Shown here in pieces: positions 1 through 64,000 of a DNA stretch of 64,000 bases. A program made the translations under genes and the position numbers. The first letter of the stretch is position 1. Each line of letters opens with the position of its first letter. Origin of the DNA: Pelagibacteraceae bacterium AG-439-F23 (lineage in GTDB: Bacteria; Pseudomonadota; Alphaproteobacteria; Pelagibacterales; Pelagibacteraceae); contig QCPT01000002.1 in assembly GCA_003212415.1 (NCBI GenBank), positions 1 through 64,000 of the forward strand, read 5' to 3'. The notes beneath the pieces are model-generated. The model was not told the origin of the DNA. It saw nothing but the letters and a program-made list of their open reading frames with translations, and did not search any database.

Positions 1-2
1 AT

Positions 3-641
3 AAATTAATTGAACAAGATAAAATTATTAAATCTGCAAAGAACTCTACTGAAAATAATGGAATAGTATTTTTAGATGAAATAGATAAAATTTCTGCAAG
101 AACAGATAGAGTTGGCGGTGACGTATCGAGAGAGGGTGTGCAAAGAGATTTACTTCCTTTAATTGAAGGAACAACTGTAAGCACAAAATACGGACCAATT
201 AAAACCGATCATATTTTATTTATTGCATCTGGAGCTTTTCAGTTGGCAAAACCTTCTGACCTTTTGCCAGAATTGCAAGGAAGACTTCCAATAAGAGTTG
301 AGCTAGATGCTTTAAATAGTAAAGATTTTATAAGAATATTAAAAGAACCAGATAATAGTTTAATTAAACAATATAAAGCTTTGCTAAAAACTGAAAATGT
401 AGACTTAGATTTTACAGATGATGGTATTGATACAATTGCAAATATAGCAAATGAAGTAAACTCAACAGTAGAAAATATTGGTGCAAGAAGACTACACACA
501 ATTATTGAAAGAGTTTTAGACGAAATCAGTTTCACAGCAACAGATAGAGCTGGTGAAAAAATTACTGTAGATTCTGATTATATTAAGGAGAATATAGGCG
601 AACTAGTAAAAGATACTGATTTATCTAAGTTTATTTTATAA
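3..641 (+). CDS. hslU: HslU, ATPase subunit of the HslUV protease (5' truncated by window edge)
   Basis: AAA+ unfoldase that feeds cytoplasmic substrates to the HslV peptidase. The ORF track starts at an internal Met (138), but the same frame is open to base 3 and carries the Walker B motif [10 protein letters not shown] at about residues 20-29 of the visible part, so the gene enters from the left edge. Further family marks are [15 protein letters not shown], the sensor-2 GARRL and the conserved C-terminal DLSKFIL. The 212 visible residues are roughly the C-terminal half of a protein of about 440. hslV should lie upstream, outside the window. The last 11 bases overlap the convergent next gene. 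Confidence 0.97.
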
Positions 642-1191
642 TTTTATATTCAAAATTTTGCGTTTCCTCATTAACTTGAATCTCTTCGGCACCATTATTT
701 ATATGAAAATTACGAGCCATTTCAGTTAGAGGAGATAATGTTACCAGTCTATTTAAATGGTTAGATTTTTTTATCATTTTAAATACTTGTTTTACAATTA
801 ATTTTCCTCCACCTTTTTTTGTAGACCAGACAGTATATGCTATTGCAATCTTGCCAACTTTTTGATCTCTGGTAGCGCTTTGTAAAAAAGCATCTTTACT
901 CATTAAATCTAGTTCCTTTACAGTCTTTGGGATTTTATTTGTAAAAGCAAAACACATAACAGCATGAATTTCATCTTTGTATTTTACGCCAAATATTTTT
1001 CTACCATAACTTGTTCTAAAAATATTATCCAATTCTGGCCTGACAGGGTCTTTTGAGATTTCACATTCTTTAAGTTCAACTAATTCTGCACCTTTTACCC
1101 AAGTAAAAAAAATTTTAACATTTTTTTTTAAATCTTTCTTAGATTTTCTAAATCTTGCTTTAATTTTTTTTTTAAGTATTTTTTTATTCAA
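631..1191 (-). CDS. Possible GNAT-fold N-acetyltransferase-like protein
   Basis: Protein of 186 aa with a very basic N-terminus (about 25 residues, mostly Lys/Arg). The second half has a GNAT-like layout: a strand reading [10 protein letters not shown], a Gly/Lys turn (KKGGGK) where acetyl-CoA would bind, a helix, then [20 protein letters not shown], which resembles the last strand and helix of acyltransferases. This is a fold impression, not a firm match; the substrate is unknown. The gene is convergent with hslU (11 bp overlap) and lies 1 bp downstream of the Smr gene, so it is probably the last gene of the Tim44-Smr transcript. Confidence 0.45.
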
Positions 1192-1192
1192 T

Positions 1193-1612
1193 TTAATTAT
1201 TTTTTTTTTTTAAAAATATATCAAAATTTCCTTTTGAAGGACTATTAACAGAATCAAAATCTATTTTTAATATTTTGCTCATTAATTCAGAATTATTTTT
1301 AATAAAATTTGGAACAGAATGTTTTAAAATACTTAAATCATTTGATTGGTATGGGTCATCTATATTCTTTGACCTTAAACCTTTCCCAGTAATAATATTT
1401 ATTTTATCTATATTATCTAAATAACAATTTTCTATATATTCAAAAATTTTTATATTTGCATCTTCTAGTGTGTAACCATGAAGATCAATTGTTTTTTCAA
1501 TAAATTGTTTTTCTTTATTAAAAGAGCTAACATCTTTATTGTCTATTTTTTCATTGCCTTTAACAAAGTTTTCCCAATCCTTTTTATCTTTATCTGAAAG
1601 TTTATTTGTCAA
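1193..1612 (-). CDS. Smr-domain protein
   Basis: Protein of 139 aa with the Smr (small MutS-related) signature: TIDLHGYTLEDA at about residues 41-52 and the second motif ITGKGLRSKN at about 74-83. Smr domains are nucleic-acid endonucleases or binding modules; stand-alone forms are common beside tim44 in Alphaproteobacteria and their role is unsettled. The N-terminal 40 residues are charged and probably disordered. The gene abuts the Tim44-like gene (stop at 1613) and precedes the GNAT-like gene, which implies one minus-strand transcript. MltA, often found in this neighbourhood in relatives, is not present. Confidence 0.85.
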   Translation of the reverse strand: MTNKLSDKDKKDWENFVKGNEKIDNKDVSSFNKEKQFIEKTIDLHGYTLEDANIKIFEYIENCYLDNIDKINIITGKGLRSKNIDDPYQSNDLSILKHSVPNFIKNNSELMSKILKIDFDSVNSPSKGNFDIFLKKKNN

Positions 1613-2200
1613 TTATGCTTGAGTATCAATTAAAAGCCAATTTGGATTTGTTGATCTGCTATCTTTTGAGAATTTCCAAACATCACTTACTTTTTTGACT
1701 TTTTCTGGATCGCCAGAAATAATTTTATTTTCCTTATCCCTAATACAAGAAATAATCTCACTCACAAACTCAACCGTAACCTCTAGCATATTTTTATTTT
1801 GCTGATGATGTTTTATTTCTGCTGAATTTATTCCGATGAATGTGGTTTCTGATAAGTAATTTTTTGATTTTCTTTCATCGAGAGCACTATTAAATTGTTC
1901 ATAGACATTCATGTCTAACAAAGATTTTATATCTTTAAGTTTTCCCTTAGAAAAATTAGTAACAATTGTTTCATAAGCAATTTGAGCTCCTTTTAAAAAC
2001 TCTTTTTTTGCACTTTCATCAAATGTTTCAGAATTTAATTTTTTTTCTGGTACGGTTTTTACAGTTTCTTCATGAAAATTTGGGTTTATATCTTCTTCAA
2101 ATCCTGTTTTTTTTCCCAAAATTCCTCTTAATCTTAAGAAAATGAAGCCTGCTATCATTGCAAGAAGTATTATATCTATGTATTCAAAACTATAACTCAT
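1613..2200 (-). CDS. Tim44-like domain protein, membrane anchored
   Basis: Protein of 195 aa. Residues about 8-25 form a membrane segment (IDIILLAMIAGFIFLRLRG), followed by a charged linker and a C-terminal Tim44/TimA-type domain (about 65-190) that ends with W-LLIDTQA, like the family's usual ending. Bacterial members are inner-membrane proteins related to the mitochondrial import motor subunit Tim44; function in bacteria is poorly defined. In Alphaproteobacteria the gene usually lies beside fxsA and secB, as here. It is divergent from fxsA with 58 bp between the start codons, where both promoters must sit. Confidence 0.85.
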   Translation of the reverse strand: MSYSFEYIDIILLAMIAGFIFLRLRGILGKKTGFEEDINPNFHEETVKTVPEKKLNSETFDESAKKEFLKGAQIAYETIVTNFSKGKLKDIKSLLDMNVYEQFNSALDERKSKNYLSETTFIGINSAEIKHHQQNKNMLEVTVEFVSEIISCIRDKENKIISGDPEKVKKVSDVWKFSKDSRSTNPNWLLIDTQA

Positions 2201-2258
2201 ATAATAATAATATTTACTATATTGAATAATTTCAACCTGCTAATTACATAATAGACAA

Positions 2259-2678
2259 ATGAACACACTTTTATTACTTATAATTGGTATTCCAATCATT
2301 GAAATTTATCTATTTATAAAAATTGGCTCACAAATTGGAGCTTTCAATACAATTTCATTAATATTTTTGACGGCCATAGTTGGGGTCGCATACGCAAGAC
2401 ATGAGGGATTTAATACTCTAAGATCTGGGATTTCTGGATTAATGAAAAATGAAATCCCAATTTATGAGATGATTTCAGGAGCAACTCTTGCTTTTGCTGC
2501 AATACTTTTAATTTTACCTGGATTTGCAACAGATGCTTTAGGTATTTTATTAGTTTTTCCTTATAGTAGAAAACTATTTATTAAATTTTTTTCAAAAAAT
2601 TATTATAAAAATAAAAACACAACTGAAAAAAAAAATTTTATTGATGGTGAATATAGGGACATGGATGATGAAAAATGA
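2259..2678 (+). CDS. fxsA: FxsA family membrane protein
   Basis: Protein of 139 aa with the hydrophobic layout of FxsA: an N-terminal membrane segment with GIPIIEIYLFIKIGSQIG, a second around FNTISLIFLTAIVGVAYAR and a third around LAFAAILLILPGFATDALGILLVFP. FxsA in E. coli is linked to phage T7 exclusion, but the general role is unknown. The basic tail lies in the cytoplasm. The last four bases (ATGA) overlap the start of secB, so the two are translationally coupled. Confidence 0.88.
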   Translation: MNTLLLLIIGIPIIEIYLFIKIGSQIGAFNTISLIFLTAIVGVAYARHEGFNTLRSGISGLMKNEIPIYEMISGATLAFAAILLILPGFATDALGILLVFPYSRKLFIKFFSKNYYKNKNTTEKKNFIDGEYRDMDDEK

Positions 2679-3094
2679 CGGTTAAACATAAAATTATTCT
2701 TGGCTACATAAAAGATTTATCTGTTGAAACACCAGATCCGGAATCGCTAATTTCTGCAAAAGAAAATATTTCTAAATATTCTTTAAAATTAGATTTAAGC
2801 TCTAAGATTTTAAAAAACAAAATGATAGAAGTATATACTAAGCTTTCTTATGAAGACAAAATTAATAAGAAAAAAACATATGTTGAAATGACTTATGCTA
2901 CAGTTGTAAAGATAGAAGAAGAGAAGCCAATTGCAGAAGAAATAAAAAAATTTATTTTATGCGATTTGCAAATTCAAATTCATCCTCAAATAGAAAAAAT
3001 ATTTGTTCAAATATTAAAATTATCAGGTTTTCCTGATTTAAAATTTAATAGCAAAATAGATTTCAATAAACTTTACAACGAAAAAAAAAATTAA
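2675..3094 (+). CDS. secB: SecB, protein-export chaperone
   Basis: Homotetrameric cytoplasmic chaperone that keeps preproteins unfolded and delivers them to SecA. The 139-aa product starts with the family motif (ILGYIKDLSVETPDPESL) and keeps the alternating strands of SecB, including VEMTYATVVKI and CDLQIQIHPQIEKIFVQIL. The usual long acidic tail is absent, and the family norm is about 155 aa. The position fxsA-secB facing dnaQ matches other Alphaproteobacteria. It overlaps fxsA by four bases, and its stop shares TTAA with the stop of dnaQ on the other strand. Confidence 0.88.
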   Translation: MTVKHKIILGYIKDLSVETPDPESLISAKENISKYSLKLDLSSKILKNKMIEVYTKLSYEDKINKKKTYVEMTYATVVKIEEEKPIAEEIKKFILCDLQIQIHPQIEKIFVQILKLSGFPDLKFNSKIDFNKLYNEKKN

Positions 3095-3759
3095 AAGAAA
3101 TTCCTTTTAAAATCTTTTTTTAGATATTCCTTATGTTTCTTCATTTCTTCTGCTGAAGGAATAATTATTTTTTTTGAATAATTATGAATTGTTTTACTAT
3201 TTTCATTTTTTTTTATTTCATTTAAATTATTAAAATTTAATTTTGGTTCCCTTTGATCAAGTAAATTTATATATACCTTGGCTAATAATTCGCAGTCAAT
3301 AAGTGCTGTATGTTTTTCTCTTTTTGAATTATCTATTCTAAACCTTTTACAAAGAGCATCTAAGCTTATTGAAGAACCTGGAAATTTATTCCTAGCTATA
3401 TCAAGAGTGTCTATGATATTTGTTTTTGATATTTTTTCTTTTCCTGCTATTAAAAGTTCATTATTAATATGGGCAATATCAAATTCTGCATTATGTATTA
3501 TTATCCTTTTATCCTTTATAAATTCCAGAAAATTATCAGCAATTTCAATAAATTTTTGTTTGTCTGATAAAAATTCGTCTGAATATCCATGAACCTTGAA
3601 CGCTTCCTCAGAAACTTTTCTTTCTGGATTTAAGTAGTAATGAAATATTTTTTTAGTAGGAATAAGATCATCCAGTTCTACGCAACCTATTTCTACGATT
3701 CTATGCCCATCTTTTACTGAAAGACCGGTCGTTTCTGTATCAAGGACTATTTCTCTCAT
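3091..3759 (-). CDS. dnaQ: DNA polymerase III epsilon subunit (3'-5' proofreading exonuclease)
   Basis: DEDDh exonuclease of the replicase core. Exo I is DTETTGL (residues 7-13), Exo II is around IIHNAEFDIAHIN, and Exo III carries the catalytic His and Asp in HTALIDCELLAKVY. Length (222 aa) is normal for alphaproteobacterial DnaQ, and the basic C-terminal tail would contact the alpha subunit. It is the last gene of the ppsR-maf-aroE-coaE-dnaQ run; its start overlaps the end of coaE by 20 bp. It is convergent with secB. Confidence 0.95.
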   Translation of the reverse strand: MREIVLDTETTGLSVKDGHRIVEIGCVELDDLIPTKKIFHYYLNPERKVSEEAFKVHGYSDEFLSDKQKFIEIADNFLEFIKDKRIIIHNAEFDIAHINNELLIAGKEKISKTNIIDTLDIARNKFPGSSISLDALCKRFRIDNSKREKHTALIDCELLAKVYINLLDQREPKLNFNNLNEIKKNENSKTIHNYSKKIIIPSAEEMKKHKEYLKKDFKRNFF

Positions 3760-4330
3760 TTAATATACTATTTTTTATAAGTTTAACTCTTTTTTTTACA
3801 GTTAAAAGTTTAAAATCATTTTTAATTATATAAGTGGATAACTTTTTTTTATGAGATATTTTTTTCTGCAATTTTCTTAAATTTTCTATAATTTTTTTGT
3901 TATAATTTTTCCTTTTTTTTAAACGTTTATTAATTTGTTTTTTTTTAGAATCTACAAATACTAATATATATTTTTTTTTATTTAGTTTATTTTCTATTAG
4001 TAAAGGAACATCTAAAACCAACAATTTTTTTTTAGCATTTTTTTTTAAAAAATTATTCATTTTTTTTCTAACAAGTGGATGAATAATTTTAACAATTTTT
4101 TTAAGATTAAATTTATTTGCTAGAATGGCTCTTGTTAATTCGATTTTATTAATTGGATATGATTTTATATATTTTGGTAATTTATTTTTTAATTTTTTGT
4201 AACAAATTTTACTATTTTTATAAATTTTACTTACTTCATCATCAGCACAAAAAACTGGGCAATTAAATTGTTTTGATATAAAACTTTTACCTGACCCAAT
4301 ATCTCCTAAAATTCCAATAATAATCATCAA
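3740..4330 (-). CDS. coaE: Dephospho-CoA kinase
   Basis: Last step of coenzyme A synthesis: ATP-dependent phosphorylation of dephospho-CoA. The P-loop GDIGSGKS sits at residues 9-16, the conserved region around FCADDEVSKIY follows, and LLVLDVPLLIENKLNKK is the CoaE-typical strand and lid region. The C-terminal half is extremely lysine-rich, as expected from AT pressure. At 196 aa it is of normal length. It overlaps aroE by ATGA (four bases) and dnaQ by 20 bp. The two-step CoA partner CoaBC is encoded near the other end of this window. Confidence 0.93.
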   Translation of the reverse strand: MMIIIGILGDIGSGKSFISKQFNCPVFCADDEVSKIYKNSKICYKKLKNKLPKYIKSYPINKIELTRAILANKFNLKKIVKIIHPLVRKKMNNFLKKNAKKKLLVLDVPLLIENKLNKKKYILVFVDSKKKQINKRLKKRKNYNKKIIENLRKLQKKISHKKKLSTYIIKNDFKLLTVKKRVKLIKNSILNERNSP

Positions 4331-5121
4331 TCTAAAAGTTTAATTGTTTCATCATTTATTTCAGGCATAATTTTATGCCAAATTGTAAATGCTTGATGCG
4401 CTTGATATAAAAACATCATTTTTCCATTTTCTGTTCTATTTCCAAATAATTTTGCTCTTTTTAAGAAAATTGTTTCTTTAGGATTATAGATAACATCATA
4501 AAAAAATTTATCAGGACCAGCAGCAGAATAATCAAATTTAATTCCATCTTCATTTTTTAACCCAATGCTTGTAGCATTTATAATCATATCAAAATTTACT
4601 GTTTCGCCCCAATCAACTATTTCAATATTTTTAAATAAATTTTTTAAACTCTCCGCTTTTTCTTTGGTTCTGTTGCTTAAAGTAATTTTTGAAACTTTCA
4701 TTTTTCTAAGAGAATAAATAATCGAGGGAGCAACACCGCCTGCTCCCAATACAAATATTCTCTTGCTAGCAAGATCATATTTGGAATATTTAATCGCAAG
4801 CTCAAATCCAGCAATATCCGTATTGTGACCAATTATTTTTCCGTCTTGTAAATAAATTGTATTAACAGATTGAGTATCTTCTGCTTCAGGGCTCAATTTG
4901 TCTAAAAAAGGTATAATTGTTCTCTTAAAAGGAACAGTAACATTAATACCGCTTATTTTTCCCTCTTTAACCTCGGATACAATATTTTTTAACTCACTTT
5001 CATCAATTCTTTTTTTATCATAAACGGCATTAATATTATTTTCTTTTATCCAATAATTATGGAGTTTGGGTGATAAAGAATGCTCAACGGGGTTTCCTAT
5101 AACTAAATATTTTTTAATCAC
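4327..5121 (-). CDS. aroE: Shikimate dehydrogenase
   Basis: NADPH-dependent reduction of 3-dehydroshikimate to shikimate in aromatic amino acid synthesis. Visible marks are the substrate-site GNPVEHSLSPKLHN near the N-terminus, the catalytic Lys in GINVTVPFK, the catalytic Asp in GHNTDIAGF, the Rossmann loop VLGAGGVAPSI and the NADP-selecting SNRTKEKA. Length 264 aa is standard. It overlaps coaE and maf by four bases at each end, a tightly coupled operon. Confidence 0.96.
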   Translation of the reverse strand: MIKKYLVIGNPVEHSLSPKLHNYWIKENNINAVYDKKRIDESELKNIVSEVKEGKISGINVTVPFKRTIIPFLDKLSPEAEDTQSVNTIYLQDGKIIGHNTDIAGFELAIKYSKYDLASKRIFVLGAGGVAPSIIYSLRKMKVSKITLSNRTKEKAESLKNLFKNIEIVDWGETVNFDMIINATSIGLKNEDGIKFDYSAAGPDKFFYDVIYNPKETIFLKRAKLFGNRTENGKMMFLYQAHQAFTIWHKIMPEINDETIKLLD

Positions 5122-5699
5122 TTGGAACTGATATATTCCTTAATTTTGCCGATAGGAAGGCCCATAATAGTATTTTCATCTCCCTCTATTTTTGAAAATA
5201 ACGATCTTCCCACGCCCTCTATTTGATATACATTATAAGCATAAAGCGCTTCATCTGTTATTTTTGATAAATATTCTCTAAGTTGATCATCAGACATTTC
5301 TTTCATGGTTAAAGAGGCTTTATCTGTATAGTTCCATACCATTGATCCATTTATAGATATGCATACAGAACTAATTAAATTGTGTTTTTTTCCATTTAAT
5401 TTTTTTAAAATTTTCATTGCTTCATCTCTGTTTTCTGGTTTTGAAATCAATTCTCCTTCTAAATCAATAACGCTATCGGCCCCCAAAACCATCTCTTCAT
5501 TTTTTTTTTGACTTACTTTATTTGCTTTTAATTCAGCTAAGTTTTTTGAAATAATTTCAGGTGAAGCCCCTTCGTTTAACAACCCATTTTTTACAAAATC
5601 TTCATCAACATTTGATGGCTCAACTTTACAATCAATATTATTTTTATTAAGTATTTCTTTTCTTACTTTGCTTTTAGAGGCTAAAATTAAATTATACAT
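5118..5699 (-). CDS. maf: Maf family nucleoside-triphosphate pyrophosphatase
   Basis: House-cleaning enzyme that hydrolyses non-canonical or canonical NTPs to NMP and PPi. The substrate loop ILASKSKVRKEIL starts the protein (standard form ASxSxRR), and the metal and catalytic region is VLGADSVIDLEGE with the following SKPENRDEAMKILKKLNGK. The C-terminal GLPIGKIKEYI is typical. Length 193 aa is normal. Second gene after the origin on the left arm; overlaps ppsR by eight bases and aroE by four. Exact nucleotide preference (Maf or YceF type) cannot be read from sequence. Confidence 0.93.
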   Translation of the reverse strand: MYNLILASKSKVRKEILNKNNIDCKVEPSNVDEDFVKNGLLNEGASPEIISKNLAELKANKVSQKKNEEMVLGADSVIDLEGELISKPENRDEAMKILKKLNGKKHNLISSVCISINGSMVWNYTDKASLTMKEMSDDQLREYLSKITDEALYAYNVYQIEGVGRSLFSKIEGDENTIMGLPIGKIKEYISSK

Positions 5700-6519
5700 T
5701 TTTTTTATTTTTTATTTCGTAAATCTTAATAATTGAAGCGGCAGTTTCTTCCACAGATTTTCTTGTTACATCAATTATTGGCCAATTATTTTTTTTAAAA
5801 AGTTTTTTTGAACTTTCTAACTCTTTTTTTATTTTATCAATATTTGCATATTCTATGTTGTTTCCTTCCCTTAATGAATTAAGTCTATTTTTTCTTACAT
5901 CGAAGAGCCTGCTAGGTTCCGTGGTTAAACCAATAACACAAGGTTTAAATGTTTTTTTTTTTAATTTTTCAGGTATAGATTTTTCATTCACAAGTGGAAT
6001 GTTTGAGGTTTTGTAGCTTCTATTGGCCAGGTAAATTGATGTTGGTGTCTTACTGGTTCTGCTCACACCAAGAAGCACTATATCAGAATTTTCAATATCA
6101 ATTGTATTGTTTCCATCATCATGGTTCATTGTGAATTGTATAGCTTCTATTCTATCATAGTATTCTTTATTCATAACGTGTTGGCCGCTTGGTTCGTGTG
6201 ATGCTTTTTGATTTAATAATTTAGAAAAATTTAATATTAAATCTCCTAAAACTCCAAAACAGGGAATTTTTTTTTTAGAAGATTCCTCAGTTAAAAACTT
6301 AGCTAATTTACTATTAACAATAGTATACAATACAATTGAATTTTTATTTTTAGCAGCATTTTCCAGAATTTTATTAATCTGATTTTCTGTTCTAGTAAAA
6401 GAAAATTGATTAATTTTATAATCAAATTTTTCGAATTGAGCTTTTAATGCTAAAAAAATTCTATCCAGAGTTTCACCGGTAGAATCTGATATAAGATAAA
6501 TATTGTGTGAATTTTCCAT
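5692..6519 (-). CDS. ppsR: Bifunctional kinase-pyrophosphorylase regulating PEP synthase or pyruvate phosphate dikinase (DUF299)
   Basis: ADP-dependent kinase and Pi-dependent pyrophosphorylase that switches PEP synthase or PPDK off and on. The family start YLISDSTGETLDRIF is at residues 9-23, and the nucleotide loop GVSRTSKTPTSIYLANRSYKTSNIPLV at about 151-177 is complete. Length 275 aa is normal. In Alphaproteobacteria this gene characteristically flanks oriC opposite hemE, which is the arrangement here, so it is the first gene of the left replichore. No PEP synthase or PPDK gene is in the window to say which target it serves. Confidence 0.92.
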   Translation of the reverse strand: MENSHNIYLISDSTGETLDRIFLALKAQFEKFDYKINQFSFTRTENQINKILENAAKNKNSIVLYTIVNSKLAKFLTEESSKKKIPCFGVLGDLILNFSKLLNQKASHEPSGQHVMNKEYYDRIEAIQFTMNHDDGNNTIDIENSDIVLLGVSRTSKTPTSIYLANRSYKTSNIPLVNEKSIPEKLKKKTFKPCVIGLTTEPSRLFDVRKNRLNSLREGNNIEYANIDKIKKELESSKKLFKKNNWPIIDVTRKSVEETAASIIKIYEIKNKKNV

Positions 6520-6623
6520 GTATAAAAGGTTTATAAATTATCAATAAAATAACAATATTATAGATTTCTGTTTAATAGTAAAAATTTCAATTAAAATTAA
6601 CTTAAATTAAACAAATTATAAAT

Positions 6624-6632
6624 TGTGGATAT
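6624..6632 (-). promoter_or_regulatory. DnaA box (one mismatch)
   Basis: The plus strand reads TGTGGATAT, which is ATATCCACA on the minus strand against the DnaA consensus TTATCCACA. It sits directly at the left edge of the most AT-rich part of the putative oriC. Confidence 0.6.
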
Positions 6633-6707
6633 TATTAATTTATTTATTAATAACTAATATTAATCCAAATTATTATTGAAAAACAATGATTCTAGGTGGT
6701 TTTGTTG

Positions 6708-6722
6708 TTAATAATAAGTTAA
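6708..6722. promoter_or_regulatory. CtrA-like site TTAA-N7-TTAA in oriC
   Basis: TTAATAATAAGTTAA fits the full CtrA motif TTAA-N7-TTAA, known from Caulobacter oriC. It lies between the two DnaA boxes. In a genome this AT-rich the motif will also arise by chance, so the location is the main argument. Confidence 0.35.
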
Positions 6723-6749
6723 TAACCTGTGGTAATTGAATAATTTACG

Positions 6750-6758
6750 TTATTCACA
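6750..6758 (+). promoter_or_regulatory. DnaA box (perfect TTATTCACA)
   Basis: TTATTCACA matches the TTATNCACA DnaA consensus exactly. It lies 45 bp upstream of the hemE start codon, so DnaA bound here could also affect hemE transcription (inference). Confidence 0.7.
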
Positions 6759-6802
6759 ATTCATAATACTAATATAACCAAATATTATTTATCTATTATT
6801 AT

Positions 6803-7804
6803 ATGACTCCTATAAAGAACTGTATTTTAAATAAAGATACAACTAAAAATCCTATATGGTTAATGAGACAGGCGGGTCGGTATTTGCCCGAATTTAGGGA
6901 AATTAGAAAAAGCAACCAAGATTTTATTAAACTGTGCTTAAATGAAAATTTATCTTCTGAAATTACCTTACAGCCAATTAAAAGATTTGGCTTTGATGCT
7001 GCTATAATATTTTCTGATATTTTAATGCTTCCTTATGCCATTAATCAAGAAGTTAAATTTGAGAAAGGTTTTGGTCCTAAATTAGGTGATTTAAACATAG
7101 ATAAAATTAAACAAACAAATGAAGTAAATTTTACAAATAAACTCAACCCTGTTTATAAAGCCATCTCACTAACTTCAAAAAATCATTTATTACAAAATAG
7201 AGATTTAATAGGATTTGTTGGTGCTCCCTGGACAATTCTTGTTTATATGTTGAATAAAATGTCACCTAAAAAAGGATTACCTAAAAAATTTTTTAACGAT
7301 ACTTTATTAATAAATAATCTTTTAGATATTATAGAAACATTTCTTAAACTTCATATTAAAAATCAAATTACAGCTGGTGCTAATGTTATACAAATTTTTG
7401 ATAGCTGGGCTGGTTTATTGGAAAATAAAATTCCAGATTATATTTATAAACCAACATTGAACATTGTAGAATATGTAAAAAAATTAGGAGTACCAGTAAT
7501 ATGCTTTCCAAGAGGAATAAAAGATTATAAAAAATTTTGCGAAATAGTTAAACCCGATGCAATAAATATAGATTATGAGGTAGATCCAATAAAAATAATT
7601 AAAGAAATTAAAATACCCGTTCAAGGAGGATTAGATCCAAAAGTTTTATTAACCAGCAAAGAAAATCTTAGAAAAGAAGTAGAAAAATACTTAACAACAT
7701 TTAAAGATCATCCATATATATTTAATTTAGGACATGGAATTCTACCTGAAACAAAAATAGATTTAGTAAAAGAATTAATTGATATAGTAAGAAATTTTAA
7801 ATGA
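6803..7804 (+). CDS. hemE: Uroporphyrinogen decarboxylase
   Basis: Decarboxylates uroporphyrinogen III to coproporphyrinogen III in haem synthesis. The active-site signature PIWLMRQAGRYLPEFRE is at about residues 17-33, the catalytic Asp region is FGFDAAIIFSDILMLPYAI, and the C-terminal substrate region is IFNLGHGILPET. Length 333 aa is normal. First gene right of oriC; its stop overlaps the hemH start (ATGA), so the hem genes form one coupled unit. Confidence 0.97.
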   Translation: MTPIKNCILNKDTTKNPIWLMRQAGRYLPEFREIRKSNQDFIKLCLNENLSSEITLQPIKRFGFDAAIIFSDILMLPYAINQEVKFEKGFGPKLGDLNIDKIKQTNEVNFTNKLNPVYKAISLTSKNHLLQNRDLIGFVGAPWTILVYMLNKMSPKKGLPKKFFNDTLLINNLLDIIETFLKLHIKNQITAGANVIQIFDSWAGLLENKIPDYIYKPTLNIVEYVKKLGVPVICFPRGIKDYKKFCEIVKPDAINIDYEVDPIKIIKEIKIPVQGGLDPKVLLTSKENLRKEVEKYLTTFKDHPYIFNLGHGILPETKIDLVKELIDIVRNFK

Positions 7805-8835
7805 AAATTGCAGTAATATTATTTAATCTTGGGGGTCCTGATAAATTAGATAATGTTGAGCCTTTTTTGTTTAATCTATTTAATGATCCAGCAATAATAA
7901 ATTTACCTTCATTTGTAAGGTATCCACTTGCAAAATTAATTTCAAAAAAAAGAGCCCCTATTGCAAAAAATATATATAAAGAAATTGGAGGATCTTCACC
8001 TATTTTAAAATTAACGCAAGATCAGGCAAACAGTTTAGAAAAATCTCTTAACAACAATCAAAAAGGCTTTAATTACAAGGTTTTTATTACCATGAGGTGT
8101 TGGCACCCAAGAGCTTCTGAAACAGTAAGGATGGTTAAAGATTTTAATCCATCAGAGATAGTTTTGCTTCCTTTATATCCTCAATACTCAGCAGCAACTT
8201 CAGGTTCATCTATCTTGGAATGGAAAGAAATTGCAAAAAAAAATAATCTTAATACAAATACAAGTACTATTTGTTGTTATCCGGAAGATGATAAATTTAT
8301 AAAAGCACACATAGATTTAATATGTAAAAAAATAGAAGGAATAAATAATTTCAAATTAATTTTTTCAGCTCATGGTTTACCAGAAAAAAATATTAGAAGT
8401 GGAGACCCATATCAATGGCAGGTAGAACAAGGTGTAAAAAAAATTATGGAAGGAATTAATGATGAAAGTATAGATTATGTTTTAAGTTATCAAAGCAGAG
8501 TTGGACCTTTGAAATGGATAGGGCCGTCAACAGAAGATGTAATTATAGAAAATTCAAAAAAAGGAAAACATTTAGTTATAGTTCCAATAGCATTTGTTTC
8601 TGAACATTCTGAAACATTGGTAGAATTAGATATAGAGTATGAGAAATTAGCAAGAAAAAATGGATGTAAAAATTATACCAGAATTGAAGCTTTGGGAGTT
8701 AATGAAGCTTTTATCCAAAGTTTGTCAGATTTAATTTTTAATATAGATAATTACAAATTTAAAAATAATTTATACCCACCTAAAAACAGATGTCCGTCTA
8801 GTTTTACAAAATGTCCTTGCCAATTAAATGTATAA
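7801..8835 (+). CDS. hemH: Ferrochelatase
   Basis: Inserts ferrous iron into protoporphyrin IX. The signature around the catalytic His is FSAHGLPEKNIRSGDPYQW, and the conserved Glu region is VPIAFVSEHSETLVELD. The start VILFNLGGPDKLDNVEPFL is typical. Length 344 aa. The C-terminus is cysteine-rich (RCPSSFTKCPCQL), reminiscent of [2Fe-2S] ferrochelatases, though spacing cannot prove a cluster. Overlaps hemE by four bases and the next gene by eight. Confidence 0.97.
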   Translation: MKIAVILFNLGGPDKLDNVEPFLFNLFNDPAIINLPSFVRYPLAKLISKKRAPIAKNIYKEIGGSSPILKLTQDQANSLEKSLNNNQKGFNYKVFITMRCWHPRASETVRMVKDFNPSEIVLLPLYPQYSAATSGSSILEWKEIAKKNNLNTNTSTICCYPEDDKFIKAHIDLICKKIEGINNFKLIFSAHGLPEKNIRSGDPYQWQVEQGVKKIMEGINDESIDYVLSYQSRVGPLKWIGPSTEDVIIENSKKGKHLVIVPIAFVSEHSETLVELDIEYEKLARKNGCKNYTRIEALGVNEAFIQSLSDLIFNIDNYKFKNNLYPPKNRCPSSFTKCPCQLNV

Positions 8836-9358
8836 AAGATTAATTATATATTCAACTACCGATGGCCAGACAAAGCTAATATGTGAAAGAATTAAAAATT
8901 TGTCTAAATTTAATAATGAAACAAAATTGCTTGAAATAGACAAAGCCACAAAAGAAGACATTCAACCTTATGAAGTTATAATTATAGGAGCAAGTATTCG
9001 ATATGGTAAACACAATCCTTCCGTTTTGAATTTTGTTAATAAAAATATTGAAAATTTGAATAAAAAAAAAAGTGTTTTCTTTTCAGTGAATGTAGTTGCT
9101 AGAAAAACAGAGAAAAATTTACCAGAAACAAATCCATACATCATTAAATTTTTAAAATTAGCAAAATGGAATCCATATAAAAAAGCTGTTTTCGCAGGAA
9201 AAATTGATTATCCAAAATATAGTTTTTTAGACAGGCAAATTATTAGATTAATAATGTTTATTACTAAGGGTCCAACAGATACTTCAAAATCTTATGAATT
9301 TACCGATTGGTCAAAAGTAGATGATTTTACTAGAGAAATTGATCAAATTTCAGCATAA
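8828..9358 (+). CDS. hemG: HemG-type protoporphyrinogen oxidase (flavodoxin-like)
   Basis: Flavodoxin-like protein of 176 aa. The FMN-binding loop IIYSTTDGQTKLICERI at residues 6-22 has the DGQT form typical of HemG rather than of electron-carrier flavodoxins; IIIGASIRYGKHNPSVLNFV and FSVNVVARKTEKNLPETNPY are further family segments. HemG oxidises protoporphyrinogen IX to protoporphyrin IX with quinone as acceptor, the step just before HemH, whose gene overlaps by eight bases. Many alphaproteobacteria carry the unrelated membrane protein HemJ at this place, so this looks like a functional replacement. Confidence 0.85.
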   Translation: MYKRLIIYSTTDGQTKLICERIKNLSKFNNETKLLEIDKATKEDIQPYEVIIIGASIRYGKHNPSVLNFVNKNIENLNKKKSVFFSVNVVARKTEKNLPETNPYIIKFLKLAKWNPYKKAVFAGKIDYPKYSFLDRQIIRLIMFITKGPTDTSKSYEFTDWSKVDDFTREIDQISA

Positions 9359-9446
9359 TTTACGTTAAATTATTAGTTTTCTAGGGGTTGAAATTTATAG
9401 TTCAGTATATATATTAAAATCATCTAACAAAGAAAAACCCCCAAAC
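9359..9446 (+). promoter_or_regulatory. rho leader: no Shine-Dalgarno, C-rich tract pairing with an upstream G-tract
   Basis: The 88 bases between hemG and rho hold GGGGTT (9384-9389) and a complementary AACCCC (9436-9441) ending five bases before the rho ATG. Where a Shine-Dalgarno would sit, the sequence is AAACCCCCAAAC. Pairing would form a loop of about 46 bases and bury the start region; unpaired, the C-tract resembles Rho's preferred RNA ligand. Autoregulation of rho is known in other bacteria; the mechanism here is inference. Confidence 0.35.
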
Positions 9447-10718
9447 ATGAATATTCAGGAACTAAAAGAAAAAAGCTCAGAAAAGTTAATTGCAGAAGCA
9501 GAGAAATTAGGCATTGAAAATGCGAGCACATTGAGAAGGCAAGAAATCTACTTTGCAATTTTAAAAAAATTAGCAGAAAAAGGTGAAGAAATTACAGGCG
9601 GAGGAGTTTTGCAGCTCCTTCAAGATGGATTTGGCTTTTTAAGAGCAATGGAATCAAACTACTTGCCAGGTGCAGATGATATTTATGTTAGTCCAAGCCA
9701 GATTAGAAGGTTTGGTTTAAGAACAGGCGATAGTGTTGAGGGTCCAATAAGATCACCAAAAGAAGGAGAAAGATATTTTGCTTTACTGCAAGTAAGTAAA
9801 ATTAATTTTGAAGAACCTGACAAATTTAAACATAAAATTGCATTTGATAATTTAACCCCGCTCTATCCAAATAAACAATTTGTAATGGAAGTTGAAACAA
9901 ATAAAATTGAAAAAAAACCTGATTTAACTCCAAGACTAATTGATCTAGTCAGCCCAATAGGAAAAGGGCAAAGGTCATTAATTATTTCACCACCAAAAGC
10001 AGGTAAAACAATGATTTTGCAAAGTATTGCAAACTCAATATCGGCAAATCATCCAGAGTGTTATCTAATGGTTTTATTGATCGACGAAAGACCTGAAGAA
10101 GTAACTGATATGCAAAGAACAGTTAAAGGTGAAGTTATTAGCTCTACTTTTGATGAACCTGCACAAAGACACGTAGCTGTCGCTGAAATGGTAATCGAAA
10201 AAGCAAAAAGATTAACCGAACATAAAAAAGATGTTGTAATTTTATTAGACTCAATAACAAGACTGGGAAGAGCATATAATGCAGTAGTACCAAGTTCTGG
10301 TAAAGTTTTAACTGGAGGTGTAGATGCCAACGCTCTTCAAAGACCAAAAAGATTTTTTGGTGCCGCAAGAAATATTGAAGAAGGAGGGTCTCTAACTATA
10401 ATAGCTACAGCTTTAATTGATACTGGGAGTAGAATGGATGAGGTTATTTTTGAAGAATTTAAAGGAACTGGTAATAGCGAAACAATATTAGATAGAAAAA
10501 TATCTGAAAAAAGAATTTATCCTGCAATTGATATAACTAAATCGGGCACAAGAAGAGAAGAGTTATTATTTGATAAAAATGATCTTCAAAAAATGAACGT
10601 TTTAAGAAGAATTATTGCACCAATGGGATCTATGGATGCAATTGAATTTATTAATTCAAAATTAAAAAGCACCAAAAGTAATGCTGAATTCTTTAATTCA
10701 ATGAATAAACCAGGTTAA
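9447..10718 (+). CDS. rho: Transcription termination factor Rho
   Basis: Hexameric RNA-dependent ATPase that ends transcription. The N-terminal helical domain starts with [19 protein letters not shown], the cold-shock RNA-binding domain spans about residues 52-118 (DGFGFLRA is its RNP motif), Walker A is SPPKAGKTM, Walker B is [11 protein letters not shown], and the Q and R loops follow ([11 protein letters not shown]). Length 423 aa is standard for Alphaproteobacteria. The start is fixed by the family N-terminus, although no Shine-Dalgarno precedes it. Confidence 0.98.
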
Positions 10719-10726
10719 TATTTACT

Positions 10727-11584
10727 TTATAAATAACCCAATTCCTTCATTTCATTTTTAAATTTAGAAGCAATTTCATCAGCAATTTTTTTATCTAGAA
10801 GTTTTGTCCAATCATTTTTTGGCCCAAGGTTAAAGAAATTTTTTTTTCCTCCTTTTTTATTTTCCGCACTTTCTACAAAACCATAATCGTCTTCCATTTT
10901 TTTTAATTTTAAAAATGAGCTAGATTCAATTGCATTATTAATTTGTTCTTCAGTAAACTTAGTTTTTAAAATTTTCTCCACAAAAAAACTAATTTTAAAA
11001 AATTCTTCTTTGGGATTTTTAATAAGATTTTCGTATTTAATAAGCAAAAAATTTTTTTTCATACTTTTCCACGATCTATAGTGCAATTGCCAAGATCCAA
11101 TAATTTGAGGTAATTGATGATTTTTTTCCCCCATTGTTTTTTCTTTCTCTTGGTCAGACAAAGTTATAATTTGGTTTTCATTAAATAAAAATTCTTTAGA
11201 TTTATTATAATCTAAACTAAAATGATGTTTAAGTGACGTAATAACATTCCTTGGATCTCTTATTATGTATATTGAAGCAAGCGTATTAGTATAATCAGTA
11301 AAAAAATTGTCTTGGTGTCCTACTAACATATTGTGAGTTTTAAAAAATCTAACTTTTTTGTCAGAGTTAATTTTGGTTTGTGTTTTTTTCCAGTTCTTAG
11401 CAACTTCATTTAAATTTAAATAATCTGATATTATATCTTTATATTGAGATTTAGAGGGGTATTGAGAAATAGCCTTTAAATGATTTAAATTTATATTTTT
11501 TTTATTTCCCAATATCAAAGATAATATAAAAAATCTTACCCATGTATTTCCGCTTTTCGGATAAGATGCTAGCCATACAATCAT
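10727..11584 (-). CDS. Sulfotransferase domain protein
   Basis: Protein of 285 aa with the PAPS-dependent sulfotransferase fold. The 5'-phosphosulfate loop is LASYPKSGNTWVRFFIL (residues 5-21), and the 3'-phosphate-binding segment is IYIIRDPRNVITSLKHH at about 108-124. A conserved His follows at the end of that helix. The acceptor substrate is unknown; candidates are a surface glycan, lipid or small metabolite. It sits on the opposite strand between rho and mnmE, interrupting an otherwise plus-strand block, eight bases from the rho stop, so it may be a later insertion into the conserved order. Confidence 0.85.
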   Translation of the reverse strand: MIVWLASYPKSGNTWVRFFILSLILGNKKNINLNHLKAISQYPSKSQYKDIISDYLNLNEVAKNWKKTQTKINSDKKVRFFKTHNMLVGHQDNFFTDYTNTLASIYIIRDPRNVITSLKHHFSLDYNKSKEFLFNENQIITLSDQEKEKTMGEKNHQLPQIIGSWQLHYRSWKSMKKNFLLIKYENLIKNPKEEFFKISFFVEKILKTKFTEEQINNAIESSSFLKLKKMEDDYGFVESAENKKGGKKNFFNLGPKNDWTKLLDKKIADEIASKFKNEMKELGYL

Positions 11585-11628
11585 AAAAAAAATATATAAT
11601 AAATTTATATAGCAGATATATTTATTTT

Positions 11629-12960
11629 ATGACAATTTATGCTTTATCTTCTGGGCCAGGTTTAAGCGGAGTGGCTGTAGTCAGAGTTTCTGGCTTGAAT
11701 GCAAGAAAGGTAATCAAATCACTAACAAAAGGGAAATTTCCTGAATCTAGATCCGCGTCATTAAAAAAAATATTCAAATATAACTCAGATGAAATTATAG
11801 ATGAAGGTGTAATTCTATGGTTTCCTGGGCCAAATAGCTACACAGGAGAGGATTTGGCAGAATTTCATGTGCACGGTAGCAGGGCTGTTATAGAGGCAAT
11901 ACACGCCTCAATTTCAAAAATAGATAACTGTAGGCTAGCTGAACCCGGAGAGTTTACTAAAATTGCATTTCAGAATGGAAAAATAAATTTACTTAAAGCT
12001 GAAAGCATCTCAGATTTAATTTCTTCCGAAACTGAAATCCAAAGACAGCAAGCAATTAAAATAATGTCAGGAAAAAGTTCAGAAAAGTTTGAATTTTTAA
12101 GAGAAAAATTATTAAAAATTTTATCAAATGTTGAAGCAAAAATTGATTTTCCAGAAGATGATTTACCCAAAGATGTAATTAAAAATATTAAGAATGATTC
12201 AAAAACAATTAGAGAAGAAATTCAAAAAATACTAAATGATCAAAAAGTGGGAGAACGTATAAGAGAAGGTTTTAAGATAGCAATAGTTGGTCCAGCAAAT
12301 GCTGGAAAATCGTCATTATTAAATTATCTTTCAAAAAGAGATGTGGCTATAGTTTCAGAAATTGCTGGAACAACTCGCGATGTAATAGAAGCTCATTTAA
12401 ATGTTGATGGATATCCTGTAATTATTTCTGATACAGCTGGAATAAGAGAATCTAAAGATGAAATAGAAGAAAAAGGAATTAAATTAGCTTTAAAAAGAGC
12501 TGAAGATGCAGACCTAAACATAATTTTATTAGAGCCAAAAAGTGTTGATTTTACTATATTTTTAGATGATTTGGTAGATGAAAAAGAGATAATTGTATTA
12601 AACAAATCTGATTTAGGCACTGAAGAATTAGATGAAAAAATAAAAAAATATAATCCTATTATTATTTCTATTAAAGAAGAAAAAAATCTTGATAAATTAA
12701 TTTGTTCTATAAAAGAAAAATTAAAAAATAAGTTTATAACTTCCAAGGAGATTTTAATAACCAGAGAAAGACACAGGCAAAATCTAAAACAATGTTTAGT
12801 TCACTTAAAAAATTTTGAAGATAAAAATGAACAAAAAGATTTTGATAAGGCGGCTGAAGACCTAAGGTTAGCAACAAGACATTTAGGAGCAATTGTTGGA
12901 AAAGTTGATGTTGAGGAGATATTAGGCTCTATTTTCAGTGATTTTTGTATAGGTAAATAA
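11629..12960 (+). CDS. mnmE: tRNA modification GTPase MnmE
   Basis: With MnmG makes the 5-(carboxymethyl)aminomethyl group on U34 of tRNAs. The N-terminal tetrahydrofolate domain starts TIYALSSGPGLSGVAVVRVSG; the GTPase domain has G1 GPANAGKSS (residues about 222-230), G2 TTRD, G3 DTAGIRES and G4 NKSD; the C-terminus ends FCIGK with the catalytic Cys. Length 443 aa. Followed after 70 bp by mnmG, its partner. Confidence 0.97.
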   Translation: MTIYALSSGPGLSGVAVVRVSGLNARKVIKSLTKGKFPESRSASLKKIFKYNSDEIIDEGVILWFPGPNSYTGEDLAEFHVHGSRAVIEAIHASISKIDNCRLAEPGEFTKIAFQNGKINLLKAESISDLISSETEIQRQQAIKIMSGKSSEKFEFLREKLLKILSNVEAKIDFPEDDLPKDVIKNIKNDSKTIREEIQKILNDQKVGERIREGFKIAIVGPANAGKSSLLNYLSKRDVAIVSEIAGTTRDVIEAHLNVDGYPVIISDTAGIRESKDEIEEKGIKLALKRAEDADLNIILLEPKSVDFTIFLDDLVDEKEIIVLNKSDLGTEELDEKIKKYNPIIISIKEEKNLDKLICSIKEKLKNKFITSKEILITRERHRQNLKQCLVHLKNFEDKNEQKDFDKAAEDLRLATRHLGAIVGKVDVEEILGSIFSDFCIGK

Positions 12961-13030
12961 GGGCTAATTTTTTAATTATTTAGCACTTTTTTAAGTGTTT
13001 CCTTGTAAAATTTTTGATCAATAATAAATT

Positions 13031-14908
13031 ATGACTATGAAAAATGATTTATCATTTGATGTTGTTGTAATAGGAGGAGGTCATGCAGGTTGTGAAGCTG
13101 CTGCAGCAGCAGCAAGGCTAGGAGTTAATACAGCTCTTTTTACTCACAAGTTCGAGACAATTGGAGAAATGTCTTGTAACCCTGCAATAGGAGGTTTGGG
13201 CAAAGGTCATCTTGTTAGAGAGATAGATGCATTAGACGGTGTAATGGGAGACGTTGCTGACAAATCAGGTATACAATTTCGCTTATTGAATAGAAGTAGA
13301 GGGCCAGCCGTACGAGGACCACGTACCCAAAGTGATAGATCCTTATATAAGAAATATATGCAAGAAAAACTTGTAAACTACTGTAATTTAAGGATATTTT
13401 CAGATCCTGTAATTAAGTTTAATTTTAAAAATAATGAAATAAATGGCTTTATAACTGAAAGTGGAAAAGAAATAAAATCAACCAAGATTATTCTAACAAC
13501 TGGAACTTTTTTGAATGGTTTAATACATATAGGTGAAGAAATGACTCCTGCTGGAAGATATAATGAAAAACCTTCAACTGGCTTAAGCGAACAACTAAAA
13601 AAATATAATTTTAAAATTGGTAGACTTAAAACTGGAACACCTCCAAGACTAGATTCTCGAACAATAAATTTTGAAATTCTTGAAGAACAGTATGCAGATA
13701 AAGATCCATATTTTTTTTCTTTCCTAACTAAAAAAAATATAAATAAACAAATCTCATGCAGGATAACTTATACTAATGAAGCTGTTCATAAAATTATTTC
13801 TAAAAATATAAAACGCAGTGCCATGTACTCAGGAAGCATACAAGGAGTTGGTCCAAGATATTGTCCATCAATAGAAGATAAAATTTTTAAATTTGCTGAC
13901 AAACAAAAGCATCAAATATTTCTAGAACCTGAGGGCTTAAATAACAATACAATATACCCAAATGGTATCTCAACTTCACTACCAGAAGAGGTACAACAAG
14001 AAATATGTAACAAAATCAATGGTTTAGAGAATGTAAAAATATTAAGGCCTGGATATGCTATAGAATACGATTTTGTTGACCCTAGAGAGCTATTTTTAAC
14101 TTTAGAGACTAAAAAAATTAAAAATTTTTATCTTGCAGGTCAAATTAATGGAACTACAGGATATGAAGAGGCTGCTGCTCAGGGTCTTATAGCAGGTATT
14201 AATGCTGCACTTGCAGTTAAAAATAAAGAACCTTTTATATTAGACAGATCAGAAGCCTACATAGGAGTTATGATAGATGATCTTGTAACCAAAGGAGTTG
14301 CTGAGCCTTATAGAATGTTTACATCAAGGGCTGAATATAGATTGTCTTTAAGATCTGATAATGCAGATATTAGACTTACTAAAAAAGGAATAGATATAGG
14401 CCTAGTATCAAAAGACAGAAAAACTATATATGAGGAAAAATCAAAAAATCTTAAAAAAACACAGATAAAAATGGAAAAATTATTGATAACTCCATCAAAA
14501 GTTTCTAATTATGGGATAAAAATATCAAAAGATGGAGTTAAAAGAACTGCAATTCAAATATTAAGCCAAAAATCAGTAAATATGAATAAAATTAGAAAAA
14601 TATGGCCTGAAATCACTTATGTTTCACGTGAAATAGATGAACAAATAGAGATTAATTCACATTATAAAGGTTATCTTAAAAAGCAAAATTCTGATATAAT
14701 TGCCTTTAAGAGAGATGAAAATTTAATTATTCCTGAAAATTTAAACTATGATGAATTTTCTGGGCTCTCAAACGAAGTAAAATCAAAATTTAAGCAAATT
14801 AAACCTAAAACAATGGGGCAAGCCCTAAGAATTGATGGAATCACCCCCGCCGCTGTATATATTTTGTTGTCTCATCTTAAAAGAAAGTCTATTAAGCATA
14901 TAGCTTGA
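13031..14908 (+). CDS. mnmG: tRNA uridine-5-carboxymethylaminomethyl modification enzyme MnmG
   Basis: FAD-dependent partner of MnmE. The dinucleotide-binding motif [21 protein letters not shown] is near the N-terminus, [30 protein letters not shown] is the GidA signature, and [24 protein letters not shown] is the second signature. Length 625 aa is normal. The segment coding YVSREIDE near the 3' end contains a near-perfect parS site. The stop overlaps the rsmG start by four bases (TTGA, with TTG as rsmG start). Confidence 0.98.
14620..14635. promoter_or_regulatory. parS-like site inside mnmG (one mismatch)
   Basis: TGTTTCACGTGAAATA differs from the parS palindrome TGTTTCACGTGAAACA only at position 15. 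It lies 1.8 kb upstream of parB and about 8 kb from oriC. Confidence 0.75.
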
Positions 14909-15639
14909 TTGATTCTAATTTTATAAAAAATACTGATATTAATATCTCAAATGTTTCACGTGAAACATTAAAAGAGCTAGATGACTATGGTAAGTCCATA
15001 ATTTCAAAAAATAAAAACATAAACTTAATAAGTTCAAGCACTGAAAAATTAATAAATACAAGACATATATTAGATAGTGCACAAACTATTGATTTTATTG
15101 ATAATATCAAATTAAAGACATGTACAGACCTAGGATCAGGTGCTGGTCTACCTGGTATAGTTTTAGCTATATTAATGAAACACAAAAACCCCCAATTTAA
15201 GGTGATTCTTTACGAAAAGAGCTATCACAAGAGCAAATTCTTAACTGATATGTCAAAAAAATTTAATTTGAACACAGAAGTCTATCAAAAAAATATTTTT
15301 GAAGAAAAAAATTTAAGTACAGATGTAATTATTTGTCGTGCTTTTAAACCTTTGCCAATTATTTTTGAAATTGCTCAGAAAAATTTTAAAAGTTTTAAAT
15401 ACATAATTTTATTTTTAGGAAAAAGTAGAAAAAAAATTTTGAATGAAGCACTTAAGAACTGGAAATTTGATTATGAAGAAAAAAAAAGTTTAACAAATGA
15501 TGAGTCGATAGTTATTAAGATTTCTAATTTGAAAAAAAAAATGGATAAAAAAATTATTTCAATCATAAATCAAAAAGGTGGAGTAGTCGAGTCAACAACT
15601 AAGACCAATCTCGCTGCTTTGAGAAAAAAAAATGGATAA
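14905..15639 (+). CDS. rsmG: 16S rRNA (guanine-527-N7) methyltransferase RsmG, with a ParA-derived C-terminal tail
   Basis: SAM-dependent methyltransferase acting on G527 of 16S rRNA. The SAM loop is [18 protein letters not shown] (about residues 72-89), and [14 protein letters not shown] near the N-terminus is typical. TTG start, overlapping mnmG by four bases. The normal protein should end at about residue 212; here it runs on for 32 residues starting [14 protein letters not shown], an in-frame decayed copy of the ParA N-terminus. One base fewer in the A-tract before 15541 explains the read-through (see direct repeat). Core enzyme appears intact; the tail is probably an accident and may be neutral. 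Confidence 0.93.
14952..14967. promoter_or_regulatory. parS site inside rsmG (perfect)
   Basis: TGTTTCACGTGAAACA is the exact ParB-binding consensus. It is read in the rsmG frame as part of NVSRETL, an N-terminal RsmG segment that accommodates parS in other bacteria as well. Confidence 0.93.
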
Positions 15640-15709
15640 AAAAATTATTTCAATCATAAATCAAAAAGGTGGAGTAGGAAAGACAACAACTGTGATCAAT
15701 CTTGCTGCT
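15541..15709 (+). repeat. Imperfect 91-bp-period duplication of the parA 5' end
   Basis: The segment starting at 15541 (ATGGATAAAAAAATT) recurs at 15632, the parA start. The first 46 bases are identical; the next 32 differ at 8 places by direct alignment; both copies end in CTGCT. The lead-in also recurs (TTTGAAAAAA... and TTTGAGAAAA...). The upstream copy encodes KGGVVESTT where ParA has KGGVGKTTT, so its ATP-binding Lys and Gly are lost. It is a fossil or a sequencing/assembly product, not a second ParA. Confidence 0.93.
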
Positions 15710-16432
15710 GGATTGTCTATGAAAGGAAAAAAAATTTTAGTAATTGACTTAGATCCACAAGGAAATGCTACTACCGGTCTAGGATTGTCTAACAGTGCAA
15801 GCTCGGACACTACAATTTATAGTGTGCTTAATGGAAATAAGAAAATTTCAGAAGTGATCCAGAATACAAGCTTTGAAAATTTAAATTTGATATCTTCGAA
15901 TGTAAATTTGTCCGGTCTAGAGGTTGAAACTGCTGGAGACAGTCGTAGAGCCTTTAAATTAAAGGACGAATTGACCTATATTTTAAATGATTCTAGAGCT
16001 TCATATGATTATATTCTAATAGATTGTCCTCCATCTTTGAGCTTACTGACAATTATGGCATTGGTAGCTTCAGATGCTCTAGTGGTACCACTGCAAACGG
16101 AATTTTTTGCTCTAGAAGGACTTACTCAACTCATGAAGACAATTGAAAGGATAAAAAATAATCTTAATCCAGAACTATCAATCAGAGGGATCCTTTTGAC
16201 AATGTATGATAGACGAAACAAGCTTTCAGGAGAAGTAGAGAATGAAGCAAGAAATTATTTTAAAGAAAAAGTCTACCAATCAGTGGTTCCAAGAAATGTT
16301 AGACTATCCGAAGCCCCTTCCCATGGAGTTCCAGTATTAATTTATGATAAAGGTTGTCCTGGAAGCAAATCATATTTTAGTTTTACAGAAGAATTTTTAA
16401 ATCAAGATAAACCAGTGGAGAGCGCAGCATGA
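15632..16432 (+). CDS. parA: Chromosome partitioning ATPase ParA (Soj)
   Basis: Dimeric ATPase that moves ParB-parS complexes. The deviant Walker A is KGGVGKTT at residues 11-18, Walker A' is VIDLDPQGNATTGLG and Walker B is YDYILIDCPPSL. Length 266 aa. The start at 15632 is the copy with an intact P-loop; the ATG 91 bases upstream belongs to the decayed duplicate and reads in another frame. It overlaps the rsmG stop by eight bases and parB by four (ATGA). With parB and two parS sites it forms a complete origin-segregation set. Confidence 0.97.
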   Translation: MDKKIISIINQKGGVGKTTTVINLAAGLSMKGKKILVIDLDPQGNATTGLGLSNSASSDTTIYSVLNGNKKISEVIQNTSFENLNLISSNVNLSGLEVETAGDSRRAFKLKDELTYILNDSRASYDYILIDCPPSLSLLTIMALVASDALVVPLQTEFFALEGLTQLMKTIERIKNNLNPELSIRGILLTMYDRRNKLSGEVENEARNYFKEKVYQSVVPRNVRLSEAPSHGVPVLIYDKGCPGSKSYFSFTEEFLNQDKPVESAA

Positions 16433-17280
16433 TTAATCCTTTTAAAACGAAGAAAGGCCTAGGAAGGGGACTTTCATCTCTTATAGGAGATAGTGAAGTT
16501 AAAGAAAACAAAACTACAATTTCTATTAGTTCTATAATTAGAAACAAATATCAACCAAGAAAAAAATTTGAAAAAGAAAGCTTAGAAGAATTAACTAGTT
16601 CTATTAAAGAAAGAGGAATCATACAACCAATAATAGTAAGAAAATCAGATGATATAATTGATAAGTTTGAAATAGTAGCTGGAGAAAGAAGATGGCAAGC
16701 CGCGCAAAAAGCAGGACTTCATAAAGTTCCAGTAGTAGTTATAGAAGCCGATAATTTAAAATCTCTAGAATTTGCTATAGTTGAAAATGTTCAAAGAAAA
16801 GATTTAAACCCGATAGAAGAAGCCGAAGGATATAAAAGACTAATAGATGATTTTAATTATGATCAAGAAAAAGTTGCAAAATTTATAGGAAAAAGTAGAG
16901 CTCATGTTTCTAATTGTTTAAGATTATTAAGTTTACCTCAAAAAATAATCGAATACATAATTGACGAAAAAATATCCCAAGGACATGCAAAAATTTTGGT
17001 AGGCTTGGAAAATGCTCAATTATTAGCTGAAAAGATAATTTCTAAAAAGTTATCAGTAAGGCAAGCTGAAGCACTTATTAGAATTACTAAAGGAATTAAA
17101 TCAATTAATAAAAACAGCAAAGATTCTAATATACTTGATATTGAAAATCAGCTAATGGAAAAAATTGGAATGAGGGTTTATGTTAACAATAAAAAAAACA
17201 ACTCAGGAACAATTGCTTTTGAGTACAAAGGCTTAGATCAGATGGAAAGATTAATCCAAGTTATTAAAAATAATTATTAA
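16429..17280 (+). CDS. parB: Chromosome partitioning protein ParB (Spo0J)
   Basis: parS-binding CTP-dependent clamp that loads near the origin. The N-terminal ParA-stimulating segment is KKGLGRGLSSLIGD, followed by ISSIIRNKYQPRKKF, the CTP-binding region around VAGERRWQAAQKAGL and VENVQRKDLNPIEEA, and the helix-turn-helix in KFIGKSRAHVSNCLRLLSLP. Length 283 aa is normal. The C-terminal dimer domain follows. Its stop shares TTAA with the stop of holA on the opposite strand. Confidence 0.97.
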   Translation: MINPFKTKKGLGRGLSSLIGDSEVKENKTTISISSIIRNKYQPRKKFEKESLEELTSSIKERGIIQPIIVRKSDDIIDKFEIVAGERRWQAAQKAGLHKVPVVVIEADNLKSLEFAIVENVQRKDLNPIEEAEGYKRLIDDFNYDQEKVAKFIGKSRAHVSNCLRLLSLPQKIIEYIIDEKISQGHAKILVGLENAQLLAEKIISKKLSVRQAEALIRITKGIKSINKNSKDSNILDIENQLMEKIGMRVYVNNKKNNSGTIAFEYKGLDQMERLIQVIKNNY

Positions 17281-18254
17281 TAATTGCTTACAAAATCTGA
17301 AACAAAATTTAATGAATTGTTATTATTTTTCTTAACTAAAATTTCAAGGTCATTTATTTTATAAATCATTTCTTTTACCTCGCCATCTGACCATGATTGT
17401 ATTTGTTTTTTTACAACATCTTTTTCTTTCCAAAATATTGGAGGTTTAAAAGAAGATATAGTTAAATCAATATTTCCAGTTTGATTTTGAATTTCTTTGA
17501 GTTTAAGAAGTCTTTTTGATCTATTTAATATTGTTCTTAATATTAAAACACATTCATCATTTCCAAAATTATTTTCATTTAATATTTTTGAAACTTGTTT
17601 TTTATTTTTAGCTAAATAATTTTCTGCAAGCTCAAAAACACTATAATTTTCTGATAAATTAGTTAATTTTAAAACATCTTCTATATCAATGTTTCTTTTT
17701 GTTATTGATAGGTTGTCAATTTTATTTAACTCGTTAATTAAATTTCCTCTATCTCCTCTTGATCTCCCTATTAGTAAATTTATGATTTCTTGTGAAACAC
17801 TAATTTTTTTTTGTCTGAAAAAATTTTGAGCTATTAAACTTAAACTCTTATCATTATCATCATAAAAAGGTATACAAGTAAGCTCTTTTTCCTTTTCAAA
17901 TAAATTTCTTAATTTAGATTTCTTTTCTAAATTATTAGAATTAATAATAATTGTTATTTTTTCTATTTTTCTTTCTATAATTTCATTAACAAATTTAATA
18001 ATTTTATCGCTTGCTCTAGAAATTATTATTAATTTATCATCATCAAAAAGAGATTTATTCATTAAATTTGAAATAAATTCATCTTGATCATTTAATATTT
18101 CATTCTCTTCAAATCTTAAAACTTCCCCTTTGAATAGTTTTTCAAAGCATTCTTTTACTATTTGGTTTTTGTAACCTTGATTTGTTCCGTAGATAAGAGT
18201 TAAACTATTTTTTTTTGATTTTATTTTTTCTATTTCAAATGATTTAATTATCAT
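17277..18254 (-). CDS. holA: DNA polymerase III delta subunit
   Basis: Clamp-loader subunit that opens the beta clamp. The protein (325 aa) has the HolA layout: N-terminal strand and P-loop-like region (SLTLIYGTNQGYKNQIVKE), a middle domain with LLIGRSRGDRGNLINELNKI at about 165-184, and a helical C-terminal collar domain (ILRTILNRSKRLLKLKEI). The sequence is divergent and lysine-rich; recognition rests on these motifs plus the conserved alphaproteobacterial order parB-holA-lptE-leuS. It overlaps lptE by 11 bp. Confidence 0.88.
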   Translation of the reverse strand: MIIKSFEIEKIKSKKNSLTLIYGTNQGYKNQIVKECFEKLFKGEVLRFEENEILNDQDEFISNLMNKSLFDDDKLIIISRASDKIIKFVNEIIERKIEKITIIINSNNLEKKSKLRNLFEKEKELTCIPFYDDNDKSLSLIAQNFFRQKKISVSQEIINLLIGRSRGDRGNLINELNKIDNLSITKRNIDIEDVLKLTNLSENYSVFELAENYLAKNKKQVSKILNENNFGNDECVLILRTILNRSKRLLKLKEIQNQTGNIDLTISSFKPPIFWKEKDVVKKQIQSWSDGEVKEMIYKINDLEILVKKNNNNSLNFVSDFVSNY

Positions 18255-18708
18255 TTATTTCTGAAATAGAATTTATAATTTTATCAGATATACTTGTAGA
18301 TAAATTCTTAACAATATTCTTCTCATAATTGTCTAATTCAAATTTATCTGAGATATTATTATATGTAGATTTTCTATTTAATTTATTTGCAATTAAGGTT
18401 TTTTCATCTTTTTTAACTGTGTAATCTACATTTATTATTATTTCAAAAATTGAAGGATCTCCCTTAGAATCTTTTGAGATTATATTTTTTTCTTTAGTAG
18501 AAGATATGGTTAAATCATATATTTGCTTTTTACTTATTAAATTATTAAAATTTTTAACAATTATAGAATTAACTTTTTCGTCTCCAATTATTTTATCCAA
18601 GTTTACAGAGAATTGATAATTTTTATTTTTTAATATTGGTTCATACGCACAACCGGAAAATAAAAATAAAAAAAATAACGATAATGTATAATTTATAATT
18701 CTACTCAT
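18244..18708 (-). CDS. lptE: LptE-like LPS-assembly lipoprotein
   Basis: Outer-membrane lipoprotein that plugs LptD during LPS insertion. The 154-aa product has a lipoprotein signal with the lipobox FSGC (Cys20), followed by [15 protein letters not shown]. The rest is strand-rich and poorly conserved, as usual for this family, and the assignment relies on the lipobox, the size and the position between leuS and holA, where lptE sits in most Gram-negative genomes. It overlaps leuS by eight bases and holA by 11. Confidence 0.75.
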
Positions 18709-21250
18709 TTACTAAAATATTTATCAATCTATTTTTGACAAAAATAACTTTTTTAATTGATTTGTTATTTAAATATTTATCCAACAATTTTTCATTTTTA
18801 GCAATATTTAAAATTTCTTCTTTTTCTAAATTCATTTCTGCATTAATAATTGTTCTTTTTTTTCCATTAATTTGTATAACGTAATCTATATTTTCATTTT
18901 TTAAATAATCTTTATTTACTATTGGCCATTTTAACTTTTGATCAGAACCTATATCAACCAAACACTCACTGGTAAAATGTGGAATAATAGGTGAAAAAAC
19001 TGTTAAAATTTTTGTATAATTTTCCAACAAATTTTTTGGATTAATATTTTTTTCAATATATTTAACTAAAAAATTATATGCTTCATACATACTTGCAATG
19101 ATAACATTATAGCTAAAACTCTCTAAATTATTTGTAATTTTATGAATTAATTGATTTGTGAACTTATTTAATTCCAAATCATCAATTATTTTATTATTTT
19201 CTATAGATGATTTTTTTTTTATTTTTAAATGTAAGGTCCATAATTTTTGAATAAATTTATAAGATGAAATCATGCCTTGCTCGGACCATTGTATATCTTT
19301 TTCAGGAGGACTATCTGAAAGTATAAACAATCTAACTGAATCTGCGCCATAATTATTAATTATATTTTCAGGATCAATCACATTTTTTTTTGATTTAGAC
19401 ATGGACTCCGATGGTCCTACAATTATTTCTGAATTTGGGTCATTTTTTTTATAATACTTTTTATCTATTATTTCTATTTCTTCTGGACTTAACCAATTAT
19501 TTTTTTGATCTTTATAAGTTTCATGGCAAACCATGCCTTGAGTAAATAAACCATCAAACGGTTCTTTAATTTTAAAAATTTCATTTTTATAATTAATAGA
19601 TCTCATAAAGAATCTCGAATATAATAAATGTAATATTGCATGCTCAACACCACCAATATATTGATCAACTGGCATCCAATAATTTATATCGTTTATATCA
19701 AATCCATAATTATCATTATTAGGAGAACAAAATCTTAAAAAATACCAAGATGAATCAACAAATGTATCTAAAGTGTCCGTTTCTCTTGTGCAGTTTTTTC
19801 CATTAATTTTTATTTTTTTCCATTCTTTATCACTATCTAAAGGGTTTCCTTTTGTGTTTAAGTCAATTTTATTGGGTAATCTTACCGGAAGCTCTTTTTT
19901 TGGTATTGGTATTATTTCTCCTTTTTCATCATAAGCAATTGGAATAGGACATCCCCAATATCTTTGTCTAGATACTCCCCAGTCTTTTAAACGAAAATTT
20001 ATTCTTCTTGTTCCTATTTTATCTTTTTCTAATATCTCAATTGTTTTTATAATTGATTCTTCGGGAGCTCTTAGACCATTTAAAAAATCAGAATTAATTA
20101 TGATTCCTGATCCAGTATAAGCTTCATTTTGTACTTTAAATTCATCAACATTATCAGGTTTAACAACAGTTTTAACAGGCAGATTATATTTGAGTGCAAA
20201 ATCAAGATCTCTTTGATCGTGTCCCGGACAGCCAAAAATTGCTCCAAAACCATAATCCATCAAAACAAAATTTGCAAAATATACTGGAACTTTTTCTTTT
20301 TGATTTAAAGGGTTAATTGCAAATAAATTAGTTTTATAGCCTATCTTTTCTGCCATTGCCAAAGATTCTTCTGTGGTTCCTGTCTTAGAGCACTCTTTTT
20401 TAAATTTTTGGAATTCTTTATCATTCTCAAAATTTTTTGCTATTGGGTGGTCTGGGGAAAGTGCTAAAAATGAAAAACCAAATAAAGTATCTGGTCTAGT
20501 AGTAAAACATTTAATCTTATCTATTGATGGATTGCCTTCAATCTTAAAATCTACTTCACATCCAAAAGATTTTCCTATCCAGTTTTTTTGCATTATTTTA
20601 ACCTTATTTGGCCAATTTTTAAGCTCTTCTAAACCTAATAAAAGTTCATCAGCGAATTTTGAAATATTAAAAAACCATTGATTTAATTTTTTTCTTTCAA
20701 CTACGGCCCCCGATCTCCAACCTTTTCCATCAATTACCTGTTCATTTGCTAAAACAGTCTCATCTACTGGGTCCCAATTTACAAAATTTTCTTTTCTATA
20801 AACCAATCCTTTTTCATAGAGTTCTAAGAAAAATAATTGTTGATGTTTATAATATTCCTCTGAGCAAGTAGATATTTCTCTATCCCAGTCAATTGATAGC
20901 CCCAATTTTTTTAATTGAGCTTTCATTGTAGAAATATTTTTTTCTGTCCATTCTTTTGGATCTAAATTATTTTGTTTTGCAGCATTTTCCGCAGGCAAAC
21001 CAAAAGAATCCCATCCCATTGGATGTAAAACATTAAAACCTTTGATTATTTTGTACCTAGATAGAACATCTCCAATTGTATAATTTCTTACATGACCCAT
21101 ATGAATTTTTCCTGATGGATATGGAAACATTTCAAGGCAATAAAATTTTTTTTTATTCTTATCTACTTTTGATAAAAAAGTTTTATTTTCCCCCCAATAA
21201 TTTTGCCAGCTCTCTTCAACTTTTTTGAAATTATATCTATTAGAATTCAC
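18701..21250 (-). CDS. leuS: Leucyl-tRNA synthetase
   Basis: Class I synthetase charging tRNA-Leu. The HIGH box is [14 protein letters not shown] (about residues 43-56), the KMSKS box is [14 protein letters not shown], and the CP1 editing domain with [11 protein letters not shown] and [16 protein letters not shown] is complete; [15 protein letters not shown] is also characteristic. At 849 aa it is full length. Start chosen by the family beginning ([15 protein letters not shown]). First gene of the leuS-lptE-holA run, followed upstream by the DUF3576 gene 36 bp away. Confidence 0.98.
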
Positions 21251-21286
21251 TTTTAAGAACTAATATTGTATTTTTAAAGACTTCAT

Positions 21287-21844
21287 TTAATTTTTAAGTC
21301 TTTTACCTTGTTGTCCTGTGTATTTTCTTTTAGTTTTTTCTTTCGTTTCTTTTGCATATACGGCTGCTCTTGATAGAATTTTTTTATTTAATTCAGCAAC
21401 TAAAGAACCTTTTTTTTCAGAAATTTGACAGTTATCATTTTGTCCACAATTTTTGTGAAATACTTTAATATCTAATGCATCAGATCTAACTTCATTTGTT
21501 AAAAAACGAATTGAAATTTTAATTGACTCATTCGTATTCGAACCAGATGTATACCAATCAGTAATTATTACGCCGCCGCTATAGTTAGCAGATGCAAGGG
21601 GCATAAAATCTATTGTATCTAATGATGCCCTCCAAAGTTCATTTGAACTTGCAAAATCAAAATCTCCAGAGCTTCCTTTTTTAACACCTCCCATAAGTGT
21701 AAAGCCCCTTCCTTCTTCAATATTTTTTTGAACTCTTTCTTTTGGGTCGGGAGGAAATTTTTTTGCATCTACACCTGTTCCACAAGAATTTAAAAAAGGC
21801 AAGAAAATGCTAAAGAGAACCAGAAACTGTATTTTTTTTATCAT
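21287..21844 (-). CDS. DUF3576 lipoprotein
   Basis: Protein of 185 aa with a lipoprotein signal (lipobox FLNSC, Cys21), so it should be anchored in the periplasmic leaflet. The body, with DFASSNELWRASLDTIDFMPLASANYSGG and VIITDWYTSG, is the DUF3576 domain, which is widespread in Alphaproteobacteria directly upstream of leuS. Function unknown; the context next to lptE suggests an envelope role (inference). Probably co-transcribed with leuS. Divergent from the porin, with 216 bp between them. Confidence 0.82.
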   Translation of the reverse strand: MIKKIQFLVLFSIFLPFLNSCGTGVDAKKFPPDPKERVQKNIEEGRGFTLMGGVKKGSSGDFDFASSNELWRASLDTIDFMPLASANYSGGVIITDWYTSGSNTNESIKISIRFLTNEVRSDALDIKVFHKNCGQNDNCQISEKKGSLVAELNKKILSRAAVYAKETKEKTKRKYTGQQGKRLKN

Positions 21845-22060
21845 TTTACTTTTATTTGATTTTTTCTATTTTTAAGCCTTATTAAACTATGCGAAAAGAT
21901 AAAAACACAATAAATTCAATCATTAATAGTGATGCAAAAATATCACACATAACAAATAAAAAAGTAATAATTTGCAATTTTAAGGCAAATTTCATTACAG
22001 ATTGGTATTAATTCAACGTTTAATATTAATATTAACAATTAAAAATAAGGAGTAATTAAT
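21845..22060. promoter_or_regulatory. Divergent control region between the DUF3576 gene and the porin
   Basis: This 216-bp spacer must hold the porin promoter and that of the DUF3576-leuS run. It is nearly all A/T with no ORF, and I could not place a -35/-10 pair with conviction. It ends in a strong Shine-Dalgarno, AAGGAG at 22047-22052, eight bases before the porin ATG. Such a strong site is rare in this window and fits very high porin expression. Confidence 0.55.
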
Positions 22061-22990
22061 ATGGACAAACTACAAAAAGTTGGTCTTACAGCACTAGGAA
22101 CTGCTCTTGTATCAACTGCATCTTTTGCAGGTGATATGGCGGTAACTGGATCTGCTATAATGACTTACGCTGTTAACGACAACAGCAACAATAATAATGC
22201 TTGGTCTATGTCTGATACTATGACTTTTACTGGTTCAGGTGAACTAGATAATGGTTGGACTATGACATTCTCACACGCACTTGATGGTCCTAACGGTAAC
22301 GATGCAAACAGCATCAAGCTTGATATGGGCGACATGGGAACTTTAACTTTTGCTGGATTAGGTGGATCAGGACCAGTAGCTGGAACGGATGATAAAATGC
22401 CTTCAGCTAACGAAGAGTCTTGGAACAACGTAGATGGAACAGTAACAGCGGCAGCTTCGGGTGCTTCTGGTGCTAACGGTTTCAACTATACATTACCAGC
22501 AATGATAGATAATGTAGCAATGGAAGTTTACTACTTGCCGGCAGCAGCAGCATCTACTACTTCACTTGAATACGGTATAACGTATACTGGTATTGATGGA
22601 TTGACTGTTGGTTATGCAGGTGGTGATAACGAAACTACTGCTTCAAACACTATAGAAAGTACTAACTTGTATGCTACGTACACTATGGATGCATTCACTA
22701 TAGGTTTCCAAGATAACGAAACTGATAGACAAGCAGCAAACACTGACTCAGATTTCCAAGCTTATGCTATTTCTTATGCAGTAAGTGATGAATTATCTGT
22801 TTCTTACGGTGCTTCTACTGTTGAGCATGAAAACACTTCTCTAGAAGATCAAGAAGCTTCTGCGGTTTCATTCTCTTACGTATCTGGTGGAATGACATTC
22901 TCAGGTTCTTTAGCTAATGTAGATAATGTAGGTGGAACAGCTGCAACTGATAACACAGGTTATGAGTTGAACGTTACATTTGCATTCTAA
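22061..22990 (+). CDS. Outer-membrane porin
   Basis: Protein of 309 aa with a Sec signal peptide (MDKLQKVGLTALGTALVSTASFAG, cleavage probably after residue 23) and a mature part made of short amphipathic strands rich in Gly, Thr, Asn and Ser, ending in the C-terminal Phe (VTFAF) that the BAM machinery recognises. Strand segments such as WTMTFSHALDG and GITYTGIDGLTVGYAGG are typical of marine alphaproteobacterial porins. Base use is clearly less AT-rich than that of its neighbours, and it has the best Shine-Dalgarno and terminator of the region, all pointing to one of the most abundant proteins. Confidence 0.88.
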   Translation: MDKLQKVGLTALGTALVSTASFAGDMAVTGSAIMTYAVNDNSNNNNAWSMSDTMTFTGSGELDNGWTMTFSHALDGPNGNDANSIKLDMGDMGTLTFAGLGGSGPVAGTDDKMPSANEESWNNVDGTVTAAASGASGANGFNYTLPAMIDNVAMEVYYLPAAAASTTSLEYGITYTGIDGLTVGYAGGDNETTASNTIESTNLYATYTMDAFTIGFQDNETDRQAANTDSDFQAYAISYAVSDELSVSYGASTVEHENTSLEDQEASAVSFSYVSGGMTFSGSLANVDNVGGTAATDNTGYELNVTFAF

Positions 22991-23016
22991 TTTAGTTAGA
23001 TAGTAAATTTATATTT

Positions 23017-23048
23017 AAGGCCCCTTTTTTATTAAAGGGGCCTTTTTT
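23017..23048 (+). terminator. Intrinsic terminator of the porin gene
   Basis: AAGGCCCCTTT pairs perfectly with AAAGGGGCCTT over 11 bp with a six-base loop, and the 3' arm runs into a T-tract. It starts 26 bp after the porin stop. Being a near-symmetric palindrome flanked by A and T runs, it may also serve the convergent ThiE-like gene, whose stop lies at 23047. Confidence 0.93.
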
Positions 23049-23574
23049 ATTTGAAATAAGATATACCAGCAAAACCCCATAAGTTAATTATATTCAGTAT
23101 TTTTTTATTTTTTTTAGAAATTCCTCCAAGCGCAATAACATTTTTTTTTGATAGAGAGCTTAAGTTTAAAAATTTAAATAAACCTAAATAATTATTATTT
23201 TTTTTAAATATTGAGGATAAAAAAATAGCATCAACTTTTTGTAATTCTTTAATTCTAATTTCTCTTAAATTGTGTGCAGAGCCTATAATTATAAAATCTT
23301 TTTTTTTACTGAAATTTAAGTGATTAAAAGACTTATTGAAAGAAGGTATATAAGCCCCATTTAAATTGAGTTTTAAAGCTAATTTAAAATTATTTGAAAG
23401 AAATAATTTTAATTTTTTTTTACTACAAAATTCTTTAAGCTTTAAAATTTCAAGTTTATTTATTTTTTTTGAATAATTCCTATAAATTATAGCTGTTTTA
23501 GTAGATTGATTTTCTAAAATTTTTTTATCAAATTTTTCTATAAAGTAGTATTGTTTAGGTAAATTGCTATGCAT
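23047..23574 (-). CDS. ThiE/TenI-like protein, degenerate
   Basis: Protein of 175 aa resembling the TIM barrel of thiamine-phosphate synthase and TenI: IGSAHNLREIRIKELQKVDAIFLSSIF matches the region where ThiE reads G-S-H-x6-A-x4-DYIxxGPIF, and VIALGGISKKNKKILNIINLWGFAGISYF matches the last strand and phosphate loop. It is shorter than ThiE (about 210), and the usual GPxFxTxTK signature is replaced, so true thiamine-phosphate synthase activity is doubtful. It is divergent from the YggS gene and the two start codons lie in one ATGCAT. Confidence 0.68.
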   Translation of the reverse strand: MHSNLPKQYYFIEKFDKKILENQSTKTAIIYRNYSKKINKLEILKLKEFCSKKKLKLFLSNNFKLALKLNLNGAYIPSFNKSFNHLNFSKKKDFIIIGSAHNLREIRIKELQKVDAIFLSSIFKKNNNYLGLFKFLNLSSLSKKNVIALGGISKKNKKILNIINLWGFAGISYFK

Positions 23575-24231
23575 AAATCAGTTCAGAACTTAATTAATAT
23601 ACAAAATTTAATTAAATCAAAACAATCTGTTTTAAAAAATCATAAGGTAATTCCTCAAATAATTGCTGTTTCTAAAACATTTAAAATTAATCATATTTTA
23701 CCTTTAATAGAATATGGTCATACAGATTATGGAGAAAACAAAGTGCAGGAAGCCATAGAGAAATGGTCAGAAATAAAATATAATAATGATAAAATTAAAC
23801 TACATTTAATTGGAAAATTACAAACTAACAAAGTTAAAGTTTCTCTAAAATTATTTGATTATATCCATTCCTTAGACAATGAAAAACTTGCTAGAAAAAT
23901 TTCTGAGGAACAAAAGAAACAAAATCTTAAACCAAAATTATTTATTCAAGTTAATATAGGAAATGAATCACAAAAAAATGGAATTCATATAAAAAAATTA
24001 AATGAATTCTATGATTATTGTAAACAACTAAATTTAAATATAGTTGGCATAATGTGTATACCTCCTATAGATGATGATCCTGAAATTTCATTTTCAAGAA
24101 TGAATTATTTTAAAAAAGAAATGAAACTTAAAGAACTAAGTATGGGCATGTCTTCTGATTACCTAGATGCTATAAAATATAATTCTACTTTTTTGAGAAT
24201 AGGCTCTAGTATATTTGGTGCTAGAAATTAA
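23569..24231 (+). CDS. YggS family pyridoxal phosphate homeostasis protein
   Basis: PLP-binding protein of the PLPBP/YggS family with an alanine-racemase-like barrel and no known enzymatic activity. The Schiff-base Lys lies in IIAVSKTF (about residues 30-37), GHTDYGENKVQEA is the next signature, and LHLIGKLQTNKVK and LFIQVNIGNESQKNGI follow; the phosphate-binding end is LSMGMSSDYLDAIKYNSTFLRIGSSIFG. Length 220 aa is normal. Start overlaps the start of the minus-strand neighbour; its stop shares TTAA with the L,D-transpeptidase stop. Confidence 0.93.
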   Translation: MHKSVQNLINIQNLIKSKQSVLKNHKVIPQIIAVSKTFKINHILPLIEYGHTDYGENKVQEAIEKWSEIKYNNDKIKLHLIGKLQTNKVKVSLKLFDYIHSLDNEKLARKISEEQKKQNLKPKLFIQVNIGNESQKNGIHIKKLNEFYDYCKQLNLNIVGIMCIPPIDDDPEISFSRMNYFKKEMKLKELSMGMSSDYLDAIKYNSTFLRIGSSIFGARN

Positions 24232-24719
24232 ATAATTTTAATTTTTGTTTTTCTATTAATTAACTTAAGCAATATTAATAAATCCTTTTTCCTAAGAGCA
24301 ATACAACCTGCCGTTTTTTTATAATTTTTAGTTATATGAATAAATATTGCACTTCCTTTTCCAGCTAAAGTTTTTTTTGTATTATATTGTATTGGTATTA
24401 CATAATCATACTTATAATCTTTTCTAAACATTTTTTCATGTTTGATTTTTTTATTTATCTTAATTAGTTTGTTATATTTTTTATTTCTAAAATCATTACA
24501 CCAACCCATTTTTTTTTTTATAGAAATGCAGTTAAGCCTAGTAATTGGTTTATTATTTCTATCTTTCCTATAATAAACATTACCAAGAAAAAATAATCCT
24601 TTGGGTGTTTTTTTGTCACCTTCAATCTTATTATTTGTTAATCCATTTTTGCCCACACAACATCTAAAAGTAAAATCTTCAAAAATAAGAGTTTCTTTAT
24701 TTTTTACTATAATTGTCAT
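24228..24719 (-). CDS. L,D-transpeptidase family (YkuD domain) protein
   Basis: Protein of 163 aa with the YkuD catalytic motif: IFIHITKNYKKTAGCIALRKKDL near residues 125-147, holding the His and the nucleophilic Cys. FRCCVGKNGLTNNKIEGDKKTPKGLF is the substrate-side start typical of the small alphaproteobacterial members. L,D-transpeptidases crosslink peptidoglycan or attach proteins to it. No signal peptide is obvious, as in many short YkuD proteins, so localisation is uncertain. Its start codon is only 13 bases from that of the divergent winged-helix gene. Confidence 0.85.
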   Translation of the reverse strand: MTIIVKNKETLIFEDFTFRCCVGKNGLTNNKIEGDKKTPKGLFFLGNVYYRKDRNNKPITRLNCISIKKKMGWCNDFRNKKYNKLIKINKKIKHEKMFRKDYKYDYVIPIQYNTKKTLAGKGSAIFIHITKNYKKTAGCIALRKKDLLILLKLINRKTKIKII

Positions 24720-24732
24720 ATCTTGATTATAT

Positions 24733-25296
24733 ATGAATAAACAAAATTTGATAATTTATGATTTTATTGAATTATTCTCAATTTTAAATGAAATAAAAAA
24801 TAATTTAAATTTCAATCTTTTAAATGTTTCCAAAAAGGAATTTGATGAATTAAAATTTGATCATTTGAATAATTTTTTGATAATTGCAAAAAAAAAAGTT
24901 CCAAATTTAAATAATCAAATTATATTAAATAATTATCCCTTAAAGATCTCAAAGATAATAGAAACTATTAATATTAATTTTTTAAAGAATAGATTTGTTG
25001 AACAATCAGAAATTGATCTTGGTTTTTACAAATTAAATTTAAATTCTAGAAAAATTTTTGATGATAAAAATGAATTAAATTTAACTGAAAAAGAGGCGGA
25101 TATTATTATATTTTTAAAAAAATCAGAAAATCCAGTATCTATTGATAAATTACAAACTGAAGTTTGGGGACACAGTTCAAAGCTCGAAACTCATACTGTC
25201 GAAACTCATATTTATAGATTGAGAAAAAAAATAAGTAATAAATTTAACAATAATAACTTCATTCAAAGTACTAAATTCGGTTATAATATTAAGTGA
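24733..25296 (+). CDS. OmpR/PhoB-type winged-helix protein with a non-canonical N-terminal domain
   Basis: Protein of 187 aa. Residues about 105-187 are a clear OmpR-type DNA-binding domain: a hairpin LNSRKIFDDKNELNLTEKEADIIIFL, then TEVWGHSSKLETHTVETHIYRLRKKI as recognition helix, ending in a wing with FGYNIK. The N-terminal 100 residues have receiver-like length and strand order, but I see neither the acidic pair nor the phospho-acceptor Asp of response regulators. It may be a phosphorylation-independent regulator. The following arfA-like gene overlaps its stop (GTGA). Confidence 0.75.
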   Translation: MNKQNLIIYDFIELFSILNEIKNNLNFNLLNVSKKEFDELKFDHLNNFLIIAKKKVPNLNNQIILNNYPLKISKIIETININFLKNRFVEQSEIDLGFYKLNLNSRKIFDDKNELNLTEKEADIIIFLKKSENPVSIDKLQTEVWGHSSKLETHTVETHIYRLRKKISNKFNNNNFIQSTKFGYNIK

Positions 25297-25412
25297 AAAA
25301 AAGAAATATTATTGCCAAAGATCTTTTAACAAAAAAATATAAACCAAGAATAATCAAACCAAAAAAGGGAAAGGGTAGTTTTAAAAGAAGAAAAAAATAT
25401 ACTAAAGCCTAG
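25293..25412 (+). CDS. arfA: ArfA-like alternative ribosome-rescue factor, 39 aa (too short for the ORF track)
   Basis: A GTG-started frame of 39 codons plus TAG. The product contains DLLTKKYKPRIIKPKKGKGS followed by FKRRKKYTKA. This matches the core of ArfA, whose E. coli form has LL-x4-F-RQRV-x-KNKKGKGSYxRK. ArfA rescues ribosomes stalled on non-stop mRNA by recruiting RF2. The GTG overlaps the stop of the winged-helix gene, so translation is coupled. The 3' end overlaps the convergent kinase by 11 bp. Unlike E. coli arfA, which carries a longer hydrophobic tail removed after mRNA cleavage, this frame ends naturally after the basic core. Confidence 0.8.
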   Translation: MKKRNIIAKDLLTKKYKPRIIKPKKGKGSFKRRKKYTKA

Positions 25413-26331
25413 CCCCAATTTGCTGGATAACTTTAGAAGACATTTCAGTACCTTTTTCTAAACTTTCTTTTGTAGATAAATTATTTGAAATTCCATGTAA
25501 AAAACCTGCGGCAAATAAATCTCCTGCACCAGTTAAATCAATAACTTTTAAATTTTTTTGTATACCGCATTCTACAACCTCATCTCCATTTATAGCTACA
25601 CTTCCTTTTTCACCACGAGTTAAAACAATTAGCTTTTTAAGATTTTTAGAAAATGATATTACTTCATCAAAATTTTTTACATCAATCAAAGACATTATTT
25701 CTTGTTCGTTTGCAAATGTAATATCTAATTTATTTTTTACTAAATCTAAGAAATGAGGTTTATGCCTTTCAACGCAAAATAAATCAGATAGCGACATAGC
25801 AACCTTATTTGAATTTTGGATAGCTTTGTCAAATGCAGATTTTGGATCTCCTTCATCCCACAAATATCCTTCTAAAAATGTAATTTTACTATTTTTAACA
25901 GCATTAACATCAACATCATTTTCATTTATTTTTCCTGCAGTTCCCAAAAAAGTGCACATTGTTCTTTCAGAGTCAGGTGTAATTAATATCAAACAAGTTC
26001 CTGTTGGTAAGTCCTCTTTTTTTTTAGAATAAAAATATTTTACGTTTTCTTGTTTAAGCCCATCTTCATATTTGCTTCCAAGATCATCATCATTAACTTT
26101 TCCTATAAATCCAACTTCATTTCCAAGTTGAGACAAACCAACAATTGAGTTAGCGACAGATCCTCCTGAAACTGTTTTTTCAATTTTAAGGTTAGATAAT
26201 AAGTTTTTAAATTCATTATCATCAAAAATTAATTTCATTGTACTTTTAGTTAAATTATTTTTAGTGATAAAATCATCATCTACTTTGCAAATAACATCTA
26301 CAATTGCATTTCCTATTCCTAAAATTTCCAT
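25402..26331 (-). CDS. PfkB-family sugar/nucleoside kinase, probably adenosine kinase
   Basis: Ribokinase-like kinase of 309 aa. The first PfkB signature is GGSVANSIVGLSQLG (about residues 57-71) and the second, with the catalytic Asp and anion hole, is VIDLTGAGDLFAAGFLHG (about 264-281). The N-terminal GIGNAIVDVICKVDD is typical of the adenosine-kinase branch found in marine Alphaproteobacteria, which is why I favour adenosine salvage over sugar phosphorylation, but substrate specificity is not proved. Last gene of the dnaJ-smORF-dapB-nth run, one base after nth. Confidence 0.82.
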   Translation of the reverse strand: MEILGIGNAIVDVICKVDDDFITKNNLTKSTMKLIFDDNEFKNLLSNLKIEKTVSGGSVANSIVGLSQLGNEVGFIGKVNDDDLGSKYEDGLKQENVKYFYSKKKEDLPTGTCLILITPDSERTMCTFLGTAGKINENDVDVNAVKNSKITFLEGYLWDEGDPKSAFDKAIQNSNKVAMSLSDLFCVERHKPHFLDLVKNKLDITFANEQEIMSLIDVKNFDEVISFSKNLKKLIVLTRGEKGSVAINGDEVVECGIQKNLKVIDLTGAGDLFAAGFLHGISNNLSTKESLEKGTEMSSKVIQQIGARL

Positions 26332-26332
26332 A

Positions 26333-26986
26333 TTAAGCTTTCTTTGTTTTGATTGGTTTTTTTCTATTAGGATAACAAGTAGTACAAATTTTACAAGTCA
26401 AACCATAACATTCTCTTGCTTTGCAATACTCTCTTCCATAAAAAATTATTTGAAGGTGAAGCTTGTTCCAAGATTTTTTAGGAAACAATCTTTTTAAATC
26501 TTCCTCTGTTTGTACTACATTTTTACCATTAGTAAGGCCCCATCTTTGAGCTAACCGATGTATATGAGTATCAACAGGAAACGCAGAGTAACCAAATCCT
26601 TGCGACATAACTACACTAGCAGTTTTATGTCCAACTCCAGGTAATTTTTCAAGATCTTCAAAGTTATCTGGAACCTTTCCATTATGTTTTTCAATTAATT
26701 GTTTTGATAATAAGTAAACACTTTTTGCTTTAACTCTGAATATACCAATACTTTTAATAAGATTTTCAATTTTTTTTCTTCCTAATTTTACAAAATGTTC
26801 TGGCTTATTATATTTTGGATAAATATTTTTAGTTACATTATTAACATTAATATCTGTAGTTTGTGCAGACAACAAAACAGAAACTAATAGAGTAAATTTA
26901 TTTCTATGTTTTAAAGGAATAGGTGTTTTTGGATAAATTTTATTTAATACTTTTAATATTATTTTAGATCTTTGAACTTCATTCAT
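26333..26986 (-). CDS. nth: Endonuclease III (DNA glycosylase/AP lyase)
   Basis: Base-excision repair enzyme for oxidised pyrimidines. The helix-hairpin-helix with the catalytic Lys is LEKLPGVGHKTASVV (about residues 109-123), and the catalytic Asp is in FPVDTHIHRLAQRWGL. The C-terminal iron-sulfur region reads CKARECYGLTCKICTTC, five Cys whose spacing differs from the classic C-x6-C-x2-C-x5-C; a [4Fe-4S] cluster is still likely. Length 217 aa. It overlaps the dapB stop by four bases. Confidence 0.94.
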   Translation of the reverse strand: MNEVQRSKIILKVLNKIYPKTPIPLKHRNKFTLLVSVLLSAQTTDINVNNVTKNIYPKYNKPEHFVKLGRKKIENLIKSIGIFRVKAKSVYLLSKQLIEKHNGKVPDNFEDLEKLPGVGHKTASVVMSQGFGYSAFPVDTHIHRLAQRWGLTNGKNVVQTEEDLKRLFPKKSWNKLHLQIIFYGREYCKARECYGLTCKICTTCYPNRKKPIKTKKA

Positions 26987-27759
26987 TTGAAGTTCAAAAC
27001 ATCTCTCATAGAATAAAGCCCAGGTTTTTTATTCATTAACCATTTAGCAGCTGTAAAAGCTCCTTCTGAATAAAGAGCCCTATCAAATGCTTCATGATTT
27101 AGAGTTATAACCTCTTTTCCACTAGAGAATGCAACTTCATGCTCTCCAATAATTTCACCTTTTCTAATTGAATTAAAATTAATTTTTTTCCCATAAGGAA
27201 AAGATTGTTTATTAAGGTATTTTCTACCTAATAATTTGTAGAAATCTTTATTTTTTCCAACAGATATACCTTTTCCAAGCATCAAAGCTGTTCCTGAAGG
27301 GTGATCTTTTTTATGTTTATGATGCACTTCAAAAACTTTACTTAAGAAGTTATTTCCAAGTGATTTTGAAGCAATTTCAGTTAAATACATAAGCAAGTTT
27401 ATTCCTAAACTCATATTACCTGCTTTAAGTATTGGTATTTTTTCAGAGTATTTTTTAATTAAACTTTCTTCTTTTTTTGTAAATCCTGTTGTTCCAATAA
27501 CTACTCTTTTTTTTAATTTTGATGCAATCTTTAATACTTCAAGTGTACATTTCGGAACTGTAAAATCTATTATAACATTAGAGTTTTTAAATGCTTTTTC
27601 TGTATTAAGCTCAGGTTTAATTCCACTTATTTTTTTATTGATAATTCTATTTTCTGTAAGAGTTACTAGTTTAAAACTTTTGTCTGATTTTGCAGACTTG
27701 ATAAATTGCTGGCCCATCCTTCCCATGCAACCAGTAATAGCTAAATTAATTTTTTTCAT
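26983..27759 (-). CDS. dapB: 4-hydroxy-tetrahydrodipicolinate reductase
   Basis: NAD(P)H-dependent step of lysine and diaminopimelate synthesis, needed for peptidoglycan. The nucleotide loop is ITGCMGRMGQQFI (residues 8-20), the second binding segment is VVIGTTGFTKKE, and the DapB signature with catalytic His and Lys is EVHHKHKKDHPSGTAL. Length 258 aa is normal. The start ATG directly follows the stop of the small membrane protein gene, and its stop overlaps nth by four bases. Confidence 0.96.
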   Translation of the reverse strand: MKKINLAITGCMGRMGQQFIKSAKSDKSFKLVTLTENRIINKKISGIKPELNTEKAFKNSNVIIDFTVPKCTLEVLKIASKLKKRVVIGTTGFTKKEESLIKKYSEKIPILKAGNMSLGINLLMYLTEIASKSLGNNFLSKVFEVHHKHKKDHPSGTALMLGKGISVGKNKDFYKLLGRKYLNKQSFPYGKKINFNSIRKGEIIGEHEVAFSSGKEVITLNHEAFDRALYSEGAFTAAKWLMNKKPGLYSMRDVLNFK

Positions 27760-27927
27760 TTAAAAGATAAAGTATAAAACTATCATAACAACAGAAACAA
27801 TTATAGCCCAAATAGATAGATTTGTTAAAAATTGCTTTAATTTCGAATTAGTTTGTAAAAAAGATGGTAGAACCAATATTAGAACAGCAATCATAAAAAT
27901 TGCTGGAATAATTTGATCCCAGTTCAT
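27760..27927 (-). CDS. Small two-segment membrane protein, 55 aa (absent from the ORF track)
   Basis: A 55-codon frame fits exactly between dnaJ and dapB: its ATG abuts the dnaJ stop and its TAA abuts the dapB ATG, with no base wasted on either side. The product has two hydrophobic segments (about residues 5-23, IIPAIFMIAVLILVLPSFL, and 39-55, IWAIIVSVVMIVLYFIF) joined by a short polar, basic loop. Such exact packing and uninterrupted hydrophobic pattern argue for a real gene. I do not recognise a family; function unknown. Confidence 0.7.
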   Translation of the reverse strand: MNWDQIIPAIFMIAVLILVLPSFLQTNSKLKQFLTNLSIWAIIVSVVMIVLYFIF

Positions 27928-29055
27928 TTAATTTTTCCAGAAACTCTTAGCCTTTTGAAAGAATTTTTTTATACTTGGATTAGATTTTTCGTTTTCAATT
28001 TCTCTAAATTTTTCAAGTAATTCTTTTTGTTCTTTATTAAGAGATACTGGAACTTCAGTGTTGACTTGAACATATAAATCGCCATTTCCACTACCTCTCA
28101 TATAAGGCATGCCTTTACCTTTCAATCTAAATTGTTTACCATTTTGAGTTCCTTGGGGTATTTTAATTTTAGCTTTACCACCGTCTATAGTTGGAATTTC
28201 AATAGATGATCCTAAAGCGGCATCTGCAATAGATATTGGGCATTCAAAGAAGAGGTTTTCTTCTGATCTTTTAAAAAGATCATGCGAATAAACATTTACA
28301 AATAAGTATAAATCCCCATTGCTAGTACCTCTTGATCCAGCCTCTCCTTTCCCGGCTAATCTAATTCTTGTCCCATCATCAACTCCTTTTGGAATTGTAA
28401 CCGAAAGTCTTTTTGATGCCTGTTTTTTTCCTTGTCCTCCACAACCACCACAAGGATTGGTGATCACTTCACCTGAGCCAGAACATTCAGGACATGTTTG
28501 TTGTACAGTAAAAAAACCTTGGCTTGATCTTACTTGACCATGACCACCACACATTGAACATGATCCAGCGTCATGACCAGGTTTAGATCCAGAACCACTA
28601 CAAGTATCGCATTTTTCTGATGTTGAAAATTTTATGTCTTGTTTTTTCCCCGTATAAGCTTCTTCCAAAGAAATTGATAAATCATATCTTAAATCAGAAC
28701 CTCTACTATTTGATCTTCTTGATCTTCTTCCTCCTCCACCAAAACCTTCACCAAAAAAATCCTCAAATATATCTGAAAAATGACTTGAAAAATCAAAATT
28801 TCCAAATCCTCCTCGACCACCACCTCCATTTTCAAAGGCTGCGTGACCAAAATTATCATAATTTTGCTTTCTCTCAGAGTTTGATAGAACATGATAAGCT
28901 TCTGACGCTTCTTTAAATTTTTCTTCAGCAGCTTTATCACCTTTATTTTTATCAGGGTGATATTTAACTGCCTGTTTTCTATAAGCTGATTTTATCTGAT
29001 CGGATGAAGCACCTTTATTTACACCTAATACCTCATAATAATCTCTTTTTGCCAT
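27928..29055 (-). CDS. dnaJ: Chaperone DnaJ (Hsp40)
   Basis: Co-chaperone that stimulates DnaK ATPase. The J domain starts [15 protein letters not shown] and carries HPD in [10 protein letters not shown] (about residues 33-35), followed by a Gly/Phe-rich linker and four zinc repeats: [24 protein letters not shown] and CGGCGGQG. The C-terminal substrate domain is complete. Length 375 aa. Lies 28 bp downstream of dnaK in the heat-shock run. Several opposite-strand ORFs in the track are shadows of its Gly-rich region. Confidence 0.98.
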
Positions 29056-29083
29056 AACTAATTATAGACAAATAGTTGTTAGG

Positions 29084-31009
29084 TTAGGCGCTTTTTTCTT
29101 TATTATCGTCTTTTACTTCTTCAAAGTCTGCATCAACAACGTTATCGTCTTTTTTTCCTTCTTCTTTTTTTGCATCTTTTGGTGCATCACCAGGTTTAGC
29201 ACTTTGTTGTGATTTATAAATTGCTTCACCTAATTTCATTGAAGCTTGGACTAAATCTTGTGTTTTTTTCTTTATTTCTTCTATGTCAGTTCCTTTAATT
29301 GCATTTCTAAGATTTGCTGAAGCATCTTCAATTGCTTTTTTATCTGCATCAGAAACTTTGCTTCCATGTTCTTTTAAATTTTTCTCAGTAGAATGTAATA
29401 GAGTATCAGCTTGATTTCTTGCATCAACAGATTCTCTTTTTTTCTTATCTGCCTCTTTATTAGATTCGGCATCTTTCACCATTTGACTAATTTCTTCATC
29501 GCTCAGTCCTCCTGACGCTTGAATTTGAATTTTTTGTTCTTTTCCAGTTCCCTTGTCTTTTGCGGAAACATTGACAATACCATTGGCATCTATGTCAAAA
29601 GTTACTTCAATTTGAGGAACTCCTCTAGCCGCTGGAGCTATTCCAACTAACTCAAAATTTCCTAAAATCTTATTATCTGATGCCATTTCCCTCTCTCCTT
29701 GGAGAACTCTAATGGATACAGCTGGCTGATTATCTTCAGCAGTAGAAAAAACCTGACTCTTCTTTGTTGGTATTGTTGTATTTTTTTCAATTAATTTTGT
29801 AGAAACTCCACCAAGTGTTTCAATACCTAAAGACAAAGGTGTAACATCTAATAATAAAACATCTTTAACATCGCCCTGTAATACACCGGCCTGTATAGCG
29901 GCACCCATTGCTACAACTTCATCTGGATTTACAGATTTATTAGGTTCTTTCCCAAAAAAATTTTTTACTTCTTCAATAACTTTAGGCATTCTTGTCATAC
30001 CGCCTACAAGAACTATTTCATCTACTTCGCTCGCAGATAATCCCGCATCTTTAAGAGCTATTTTGCAAGGTGGTATTGTTCTTGTAATTAAATCTTCAAC
30101 TAAAGCTTCAAGTTTTGCTCTAGTCATTTTTAAATTAATATGTTTAGGACCAGTTTTATCTGCTGTAATGAATGGAAGATTTATTTCTGTTTGAGTAGCA
30201 GAAGAAAGTTCTATTTTTGCTTTTTCTGCAGCCTCTTTTAATCGCTGTAAGGCTAATTTGTCAGATTTTAAATCTATTCCATTTTCTTTTTTAAATTCTG
30301 TTAAAAGGTAATCAACAATTGTATTATCAAAATCTTCTCCACCTAAGAATGTATCGCCATTTGTTGATTTAACTTCAAACACACCATCACCTAGTTCTAA
30401 AATTGAAACATCAAATGTTCCGCCACCCAAATCATAAACAGCAATTTTTTTGTTTGTTTTTTTATCCAAACCGTATGCTAAAGATGCTGCAGTTGGTTCA
30501 TTTATAATTCTTAATACTTCTAATCCAGCAATTTTTCCTGCATCTTTAGTCGCTTGTCTTTGAGCATCATTAAAATATGCGGGAACAGTAATCACCGCTT
30601 GTTTAACTTCTGAACCTAAATATTTTTCAGCTGTCTCCTTCATTTTTTGTAAAACAAATGCTGAAATCTGAGAAGGTGAATATTTATTTCCTTTTGCTTC
30701 TATCCACGCATCTCCTTTTTCTGAATTAATAATTTTAAAAGGTGCCGTCTCTATATCTTTTTTAACAGATGGGTCTTCAAAGTTTCTTCCAACTAATCTT
30801 TTTACTGCAAATATAGTGTTCTCAGGATTAGTTACAGCTTGTCTTTTTGCTGGTTGTCCAATTAATTTTTCTTCACCATCTGTAAATGCTACAACTGATG
30901 GAGTTGTTCTAGCTCCTTCAGTGTTTTCCAGAACTTTTGCTTGTGTACCTTCCATAACTGCTACACAAGAGTTTGTTGTTCCTAAGTCTATTCCTATTAC
31001 TTTGCTCAT
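29084..31009 (-). CDS. dnaK: Chaperone DnaK (Hsp70)
   Basis: ATP-driven chaperone. The ATPase domain begins [18 protein letters not shown], with [14 protein letters not shown], the phosphate loop [12 protein letters not shown] and [12 protein letters not shown]; the substrate domain includes [15 protein letters not shown]. The C-terminal lid is complete and ends in an acidic, lysine-rich tail. Length 641 aa is normal. Lies between grpE and dnaJ in the conserved order. A candidate heat-shock promoter lies just upstream in the 59-bp gap after grpE. Confidence 0.99.
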
Positions 31010-31025
31010 ATATATTTACCTCAGC

Positions 31026-31056
31026 CTCATATAAGTGTTAATTTTACAACTACAAC
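31026..31056 (-). promoter_or_regulatory. Candidate RpoH (sigma-32) promoter for dnaK
   Basis: Read on the minus strand, CTTATATGAG (complement of 31026-31035) fits the alphaproteobacterial RpoH -10 form CYTATNTNNG at every defined position. A weak -35, GTTGTA (complement of 31051-31056), lies 15 bases upstream. It would give dnaK its own start inside the grpE-dnaK gap. The -35 match is poor, so this is tentative. Confidence 0.4.
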
Positions 31057-31068
31057 CATCTTAAAAAA

Positions 31069-31722
31069 TTATTTTTCTTCTTGTTTTTCCTTATTTTCCT
31101 CACTTTTTTTATTATCATTTTCTTCTTCTTCTAACTTTTTCTTTGAAACTCCAACTAAAGAAGGTCTCAATAATCTATCTTTCATCATGAACCCTTTTTG
31201 TATCTCTTGAATTATTGTTCCTGGCTCTTTGGTATTATCTTCTATTTCCATCATTGCTTGATGAAGATTAGGGTCAAGTTTTTCATTAATTGATTTTATT
31301 GGTTCAATATTATTTTTTTTAAATATAGATAAAATGTCTTTGTTAATAATATTTAAGTGTTCTATAACTTTTTTTAAAGTTTCAGTGTTTTTTAATTTTT
31401 CATCATTTTCCAAAGATAATTTTGATCTTTCAAGGTTGTCTAATAAATTTAATGATTCTCTTGCAAAAGCAAAACCACCATATTCAAAAGCATCCTCTTT
31501 TTCTTTTTCAAATCTTCTTCGTTGATTTTCCATTTCAGCAAAAGTTCTTGCCAATTTATCTTTAAGATTTTCTATCTCTTCTTCTGGAGATTGTTCTTTT
31601 TTTTGTTCTTTATCTTCTAAATTTTTTCCATTATTTTTAGAATTTTCTTCCTGAGCGTCTAATAGTTTTTCTTCAGATTGATTATTATTTTTTTCTTCTT
31701 CTTTTAAATCTTCTTTTTCCAT
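31069..31722 (-). CDS. grpE: Nucleotide-exchange factor GrpE
   Basis: Releases ADP from DnaK. The long N-terminal half is charged and coiled-coil-like (Lys/Glu-rich to about residue 65), followed by the GrpE core with DKLARTFAEMENQRRRFEKEKEDA, LLDNLERSKLSLEN, and the C-terminal beta domain GTIIQEIQKGFMMKDRLLRPSLVGVSK. Length 217 aa. Divergent from rdgB with 36 bp between starts. The acidic low-complexity ends produce shadow ORFs on the other strand. Confidence 0.96.
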   Translation of the reverse strand: MEKEDLKEEEKNNNQSEEKLLDAQEENSKNNGKNLEDKEQKKEQSPEEEIENLKDKLARTFAEMENQRRRFEKEKEDAFEYGGFAFARESLNLLDNLERSKLSLENDEKLKNTETLKKVIEHLNIINKDILSIFKKNNIEPIKSINEKLDPNLHQAMMEIEDNTKEPGTIIQEIQKGFMMKDRLLRPSLVGVSKKKLEEEENDNKKSEENKEKQEEK

Positions 31723-31758
31723 TGATAGCTATATGGTAAGTAAATCCTATATTTCTAG

Positions 31759-32364
31759 ATGTATAAAAAAAAAAATAGAGAGATAATTATAGGTTCAAAT
31801 AATACTGGAAAAATAAAGGAAATAAGAGACTTATTGCCTAAAACTTATAAAATACTTACTCCAATTGACTTTAATTTATTAAGAAGTCCAAAAGAGAAAG
31901 GCAGATCATTTACCGAAAATTCATTAATTAAAGCAAAATATTATTCAAAAAAAACTGGAAAAATTTGTATTGCAGATGATTCTGGATTAGAAATAAATTA
32001 TTTAGATAATGCTCCAGGAATATTTTCCGCCAGATGGGGAGGAAAGAAGGGTAATTTCAATATTGCTATAAAAAAGGTTTTCAGAGAATTAAATAAAAAA
32101 GACAAAAGATGGAAAGAAAAGAAAATTGTAGCAAGATTTGTTTGTGCTTTAACAATCTATGGCCTTAAAAAAAAACCCATACATACGATAGGAATAGTAA
32201 AAGGATTAATATCAAATAAAAAAAAAGGAATAAATGGATTTGGTTATGATCCGATTTTTATCCCAAAAGGTAGTAAGCTAACATTTGCTCAAATGAAACC
32301 TAGTAAAAAATATAAAATTGATCATAGATTTATAGCATTCAACAAAATTAAAAAATTTTTTTGA
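31759..32364 (+). CDS. rdgB: XTP/dITP pyrophosphatase (RdgB/HAM1)
   Basis: Removes deaminated purine nucleotides (XTP, dITP, ITP) from the pool. The start IIIGSNNTGKIKEIRDLL is the family substrate loop (S/T-x-N-x-x-K), the metal and catalytic region is ICIADDSGLEINYLDNAPGIFSARWGG, and the base-specificity region is GFGYDPIFIPKGSKLTFAQM. Length 201 aa. Convergent with the periplasmic LppC-like gene, overlapping by 17 bp. Confidence 0.95.
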   Translation: MYKKKNREIIIGSNNTGKIKEIRDLLPKTYKILTPIDFNLLRSPKEKGRSFTENSLIKAKYYSKKTGKICIADDSGLEINYLDNAPGIFSARWGGKKGNFNIAIKKVFRELNKKDKRWKEKKIVARFVCALTIYGLKKKPIHTIGIVKGLISNKKKGINGFGYDPIFIPKGSKLTFAQMKPSKKYKIDHRFIAFNKIKKFF

Positions 32365-33499
32365 ATTGATTATTTTCAACACTATAAAAATTTAATTGGT
32401 GAGTTATTACATTTTTATTAATTTCAAATATACCAATTTTACCTTTAAATTTATTTTTCTTATAAAAAAGATCGTCTGACATCTTGAAGTCATTTTTGTA
32501 AATTAAATAATAAACCAGACCAACAAGATCATAACTTAAAAAAGATATTTGATTTGGTTTAGATTCATAACTACTATTATATTCATCAATAAATAAATCG
32601 TAATTTTCTTTATTTATAGAAGGAAAATAAATAGGATGTAATGAAGTTTCTTTTAATAAAGACTCATCAAACCATTGATTTAAAGTTAAATATGAAATTC
32701 TTTTTGATGATACGTCTGTATATAATAATGAAGTTGCTACACTTTTTAAACTTTCATCAAAATCTGCAATAATTACAGAGTCAAAATTAATACCACCTAA
32801 AGTATCTTTTTTTTTTAAATTTTCTATTTTTTTTTCTTTATTTTGAACTAATGAGTTTTCTAATCTTTTTATTTCATCTTCAAGGTTTTGTTTTCTTTGA
32901 GAATATCTAGTTAATTTTTCAATTTGAGATGTTAATAAGGTTGGATCTGAATCATAATAAAATTTGTCTTTAAGTTTTATTTTGGTTTTGTTAATCGCCA
33001 AATCAATTTCTTTTTTATAATATGTTTTTGGAATTAAAAATACACTTCTTTCTAAATTTTTTATTTTTTTAAATTTTTTTATTGTATTTATTTGTGAAAT
33101 TGCATTAACACCAGCACTAATTACGTTTGAAGGATTTCCATAAATTTTGTTTGTTAGAGATATAAATGTCATTTCATTTAAATCATCAAGGTACTTTACA
33201 CTTTCATTAAATACTGGGCCTATAACAATTCTTACTCCTTGATAATATAATTCTTTGGAAGCTCTCAGAGCATTTATGGGGTTCGATTTTGTATCTTTTG
33301 GAATAATTACAATTCTGTCATCATCAATTTTATTTATTGCCAATCTAACAGATTTGATAATCGAATTTCCTAATTTTGAATCTTTTCCACTTGTCGGTAC
33401 TATTAGACCAATTTTAATTTTTTCACTTGAATAGCTAGTTTGAAAAAAAAAAATTAAACTTAAAGTTGATATAATTATAATTTTAATAAAAGTTTTCAT
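32348..33499 (-). CDS. Periplasmic-binding-fold protein, LppC/penicillin-binding protein activator type
   Basis: Protein of 383 aa with a Sec signal peptide (hydrophobic core about residues 5-20, then SYSSEKIKIG). The mature part starts IKIGLIVPTSGKDSKLGNSIIKSVRLAI, the entry of type 1 periplasmic-binding (Leu/Ile/Val) domains, and includes VRIVIGPVFNESVKYL. No Cys follows the signal, so it is not an obvious lipoprotein. A Lys/Glu helix at about 190-230 (TRYSQRKQNLEDEIKRLENS) resembles LpoA/LppC-like proteins rather than amino acid transporters. In relatives this gene lies next to rsmI, as here, supporting a peptidoglycan-synthesis link. Confidence 0.72.
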   Translation of the reverse strand: MKTFIKIIIISTLSLIFFFQTSYSSEKIKIGLIVPTSGKDSKLGNSIIKSVRLAINKIDDDRIVIIPKDTKSNPINALRASKELYYQGVRIVIGPVFNESVKYLDDLNEMTFISLTNKIYGNPSNVISAGVNAISQINTIKKFKKIKNLERSVFLIPKTYYKKEIDLAINKTKIKLKDKFYYDSDPTLLTSQIEKLTRYSQRKQNLEDEIKRLENSLVQNKEKKIENLKKKDTLGGINFDSVIIADFDESLKSVATSLLYTDVSSKRISYLTLNQWFDESLLKETSLHPIYFPSINKENYDLFIDEYNSSYESKPNQISFLSYDLVGLVYYLIYKNDFKMSDDLFYKKNKFKGKIGIFEINKNVITHQLNFYSVENNQFKKIF

Positions 33500-33529
33500 T
33501 TTATAATTAATAATATAATTTCATAATTA

Positions 33530-34390
33530 ATGCATGTTGATCAAAACTTAATTAACTTAAAACCTGGGCTATATTGTGTTGCAACACCTATAGGAAACCT
33601 AGGAGATATAACACTTAGAGCTTTAGAAGTTATAAAAAATTCTGATTTAATATTATGTGAAGATACAAGAGTTTCAAAAAAATTATTAAGTAAATTTAAA
33701 ATACATAAAAAATTAATTTCACATCATAAATTTAATGAAAATAAAAATTTAAATTTAATTTTAGAAAATTTACAAAATAATAAAATAATATCAATCATAT
33801 CTGATGCCGGTACACCTGCAATTTCGGATCCAGGCAGAATTTTAATTAATAAGTGCATAGAAAAAAATATTAATATTTATTCTGTTCCAGGACCTTCAGC
33901 TGTTAGTGCAGCCATATCAGTAAGCGGATTTTCAGATAAGTATTTATTTTGTGGATTTTTGCCAGAAAAAAAAGCTGAATTAAATAAATTATTTAATTCA
34001 TTTGCAAATTTTAATTGTTCAATTGTTTTTTTTATCTCACCTAAGAAAATTAATAAAATTGTTGATATTTTAAAAAAATATTTTTTTAATAGAAATATAT
34101 TAATTTGTAGAGAAATTACTAAATTTCATGAAGAATATATAAGAAGTAGTGTAAAAAATTTATCTGAAATATCTATTTCAACAAAAGGCGAAGTTACTGT
34201 AGTTATTTCTGAAGATAATACTTTAAAAAAAAATTTTATTAAATTAGAAGAATCAGATAAAAAAAAAATTAGTAAGTTAATAAAAAAAATGACTATTAAA
34301 AATATTATAAATGAAATTAATAAAGATAAAAAATTTCCAAAAAAATTAATTTATGATTATTGTTTAAAGTTAAAAAATGAAAATAAATAA
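33530..34390 (+). CDS. rsmI: 16S rRNA (cytidine-1402-2'-O)-methyltransferase
   Basis: Tetrapyrrole-methylase-fold enzyme methylating the 2'-O of C1402 in 16S rRNA. It shows GLYCVATPIGNLGDITLRALEVI at about residues 13-35, CEDTRVSKKLLSKF, ISDAGTPAISDPG and VPGPSAVSAAISVSGF, all RsmI hallmarks. Length 286 aa is normal. Its 3' end overlaps the BON lipoprotein gene by 14 bp. YraN, which often follows rsmI, is absent here. Confidence 0.96.
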   Translation: MHVDQNLINLKPGLYCVATPIGNLGDITLRALEVIKNSDLILCEDTRVSKKLLSKFKIHKKLISHHKFNENKNLNLILENLQNNKIISIISDAGTPAISDPGRILINKCIEKNINIYSVPGPSAVSAAISVSGFSDKYLFCGFLPEKKAELNKLFNSFANFNCSIVFFISPKKINKIVDILKKYFFNRNILICREITKFHEEYIRSSVKNLSEISISTKGEVTVVISEDNTLKKNFIKLEESDKKKISKLIKKMTIKNIINEINKDKKFPKKLIYDYCLKLKNENK

Positions 34391-34970
34391 AATATTATTA
34401 TTATTTTTGTTAGTTATTTTAACAAGCTGTGTTGGAACTTCATCAACTGGTGTTTTTGGCACTGGCGTTTCCATTGCAATTGATCCAAGAACAATTGGAA
34501 CTCAAATAGATGATTCTATAATGCAAAAGAATTTAAGTGCAAAATTAATTAACATGAATACCAATTATATTTTGTCTGTTAAATCTAAAGTATTAGATGG
34601 AAGAATTTTTATTACAGGCAAAGTGGATACAGTAGAAGAAAAGTTAAAAATAACAAAACTAGGATGGGAAATAAAAGGTGCTAGATCTGTAAAAAATGAT
34701 CTACGAATTAAAGATAAATTTAATTTTAAACAATCAGCCAAAGATATTTTAATAACATCGCAATTACGAGCTGCTATGATTGCAAACAAAAAAATAAAAT
34801 CATTTAATTACAATATAGATACATATAAGAAGAAAATATATGTATATGGAATATCTAAGGATGAAGAAGAGAGAACAGAAGTTATAAATGAAGCAAAACA
34901 AATTCTTGATGTAGAAGACGTAATTGCAAGTATTTTGTTAATTGAAGATTTAAGAGTTCTTAAAAATTAA
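34377..34970 (+). CDS. BON-domain lipoprotein
   Basis: Protein of 197 aa with a lipoprotein signal (lipobox ILTSC, Cys18) and two BON repeats: about residues 45-115 (IDDSIMQKNLSAKLI... VSFSVKNDLRI region) and 118-190 (KDILITSQLRAAMIANKKIKSFNYNIDTYKKKIYVYG). BON domains bind membranes or lipids; relatives such as DolP and OsmY act in envelope maintenance. It follows rsmI, the usual alphaproteobacterial neighbour, with a 14-bp overlap. It stops two bases before the convergent maeB stop. Confidence 0.85.
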   Translation: MKINKILLLFLLVILTSCVGTSSTGVFGTGVSIAIDPRTIGTQIDDSIMQKNLSAKLINMNTNYILSVKSKVLDGRIFITGKVDTVEEKLKITKLGWEIKGARSVKNDLRIKDKFNFKQSAKDILITSQLRAAMIANKKIKSFNYNIDTYKKKIYVYGISKDEEERTEVINEAKQILDVEDVIASILLIEDLRVLKN

Positions 34971-34972
34971 TT

Positions 34973-37279
34973 TTATTTATTATAATTTATAACCCCAGCA
35001 GAGTAAGCTGCAATAGAAGCTAAATTTAATATATCAGAAGTAGAGGACCTCAAAGGAGCTATTTCTATTGCTTGACCTAAACCTATCAATAAAGGTCCTA
35101 TGACTTTTGCGTCACCAAGAGTCTTCATTATTTTGTATGATATTGCTGCACTATGCTGTCCTGGCATTATTAATATGTTTGCATTACCTACTATCTTTGA
35201 AAATGGATATAAATCAGTGTATTCTTTACTTAGAGCTACGTCTGGTTGCATATCTCCATCAAACTTAAAATTAACTTTTCTTTTTTTTAGTATATTAACA
35301 GCATCCCTAATGTGTTTTGTTCTACTTGTTAAAGGTTGTCCAAATGTCGAATGAGATAAAAAAGCTACTTTAGGATCAAATCCAAACAATCTTACAACTC
35401 TTGCTGATGAAATAGCAATTTCAGCTAATTGTTCTGATGAAGGATATTCATGAACACTAGTATCCCCTATAAAAACTGTTTTACCTTTATTAACAACCAT
35501 ATTTAATCCAAACATTATTTCACCCGGTCTAGGTTCGACTATTTTATTAATTTTTTCTAGTGATTGAGCGTATCTTCTACTATTTCCAGTCACCATGGCA
35601 TCAGCATCCCCAGTAGAAACCATGCAGGATCCCCAGATAACAGTGTCATTTTTAATCATTCTGTTACAATCTCTTAAATACATTTCATAAATGTCTGGAT
35701 CAAGATTGCCTTTGTCAGCGTGTAATTTTTTAAAAGTATATTTTAAGTATTTCTCCCTCTTATTTTTGTCTGAATAATTTATGATTTTAATATCTAAATT
35801 TTCTCCATAACCAATTTTTTTTAGTTTTTGTTTTACAATTTTTTCTTTTGCAACAATTATAGGTATTCCTAGATCACTATTTTTAAATGCAATTGCAGCT
35901 TTTAATGTATTTTCATCTTCACCATCTGTAAAAACAACTCTTTTTTTATTTTTTTTTATTTTGGAATTTATACCTTGCATTATAGTTACAGAAGGATCTA
36001 GTCTTTGTTTTAATAGCTCTGAATAAATTTCAAAATTTTTTATTTTTTTTCTTGCAACTTTACTTTTTAAAGCTGCTTTAGCAACAGCAACAGGTATTAC
36101 ACTTATTAATCTTGGATCGAATGTGGATGGAATTATATAATCTTTTCCATATTTAGGCCTATCACCTCCCATAGCAGCAACAACTTCATCGGGAACTCTT
36201 TTTTTAGCTAAAGATGCTATGGCATTTGCTGCAGCGATTTTCATTTCTTCATTTATAGTTTTTGCTCTAACATCTAGCGCTCCTCTAAAAATATAAGGAA
36301 AACCAATTAAATTGTTTACCTGATTTGGATAATCTGATCTTCCAGTAGCAATTATCGCGTCATTTCTAACTTCTTCAACTTCTTCTGGTGTTATTTCTGG
36401 ATCTGGATTGGCACAGGCAAATATAATTGGATTTTTTGCCATTTTTTTTATCATATCTTTTTTTAAAATACCCGCAGCAGATAAACCTAAAAAAACATCC
36501 GCATCTTTTATTGCATCATTTAAATTTCTATTTTTAGTTACTATTGCATGATTTAATTTCCATTTATTTAAATTTTTTCTTCCTTTGTAAATAACTCCTT
36601 TTCGATCAATCATTGTTAAATTATTTTTAAGGACTCCAGTTTTTTTAAAAAGATTTGCGCAGGCCATAGCGGATGCTCCTGCACCATTAACTACTACTTT
36701 TATTTTTTTAATATCTTTCTTTGTTATATCGATTGCATTAATTAGTGCTGCACAAGTTATAATTGCCGTTCCATGCTGATCATCATGAAATACAGGAATA
36801 TCTAAAAGTTTTTTTAATTTTTCTTCAATTATAAAACAATCAGGAGCAGCTATATCTTCTAAATTTATTCCGCCAAAACTACCAGAAAAATTTTTTATAC
36901 TATTAATTATTTCTTTTGGATCTTTTGAATCTATTTCTAAATCTATAGCATCGATATCAGCAAACCTTTTGAATAAAATTGCCTTGCCTTCCATTACGGG
37001 CTTAGAGGCTAAAGCCCCAAGATTTCCCATGCCCAATATGGCAGACCCATTGCTTATAATGGCAACTAAGTTTCCTTTTGTAGTATAATCGTATGCAAGT
37101 TCAGGATTTTTTGATATTGCTTTTACTGGAGCAGCAACCCCTGGAGAATATGCTAGTGCCAAATCTCTCTTTGTGGTCATAGGTTTTGACGAGATAATCT
37201 CAATCTTGCCAGATTTATTATTACTATGAAATTCTAAAGCTTCTTTATCTGAATAATGTTCAATTTTATTTTTCTTCAT
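34973..37279 (-). CDS. maeB: NADP-dependent malic enzyme with phosphotransacetylase-like domain (MaeB)
   Basis: Oxidative decarboxylation of malate to pyruvate with NADP reduction. The malic domain holds YTTKGNLVAIISNGSAILGMGNLG and the Lys/Asp active site around GKAILFKRFADIDAIDLEID and FHDDQHGTAIITCAAL; the Rossmann part has VVNGAGASAMACANL. Residues from about 430 on form the phosphotransacetylase-like regulatory domain (KRVVFTDGEDENTLKAAI ... GPLLIGLGQAIEIAPL). Length 768 aa matches the fused MaeB type. Divergent from murJ with 49 bp between starts. Confidence 0.97.
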   Translation of the reverse strand: MKKNKIEHYSDKEALEFHSNNKSGKIEIISSKPMTTKRDLALAYSPGVAAPVKAISKNPELAYDYTTKGNLVAIISNGSAILGMGNLGALASKPVMEGKAILFKRFADIDAIDLEIDSKDPKEIINSIKNFSGSFGGINLEDIAAPDCFIIEEKLKKLLDIPVFHDDQHGTAIITCAALINAIDITKKDIKKIKVVVNGAGASAMACANLFKKTGVLKNNLTMIDRKGVIYKGRKNLNKWKLNHAIVTKNRNLNDAIKDADVFLGLSAAGILKKDMIKKMAKNPIIFACANPDPEITPEEVEEVRNDAIIATGRSDYPNQVNNLIGFPYIFRGALDVRAKTINEEMKIAAANAIASLAKKRVPDEVVAAMGGDRPKYGKDYIIPSTFDPRLISVIPVAVAKAALKSKVARKKIKNFEIYSELLKQRLDPSVTIMQGINSKIKKNKKRVVFTDGEDENTLKAAIAFKNSDLGIPIIVAKEKIVKQKLKKIGYGENLDIKIINYSDKNKREKYLKYTFKKLHADKGNLDPDIYEMYLRDCNRMIKNDTVIWGSCMVSTGDADAMVTGNSRRYAQSLEKINKIVEPRPGEIMFGLNMVVNKGKTVFIGDTSVHEYPSSEQLAEIAISSARVVRLFGFDPKVAFLSHSTFGQPLTSRTKHIRDAVNILKKRKVNFKFDGDMQPDVALSKEYTDLYPFSKIVGNANILIMPGQHSAAISYKIMKTLGDAKVIGPLLIGLGQAIEIAPLRSSTSDILNLASIAAYSAGVINYNK

Positions 37280-37328
37280 TTTTGTAAATATTTATACAAT
37301 TAGAGCAAATTTAAGACTAATATGATTT

Positions 37329-38858
37329 ATGAACCTAATTAAGTCAACAAGCACATTTGGTTTCTTTACTTTAATTAGCAGAATACTTGGATATTTAAGA
37401 GACTTATTGATAGCAATTTATCTTGGTTCCGGTCCAATTGCAGATGCTTTTTTCGTAGCGTTTAGAATACCAAATACATTTAGAAGACTATTTTCAGAAG
37501 GAACTTTTAATGCTGCTTTTGTTCCAAGTTATTCTTCTGAAATGGTTTTAGGAAAAATTAGATCTCAAAACTTTGCAAATAAAATATTTAATTTACTTTT
37601 AATTGGATTGTTTTTGATCATTTTACTAATTGAAATTTTTATGCCTTCATTTGTTTATATTATTGCTCCTGGCTTTTCAGGTGATTCTGATAAACTTGAT
37701 CTGACTATTTCTCTTACAAGAATTACTTTCCCTTTTCTGCTATTTGTTAGTTTATCTTCCTTTTTTTCTGCAATATTAAATTCACATAATAAATTTGCTG
37801 TTGCTTCAGCAGCTCCTATAATTTTAAATATATTTTTAATTTTAGTTTTACTTTTTCAAAGTTATTTAAATGACCATCTGGTAGTTTATCTTTCTTATGC
37901 AGTAACATTTGCAGGTATAGTGCAATTAATTTTTTTGGTATTCTTTATAAGAAAGTTTTATTTTCCCAAAATTACTTTAAAATTTAAAATTGATAATAAA
38001 GTTAAATTATTTTTTAATAAGCTTTTACCCAGTATATTTTCTTCAGGTGTTACGCAAATAAATATTTTAGTAGGAACAATTATTGCTTCCTTTCAAGCAA
38101 GTGCTGTTTCTTACCTTTATTATGCAGATAGAATTTATCAGATAAATTTGGCCATAGCTGGTATTGCGATTGGAACGGTTCTTTTGCCAAATTTAAGTAA
38201 ATATATCCAATCAAGAAATAAAAAAAAAATTGATTTTATTCAGAACAAAGCATTAGAATTAAGTTTGTTTTTAAGTTTACCTGCAACCATAGCTTTACTA
38301 ATAGCATCTGAAGAAATCACTTCTTCATTATTTGGATATGGGTCTTTTACCGAACTGAGCGTAAAAAATTCAGCTAATGCATTATTTTATTTTGCTTTAG
38401 GATTGCCGGCTTTTTCTTTCATAAAAATTTTTTCAAGCTTTTTATTTGCTAGACATAATACAAAGATACCATTTTACTTTTCTTTCACTTCAGTGATTAT
38501 TAATATTATAATTAGTATTTATTATTTTAATAAAATAGGATTTATAATTATACCTATTGCAACAACTATATCATCGTGGTTTAATGTTATAATACTTTTG
38601 GTATATTTAACTAATAAAAAATATTATTTACTAAATTTAAATTTTATAAAATCATTATTAAAAATATTGTTATCTACTGTTTTGACTTCATATATTTTTT
38701 ATAATTTAATAAATTATTTTAGTGATAATTTAACTTATAACAGTGAATATAAACTACTATCTATTATTCTATTAGTTATTGTAACGTTTATTATTTATAT
38801 TTTGATCTCTATACTTACAAAAGCTTTTAAATTTTCGGATATTAAATTAAAGTATTAA
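37329..38858 (+). CDS. murJ: Lipid II flippase MurJ (MviN)
   Basis: Polytopic MOP-superfamily protein that flips lipid II for peptidoglycan synthesis. It has about 14 membrane segments over 509 aa. The family start [51 protein letters not shown] includes the conserved Arg residues and the Asp-Ala-Phe motif of the central cavity. Highly hydrophobic and Ile-rich as expected in this genome. It precedes trpS by four bases, probably co-transcribed. Confidence 0.96.
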
Positions 38859-38862
38859 AATA

Positions 38863-39864
38863 ATGGGAAAAAAAATTTTTTCAGGTGTTCAACCAACTGG
38901 CAATCTTCATTTAGGAAATTATATTGGCGCTATAAAAAATTTTGTTGATCTGCAAAATCAAAAAGGAAATGAGTGTGTTTATTGCGTAGTAGATTTGCAT
39001 GCAATAACAACCAAACAAGATCCAAAAATTCTTAAAAACAACATAAGAGAAACTACTGCAGCTTTTTTAGCAAGTGGGATAGATCCTAAAAAAAGTATTA
39101 TATTTAATCAATCATTGGTAGCTGCTCACTCAGAAGGATCTTGGATTTTGGGATGTATAGCTCGTATGGGTTGGTTAAATAGAATGACTCAATTTAAAGA
39201 AAAGGCAGGAAAAGATAAAGAAAAAGCAAGTGTAGGTTTATATATATATCCAGTTTTAATGACTGCCGATATTTTATTATACGATTCAACACATGTTCCA
39301 GTAGGAGAAGATCAAAAACAGCATCTAGAACTAGCTCGCGATATTGCGCAAAAATTTAATTTAGATTTTGATTCACCAGATTTTCTTAGGGCTCCAGAGC
39401 CTTTAATACAAAAAAATTTTTCAAGAATTATGAGTTTAAAAGATGGAACTAATAAAATGAGCAAATCCGATCCATCAGATTTAAGCAGGATAAATTTAAC
39501 TGATAATAAGGATCAAATTGTGAATAAGATAAAAAAAGCAAAAACAGATAATGATCCTTTGCCAGACGATAATAAAAATTTAAGTAAAAGACCAGAAGTC
39601 GAGAATCTATTGGGCATATACTCTAGCTTAAGTGATCAAAGTTTAAAGAATTCAATAAATGAATTTAGTGGAAAAAATTTTTCACAATTTAAAGAAAAAT
39701 TGACAGAAATAGTTGTCGAAAAAATTTCTCCAATATCTATCGAAATAAATAAATTACTAAAAGATATTGATTATATTGACACAGTTCTGAAAGAAGGCGG
39801 TAAAAGAGCGGACTTAATTGCTTCAAAAAAAGTATTAGAAATGAAGAAATTAATTGGATTTTAA
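38863..39864 (+). CDS. trpS: Tryptophanyl-tRNA synthetase
   Basis: Class I synthetase charging tRNA-Trp. The HIGH region is [21 protein letters not shown] (from residue 7), the KMSKS motif is [12 protein letters not shown] (about residues 197-208), and [29 protein letters not shown] is the tryptophan-binding signature. Length 333 aa is normal. The order murJ-trpS-nfuA is common in Alphaproteobacteria. Confidence 0.98.
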
Positions 39865-39903
39865 ATTTATTTCAATTTAAAATAAAACAAATATAATTAT
39901 TTT

Positions 39904-40446
39904 ATGTTTATTCAAACTCAAAAGACACCTAATCCTAATTCCTTAAAATTTTTACCAGGAAAAAAAGTTTCAGAAGATGGACCATATGAAATATTAGACA
40001 AAAACCAGACAAATAATTTTTTAATTAGAAACATACTTTCTATAAACGGTGTAACAGGAATTTTTTTGGGAGAGGACTTTGTATCTGTTAATAAAAAAAA
40101 TAATATAGATTGGGAAAATATTAAGCATATAGTAATTTCACATATTAATGAATATTATGCAGATGGGAATGAATCGATAATTAATAATAAAGCAAATTCT
40201 GTTGATCCTAGTGGCTTCAGTGAAATTGAAAAAAAAATTATTAATATATTGGAGACAAAAGTAAGACCTGCTGTAGCAAAAGATGGTGGAGATATTAAAT
40301 TTAAAGAATTCAAAGATGGCAAAGTTAAAGTAGAATTGCAAGGTAGTTGTTCAGGTTGTCCCTCTTCAACCTTGACGTTAAAGCAGGGCGTGCAAAATTT
40401 GCTTTGTCATTATATTCCTGAAGTCAAGGAAGTTTTAGCAGTATAA
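39904..40446 (+). CDS. nfuA: NfuA-type Fe-S cluster carrier
   Basis: Protein of 180 aa with the alphaproteobacterial/mitochondrial Nfu layout: an N-terminal Nfu_N domain starting MFIQTQKTPNPNSLKFLPGK, and a C-terminal NifU-like domain with the cluster-binding CSGCPSS (about residues 149-155) in GKVKVELQGSCSGCPSS. It carries assembled [4Fe-4S] clusters to targets; MiaB and Nth in this window are likely clients (inference). Follows trpS by 39 bp. Confidence 0.95.
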   Translation: MFIQTQKTPNPNSLKFLPGKKVSEDGPYEILDKNQTNNFLIRNILSINGVTGIFLGEDFVSVNKKNNIDWENIKHIVISHINEYYADGNESIINNKANSVDPSGFSEIEKKIINILETKVRPAVAKDGGDIKFKEFKDGKVKVELQGSCSGCPSSTLTLKQGVQNLLCHYIPEVKEVLAV

Positions 40447-40487
40447 AAATACAAAAAAATAATTATAATAAAATCCACTTAATTATT

Positions 40488-41615
40488 ATGGTAAAAAAAA
40501 TTAGAAATGATGGAATTTTTGTAAAACCTGCAACCGAAAAGACTAAAAAATTAAAAAAAAATTTAAAAAAATTTAATGAGTATAAAAATTTTTATAAATT
40601 CTCAATAGTAAGTTTTTTTTTAATTTTTTCTTTTTTTTATTTACCAAACATAGTCAATTACTTTGATAATAATTTTTTTAAAAATAAAACAACAATTAAT
40701 ATTTCCAAAAAGAATTTTGAATTAACTCTTAATAATAAAAAATCTAAAATTAAAAAAATCGATGAAAGTAGTAACTTAGAAAATGTTTATGATGATATTG
40801 ATGTATTTTCATCAAATGAGAAAAATATTAACACTACAAGACTGAGTGCTTCAACAATTGAACAATTATTTCAAGATACAAAATATAATTTAAAAAAAGT
40901 TAAAAAAACAAAATTAGTCAACATTGGTAATTCATTGGATCATCTTCCCAAGGAAATGAAAAATATTGAAAGCACAAAAAAAAGGAAAAATTTGTTTATT
41001 CAGATTGTTTTACCTTTAATAATTGAAGAAAATACAAAAATAAAATTAGATAGAAAAAAGCTTTTTGTAATATTGAACAAAAACAATAATTCCAAATCTG
41101 ATGTTGAATGGCTAAGAAATAAATTTAAACAGTATGGCGTTGTAAAAAATGATTTATCAACACTAAAAGTAAGAATGGATGAAATTCCAGTTTCTTTAGC
41201 TATTGCTCAGGCAGCCAAAGAAACTGGATGGGGAACTTCAAGATTTGCACAAAAAGGAAATGCGCTATTTGGTCAGTGGACTTGGTCGGGAGAAGGAATT
41301 AAACCAGCTGCAGCAGACAATAATTCAAAACATAAAGTTGCAAGCTTTAAAGTTTTAAAAGCATCAGTAAAAGCTTATCTAAGAAATTTAAATACTCATT
41401 CCAGCTATAAAAAATTTAGAAAAGAAAGAGCAATTCAAAGAGATAATAGTGGAAAATTAAATAGTTTAGAGTTAGTAAAATATCTAGACAAATATGCCGA
41501 AACAGGAATTGAATATACTAAAATTTTATCGAAAATTATTGAACAAAATTCTTTAACAGAATTTGATGATGTTAAGATTCTTCCTACAAGTGAAAAACTT
41601 AAAAGTTTAATTTAA
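40488..41615 (+). CDS. Membrane-anchored glucosaminidase-domain (Bax-like) protein
   Basis: Protein of 375 aa. The N-terminus is cytoplasmic and Lys-rich, one membrane segment lies at about residues 37-57 (FYKFSIVSFFLIFSFFYLP), a low-complexity linker follows, and the C-terminal 150 residues hold a mannosyl-glycoprotein endo-beta-N-acetylglucosaminidase domain: MDEIPVSLAIAQAAKETGWGTSRFAQKGNALFGQWTW, with Glu in KETGWG as likely catalytic acid. It would act on peptidoglycan. Its stop shares TTAA with the convergent deacetylase. Confidence 0.82.
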   Translation: MVKKIRNDGIFVKPATEKTKKLKKNLKKFNEYKNFYKFSIVSFFLIFSFFYLPNIVNYFDNNFFKNKTTINISKKNFELTLNNKKSKIKKIDESSNLENVYDDIDVFSSNEKNINTTRLSASTIEQLFQDTKYNLKKVKKTKLVNIGNSLDHLPKEMKNIESTKKRKNLFIQIVLPLIIEENTKIKLDRKKLFVILNKNNNSKSDVEWLRNKFKQYGVVKNDLSTLKVRMDEIPVSLAIAQAAKETGWGTSRFAQKGNALFGQWTWSGEGIKPAAADNNSKHKVASFKVLKASVKAYLRNLNTHSSYKKFRKERAIQRDNSGKLNSLELVKYLDKYAETGIEYTKILSKIIEQNSLTEFDDVKILPTSEKLKSLI

Positions 41616-42667
41616 TTTTTTATAGAAAATTGAATACCAAGCCATCTCCAACCTTCTATATCTTTCATAGAACAATTAATTCTACCTCTTCTTTCTTTAA
41701 ATTTTTCCTCGAAAAAAATATTTAATCTATTATTTTCTAGTTTTATATTTGTTTTATGCCAACTATCACCCTCGTTAGAGTAACAAGATATTTTATCTAA
41801 ATTCTTTTGTTCATTAAAAAAATCAATAAACATTTTTGGTGGGTTATTTAAAGAGTTTAATAATTTATCCTTAGGATTAATACTTTTGTATTGTAAAGGT
41901 AAAAATTTTACTAAATTTTCAAATCTTCTTAGATCTCCATATTTTTCATTTATTGGAAATCTTGGTAATTCATATTTATCTTTATTTAAGTCAATTACAC
42001 CTGAATGTTGTCCAAAAGCAAATTTAAAATTTTTAGAAATATAATTTTTTTGTTCAAGAGAATATTCACCAAAAGGGTAAGAAAAAAATTTTGGATTATA
42101 TCCAATTTCTTTTTTAAAAATATTTATTGATTTGTCGATATCATTTTTAAAATCATTAAAATTATAATCAATTAGATATTCGTGGGAATGTGAATGATTT
42201 CCCAAAAATGCAAAATCTTCCTTTTCAATTTCTTTTATTTGACCCCAAGTCATATATCCAAATTTTCCAACAGCCTCCGAAGAAACGAACAATATAAAAG
42301 GAATTTTATTTTTTTTTAAGTATGGCCAAGCACTTTCATAAAAAGATGAAAATGCGTCATCAATTGTAATTAAAAATCTTTTTTTAGTTTTAGGTTTATT
42401 AAATTCTTCGTCAAATTTATCTGGATTATAGAATTTAAAATTATTATTATTAATTATCTCAATTTGGCTTTTAAAAATATCCATTTGAATATTTGTTGAT
42501 GGGTATTTATTTTCATCGAATCTATGATACATTAAAGAGAGTATTCCATTATCATTATGATAGTATTTTTTATTTACAATTTCACCATAAGCATTAAATA
42601 AAATAAAATAAAATATGAAAAATTTAATAATTGATGCAACAAAAGAAGAAGTTTTTTTTTCGGTCAT
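41612..42667 (-). CDS. Polysaccharide deacetylase (NodB-like) family protein
   Basis: Zinc-dependent deacetylase fold: a first strand with LSLMYHRFDENKYP, the catalytic-acid motif RFLITIDDAFSSFYESAWPYLKK, and metal-binding HSHSHEYL. A hydrophobic stretch near the N-terminus (about residues 12-25, SIIKFFIFYFILFNAYG) looks like a signal or anchor, so the enzyme acts outside the cytoplasm. The track start at 42694 overlaps tsaB by 80 bp; I chose the next Met (MTEKKTSS, 42667), which still overlaps the tsaB start by 53 bp. No nearer standard start keeps the hydrophobic segment. Substrate unknown. Confidence 0.75.
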   Translation of the reverse strand: MTEKKTSSFVASIIKFFIFYFILFNAYGEIVNKKYYHNDNGILSLMYHRFDENKYPSTNIQMDIFKSQIEIINNNNFKFYNPDKFDEEFNKPKTKKRFLITIDDAFSSFYESAWPYLKKNKIPFILFVSSEAVGKFGYMTWGQIKEIEKEDFAFLGNHSHSHEYLIDYNFNDFKNDIDKSINIFKKEIGYNPKFFSYPFGEYSLEQKNYISKNFKFAFGQHSGVIDLNKDKYELPRFPINEKYGDLRRFENLVKFLPLQYKSINPKDKLLNSLNNPPKMFIDFFNEQKNLDKISCYSNEGDSWHKTNIKLENNRLNIFFEEKFKERRGRINCSMKDIEGWRWLGIQFSIKN

Positions 42668-42992
42668 TACTGATTCACAATCATATACCACCACTTATAT
42701 AAACAGTAGAGAAAATTTTGATAAATGTACTGAACTTCTATTAATTTTTTTAAAAAAATATAAAATTCAAATAAAAGATATTGAAAAAATATTTGTTAAT
42801 CAAGGCCCAGGAAAATTATCAAGTATAAGAATATCTATATCAATTGCAAAAGCCATAGCTCTGTCAAATAATATTAGTTTATTTGGTTTTGATTCAATTG
42901 ATTTTGATGGAAAAGATTATAAAAAAATACTGAAATTAGAGAAAAAAAATCGATTAAATAAAGATTTGATTAAGCCTCATTATTCGAGTTAA
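42615..42992 (+). CDS. tsaB: TsaB, shortened form (N-terminal domain only)
   Basis: Partner of TsaD/TsaE in making N6-threonylcarbamoyladenosine of ANN-decoding tRNAs. The protein starts like TsaB (MKNLIIDATKEEVFFSVI) and holds NQGPGKLSSIRISISIAKAIALSNNISLFGFDS, which corresponds to the family's GPGSFTGLRIG segment. It is only 125 aa against about 220-230 in E. coli-like TsaB; the C-terminal lobe is missing, with no frameshifted remainder downstream. The TsaD-binding side is the N-terminal lobe, so the short form could still function. Confidence 0.82.
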   Translation: MKNLIIDATKEEVFFSVITDSQSYTTTYINSRENFDKCTELLLIFLKKYKIQIKDIEKIFVNQGPGKLSSIRISISIAKAIALSNNISLFGFDSIDFDGKDYKKILKLEKKNRLNKDLIKPHYSS

Positions 42993-42999
42993 ATATAAT

Positions 43000-43413
43000 A
43001 TGTCTGAAAGTATAGAACAAAAGTGTATAGCAAAAGGAGTTAAGCTAACCGATCAAAGAAAAATTATTGCAAAAATTATGAGCGATTCCCATGATCATCC
43101 AGATGTAGATGAATTGTACAAAAGGGCATCAAAAATAGATTCAAAAATTAGTATTGCAACTGTCTATAGAACTGTAAAACTTTTTGAAGAATCCGGAATA
43201 GTTGCTAAGCATGATTTTAAAGGCGGTAAAGCAAGATATGAAGAACTAAATGAAGGTCATCATGATCATTTAATTGATATAAAAACTGGAGAAATAATAG
43301 AATTTGTTGATGAGGAAATTGAAAAATTACAAAAAAAAGTAGCAGATAAATATGGATACAAATTGGTTGATCATAAACTTGAATTGTATGGCATAAAAAA
43401 AAATAACCAATGA
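43000..43413 (+). CDS. fur: Fur-family metal-responsive regulator (Fur/Mur type)
   Basis: Protein of 137 aa with the Fur winged helix (KGVKLTDQRKIIAKIMSDSHDHPDVDELYKRA, then ISIATVYRTVKLFEESGIVAKHDF as recognition helix) and the dimer domain with the metal-ligand string EGHHDHLIDIKTGEIIEF. It lacks the CxxC pairs of classic Fur, which fits the Mur/Fur proteins of Alphaproteobacteria that respond to Mn or Fe. It overlaps miaB by four bases, an arrangement also known in relatives (fur-miaB-phoH-ybeY). Confidence 0.9.
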   Translation: MSESIEQKCIAKGVKLTDQRKIIAKIMSDSHDHPDVDELYKRASKIDSKISIATVYRTVKLFEESGIVAKHDFKGGKARYEELNEGHHDHLIDIKTGEIIEFVDEEIEKLQKKVADKYGYKLVDHKLELYGIKKNNQ

Positions 43414-44741
43414 AAAAAAAAGTTTTCATTAAAACATTTGGATGTCAAATGAATGAGTATGATTCAAATCGTATTTATGATTCAATTAGTAAAATAGGTT
43501 ATCATAAAAGCGACGATCAAAATAATGTTGACTGTTATATTTTGAATACATGTCATATTAGAGACAAGGCAAAAGAAAAAGTATTCCACGAAATTGGCAG
43601 GGTAAAAAAAATTTATAGAGGAAAAAATAAGCCAATAATGGTAGTGGCTGGCTGTGTTGCGCAAGCTGAAAATCAAGAAGTATTAAATAGGGATCCTTAT
43701 ATTGATATTGTTATTGGTCCACAATCATATCATAAAATGAATGATATCTTGGAAAATCACATTTTTAAAAAAAAAATTGAAGAAACAGAATTCGATTCTG
43801 TTTCTAAATTTAGATATTATGATGAAATAGAAAATAAAAATGACAATGTATCGGCATATCTAACTATACAAGAAGGTTGTGATAAGTTCTGTCATTTTTG
43901 TGTTGTTCCTTATACAAGAGGACCAGAATATTCTAGGCCATTTAATCAAATCATAAATGAAGCAGAACAATTAGTCAAAAATGGGGTAAAAGAAATTACT
44001 TTGTTAGGACAAAATGTTAACGCGTACTATTTCAAAGCAAATAATAAAGAATATAGAATTTCAGATTTAATCAATCATATTGATAAGTTTAATGAGATTA
44101 AAAGAATAAGATATACCACTTCTCACCCTAAAGATATGACTGATGATTTGATTGAATGTTATAAAAAAAATAAAAAACTTATGCCTTTTGTTCATTTACC
44201 AATACAAAGTGGTTCAGACAGAATATTAAAATTGATGAACCGTAAACACAAAGTTGAGGATTATTTAGAAGTTTATTTTAAAATAAAAAAATTAAATCCA
44301 GACGTAGAGTTTTCAAGTGATTTTATAATAGGTTATCCTGGAGAATCTGAAAAAGATTTTTCAGAAACAATGAAATTGTTAGAAAAGATAAGATTTGTAA
44401 ATTCTTTTTCATTTATATTTAGTCCTAGACCAGGAACAACAGCATCTAATTTAGAAATGGTTGATAGCGAAATATCAAAAAAAAGACTAATTATAATCCA
44501 AGAAAAACTATTTAATAATCAAATAGAATTAAACAAATCTATGGAAGGTAAAAAAATTGAAGTGTTAGTAGAAAATAAAATGTCCGACCAAAATAAATTA
44601 TTTGGCAGAAATAAATATTTATCTTCTGTAATATTTAAAGGAAGTGAAAATCATATTGGTAGTTTGGTAAATGTCAGAATTAATAATAGTAATCAAAATA
44701 CTTTATTTGGTGAAATAGAAAAAAATATGAAGGCAGCTTAA
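43410..44741 (+). CDS. miaB: tRNA-2-methylthio-N6-dimethylallyladenosine synthase
   Basis: Radical-SAM methylthiotransferase acting on A37 of tRNA. The N-terminal UPF0004 domain binds one cluster through Cys in KTFGCQMNEYDS, LNTCHIRDKA and VAGCVAQAE; the radical-SAM motif is EGCDKFCHFCVVPYTRG (about residues 153-169); a TRAM domain ends the protein. Length 443 aa is normal. Overlaps fur by four bases; phoH follows with a TTG start one base after the stop. Confidence 0.98.
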   Translation: MKKKVFIKTFGCQMNEYDSNRIYDSISKIGYHKSDDQNNVDCYILNTCHIRDKAKEKVFHEIGRVKKIYRGKNKPIMVVAGCVAQAENQEVLNRDPYIDIVIGPQSYHKMNDILENHIFKKKIEETEFDSVSKFRYYDEIENKNDNVSAYLTIQEGCDKFCHFCVVPYTRGPEYSRPFNQIINEAEQLVKNGVKEITLLGQNVNAYYFKANNKEYRISDLINHIDKFNEIKRIRYTTSHPKDMTDDLIECYKKNKKLMPFVHLPIQSGSDRILKLMNRKHKVEDYLEVYFKIKKLNPDVEFSSDFIIGYPGESEKDFSETMKLLEKIRFVNSFSFIFSPRPGTTASNLEMVDSEISKKRLIIIQEKLFNNQIELNKSMEGKKIEVLVENKMSDQNKLFGRNKYLSSVIFKGSENHIGSLVNVRINNSNQNTLFGEIEKNMKAA

Positions 44742-44742
44742 T

Positions 44743-45750
44743 TTGAGCAATATAGCTTATAAAAACTCAAAATCAGAGCTAAAATTTGTATATTCCAAAA
44801 ATAATGCGCTTAGTATTATTTTTCAAAGTAACGATATTTTAATTGGAATAGTTGGAGAATTTAATAATAATCTAAAGGAATTAGAGAAAATTACTAAAAC
44901 AAAAATATACTCAAGAGGAAATTCTATTCTTGTAAAAAGTGATCCTGAAAAAAATAATTTAGTAAAGAATGCGATTGAATTTCTAACTAATCAATTTTTA
45001 AATAATGGAACTATTGAAAAAAAAGATATAATTTCTTCTGTAAATAAATTTATGATAGATGAAAAATTAAAAAAAACAGAAAAAAATATAGAATATATTA
45101 TTAAAACGCCTAAAACGTCAGTAATACCCAGGTCTGAAAAACAAAAAAATTATGTTAGAGCACTTAAAGAAAGTGAAATAATAATCTCAACTGGACCCGC
45201 TGGTACAGGAAAAACATTTTTAGCTGTTGCTGTAGCTCTTACAATGCTTTTAGAAAAAAAAATAGAAAGAATTATTTTATCTAGACCAGCAGTTGAAGCA
45301 GGTGAAAGGTTGGGTTTTTTGCCAGGAGACATGAAGGAAAAAGTAGATCCTTATCTTAGACCTTTATATGATTCACTTTATGACTTACTTGATTTTGAAA
45401 AAATTCAAAAAAAAATCGAAGTAGGCGATATAGAAATAGCACCATTAGCTTTTATGAGAGGAAGAACACTGAAAAATTCTTTTGCAATTCTTGATGAGGC
45501 TCAAAATGCAACGGATACCCAAATAAAAATGTTTTTGACAAGAATTGGTGAAAACTCAAAGATTGTGATAAATGGAGATCCCTCACAGATTGATTTACCA
45601 AATAAATCTTTATCAGGTCTTAATCGTTCAAAAAATTTGCTTGGACACTTAAAAGAAATTTCAGTTGTTGATTTTGATCATAATGATGTTGTTAGACATC
45701 CTTTGGTTTCAAAAATTGTTAAAGCATATTCAGATCAAAAAACTGACTAA
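44743..45750 (+). CDS. PhoH family ATPase
   Basis: Predicted RNA-linked ATPase. The N-terminal segment (GEFNNNLKELEKITKTKIYSRGNSI) is the KH-like start of alphaproteobacterial PhoH; Walker A is STGPAGTGKTFLAVAVAL (about residues 150-167), and Walker B is FAILDEAQNAT. Length 335 aa. TTG start chosen because the conserved N-terminal domain starts shortly after and no ATG is available. The order miaB-phoH-ybeY-lnt is conserved in Proteobacteria; PhoH and YbeY act in RNA quality control. Confidence 0.95.
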   Translation: MSNIAYKNSKSELKFVYSKNNALSIIFQSNDILIGIVGEFNNNLKELEKITKTKIYSRGNSILVKSDPEKNNLVKNAIEFLTNQFLNNGTIEKKDIISSVNKFMIDEKLKKTEKNIEYIIKTPKTSVIPRSEKQKNYVRALKESEIIISTGPAGTGKTFLAVAVALTMLLEKKIERIILSRPAVEAGERLGFLPGDMKEKVDPYLRPLYDSLYDLLDFEKIQKKIEVGDIEIAPLAFMRGRTLKNSFAILDEAQNATDTQIKMFLTRIGENSKIVINGDPSQIDLPNKSLSGLNRSKNLLGHLKEISVVDFDHNDVVRHPLVSKIVKAYSDQKTD

Positions 45751-46196
45751 TGATTAAAGCAAATGTAGTTTTGGATCATTATAAGTGGAAAAATAAGATT
45801 AAAAATCCAAGCAATTATTTTAAAAAAAAACTTAATAAATTAAATAAAATTAGCTCTTTTAAAAGAAAAAAACATGAATTTTCAGTATTTTTAACGAACA
45901 ATAAAAAAATGAAAATTTTAAATTTTAAATTTAGAAAAAAAAATAAACCTACAGATGTATTATCATTTCCATCTCAATATCTAGAAAAAAAAAGTATATA
46001 TATTGGCGATATAGCCATCTCATTTGAAATTGTTAATCAAAGATCAAAAAATTCAAATTTTTTTATAGAATTAGATAAAATGTGGATACATGGATATTTT
46101 CATTTAATTGGATATGATCATAAAAAAATGACAGATTTTAAAAAGATGAATAAAAAAGAAAATTTAGTATTAAATTATTTTCACAAAGCAATTTGA
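45750..46196 (+). CDS. ybeY: Endoribonuclease YbeY (rRNA maturation factor)
   Basis: Zinc-dependent RNase needed for 16S rRNA 3' end maturation. The zinc-binding motif HGYFHLIGYDH is at about residues 113-123, preceded by RKKNKPTDVLSFPSQ and the strand YIGDIAISFEIV. Length 148 aa is normal; the N-terminal half is unusually Lys-rich. Its start overlaps the phoH stop by one base and its stop overlaps the TTG start of lnt by four. Confidence 0.95.
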   Translation: MIKANVVLDHYKWKNKIKNPSNYFKKKLNKLNKISSFKRKKHEFSVFLTNNKKMKILNFKFRKKNKPTDVLSFPSQYLEKKSIYIGDIAISFEIVNQRSKNSNFFIELDKMWIHGYFHLIGYDHKKMTDFKKMNKKENLVLNYFHKAI

Positions 46197-47722
46197 CCTC
46201 ATTAATACAAAATAAATTATTCATTTATATTATACCATTTATAATCGGTTTATTAACGTCTTATAGTCTTCCGCCTTATAGTTTCTTTTTTATAAACTTT
46301 ATTACATTTCCTGCATTATTTTTTTATTTATTATTTAATTATCAAAAAGGAAAATGGATATCTTTTAAGATTGGATGGATATTTGGTTTTGGATATTTCA
46401 TTTCTAATCTATATTGGATATCAAACTCTCTTACTTTTGAAGAAATTTTTAAACCTTTAATACCATTTTCATTAATTATTATTCCTTTATTTTTGGGATT
46501 ATTTTATGGGCTTATCACATTTATTAGTTCATTTTTTAATCTTAAAAAAAATTTTTCTTCAATTTTAATATTTTCATTTTTTTTTTCACTCATTGAGTAT
46601 TTAAGAAGTTTTATTTTTGGAGGATTTCCATGGAACTTGATTGTCTATAGTTTTACAGATTATTTACAATTAATTCAAATTCTTTCACTAATTGGGACTT
46701 ATACATTGAACCTTTTGTGTATTACTTTATTTTTAATACCTTGTGTAATTTTTTTTAATTATAAGAAAAAGAAAAAAATTCTTTTTTTATTCTTTTCAAT
46801 TTTACTTCTAACCATAAATTTTTTTTATGGAACTTCAGTAATTAAAAAATATGAAAAATTTAATAAAATAAATTTGAATTTTGTAATAAAAATTATTTCA
46901 CCAAAAGTGGATATTAAAAGATTTTTTGAAAATGAACCACCAGAAGAAACAATTTTAGAATTAATAAAATTAAGTGAACCTAATTATTCAGAAAATACAC
47001 TTTTTATTTTTCCAGAAGGTGTTCTTTCTAATATTTATTTACAAGATTTAAAAAATTTTAGTTATATATTTTCAGAAAATTTTTCAGACCAGCATAAGAT
47101 AATTTTAGGCATAAGTAGTTATGAAAATTCAAAAATATTTAATTCACTAATAGTTTTAGATAAAGACGCAAATATATTAGCAAAATATGATAAAAATAAA
47201 CTAGTTCCTTTTGGTGAGTATCTGCCATTTGAAAACTTATTAAGTAATTTTGGTTTAAAGAAAATTACTCAAGGATATCAATCTTTTTCTTCAAGTAATG
47301 AAAGAAACATAATTAAATTTGATAAAATTAGCTTTCTTCCTTTAATTTGTTATGAAGTAATTTATTCAGGAAATATTAATAAAAATAATGAAGATTTTGA
47401 TTTTATAATTAATATATCTGAGGATGGATGGTTCGGAGATTCTGTTGGTCCACATCAGCATTTTTCTCATTCTATATTTAGATCAATAGAAGAAGGAAAA
47501 AATTTAATACGTTCGGCAAACAATGGTATTTCGGCACATATTGACGCAACAGGAAAAGTAGTAGGTAAAATAAAATCAACTGAAAAGGGATTTATAGAGA
47601 TTAGAAATATTCTAAAAATAAAAAATACTTTTTTTAATTCTCATGGCAATAAGATCTTCTTTTATTTTTTAATTTTTTATATTAGTTTGATTTTTTTTTT
47701 AAAAAAAAAGGAGAATAAATGA
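46193..47722 (+). CDS. lnt: Apolipoprotein N-acyltransferase
   Basis: Inner-membrane enzyme that adds the third acyl chain to lipoproteins. Six to seven hydrophobic segments fill the first 220 residues, then a periplasmic nitrilase-like domain holds the triad: Glu in [10 protein letters not shown], Lys in [14 protein letters not shown] and Cys in [11 protein letters not shown]. Length 509 aa. TTG start within the ybeY stop (TTTGACC). Its clients in this window include LptE, the DUF3576 and the BON lipoproteins. Overlaps metK by four bases. Confidence 0.95.
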
Positions 47723-48882
47723 AGAAAGATTTTTTATTTACAAGCGAGTCAGTTTCCGAAGGACATCCGGATAAAGTATGTGACAGAATTTCAGACATGG
47801 TTGTTGATACATACCTAGGAATGGAGCCACAAGCTAGAGTGGCCTGTGAAACTTTAACAACTACAAACAAAGTTGTATTAGCTGGAGAAACAAGAGGACC
47901 TGATATTAATAAAGATGAATTAATTTCTAAAGTTAGAGATTGTATTAAAGATATTGGCTACGACCAAGATGGTTTTACTTGGAGAGATGCAACTAAAATT
48001 GAAAGTCATTTACATTCACAATCAGCTGACATTGCAATGGGAGTAGACTCATCAGGAAACAAAGATGAAGGTGCAGGAGACCAAGGAATAATGTTTGGTT
48101 ATGCATGTAACGAAACTGATGTTTTAATGCCAGCGCCAATTCATTACTCTCATAAAATTCTAAGATTAATGGCTGAAGATAGAAAATCAGGAAATCTTAA
48201 TGGAATAGAACCAGATTCAAAAAGTCAAATTACTATTGAATATAAAGATGGTAAACCATCAGCGGTAAAATCAGTAGTGATTTCTACACAACATTCCAAA
48301 GATGTTAACTTAGCAAAAGTAAAAGAGCTTTGTCTCCCATACATTGAGAAATCTATTCCAAAAAATTTATTAGGAAATCTTGATGAAAATGAAATCTATA
48401 TAAATCCTACTGGAAACTTTGTAATTGGTGGTCCAGATGGAGACAGTGGTTTAACTGGTAGAAAAATTATTGTTGACACTTATGGAGGTGCAGCACCTCA
48501 TGGTGGCGGTGCATTTTCAGGAAAAGACCCAACAAAAGTTGATAGATCAGCAGCATATGCTTCAAGATATCTTGCAAAAAATGTTGTAGCTTCAGGAATT
48601 GCTGACAAGTGTCTAATTCAATTAGCATATGCCATAGGTGTTTCAAAACCTTTATCAATTTATGTAGATTTATTTGATAATGATGAGCAAAAAAATATGC
48701 ATGTTGAGAAATTGATAAATGAAAATTTTGATTTAAGCCCTAGAGGAATTAGAGAAATGCTAGGTTTAAACAAAGCAATATATCAAAAAACAGCTGCATA
48801 CGGTCATTTTGGAAGAGAACCAGAATCTGATGGTTCATTTTCATGGGAAAAAACTAATAAATCTCAGGTTTTCAATAAGTAA
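47719..48882 (+). CDS. metK: S-adenosylmethionine synthetase
   Basis: Makes SAM from methionine and ATP. The N-terminal signature [18 protein letters not shown] (residues 8-25), the hexapeptide [12 protein letters not shown], and the phosphate loop [25 protein letters not shown] are all present. Length 387 aa is normal. Translationally coupled to lnt by an ATGA overlap; no riboswitch leader is possible in this arrangement, so any SAM feedback on it must come from further upstream. MnmG/RsmG/RsmI/MiaB in this window use its product or related chemistry. Confidence 0.98.
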
Positions 48883-48906
48883 ATAAAGTTGAATAATTAA
48901 AAAAAA

Positions 48907-48969
48907 TACCTATATTCCAGGTACATTGTTGAAATTTCAAAATGGGCCTCGGCCCATTTTTTTTTGGAG
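48907..48969 (+). terminator. Structured nusA leader ending in an intrinsic terminator next to the Shine-Dalgarno
   Basis: AAAATGGGC and GCCCATTTT (48939-48960) form a nine-base-pair stem with a CTCG loop, followed by nine T in a row (48957-48965). The nusA Shine-Dalgarno GGAG (48966-48969) follows at once and the ATG is at 48977. Upstream lie a small hairpin TACCT/AGGTA (48907-48923) and the palindrome TTGAAATTTCAA. No promoter can fit between the terminator and nusA, so nusA mRNA has to pass this terminator. Confidence 0.85.
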
Positions 48970-48976
48970 AAAATAA

Positions 48977-50530
48977 ATGTTAAATAGAAGAGCTGATAAA
49001 TTAGAATTAATTAGAATTGCTGAAGCAGTAGCATTAGAGAAATCTATTGATAAAGAATTAATTATTGATTCTATGGAAACAGGAATAGCAAAAGCTGCAA
49101 AATCGAAATTTGGATCTGAAAATGAAATAATGGTACAGATTAATAGAGATAATGGAGATATTGGTATTTATAGAAAGTTATTGATCGTTAAAAATCCTGA
49201 AAATACAAATGTAGAAATAAGTCTAGAAGATGCAATAAAACTTGATAAAATAAATGTAGATAAAAAAATTGGTGATGAAATATTACAACCTTTGCCATCT
49301 TTCGATTTTGGAAGAATTGCCGCACAAACTGCCAAACAAGTAATAACTTTTAATGTTAGGGAAGCTGAAAGAGAAAGACAGTATAACGATTTTAAAGATA
49401 AAAAAGATACAATATTAAGTGGGATTGTTAAAAGATTAGAATTTGGAAATGTTATTGTTGATTTAGGTCGGACTGAATCAATTATTCAAAAAAATGAAAT
49501 AATACCAAGAGAAAATATTAAAGCTGGAGACAGAATTAAAGCTTATTGTTTAGATGTTAGAAGAGAACCTAGAGGTCAACAAATATTTTTATCTAGAGCA
49601 CATCATAAGTTTATGGAAAAATTGTTTATACAAGAAGTACCAGAAATTTATGATGGTTTAATTGAAATTAAATCTTCTTCAAGAGACCCTGGAAGTAGGG
49701 CAAAAATTTGTGTTAAGGCTATTGATACATCTTTAGATCCAGTAGGTGCTTGCGTCGGAATGAGAGGAAGTAGAGTTCAAGCAGTTGTTAATGAACTTCA
49801 AGGAGAAAAAATTGATATAGTTAATTGGTCAGAAGATCCTGCAGTCGTTGTAGCAAATGCTTTATCACCAGCAGAAGTTCAAAGAGTAAATGTACATAGT
49901 GAAGAAAGAAAATTAGATGTAATTTTATCAGAAGAAAACTTAAGTAAGGCAATCGGAAGAAGAGGACAAAATGTAAGATTAGCAACAAAACTAATAAATT
50001 ATGAAATAAATATTATGACAGATCAGGAGGACTCTGAAAGAAGACAATTAGAATTTAAAGAAAAAACAGATAATTTTGTAAAAAATTTAGAACTGGATGA
50101 AACTTTAGGACAATTACTTGTTGCAGAAGGTTTTTCTTCAATTGATGATATTAAAGACAGTACTCCTGAGTTATTATCTAAAATAGAAGGTATTGAAACT
50201 GATATAGCCAGAGAATTAATTGATAGAGCCAAAGAGTTTTATCAAAAAGACCAAAAAGAAATTTCAAATAAAATTAAAGATCTTGGTTTGGAAAATGATT
50301 TAATCAATCATAAAGGATTAACCCCTGGAATGTTAGTTACGCTTGGGGAACAACAAATATTAACATTAAGTGACTTTGCAGATTTAGCTTCAGATGAATT
50401 AACTGGTAGTTATGATGTGATTAAAGGAGAAAGAGTAAGAATTAAAGGGTACCTGGAAGATTTTGCTTTATCAAAAAAAGAAGCAGACGATTTAATTATG
50501 TCTGCCAGAGATATAGCCTATCAAGATTGA
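48977..50530 (+). CDS. nusA: Transcription termination/antitermination factor NusA
   Basis: RNA-polymerase-binding factor for pausing, termination and rRNA antitermination. N-terminal domain (about 1-130), S1 domain (ILSGIVKRLEFGNVIVDLGRTESI), two KH domains (DPVGACVGMRGSRVQAVVNEL and LSKAIGRRGQNVRLA), and two acidic C-terminal repeats (about 370-425 and 440-510), the alpha/gammaproteobacterial form. Length 517 aa. rimP, which normally precedes nusA, and ylxR, which normally follows, are absent here. Confidence 0.98.
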   Translation: MLNRRADKLELIRIAEAVALEKSIDKELIIDSMETGIAKAAKSKFGSENEIMVQINRDNGDIGIYRKLLIVKNPENTNVEISLEDAIKLDKINVDKKIGDEILQPLPSFDFGRIAAQTAKQVITFNVREAERERQYNDFKDKKDTILSGIVKRLEFGNVIVDLGRTESIIQKNEIIPRENIKAGDRIKAYCLDVRREPRGQQIFLSRAHHKFMEKLFIQEVPEIYDGLIEIKSSSRDPGSRAKICVKAIDTSLDPVGACVGMRGSRVQAVVNELQGEKIDIVNWSEDPAVVVANALSPAEVQRVNVHSEERKLDVILSEENLSKAIGRRGQNVRLATKLINYEINIMTDQEDSERRQLEFKEKTDNFVKNLELDETLGQLLVAEGFSSIDDIKDSTPELLSKIEGIETDIARELIDRAKEFYQKDQKEISNKIKDLGLENDLINHKGLTPGMLVTLGEQQILTLSDFADLASDELTGSYDVIKGERVRIKGYLEDFALSKKEADDLIMSARDIAYQD

Positions 50531-50540
50531 GAGATGAAAA

Positions 50541-52763
50541 ATGGAAAAAAAAAAATTAAAGTTATCAATTTCTGGAAGCACCAATAAAACTATTAACAGT
50601 ATAGAACAAGCAAAAAATCAATCAAAAAATACTGTTGTAATTGAAAAAAAACCTAAAAGATATTTAGGAAAATCTCAGACTTCAAGACCGATTTCAAATA
50701 ATGATAAACATAAAAATCAATCTTCATTTATACAAAGGAAATCTACTTATAACAAACCATCGTCAATTATTAGTTCTGATTTTGAGAAAAGAAAATTAGC
50801 CGAACAAAGAGCGACAAAAAGAATCAAAGGAGAGATTTCAACAAAAGATAGCAGAGCCAATAAACTAGCTGGCAAAAGAAGAGAATTAAAATTAACTATC
50901 TCTAGAGCCTTAAGTGAAGATGAAATGGGAACTAAATCTAGAAGTTTGGCATCTTTAAAAAGAGCAAAATTAAAAGAAAATAGAAATATAAACAAAGATG
51001 AAAACAAAGAAATTTTACAGCCAATTAAAAGAAATATTAATATTCCGGAACTAATAACCATTAGAGAGCTGGCAAATAGAATGGCAGAACAATCAAGCAA
51101 TATTATTAAACATTTATTAGGAATGGGTGTGACTGTTACTATTAATCATACAATAGATTCAGATACTGCAGAATATCTGGTAAAGGAATTTGGCCATATC
51201 CCAATTAAAGAGGAAAAAGCAGAAGAAATAATTGAAAAAATAAAAGAAGTTAAAACTCAAAATTTAAAAAGTAGAGCGCCGATTGTAACTGTAATGGGTC
51301 ATGTCGATCATGGAAAAACTTCTGTATTAGATGTTTTAAGAAAAGCAAATGTAGTGTCTGGAGAGTTTGGTGGAATTACACAACATATTGGAGCTTATCA
51401 AATTAATCATAATTCAAGTAAAATTACTTTTATAGATACACCGGGTCACGCTGCATTCACAGAAATGAGAGCAAGAGGATCTAAGTTAACGGATATAGTA
51501 ATTTTAGTAGTAGCAGCCGATGATGGTGTTAAACCCCAAACAGTTGAATCAATAAAACATGCAAAAGCAGCAGGTGTTCCAATAGTAGTTGCTATAAATA
51601 AATGTGATCTTCCAGAGGCTGACCCTCAAAAGATCAAAAATCAATTATTAGAATATGAATTAATTGCGGAAGATCTTTCAGGAGATACTTTAATGGTTGA
51701 AATTTCAACTAAAACTAAACAAAATCTTGAAAAGCTTGTTGAATCTATTGTGCTTCAGGCAGAACTATTAGATCTAAAGACAGATTTTGAGACAGATGCC
51801 AAAGGTATAGTTTTAGAGTCAAAAATTGATATAGGAAGAGGACCGGTTGCAAATGTTATAATAACTGCAGGCACTTTAAAAAAAGGAGATTTTTTTGTTA
51901 GTGGACTAAAATGGGGTAAAGTTAGAGCAATTATAAATGATCAAGGAAAAAATATTGACATAGCTGAACCAGCAACACCGGTAGAAATTATTGGAATCAA
52001 TGGCGCTTCAAAAGCCGGAGACGATTTTATAGTTTTGCCAAATGAAAAAGAAGCAAAGAATTTATGCGATGCTAGAATTCAAGAAACAAAAGAAGGTAAA
52101 AACCCATTAACATTTGTTACTCAAGATTCGGCATTTAAGGATAATACATCAGAAGAATTAAATATAATTGTAAAATCTGATGTTCATGGATCTTCTGAAG
52201 CAATTAAGAGTGCAATTAATCAAATTAAACATGAAGAGGTTAAGCCAAAAATACTTCTTTCAGATATTGGTATGATAACCGAAACAGATGTAACTCTCGC
52301 TAAAGCTTCAAAATCAATATTAATTGCATTTAATGTAAAACCAAGCAAGGAAGCAAAAAAAAGAGCCGAACAAGAAAAGATTGATATATCTTCTTTTAAT
52401 ATAATTTATGAAGTATTAGATTTTATAAAAAGCAAAATGTCTGGATTATTAACACCAGATGTTGATGAAAAAATTATTGGTACAGCTGAAATTCTTGAAA
52501 TATTTAAAGTTTCTAAAGTTGGAAAAGTTGCTGGCTCAAAAGTTGTAGATGGAGAAATTACCCAAGATTCTAATGCTCGAATAATAAGAGATGGAGCAAT
52601 AATATTTAACGGCAAAATTGGATCAATTTTTAGAGAAAAAAACCAAACGAAACAGGTTTCAGCAGGACTTGAGTGTGGAATAACATTAAAAGACTACGGA
52701 GATTTTCAAAAAAAAGATATTATTGAAGTTTATAACTCAACTGTGACGGAGAGAACAATTTAA
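50541..52763 (+). CDS. infB: Translation initiation factor IF-2
   Basis: GTPase that places initiator tRNA on the ribosome. The variable N-terminal region (about 200 residues, Lys/Ser/Asn-rich) is followed by the IF2_N domain (INIPELITIRELANRMAEQSS), the G domain with GHVDHGKTSVLDVLR, DTPGHAAFTEMRARG and NKCDLPEADP, and domains II-IV (DVHGSSEAIKSAI). Length 740 aa is at the short end for the family. Starts 10 bp after nusA and ends one base before rbfA. Confidence 0.98.
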   Translation: MEKKKLKLSISGSTNKTINSIEQAKNQSKNTVVIEKKPKRYLGKSQTSRPISNNDKHKNQSSFIQRKSTYNKPSSIISSDFEKRKLAEQRATKRIKGEISTKDSRANKLAGKRRELKLTISRALSEDEMGTKSRSLASLKRAKLKENRNINKDENKEILQPIKRNINIPELITIRELANRMAEQSSNIIKHLLGMGVTVTINHTIDSDTAEYLVKEFGHIPIKEEKAEEIIEKIKEVKTQNLKSRAPIVTVMGHVDHGKTSVLDVLRKANVVSGEFGGITQHIGAYQINHNSSKITFIDTPGHAAFTEMRARGSKLTDIVILVVAADDGVKPQTVESIKHAKAAGVPIVVAINKCDLPEADPQKIKNQLLEYELIAEDLSGDTLMVEISTKTKQNLEKLVESIVLQAELLDLKTDFETDAKGIVLESKIDIGRGPVANVIITAGTLKKGDFFVSGLKWGKVRAIINDQGKNIDIAEPATPVEIIGINGASKAGDDFIVLPNEKEAKNLCDARIQETKEGKNPLTFVTQDSAFKDNTSEELNIIVKSDVHGSSEAIKSAINQIKHEEVKPKILLSDIGMITETDVTLAKASKSILIAFNVKPSKEAKKRAEQEKIDISSFNIIYEVLDFIKSKMSGLLTPDVDEKIIGTAEILEIFKVSKVGKVAGSKVVDGEITQDSNARIIRDGAIIFNGKIGSIFREKNQTKQVSAGLECGITLKDYGDFQKKDIIEVYNSTVTERTI

Positions 52764-53135
52764 ATGGCCAGTCTAGGAAAACCAATTACACAAAGACAAT
52801 TAAGAGTAGGAGAAATGATTAAACAAGCATTAGGAATGCTTTTTATAAGAGATGAGGCTAAATTACCCAATCTATCTACAAAAGAAATTACAGTTACAGA
52901 AGTGAGAATGTCACCAGATTTAAAATCAGCAAAAATATTTGTTATGCCGCTTGGTGGAAAAAATGCAGAAGAAATTATTGAAAAATTAAAAGAATTTTCA
53001 TTTGTGATCAGAAAAGTTTTATCAAAGAAAATAGTAATGAAGTTTTTACCAAAACTTTATTTTGTTAAGGATGATTCTTTTGATTATGCTGAAAAAATTG
53101 AAAACTTAATAAAACAAACTAATAAACAAGGATAA
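52764..53135 (+). CDS. rbfA: Ribosome-binding factor A
   Basis: 30S maturation factor of 123 aa, KH-like fold. Marks are QRQLRVGEMIKQALGMLF near the N-terminus, ITVTEVRMSPDLKSAKIFVMPLGG, and FVIRKVLSKKIVMKFLPKLYFVKDDSFDYAEKIENLI at the end. The start abuts the infB stop. truB, which lies between rbfA and rpsO in most relatives, is missing, and rpsO starts three bases after rbfA. Confidence 0.95.
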   Translation: MASLGKPITQRQLRVGEMIKQALGMLFIRDEAKLPNLSTKEITVTEVRMSPDLKSAKIFVMPLGGKNAEEIIEKLKEFSFVIRKVLSKKIVMKFLPKLYFVKDDSFDYAEKIENLIKQTNKQG

Positions 53136-53138
53136 TAA

Positions 53139-53387
53139 ATGACAAAAAGAGCAAAAGAACTTGCAATACACGATAAAGACACAGGTTCATCAGAATTTCA
53201 GGTGGCTCAATTAACAGATAAAATTGAGAATCTGTCAAAACATATTAAACAGTTTAAAAAAGATAAACATTCATCAGTAGGTTTATTGAGAGCTGTTAAT
53301 AGAAGAAAGAAGTTGTTGGACTATTTAAAGAAAAATAAATTAGATTCTTACAAAAATGTACTGTCGAAATTGAATTTAAGAAAATAG
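53139..53387 (+). CDS. rpsO: 30S ribosomal protein S15
   Basis: Primary 16S rRNA-binding protein of the small subunit. The product contains the S15 signature DTGSSEFQVAQLTDKIENLSKHIKQFKKDKHSSVGLL and RRKKLLDYLKKNKLDSYKNVLSKLNLRK, and aligns over the whole family length except for a slightly shorter N-terminus (82 aa against 88-89). The ATG at 53139 is three bases after the rbfA stop. The pair rpsO-pnp is conserved widely. Confidence 0.97.
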   Translation: MTKRAKELAIHDKDTGSSEFQVAQLTDKIENLSKHIKQFKKDKHSSVGLLRAVNRRKKLLDYLKKNKLDSYKNVLSKLNLRK

Positions 53388-53403
53388 AGATCAAGATAGA
53401 TAG

Positions 53404-53436
53404 AACGAAACGAAACGAAACGAAATGGAAATGAAA
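53404..53436 (+). repeat. Pentamer tandem repeat (GAAAC-type) in the pnp leader
   Basis: Between rpsO and pnp the sequence CGAAA recurs four times in perfect register (53406-53425) and continues as degenerate units (TGGAA, ATGAA) up to the pnp ATG. No strong Shine-Dalgarno is seen. Two ATG codons at 53425 and 53431 precede the pnp start in another frame and would open a 12-codon frame overlapping pnp. Confidence 0.8.
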
Positions 53437-55508
53437 TGTTTAAAGTATATAAGAAAGAAATAGAAGTAGCAGGAAAGAAAATAAGTTTAGAAACAGGTAA
53501 GGTAGCAAGACAGGCAGACGGAGCAATCATCGCTTCATGTGGTGAAACAGTTATTTTAGCAACAGTGGTAGGAGCAAAAAAAGTAAATCCAGATATGGAT
53601 TACTTCCCATTATCAGTGAACTATCAGGAAAAATATTATGCTGGTGGAAAAATACCAGGCGGTTATTTTAAAAGAGAAGCAAGACCAACTGAAAGTGAAA
53701 CATTAATCTCAAGATTAATTGATAGACCAATCAGACCTTTATTTCCTGATGAATTTAAAAATGAAGTTCAATTATTACCAACAGTAATTTCATATGACAA
53801 AGAAAACCAACCAGATATTTTAGCAATTACTGCTTCATCAGCAGCACTAGCTATCTCAGGAATGCCATTTATGGGACCTGTAGGTGCATCCAGGGTAGGT
53901 TTTGTTAATGGCAAGTATATTCTTAATCCATCAAAAGCTGAATTAGAAAATTCAAATTTAGATTTAGTTGTAGCAGGTACTAAAGATGCAGTGCTTATGG
54001 TTGAGTCCGAAGCAAATGTTTTAACAGAAGAAGAAATGTTAAATGCAGTTAAATTTGGACATAAAGGCTTTGTTCCAGTAATCGAAATGATTGAAGAACT
54101 TGCAAAAGAATGTAGAAAGCCCGAATGGACTGTTGAGAAAAAAGATTTATCTGAAGTTAAACAAAAACTTCAGGAAACTTTTACGGAAGACTTAAAGAAA
54201 GCTTTTGCTACAAGAGATAAGCAAGATAGATCAAATCAAATTTCAGAGATCACTGATAAAGCTAAAAAACTTTATGAAGAAAGTGAAAATTATTCTGATC
54301 TAGATGTAAGTGCAGAGCTTAAAAATCTTGAAAAATCTATAGTTAGAACAGACATTCTTAAAAATAAAAATAGAATTGATGGTAGAAGCTTATCAGATGT
54401 AAGACCTATATCATGTGAAGTTGGCGTTTTACCAAGAGCTCATGGTTCTGCTTTGTTTACTAGAGGAGAAACCCAAGCGATTGTTGTTACTACTTTGGGT
54501 ACATCTGATGATGAACAAAGATTAGAAAGTTTAGACGGACAACAAAGAGAAAGATTTATGCTTCACTATAATTTTCCTCCTTTTTCAGTGGGTGAAACTG
54601 GGAGAATTGGAACTGGAAGACGTGAAATTGGACATGGTAAACTAGCATGGAGAGCGATTAATTCTTCACTTCCTTCAAAAGAAAGTTTTCCTTACACTTT
54701 TAGAATAGTATCTGAAATAACAGAGTCTAATGGTTCATCTTCAATGGCAACTGTTTGTGGAGCATCTTTAGCATTAATGGATGCTGGCGTTCCAATTAAA
54801 GAACCAGTTGCAGGTATTGCAATGGGTTTAATTAAAGAAGATGATGATTTTAGTGTATTATCTGACATTTTAGGTGACGAAGATCATTTAGGCGATATGG
54901 ATTTTAAAGTTGCCGGAACCAAAGATGGGATTACTTCTCTTCAAATGGATATTAAAATTACAGGTATTACATTTGAAATTATGGAACAGGCTTTAAGCCA
55001 AGCTAAAGATGGAAGAATTCATATTTTAGGTGAAATGAATAAAGCATTAGATAAATCTAGGGCAGAAGTTGGTAAACACACTCCAAAAATGGAAAAAATT
55101 ACAGTTGATAAAAAAGATATCGCAGCTGTTATTGGCAAAGGTGGGGCAACAATAAGAGAAATTGTTGAACTTTCAGGTGCTAAAGTTGATGTTAATGATG
55201 AAGGTGTTGTAACAGTTGCAGCTCCTGATGAAGAATCTAGAAATAAAGCTATGCAAATGATTAAAGATATAACTGCCAAAGCTGAATTAAATAAAATTTA
55301 TAACGGGAAAGTTATGAAAATTATGGAATTTGGTGCATTTGTTAACTTTTTAGGAAAACAAGATGGACTTGTTCATATCTCAGAACTAGCTGATAAGAGA
55401 GTTGCTAAGGTAACAGACGTTGTCAAAGAAGGTGATGAAGTCAAAGTAAAAGTTATAGGATTTGATAGAGGGAAAGTTAAATTATCTATTAAACAAGCTG
55501 CTATTTAA
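53436..55508 (+). CDS. pnp: Polyribonucleotide nucleotidyltransferase (PNPase)
   Basis: Phosphorolytic 3'-5' exoribonuclease of the RNA degradosome. Two RNase PH-like domains (first with [25 protein letters not shown], second with [34 protein letters not shown]), the catalytic Asp region [29 protein letters not shown], a KH domain ([17 protein letters not shown]) and an S1 domain ([29 protein letters not shown]). Length 690 aa. The start with [14 protein letters not shown] matches the family N-terminus. Confidence 0.98.
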
Positions 55509-55517
55509 TTAATTCTA

Positions 55518-55542
55518 GGGGCACCTGGCAACAGAACGCCCC
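55518..55542. terminator. GC-rich hairpin with GCAA tetraloop after pnp
   Basis: GGGGC and GCCCC form the outer stem; inside, CTG-GCAA-CAG forms a second helix capped by a GNRA-type tetraloop, separated by a small internal loop. It lies 10 bp after the pnp stop, between convergent genes. No T-tract follows on either strand, so it may be an mRNA 3'-end stabiliser or a Rho-type end rather than a classic terminator. Confidence 0.5.
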
Positions 55543-55552
55543 TTAATAATTA

Positions 55553-55846
55553 TTAATTTAAAATAAAAATCAACAAATTGCTTAAAAAAGACATTGATAC
55601 AATAAAACCTATAAAAAAATTACAATACATAAATGAAACTGTTCGATTTCTAATTCTTCTTTTTCTTACAAAAATTTTATCATCAAGGTCAGAAATATCT
55701 CTTTTACCTAGAACCGGGTAATCATAAGTCCATCTCCATATAGAATTTCCATATCTTTTATCTGTACTGTTGTAATAAACTATCCAAGCAACTATATATT
55801 TATGAAAAAAATAAAGAATTATTAAAAGTATAATGTCTAAAATCAT
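55553..55846 (-). CDS. Small membrane protein of unknown function
   Basis: Protein of 97 aa with an N-terminal hydrophobic segment (about residues 2-22, LDIILLIILYFFHKYIVAWIV), a charged middle with WRWTYDYPVLGKRDISDLDDKIFVRKRRIRNRT, and a C-terminal membrane segment (about 72-96, FMYCNFFIGFIVSMSFLSNLLIFIL). I do not recognise a family. The gene is convergent with pnp and downstream of the fab genes (47 bp after the fabI stop), so it could be the last gene of that transcript. The balanced aromatic and charged middle region suggests it is real. Confidence 0.6.
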   Translation of the reverse strand: MILDIILLIILYFFHKYIVAWIVYYNSTDKRYGNSIWRWTYDYPVLGKRDISDLDDKIFVRKRRIRNRTVSFMYCNFFIGFIVSMSFLSNLLIFILN

Positions 55847-55893
55847 TTTAAGATTTTATTTTATTATAGAAATTTTAATTATAAAATTAAATT

Positions 55894-56679
55894 TTAAGTA
55901 ATATTTTTTGGGTCTGGCATTCCTACTTTGTTATATCCAGCATCCACGTAATGAATTTCACCAGTAACTCCACCTCCAAGATCGCTTAAAAGGTATAAGG
56001 CTGAGTTTCCAACATCATGAATATCAACATTTCTTTTTAAAAATGAGTGATCCTCGTTCCATTTATATAGAAACTTTGCATCCCCAATTGCAGAAGCCGC
56101 TAGAGTTTTAATAGGTCCAGCACTTATAGCATTAACCCTTATTCCTTTTGCTCCTAAATCTCTTGCAAGATACTTAACACTTGCTTCAAGTGCAGATTTA
56201 CAAACACCCATTACATTATAATTTGGAATAGCTTTGGTAGACTCATAAGTTAAAGTTAGCATGCTTCCACCTTCTTTCATTATTTTAGAAGCTTCTCTTG
56301 CAACTTCTGTAAATGAAAAACATGAAATTAACATACTTCTTAAAAAATTTTCTCTACTTGTATTTAAATATTCACCAGATAGTTCTGATTTATCTGAAAA
56401 AGCAACTGCATGAACAACAAAATCAATTTGTCCCCACTTAGCTTTTATATCTTCAAAAAGTTTTATTACTTCTTCTTTATTTTCAACATCACAACTAAAA
56501 GTAAGATTTGAATTTAATTTTTCTGCTAAGGGAATAACTCTTTTTTTAAGTGCATCACCAAGATAAGTGAAAGCTAATTCAGCGCCTGCTTCTGAAAGTT
56601 TTTGAGAAATACCCCATGCTATAGATCTTTCATTTGCAACGCCCATGATTAATCCTTTTTTGCCTTTCATTAAACTCAT
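55894..56679 (-). CDS. fabI: Enoyl-[acyl-carrier-protein] reductase (NADH) FabI
   Basis: Last reduction of each fatty-acid elongation cycle. The short-chain-dehydrogenase fold of the FabI type begins with GKKGLIMGVANERSIAWGISQKL, and the active-site Tyr/Lys lie in IPNYNVMGVCKSALEASVKYLARDLG (Y-x6-K). INAISAGPIKTLAASAIGD is the substrate loop. Length 261 aa. Fourth base before fabB's end; the operon fabA-fabB-fabI is common in Alphaproteobacteria. Confidence 0.97.
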   Translation of the reverse strand: MSLMKGKKGLIMGVANERSIAWGISQKLSEAGAELAFTYLGDALKKRVIPLAEKLNSNLTFSCDVENKEEVIKLFEDIKAKWGQIDFVVHAVAFSDKSELSGEYLNTSRENFLRSMLISCFSFTEVAREASKIMKEGGSMLTLTYESTKAIPNYNVMGVCKSALEASVKYLARDLGAKGIRVNAISAGPIKTLAASAIGDAKFLYKWNEDHSFLKRNVDIHDVGNSALYLLSDLGGGVTGEIHYVDAGYNKVGMPDPKNIT

Positions 56680-56682
56680 CGA

Positions 56683-57897
56683 TTATACTTTCTCAAATGC
56701 TAAAGTTGCATTTGTTCCACCAAAACCAAAACTGTTAGACATTATAGAATTTAGAGTAACATCTGTTTCAGTTTTAGTTATGATTGGAAATTTTTTAGCT
56801 TCATCATCCATATCACCTATATTAGCAGAAGCTGCTATAAAATTATTTTTCATCATGATTAAACTATAAATTGCTTCATGAACAGAAGCTGCACCCAACG
56901 GATGACCTGAAAGTGATTTAGTAGAACTAATTTTAGGCACATTGTCTCCAAAAGCCTCTCCTATTGCTTTTAATTCAGTAATATCGCCAACTGGAGTTGA
57001 TGTTCCGTGAGTATTCAAATAGTCGATTTTTTTATTTCTCATAGTAGCTAGAGCCATATTCATACATCTAACTGCTCCTTCTCCTGAAGGTGCTACCATA
57101 TCATATCCATCAGATGTTGCTCCATAACCAGTTATTTCTGCGTATATTTTAGCTCCTCTTGCTTTAGCGTGTTCATATTCTTCAAGAACTAAAACCCCAC
57201 CACCGCCAGCAATAACAAATCCATCTCTAGTTTTATCATAAGCTCTTGAAGCTTTTTCTGGAGTATTATTATACTTAGAAGATAATGCTGTCATAGCATC
57301 AAACATAGCTGTCATAGCCCAGTGCAATTCTTCACTACCACCCGAAAACATTATATCTTGTTTACCTGATTGTATTAGTTCCATCGAGTTTCCAATGCAG
57401 TGCCCACTAGTAGCACAGGCAGAACTCATTGTATAATTTATACCTTTGATTTTAAATGGTACCGCAAGAGTAGCTGAAGCTGTACTAGCCATGGTTCTAG
57501 GAACAATAAATGGACCCATAAGTTTTGGAGTTTTTGCTCGAGTTTTATCAGCAGCTACAATGACATTTTCTATTGACGGACCACCAGAACCCATAACTAT
57601 ACCAGTTTTAAAATTGCTAATATCTTTTTCTTCTAAACCCGAATCGGTAACTGCCTCTTTCATTGCTATATAATTATACGCTGAGCCAGATCCCATAAAT
57701 CTTATGGTTTTTCTATCTACATGATCTTCAAGTTTTATGTTTGGTTTACCGTGAATATGGCTTCTTAAATTATGTTCTTTATATTCTTCCGCAAAAGATA
57801 TTCCAGATTTTGAATTTAAAAGAGAATCATAAACTTCATTTTGATTATTTCCTAAACAAGAAACAATTCCAATTCCTGTAATAACTACCCTTCTCAT
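56683..57897 (-). CDS. fabB: Beta-ketoacyl-ACP synthase I (FabB)
   Basis: Condensing enzyme of unsaturated fatty acid synthesis. The nucleophilic Cys is in [16 protein letters not shown] (about residue 163), the two His are in [11 protein letters not shown] and [20 protein letters not shown], and the C-terminus ends [17 protein letters not shown]. Length 404 aa. Close coupling with fabA (one-base overlap) supports FabB rather than FabF, because the FabA product is the FabB substrate. Confidence 0.96.
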
Positions 57898-58397
57898 TAT
57901 TTAAACAACCCCACTTTTAAACTTTCTGCTGAATATATTTTTTTGCCATCAGCTGATAATATTCCATTTGCTAAGCCTACAGTCGTTCCTTCTTTAATAA
58001 GTATCCTTTTCATATCAATTTCATATGTTGCCATTTTGACATTTTTAAGAACTTCTCCAGTGAATTTTACACTATTTACACCAAGTGCCCGACCTCTTCC
58101 TGGATTTCCTAGCCATCCTAAATAAAAACCGACTAGTTGCCACATAGCATCTAAACCAAGACACCCAGGCATTACAGGGTCTTCTTTAAAATGACAATCA
58201 AAAAACCAAAGATTATCTTTTATATCAAGTTCTGCTTTAATTATTCCTTTATTAAAAAAACCTTTATTTTCATTTATTTCAGTTATTCTATCAAACATTA
58301 GCATTGGTGGAGAAGGTAATTTTGCGTTTCCAGGGCCAAAAAGCTCACCATTCGCACAACTTATTAATTCATCGTAATTATATGACCCTTTTTTCAT
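57897..58397 (-). CDS. fabA: 3-hydroxydecanoyl-ACP dehydratase/isomerase FabA
   Basis: Introduces the cis double bond at the C10 stage. Catalytic His and Asp lie in [31 protein letters not shown] (His at about residue 68, Asp at about 82); other FabA segments are [10 protein letters not shown] and [18 protein letters not shown]. Length 166 aa. First gene of fabA-fabB-fabI, divergent from irr across a 72-bp spacer with an Irr-type half palindrome. Confidence 0.97.
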
Positions 58398-58447
58398 AAA
58401 TTTTTATCCTTATTACTTGATATAATATCATTATAATATAGAAATTA

Positions 58448-58464
58448 TTTAGAATAATAATAAA
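58448..58464. promoter_or_regulatory. Weak Irr (ICE)-type site upstream of irr
   Basis: TTTAGAATAATAATAAA shares the first half-site TTTAGAA with the ICE palindrome TTTAGAA-N3-TTCTAAA and has two mismatches in the second half. It lies just before the irr start and between irr and fabA, so it could serve autoregulation (inference). Confidence 0.35.
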
Positions 58465-58469
58465 ATGCA

Positions 58470-58883
58470 ATGCGTTCTAGCACAGAATATATTGAAAAAC
58501 TAAGAAAATCAGGCTTAAGACCAACCAAGCAAAGGATTACAATTTGTGAGCTTTTGTTTAATACTGATAAAACATTTCATTTTACAATCAATGATTTAAC
58601 TAAAATTATAGAATTTAATTCTAACCAAAAAATTTCCTTAGCAACAGTTTATAATACAATTCACGCATTTCAAAAAAAAGGATATCTTAAAGAAATAGCA
58701 ATTAATTCAAGTCAAACTTATTTTGACACAAACATATCTGCTCACCATCACTTCTTTGATGAAAAAGAAAAAAAACTAATCGATTTAGAAGATGAAGATG
58801 TTTACCCAATCAAAATAAAAAAAACTATCCCAGGGAAAAAAATCAAATCAGTCGAAGTTCTTGTAAAAATCGATAAAATTTAA
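58470..58883 (+). CDS. irr: Irr-type Fur-family iron response regulator
   Basis: Protein of 137 aa. The winged helix is LRKSGLRPTKQRITICELLF and ISLATVYNTIHAFQKKGYLKEI, and the dimer domain carries the Irr-typical HHHFFDEKEKKLIDLED. Irr proteins in Alphaproteobacteria sense haem and control iron genes. Identification as Irr instead of Fur rests on this HHH motif, the absence of the Fur metal sites, and the conserved place beside fabA. ICE-like palindromes flank it on both sides. Confidence 0.88.
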   Translation: MRSSTEYIEKLRKSGLRPTKQRITICELLFNTDKTFHFTINDLTKIIEFNSNQKISLATVYNTIHAFQKKGYLKEIAINSSQTYFDTNISAHHHFFDEKEKKLIDLEDEDVYPIKIKKTIPGKKIKSVEVLVKIDKI

Positions 58884-58886
58884 TAA

Positions 58887-58903
58887 TTTAGAAATATTCT
58901 AAA
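58887..58903. promoter_or_regulatory. Irr (ICE) box, perfect palindrome, upstream of katG
   Basis: TTTAGAAATATTCTAAA is a perfect 7-3-7 palindrome and fits the iron-control element bound by Irr. It begins four bases after the irr stop and ends just before the katG -35 hexamer. Confidence 0.72.
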
Positions 58904-58906
58904 CTG

Positions 58907-58935
58907 TTGACATTACTTTAGAATAATTATAAAAT
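58907..58935 (+). promoter_or_regulatory. katG promoter (-35 TTGACA; -10 TATAAA or TAAAAT), probably leaderless
   Basis: TTGACA is a perfect -35 hexamer at 58907-58912; TATAAA (58928-58933) or TAAAAT (58930-58935) follows at 15 or 17 bases. The expected transcription start is at about 58941-58943, and the katG ATG is at 58943. No Shine-Dalgarno exists. The katG message should therefore be leaderless or nearly so. Confidence 0.6.
58917..58933. promoter_or_regulatory. Second Irr (ICE)-like box overlapping the katG -10
   Basis: TTTAGAATAATTATAAA matches TTTAGAA-N3-TTCTAAA with one mismatch in the second half. Its centre is 30 bp from the centre of the first box, about three helical turns, and it covers the -10 region, which suggests repression (inference). 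Confidence 0.6.
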
Positions 58936-58942
58936 TGGTTAA

Positions 58943-61585
<2,643 letters not shown>

Positions 61586-61601
<16 letters not shown>

Positions 61602-62344
61602 ATACAGTTTTTTCTTTTTTTAAATAAAACTTTTTTAAAGTTTAAGTTCAAAAGATCTAAAATTAATATATTTGATTTTAAATCTTTTCCTATATTTAAT
61701 ATTTTTTTTAAAACTTCGTTAGCTTGTATTGCCCCTATAATATTAGCTGTAGATCCCAAGATTCCTTCAGATTCACAATTCAACATATCATCAGATGGTT
61801 CTGATTGATAAAAACACTTTAAACAAGGGGTTTTTCTTGAATTAAAATCAAAAGAAAAAACATGACCATCAAACTTACTAATTGCTCCAACAATTAATAT
61901 TTTTTTTAATTTTAATGAAAATTTATTTAATAAAAATTTAGTTTTAAAATTATCGCTTCCGTCAACTATTATATCATATTTATTTATAATATTATTTAAA
62001 TTTTTGTTATTTGCTTTTTTATTATAAATTTTAATTTCAACTTCTTTATTAATTGAATTTAATATTTTTTTAACTACATCTACTTTGAATTTATTTACAT
62101 CTTTAGTTGTATAAAGAGTTTGTCTATGAATATTAGATAGGCTTATTTTATCGTAATCTATAATACCTATTTTACCTATTCCTGATCTTGCCAATAAATC
62201 AGCTACTGGACATCCTAGTCCGCCAACTCCAACTATCAATACTTTAGAATTAAGAATTTTTTTTTGTCCAATTGTTCCAATATTTTTTAATATTATTTGG
62301 CGTGAATATCTTGTTAAAGAATTTTTATTCAGATTTTTTTTCAT
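61586..62344 (-). CDS. HesA/MoeB/ThiF family adenylyltransferase
   Basis: E1-like enzyme that adenylates the C-terminus of a ubiquitin-like sulfur carrier (ThiS or MoaD). ATP binding is by VLIVGVGGLGCPVADLLARSGIGKIGIIDYDKISLSNIHRQTLY (about residues 34-77), with DIIVDGSDNFKTKFLLN as second signature. Cys pairs for zinc lie in TPCLKCFY and near the end in KNCICSNS. Length 252 aa; the C-terminal rhodanese domain of MoeBR forms is absent. Whether it serves thiamine or molybdopterin synthesis cannot be decided here. Overlaps dut by four bases. Confidence 0.9.
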
Positions 62345-62778
62345 TTACCAGTTGATCCAAAACCTCCTGGTCCTCTTAAAGTTTTTGGTAAATCTTCAAC
62401 TTCTTCAAATTCAGCTTTTATTATTGGCATTAATATCATTTGAGCAACTCTATCATTATTATTTATAATAAATTCTTCTTTTCCATGATTGAATAAAATA
62501 ATTTTTATTTCCCCTCTATAATCACTATCGATTGTTCCAGGCGTATTTAAAACACTTATGTTGGATTTAGCCGCAAGGCCTGATCTTGGTCTAATTTGAA
62601 CTTCTGTGTCTTCGGGAATTGCGATTGATATTCCAGTTGGAATTAATGCAGACTGATGTGGTTTAATATTAATTGGTTTTTCTATAAATGCCATTAAATC
62701 CATACCGGAAGATCCATCAGTTTTGTACTTTGGAAGTTGGACTTTAGAATTAAGTTTATTAATTAAAACTTTGACCAT
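62341..62778 (-). CDS. dut: dUTP pyrophosphatase
   Basis: Trimeric dUTPase that keeps uracil out of DNA and provides dUMP. All five family motifs are visible: SGMDLMAFI, PRSGLAAKSNISVLNTPGTIDSDYRGEIKIIL (motifs 2 and 3), NDRVAQMILMPI, and the C-terminal P-loop-like RGPGGFGSTG. Length 145 aa is normal. It lies between coaBC (four bases away) and the HesA/MoeB-like gene, and coaBC-dut is a conserved bacterial pair. Confidence 0.97.
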   Translation of the reverse strand: MVKVLINKLNSKVQLPKYKTDGSSGMDLMAFIEKPINIKPHQSALIPTGISIAIPEDTEVQIRPRSGLAAKSNISVLNTPGTIDSDYRGEIKIILFNHGKEEFIINNNDRVAQMILMPIIKAEFEEVEDLPKTLRGPGGFGSTGK

Positions 62779-62782
62779 TAAA

Positions 62783-63982
62783 TTAGTTCAAATTTTCTAT
62801 TACTCTATTAACAAGTTCTGACGCAACTAATGATTTACTCATTTTTTTAAGATTTTCATTTTTTTTATCTTTATAAAAAATTGAAATTTGATTTTCATTT
62901 GAATCAAATCCTATTGAATTGTCAGATACATCATTAGCTACTATCCAATCACAGTTTTTTTCTTCTAATTTCTTTAATGAGTTTTTTACTAAGTTATTAG
63001 TTTCTGCCGCAAACCCAATGGTTAATTTAGGTCTTAAAGAATTGTGTTTAGAAATATTTGCAAGAATATCAATATTTTTTTCTAAAGATAAATTAAGATT
63101 TTCCTTCTTTTTTATTTTTTTGTTTTCATAATTAATAATTTTGTAGTCAGCCACTGCAGCTGTAAATACTGCAACATCCGCTGGCAAGTTATTTATCGTT
63201 TGTTCAAACATTTCTTTAGCTGTATCTACTTTAATAAAGTTTAATCCAGATATTGGATCTAAATTAGTTTGTCCAGAAATAAGAGTTGTTTCAAAACCGT
63301 TATCTCTAAACGATTTTGCGATTTCGTATCCTTGTTTTCCGCTAGATTTATTAGTTATAAATCTAACCGGATCTATGTATTCTCGAGTTGGTCCGGCAGT
63401 TACTATAGCTTTATATTTTTTATTTTTTTTTCTATTATTAAAATATATTTCAATTTGTTTTATTATTTCATTTGGTTCTGTCATTTTTCCTTTGCCAAAT
63501 TCTCCACAAGCCATATCCCCTATTTCAGGACCAATTATTTTGTATCCAAAATTTTTTAATTTATCTATATTTTCTTTAGTTGATGGATGTTCCCACATTC
63601 TGACATTCATTGCGGGAGCTAAATAAATTTCTTTATCTGATGCCAATATTACGGTTGAAGCAAGATCATCTGATGAACCTGTGCTTAATTTTGAAATAGT
63701 GTTTGCCGTTATAGGAGCTACTAAAATTAGATCGGCCCATCTTGATAAAGAAATATGATCCATTTCCGATTCATTTTCAACACTAAAAATATCATCATAG
63801 ACTTTTTCATGTGAAAGAGACGATATAGATAGAGGTGTTACAAATTCTTTAGCACTTTTTGTTAATATTGTTTTTACTTGAACATTACTCTTTTTTAAAA
63901 TTCTAATAATCTCTAAACTTTTATATGCAGATATTCCTCCACATATAATCAATAGAATTTTCTTATTTGATAAATTAATCAT
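62783..63982 (-). CDS. coaBC: Phosphopantothenoylcysteine decarboxylase/phosphopantothenate-cysteine ligase
   Basis: Bifunctional CoA enzyme. The N-terminal FMN-dependent decarboxylase holds LIICGGISAYKSLEIIR, the active-site region DDLASTVILASDKEIYLAPAMNVRMWEHP and the Cys of GDMACGEFGKGKM; the C-terminal ligase holds VTAGPTREYIDPVRFITNKSSGKQG and KLTIGFAAETNNL. Length 399 aa is normal. With coaE at the left end of the window it supplies two points of the CoA pathway. The start codon is 18 bases from the right edge; the upstream promoter lies outside. Confidence 0.97.
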   Translation of the reverse strand: MINLSNKKILLIICGGISAYKSLEIIRILKKSNVQVKTILTKSAKEFVTPLSISSLSHEKVYDDIFSVENESEMDHISLSRWADLILVAPITANTISKLSTGSSDDLASTVILASDKEIYLAPAMNVRMWEHPSTKENIDKLKNFGYKIIGPEIGDMACGEFGKGKMTEPNEIIKQIEIYFNNRKKNKKYKAIVTAGPTREYIDPVRFITNKSSGKQGYEIAKSFRDNGFETTLISGQTNLDPISGLNFIKVDTAKEMFEQTINNLPADVAVFTAAVADYKIINYENKKIKKKENLNLSLEKNIDILANISKHNSLRPKLTIGFAAETNNLVKNSLKKLEEKNCDWIVANDVSDNSIGFDSNENQISIFYKDKKNENLKKMSKSLVASELVNRVIENLN

Positions 63983-64000
63983 CGTGCGAATTAAAATACT

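Follow-up and report, generated by a model that had tools for sequence, protein, structure and literature searches.

HemG and HemJ as near-exclusive alternatives at one haem locus of the Pelagibacterales, with signs of recurrent exchange alongside ferrochelatase

The HemG protoporphyrinogen oxidases of Escherichia coli and Leishmania major are the closest described relatives of the enzyme considered here. E. coli HemG deprived of its insertion loop is inactive, and in the L. major enzyme, which uses ubiquinones in vitro, residues Y134, Y137 and R142 have been tested by mutation and Y137 is essential (PMC4114063). In laboratory work E. coli HemG can also stand in for the yeast enzyme, to which it is unrelated (PMC5536947). 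HemJ has been read as oxygen-dependent (PMC4500134), but the literature has not settled on its electron acceptor (PMC7242693; PMC4500134). Cyanobacteria make mosaic use of HemJ, HemY and HemG, from which lateral transfer has been inferred, and Prochlorococcus marinus MIT9215 and MIT9515 are HemG-only (PMC4500134, citing Kobayashi 2014). Within SAR11, exchange by homologous recombination has been proposed for the LPS cassette HVR2 (PMC2217521). The HemG enzyme, its use in place of HemJ in Prochlorococcus and mosaic oxidase use are thus already known. Our literature search, whose reach excluded most subscription papers, returned no report of HemG in SAR11. What appears to be new is that, within a genus, a single locus has undergone the exchange repeatedly, in step with the type of ferrochelatase, and that an intermediate is available.

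The window, a stretch of 64,000 nucleotides from Pelagibacteraceae bacterium AG-439-F23 (contig QCPT01000002.1, positions 1 to 64,000), carries a haem gene cluster with the following features.

6803-7804, plus strand: hemE, uroporphyrinogen decarboxylase (TIGR01464, 309 bits); conserved left flank, at whose 3' end the exchanged block begins
7801-8835, plus strand: hemH, type A ferrochelatase (TIGR00109, 292 bits)
7801-9390, plus strand: putative exchangeable hemH-oxidase block, from the hemE end to just before the rho promoter, placed by the breakpoints between genomes G219 and G048; the window's similarity to relatives with type B ferrochelatase and HemJ resumes at 9388
8828-9358, plus strand: hemG, flavodoxin-fold protoporphyrinogen IX oxidase/dehydrogenase (NF008316, PF12724, AlphaFold model)
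8861-8872, plus strand: DGQT loop, HemG residues 12-15 (D12-G13-Q14-T15), from the alignment of the order's HemG
9197-9274, plus strand: insertion loop specific to HemG, residues 124-149 (124-149 in E. coli too), containing Y128, Y131 and R136, from the alignment with E. coli HemG
9388-9415, plus strand: promoter-like site of rho (TTGAAA, 16 nt, TATATT), a consensus match only (10/12 positions), at which the conserved right flank starts
9447-10718, plus strand: rho, transcription terminator (TIGR00767, 690 bits); conserved right flank

The hemG open reading frame has bounds of exactly 8828-9358 and encodes 176 amino acids; its start overlaps the end of hemH, and 88 bp separate it from rho. The product scores 202.8 bits against the NCBIfam equivalog NF008316 (menaquinone-dependent protoporphyrinogen IX dehydrogenase, HemG; cut-off 142) and 155.8 bits against Pfam Flavodoxin_5 (PF12724; cut-off 27), while its scores against ordinary flavodoxin family models lie far under their cut-offs. 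It is 41% identical to E. coli HemG, and its AlphaFold model (pLDDT 94.1) finds flavodoxins as top PDB matches in Foldseek (E ~1e-6, TM 0.4-0.6). Across 32 HemG of the order the D, G and T of the DGQT loop are invariant and position 14 is Q or H. The insertion loop holds a Tyr-X2-Tyr-X4-Arg arrangement, Y128, Y131 and R136, with the same spacing as L. major Y134, Y137 and R142 (PMC4114063). Both tyrosines are invariant in the order's 32 HemG proteins; residue 136 is Arg in the window and E. coli enzymes and Lys in the order's other 31. Sequence confirms the gene as a member of the HemG family, and its product should act as a protoporphyrinogen oxidase. The original prediction of a flavodoxin-fold HemG with the DGQT loop between hemH and rho thus stands, its neighbours also being confirmed by family models.

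If HemG replaces HemJ here, a hemJ elsewhere would speak against it. The window's genome (1.08 Mb in 41 contigs, SAR11-like) has no match to the HemJ family PF03653 in an assembly that is 76% complete, and a hemJ in the missing part is formally possible. No true hemY was found either: the genome's matches to TIGR00562 are N-terminal fragments that stay below threshold, none above 33 bits, the best scoring 32.8 bits over 45 positions against a cut-off of 97.85. Because incompleteness leaves a gap, we turned to relatives to judge the absence of hemJ, and their inspected loci show HemJ nowhere else.

Our survey comprised 348 genomes of the order, namely the window's own and relatives drawn at a completeness limit of 80%. 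HemG occurs in 34 of them and HemJ in 291. The two occur together in a single genome (G156), compared with 28.4 expected (hypergeometric P ~1e-29, a rough guide since the genomes are related), and HemJ is absent from 33 of the 34 HemG genomes. Neither gene is present in 24 genomes. The six of these that are at least 90% complete lack a true rho, with just weak ATPase matches, so the locus itself is missing from their assemblies. Assembly gaps explain the neither-gene genomes at least in part, and a third, unfamiliar oxidase is not needed to account for them. Separately, one genome without hemJ has hemG in two frames (G160:C5:97352-97871), from a sequencing error or a broken gene.

In the 89 loci that we read, 32 with HemG and 57 with HemJ only, the oxidase gene without exception follows hemH immediately and precedes rho. 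Gene content and order strongly support HemG and HemJ as near-exclusive alternatives at one fixed hemE-hemH-X-rho locus of the order. The non-orthologous replacement in situ that had been predicted for the window is strongly supported, as HemJ holds the hemH-rho place in 57 of 57 HemJ-only loci and none is found in the window's 76% complete genome. The pattern also exceeds that claim, with the 348-genome survey and the rpoB tree described below pointing to many exchanges across the order, often together with hemH. As for traces of a former hemJ, the 88-bp gap behind the window's hemG is too short for a remnant, and none is visible. In three genomes (L045, L046, L056) the 514-531 bp behind hemG are not a hemJ relic either; this gap before rho holds an antisense open reading frame of ~135 aa, membrane-protein-like and without a Pfam match.

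The ferrochelatase gene upstream varies too. Three clearly distinct types occur at the locus, A, B (~330 aa) and C (~370 aa), and representatives of all types tested score over the ferrochelatase equivalog cut-off. Type A is the window's type, its members being ~50-71% identical to the window's. Types and oxidases combine as follows.

Type B with HemJ: 41 loci of 89
Type C with HemG: 21 loci of 89
Type A with HemJ: 16 loci of 89
Type B with HemG: 9 loci of 89
Type C with both HemG and HemJ: 1 locus of 89
Type A with HemG: 1 locus of 89, namely the window; none of the other loci read combines the two

Type C is always accompanied by HemG (22/22). The window's own ferrochelatase has paired cysteines at 158-159 and a C-terminal C331-X6-C338-X-C340. 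The C-terminal [2Fe-2S] motif of ferrochelatases is CX(1,11)CX(1,11)C (PMC8529089), which C331, C338 and C340 fit, and a cluster is predicted on that basis. In those f2-family type A ferrochelatases that were read (L006, for example) the last cysteine of the motif is absent, and the cluster may have been lost.

The oxidase label switches at least 20 times on a rho tree (88 loci). As rho itself is linked to the locus, a second tree was made from the unlinked rpoB (51 genomes), and on it the label switches at least 13 times; both counts are approximate, as the trees are partly resolved and the genomes were chosen for having one gene. The rpoB tree places several switches locally: G219 (C+HemG) lies beside G324 and G048 (B+HemJ), G021 (B+HemJ) beside G078, G105 and G156, and G023 (A+HemJ) beside G094 (C+HemG). 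Comparison of G219 (hemG) with G048 (hemJ) locates the edges of one such exchange. The left flank is 92.8% identical through the end of hemE and the right flank 94.9% identical from 35 bp before rho onward, while hemH and the oxidase gene do not align at all; the whole block is swapped, ferrochelatase included. The right edge falls in the rho leader, the site of the window's promoter-like element.

Switching of the oxidase at this locus thus appears to be recurrent, even between close strains, and the exchange edges are consistent with homologous recombination between conserved flanks. Crossovers would fall in hemE to the left and in the rho leader to the right, and recombination would swap the stretch in between, as a rule hemH along with the oxidase gene. 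The block may have an outside origin, perhaps in marine Gammaproteobacteria. Taken as a whole, it is very probable that HemG is an alternative to HemJ at a fixed locus, swapped by homologous recombination. A further step, possible but doubtful, is to see the hemH-oxidase block as a set of long-lived non-homologous alleles (ferrochelatase A, B or C with HemG or HemJ) circulated by recombination and by selection through factors such as oxygen, the supply of iron or natural inhibitors of the oxidase. If true, an essential haem step would be effectively polymorphic in natural SAR11 populations.

In the one genome with both oxidases, G156, a type C hemH is followed by hemG, hemJ and rho in that order. 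Upstream this locus resembles that of G078, of the HemG type, and from hemJ to rho it is like G021, of the HemJ type. HemJ of G156 differs from that of G021 by 15 substitutions, six of which alter positions that do not vary among the other 57 HemJ, including the N-terminal His and, in the NEPT motif, Pro-Thr. Judging by these six changed positions, the G156 HemJ looks like a leftover that is losing function after the arrival of hemG. Overall dN/dS (0.12 against G021) was tried as a sign of relaxed selection on this hemJ and is not decisive.

The source of HemG is harder to place. Among sampled genomes of the class outside the order HemG is rare, with four over cut-off; one of the four, G525, has the gene order hemE-hemH-hemG-rho. 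As its best relatives a scan of public genomes gives SAR11 single cells and SAR86 cells, together with Shewanella and other Proteobacteria. The HemG tree lacks resolution in its deep branches, neither supporting a single SAR11 clade nor rejecting one (AU p 0.48), and SAR11 sequences are intermixed with those of SAR86 and with other marine ones, so we refrain from naming a donor; that it belonged to the marine Gammaproteobacteria is a guess. One SAR86-labelled single cell, AG-447-O04 (L154), carries hemE-hemH-hemF-hemG as a cluster. The hemH in it shares 60% identity with the type B gene of the SAR11 genome G030, and the cell is possibly either a donor type or mislabelled. A phage-borne HemG was also considered and dropped, the viral-contig scan having given no relative.

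The tandem in G156, together with the same kind of HemG locus outside the order (G525), invites an explanation that needs no repeated import: an ancestral hemG-hemJ pair from which each lineage lost one member. We consider this improbable, given that both genes are kept in just 1 of 348 genomes and that the 13 or more switches on the rpoB tree would require the pair to persist in many lineages. Simple loss also does not yield the sharp-edged replacement of a whole block, nor would it have hemH switch along with the oxidase in close pairs, as it does (type C with hemG, 22/22).

A different objection concerns the protein itself, which has the flavodoxin fold and flavodoxins as its best PDB matches, and which might serve another role than protoporphyrinogen oxidation. 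There is very little chance of this, for the protein passes the HemG equivalog cut-off while staying far under those of flavodoxin models, carries the insertion loop with Y128 and Y131, and belongs to a family almost completely exclusive with HemJ at the same place; no other oxidase was found in the window's genome. Finally, single-cell genomes are the source of many named HemG loci, and chimeric assemblies or contaminated bins could in principle create such a pattern. It is scarcely conceivable that they did so across 34 independent HemG genomes, several of them 94-99% complete with ~1% contamination, in which SAR11 genes flank the loci on contigs as long as hundreds of kb, gene order is kept and reading frames are intact.

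The original prediction went on to say that the swap alters the electron acceptor logic of haem synthesis; this is not established, given that HemJ's own acceptor is unsettled. The steps before the oxidase are represented by hemE at the locus and, in each of 15 genomes tested, by hemF, the oxygen-dependent coproporphyrinogen oxidase. None of the 15 has menA and all have a ubiA-family match (over cut-off in 13), which makes ubiquinone the likely acceptor. HemG with FMN would oxidise protoporphyrinogen IX to protoporphyrin IX and its electrons would pass to the quinone pool, most likely to ubiquinone.

Several observations concern the surroundings of the locus. An origin-proximal position of the haem cluster is plausible, with parA- and parB-like genes downstream. 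The Caulobacter origin adjoins hemE, and by likeness to that neighbourhood the AT-rich gap at 6520-6803, between a kinase/pyrophosphorylase gene and hemE, is a possible origin site. The gap has two DnaA-box-like 9-mers, at 6624 and 6750; DnaA-box counts across the window are no higher than chance, and we do not take them as proof of an origin near hemE. Further on, the rsmG-parA junction (15535-15715) holds an imperfect tandem duplication of ~85-92 bp, with a broken parA start appended to the end of the rsmG reading frame. Relatives L242 and L244 seem to be single-copy here, and the duplication could be real or an artefact of assembly or amplification. The rho-mnmE gap (10719-11628) is a variable site, occupied in the window by a reverse-strand sulfotransferase gene (10727-11584) and in relatives by zero, one or two sulfotransferase genes, or by other DNA.

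Displacement by an unrelated enzyme is usually inferred long afterwards, and here it may be caught in progress. How essential enzymes get displaced becomes directly testable in one of the ocean's most abundant bacterial groups. There is a practical side as well, in that metabolic models built from closed SAR11 genomes would miss HemG strains, all single-contig genomes listed in the survey carrying HemJ.

Set against known systems, the locus is like HemG-only Prochlorococcus in that HemG is the sole oxidase within a mostly HemJ group, with lateral transfer inferred there too; the text of PMC4500134 on cyanobacteria describes no repeated exchange at one locus, ferrochelatase co-exchange or tandem intermediate. 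The window enzyme has its flavodoxin fold, DGQT loop and insertion loop with two tyrosines and an arginine in common with E. coli HemG (PgdH1) and L. major HemG, and it would probably share their quinone-linked oxidation of protoporphyrinogen IX. It differs from the E. coli case in lying inside a hemE-hemH-rho cluster, in belonging to an order whose other HemG carry Lys where E. coli and the window have Arg136, and in its probable acceptor, menaquinone being unlikely given SAR11 genomes that tested without menA. HemJ (PgdH2, UPF0093) of related SAR11 is assigned the same reaction step and occupies the same hemH-rho place, yet it belongs to an unrelated family of membrane proteins. The manner of exchange recalls the SAR11 LPS cassette HVR2, likewise a variable cassette with conserved flanks as recombination sites, but whereas HVR2 spans 48 kb of mainly cell-surface genes (PMC2217521), the hemH-oxidase block consists of two genes of the haem pathway.

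Follow-up and report, generated by a model that had tools for sequence, protein, structure and literature searches.

The rsmG/parA junction of Pelagibacteraceae bacterium AG-439-F23 carries the 5' end of parA twice, and rsmG runs in frame through the first, decaying copy to end at the start of the second. The history that we favor, with a probability of roughly 0.82, is a single 91-bp duplication, neutral decay of the upstream copy, and then the loss of one A in the lineage of this genome that fused rsmG to the copy. The DNA analyzed, called the window below, is a 64,000-nt stretch of contig QCPT01000002.1 from a draft genome (1.08 Mb in 41 contigs, 76% complete) whose nearest named relatives are uncultured Pelagibacteraceae (SAR11), mostly with AG- cell names. 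Coordinates refer to the window, and the features at and around the junction are as follows.

14905..15639, + strand: rsmG (gidB), TTG start, 244 aa (ORF list; Pfam GidB, NCBIfam rsmG_gidB)
15532..15541, + strand: A10 run, the site of the putative one-base loss; AG-461-B18 and the downstream copy each have 11 nt between TTTG and TGG
15533..15618, + strand: upstream, decaying copy of the parA start, with its ATG at 15541 (repeat search, comparison with AG-461-B18)
15546-15548, + strand: ancestral rsmG stop TAA inside the upstream copy, now out of frame
15619..15623, + strand: TTGAG between the copies, derived from sequence upstream of the ancestral A-run; the AG-461-B18 junction is alike
15624..15709, + strand: downstream copy, the true parA start with Walker A intact (ORF list, repeat search)
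15632..15639, + strand: ATGGATAA, where the rsmG stop and the parA start share 8 nt, the arrangement most frequent in relatives
15632..16432, + strand: parA, 266 aa (ORF list, Pfam)
16429..17280, + strand: parB, 283 aa (ORF list, Pfam, NCBIfam)

A repeat search of the window recovered the two copies at 91% identity over 86 nt, with a start-to-start spacing of 91 nt, in agreement with the doubled parA start and 91-bp period described in the first-pass annotation. Aligned from their ATGs (15541 and 15632), the copies agree without exception over 46 nt, and 8 of the next 32 positions differ, exactly the counts given there. The loss of the P-loop was likewise confirmed, the upstream copy encoding KGGVVESTT where the true parA has KGGVGKTTT. 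As adjacent direct copies with alignable ends, the pair constitutes a partial tandem gene duplication. The downstream gene has the features of a chromosomal parA, namely, an intact Walker A motif, an AAA_31 domain, and parB as its neighbor.

The same duplication was found in a second single-cell genome, AG-461-B18, which matches the window across the whole region and is about 86% identical to it, a value taken from matched genes within 40 kb. Four of our junction loci are this one genome and were counted once. In sequence searches of relatives, AG-461-B18 alone exceeded 90% identity over the whole region. Its period (91 nt) and right-hand junction (GCTTTGAGAAAAAAAAATGG) agree with those of the window, and its rsmG and parA are 83 nt apart; its upstream copy, which has decayed independently, differs from that of the window at 14 of 78 bases, and the two upstream copies have in common a change of the Walker lysine codon from AAG to GAG. 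The check proposed at the outset, comparison of the junction in close relatives, thus revealed the duplication in AG-461-B18 and its absence from AG-404-N13, where rsmG and parA simply overlap by 8 nt without a copy. In a tree of RsmG and ParA from which the junction was left out, the window pairs with AG-461-B18 (SH-aLRT 91), and the two are nested with AG-404-N13 in a 99% clade. The duplication is therefore distributed as a property of a defined group, the window and AG-461-B18, and is missing from the next outgroup as well as from almost every other relative. Patterns for a tandem parA start, run over 397 genus and 367 family genomes (overlapping sets), matched only AG-461-B18 and the window, once each; one pattern caught the former and the other the latter, and strongly decayed copies can escape either.

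These comparisons bear on the earlier caveat that the entire duplicate is an artefact of assembly or whole-genome amplification. Its perfect identity is confined to the 5' part and the genome is a draft, as such an origin would allow, but the artefact would have had to strike twice, at the same breakpoints and with different sequence. Because a second genome has those breakpoints and different bases in its copy, we consider an artefact excluded for the duplication and give that explanation almost no weight. Judged by the comparison of the two genomes, the 91-bp duplication is real and older than the window genome.

The fusion turns on one base. Between TTTG and TGG there are 10 nt in the upstream copy of the window and 11 nt in the first copy of AG-461-B18 (A9TA), as also in the downstream copies and in the junction of an outgroup, L119 (both AGA9). 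An A-run shorter by one had been claimed, which holds for this stretch; the literal runs are A10 upstream and AG followed by A9 downstream, a refinement of the claim as worded. It had also been proposed that rsmG would stop at the hidden TAA if the extra base were present, and AG-461-B18 has both the 11-nt stretch and that stop. Its rsmG keeps the ancestral TAA, which makes the fusion a later event, a one-base loss confined to the lineage of the window, and the comparison bears out the proposed order of tandem duplication followed by homopolymer slip. The slip is a single-base change of run length polarized by relatives, with one draft assembly on the window side.

Alternatively, the duplication could be real and the missing base an error of sequencing, amplification, or assembly, in which case rsmG would still stop at the ancestral TAA. 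To this extent the artefact caveat survives: the genome is a fragmented and incomplete draft, and the run in question is A10 where its sister genome has the 11-nt version. Run-length errors nevertheless look rare here, because 40 of the 42 matched ORFs in the window are intact in a single frame despite about 34 other A/T runs of at least 9 nt inside ORFs, and we consider the error explanation unlikely. The one-base loss appears genuine, as read in the sequence of one draft assembly.

With the base lost, rsmG ends at the second TAA, within ATGGATAA of the true parA, which it once more overlaps by 8 nt. The read-through had been put at 32 extra codons; 32 codons do come from the copy, but the ancestral last two residues are replaced and the net gain is 30 residues. 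The window RsmG therefore joins the native fold to 30 additional residues encoded by the upstream copy of the parA start, 244 aa in all compared with about 214 aa in 20 relatives. The family matches (Pfam GidB, residues 23-197, above its curated cut-off; NCBIfam rsmG_gidB, residues 27-204) stop no later than residue 204, ahead of the extension, which is predicted to be disordered (AlphaFold2 pLDDT about 36-43). The frame has been kept open, as would be expected if the tail were a newly selected functional C-terminal segment. That explanation is very improbable, however, given that the tail occurs in one genome only, is predicted to be disordered, has lost the P-loop, and corresponds to sequence that varies freely in AG-461-B18. 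Probably, the RsmG tail has no function of its own.

The rates of change fit this picture of a remnant. The 14 differences between the two upstream copies amount to 0.18 per site, in comparison with 4 of 78 between the true parA starts and 32 of 154 (0.21) at the local four-fold sites of rsmG and parA in the same two genomes. By codon position the 14 fall 4/8/2, showing no third-position bias, and the residue is changed in 10 of the 11 altered codons. Because the upstream copy diverges at a near-synonymous rate and mostly by residue-changing differences, it has, on these rates, lost its role and is decaying neutrally. Selection to keep the 32-codon mini-ORF open was not significant (P = 0.39-0.51); the frame is open in both genomes, a possible sign of use, but it also stayed open in 39-51% of random-mutation simulations. 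The first 54 aligned bases of the two window copies are free of changes and all 8 differences follow them, a clustering with P = 2e-4 if changes were placed uniformly; in AG-461-B18 changes are spread throughout the upstream copy. This suggests that, in the window, a short gene conversion from the downstream copy reset the 5' half of the upstream one, a reading drawn from the change-free 54-nt tract and not from a transferred derived base. Conversion and base loss might have been the same event.

Junction spacing was compared across 117 distinct rsmG/parA loci, a sample skewed toward close relatives by the use of KKKMDKKI as one search pattern. Overlaps of 8 nt are the most common (73, including the window), followed by overlaps of 4 nt (20) and 1 nt (3); 2 junctions lie at 0 or +3 nt, so that 98 of the 117 fall between -8 and +3 nt, and the remaining 19, including AG-461-B18, have gaps of 20-104 nt. 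Since the spacing runs from -8 to +104 nt across relatives, a strict spacing requirement of the kind suggested for origin segregation seems unlikely.

In tested gene pairs from Escherichia coli and H. volcanii, reinitiation was nearly lost at gaps of about 20-38 nt (PMC10666635). Because reinitiation collapses over such gaps, the 83-nt gap in AG-461-B18 would break coupling unless ribosomes are relayed by the copy's own 32-codon mini-ORF, which shares 8 nt with each of its two neighbors, rsmG and parA. The fused rsmG of the window would restore the direct 8-nt overlap, which is geometry and not proof of coupling. One could accordingly suppose that the slip was favored, having restored the overlap and hence a translational coupling that the gap is expected to have broken; the fused end falls exactly at -8, in keeping with the spacings commonest among relatives and with the reinitiation experiments. 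We regard such selection as doubtful, since gaps of 20-104 nt are tolerated by 18 other distinct relatives, the mini-ORF could relay ribosomes without any slip, and an end at the second TAA is automatic once a base is lost at that spot. A further scenario is speculative and seems improbable to us: the duplicated overlap would have become a ribosome-relay mini-ORF, as in AG-461-B18, which the slip absorbed into rsmG in the window, recoupling parA. In long A runs RNA polymerase inserts extra bases, the more often the longer the run (PMC5574713). A share of the RsmG may thus retain the native length, and transcript slippage at A10 could, in that scenario, give both RsmG forms.

Several other junctions in this sample have features of their own. 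Thirteen loci form a separate SAR11 clade with very AT-rich rsmG-parA spacers of 44-104 nt, and in several of its members rsmG still stops at an ATG-like site (AAATGTTTAA and similar), as would follow from an earlier duplication of the overlap; parA similarity in the spacers of this clade was not above shuffles. Older decayed parA copies were sought more widely, in other SAR11 relatives with spacers of 28-104 nt, and rejected, similarity to the parA start again not exceeding shuffles (lowest fraction 0.058), whereas none of 500 shuffles reached that of the AG-461-B18 spacer. At one locus (L015), rsmG and parA share a frame with TAG directly followed by ATG between them, and read-through would yield an RsmG-ParA fusion of about 490 aa. 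At another (L073), an A-run frameshift shortens rsmG so that it ends KKV and leaves 48 nt between its stop and parA; here too, a homopolymer in the 3' portion of the gene has changed length.

Identity between the window and AG-461-B18 is mostly 90-95% over 13.5-17.5 kb, which includes most of mnmG and then rsmG-parA-parB, and 73-85% in the flanks; over much of mnmE and leuS, the AG-404-N13 lineage is as close to the window or closer. Because this high-identity island sits between divergent flanks, the block has its own, more recent common ancestry. Homologous recombination could have carried the duplication along with it, and such exchange is reported to be unusually promiscuous in SAR11, with mutS and mutL missing from the subclades studied (PMC12374537). 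The MutS_V and MutL models had no match in the window's draft genome, at 76% completeness, which agrees with those reports. As separate observations, positions 13000-17500 form a recombination mosaic around the segregation genes, and the 5' part of rsmG contains an exact consensus parS 16-mer, TGTTTCACGTGAAACA (14952-14967; 0.01 occurrences expected by chance), which encodes the invariant VSRET. A copy of this 16-mer with one mismatch lies in mnmG (14620-14635).

We therefore propose the following course for the favored history. The mnmG-rsmG-parA-parB block now common to the two genomes had an ancestor in which a single 91-bp tandem duplication copied the end of rsmG, the A-run, and about the first 78 nt of parA. 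The downstream copy was kept as the true parA start, while the upstream one fell out of use. In the assembled sequence of the window, and there alone, one A is missing from the upstream run, which brought rsmG into frame with the copy, gave RsmG its tail, and regained the overlap with parA. The absence of MutS and MutL would ease both slip and exchange.

The mutation types are ordinary and of kinds already known. Unidirectional overlaps have a standard origin in frameshifts that extend a gene end into its neighbor (Fonseca et al. 2013, PMC3887535), but here rsmG is extended through a second copy of that neighbor's start, and the old 8-nt overlap is repeated exactly. As in the decay of the small AT-rich genome of Buchnera (PMC3164680), a homopolymer indel shifts the frame and a pseudogene piece turns into spacer; unlike that case, the window comes from a free-living SAR11 bacterium, the fragment is 91 bp, and the gene was lengthened instead of broken. 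Like termination-reinitiation pairs (PMC10666635), in which -8 recurs in H. volcanii, rsmG and parA are codirected with an 8-nt stop/start overlap, a geometry that makes them a candidate for coupling. For annotators, the case is a warning that the long RsmG is no new domain architecture. The outgroup, intermediate, and derived states of a single overlapping junction are all represented here, which makes it a clean two-step example, from a streamlined genome, of how duplication of an overlap can separate two genes and a one-base slip can rejoin them.
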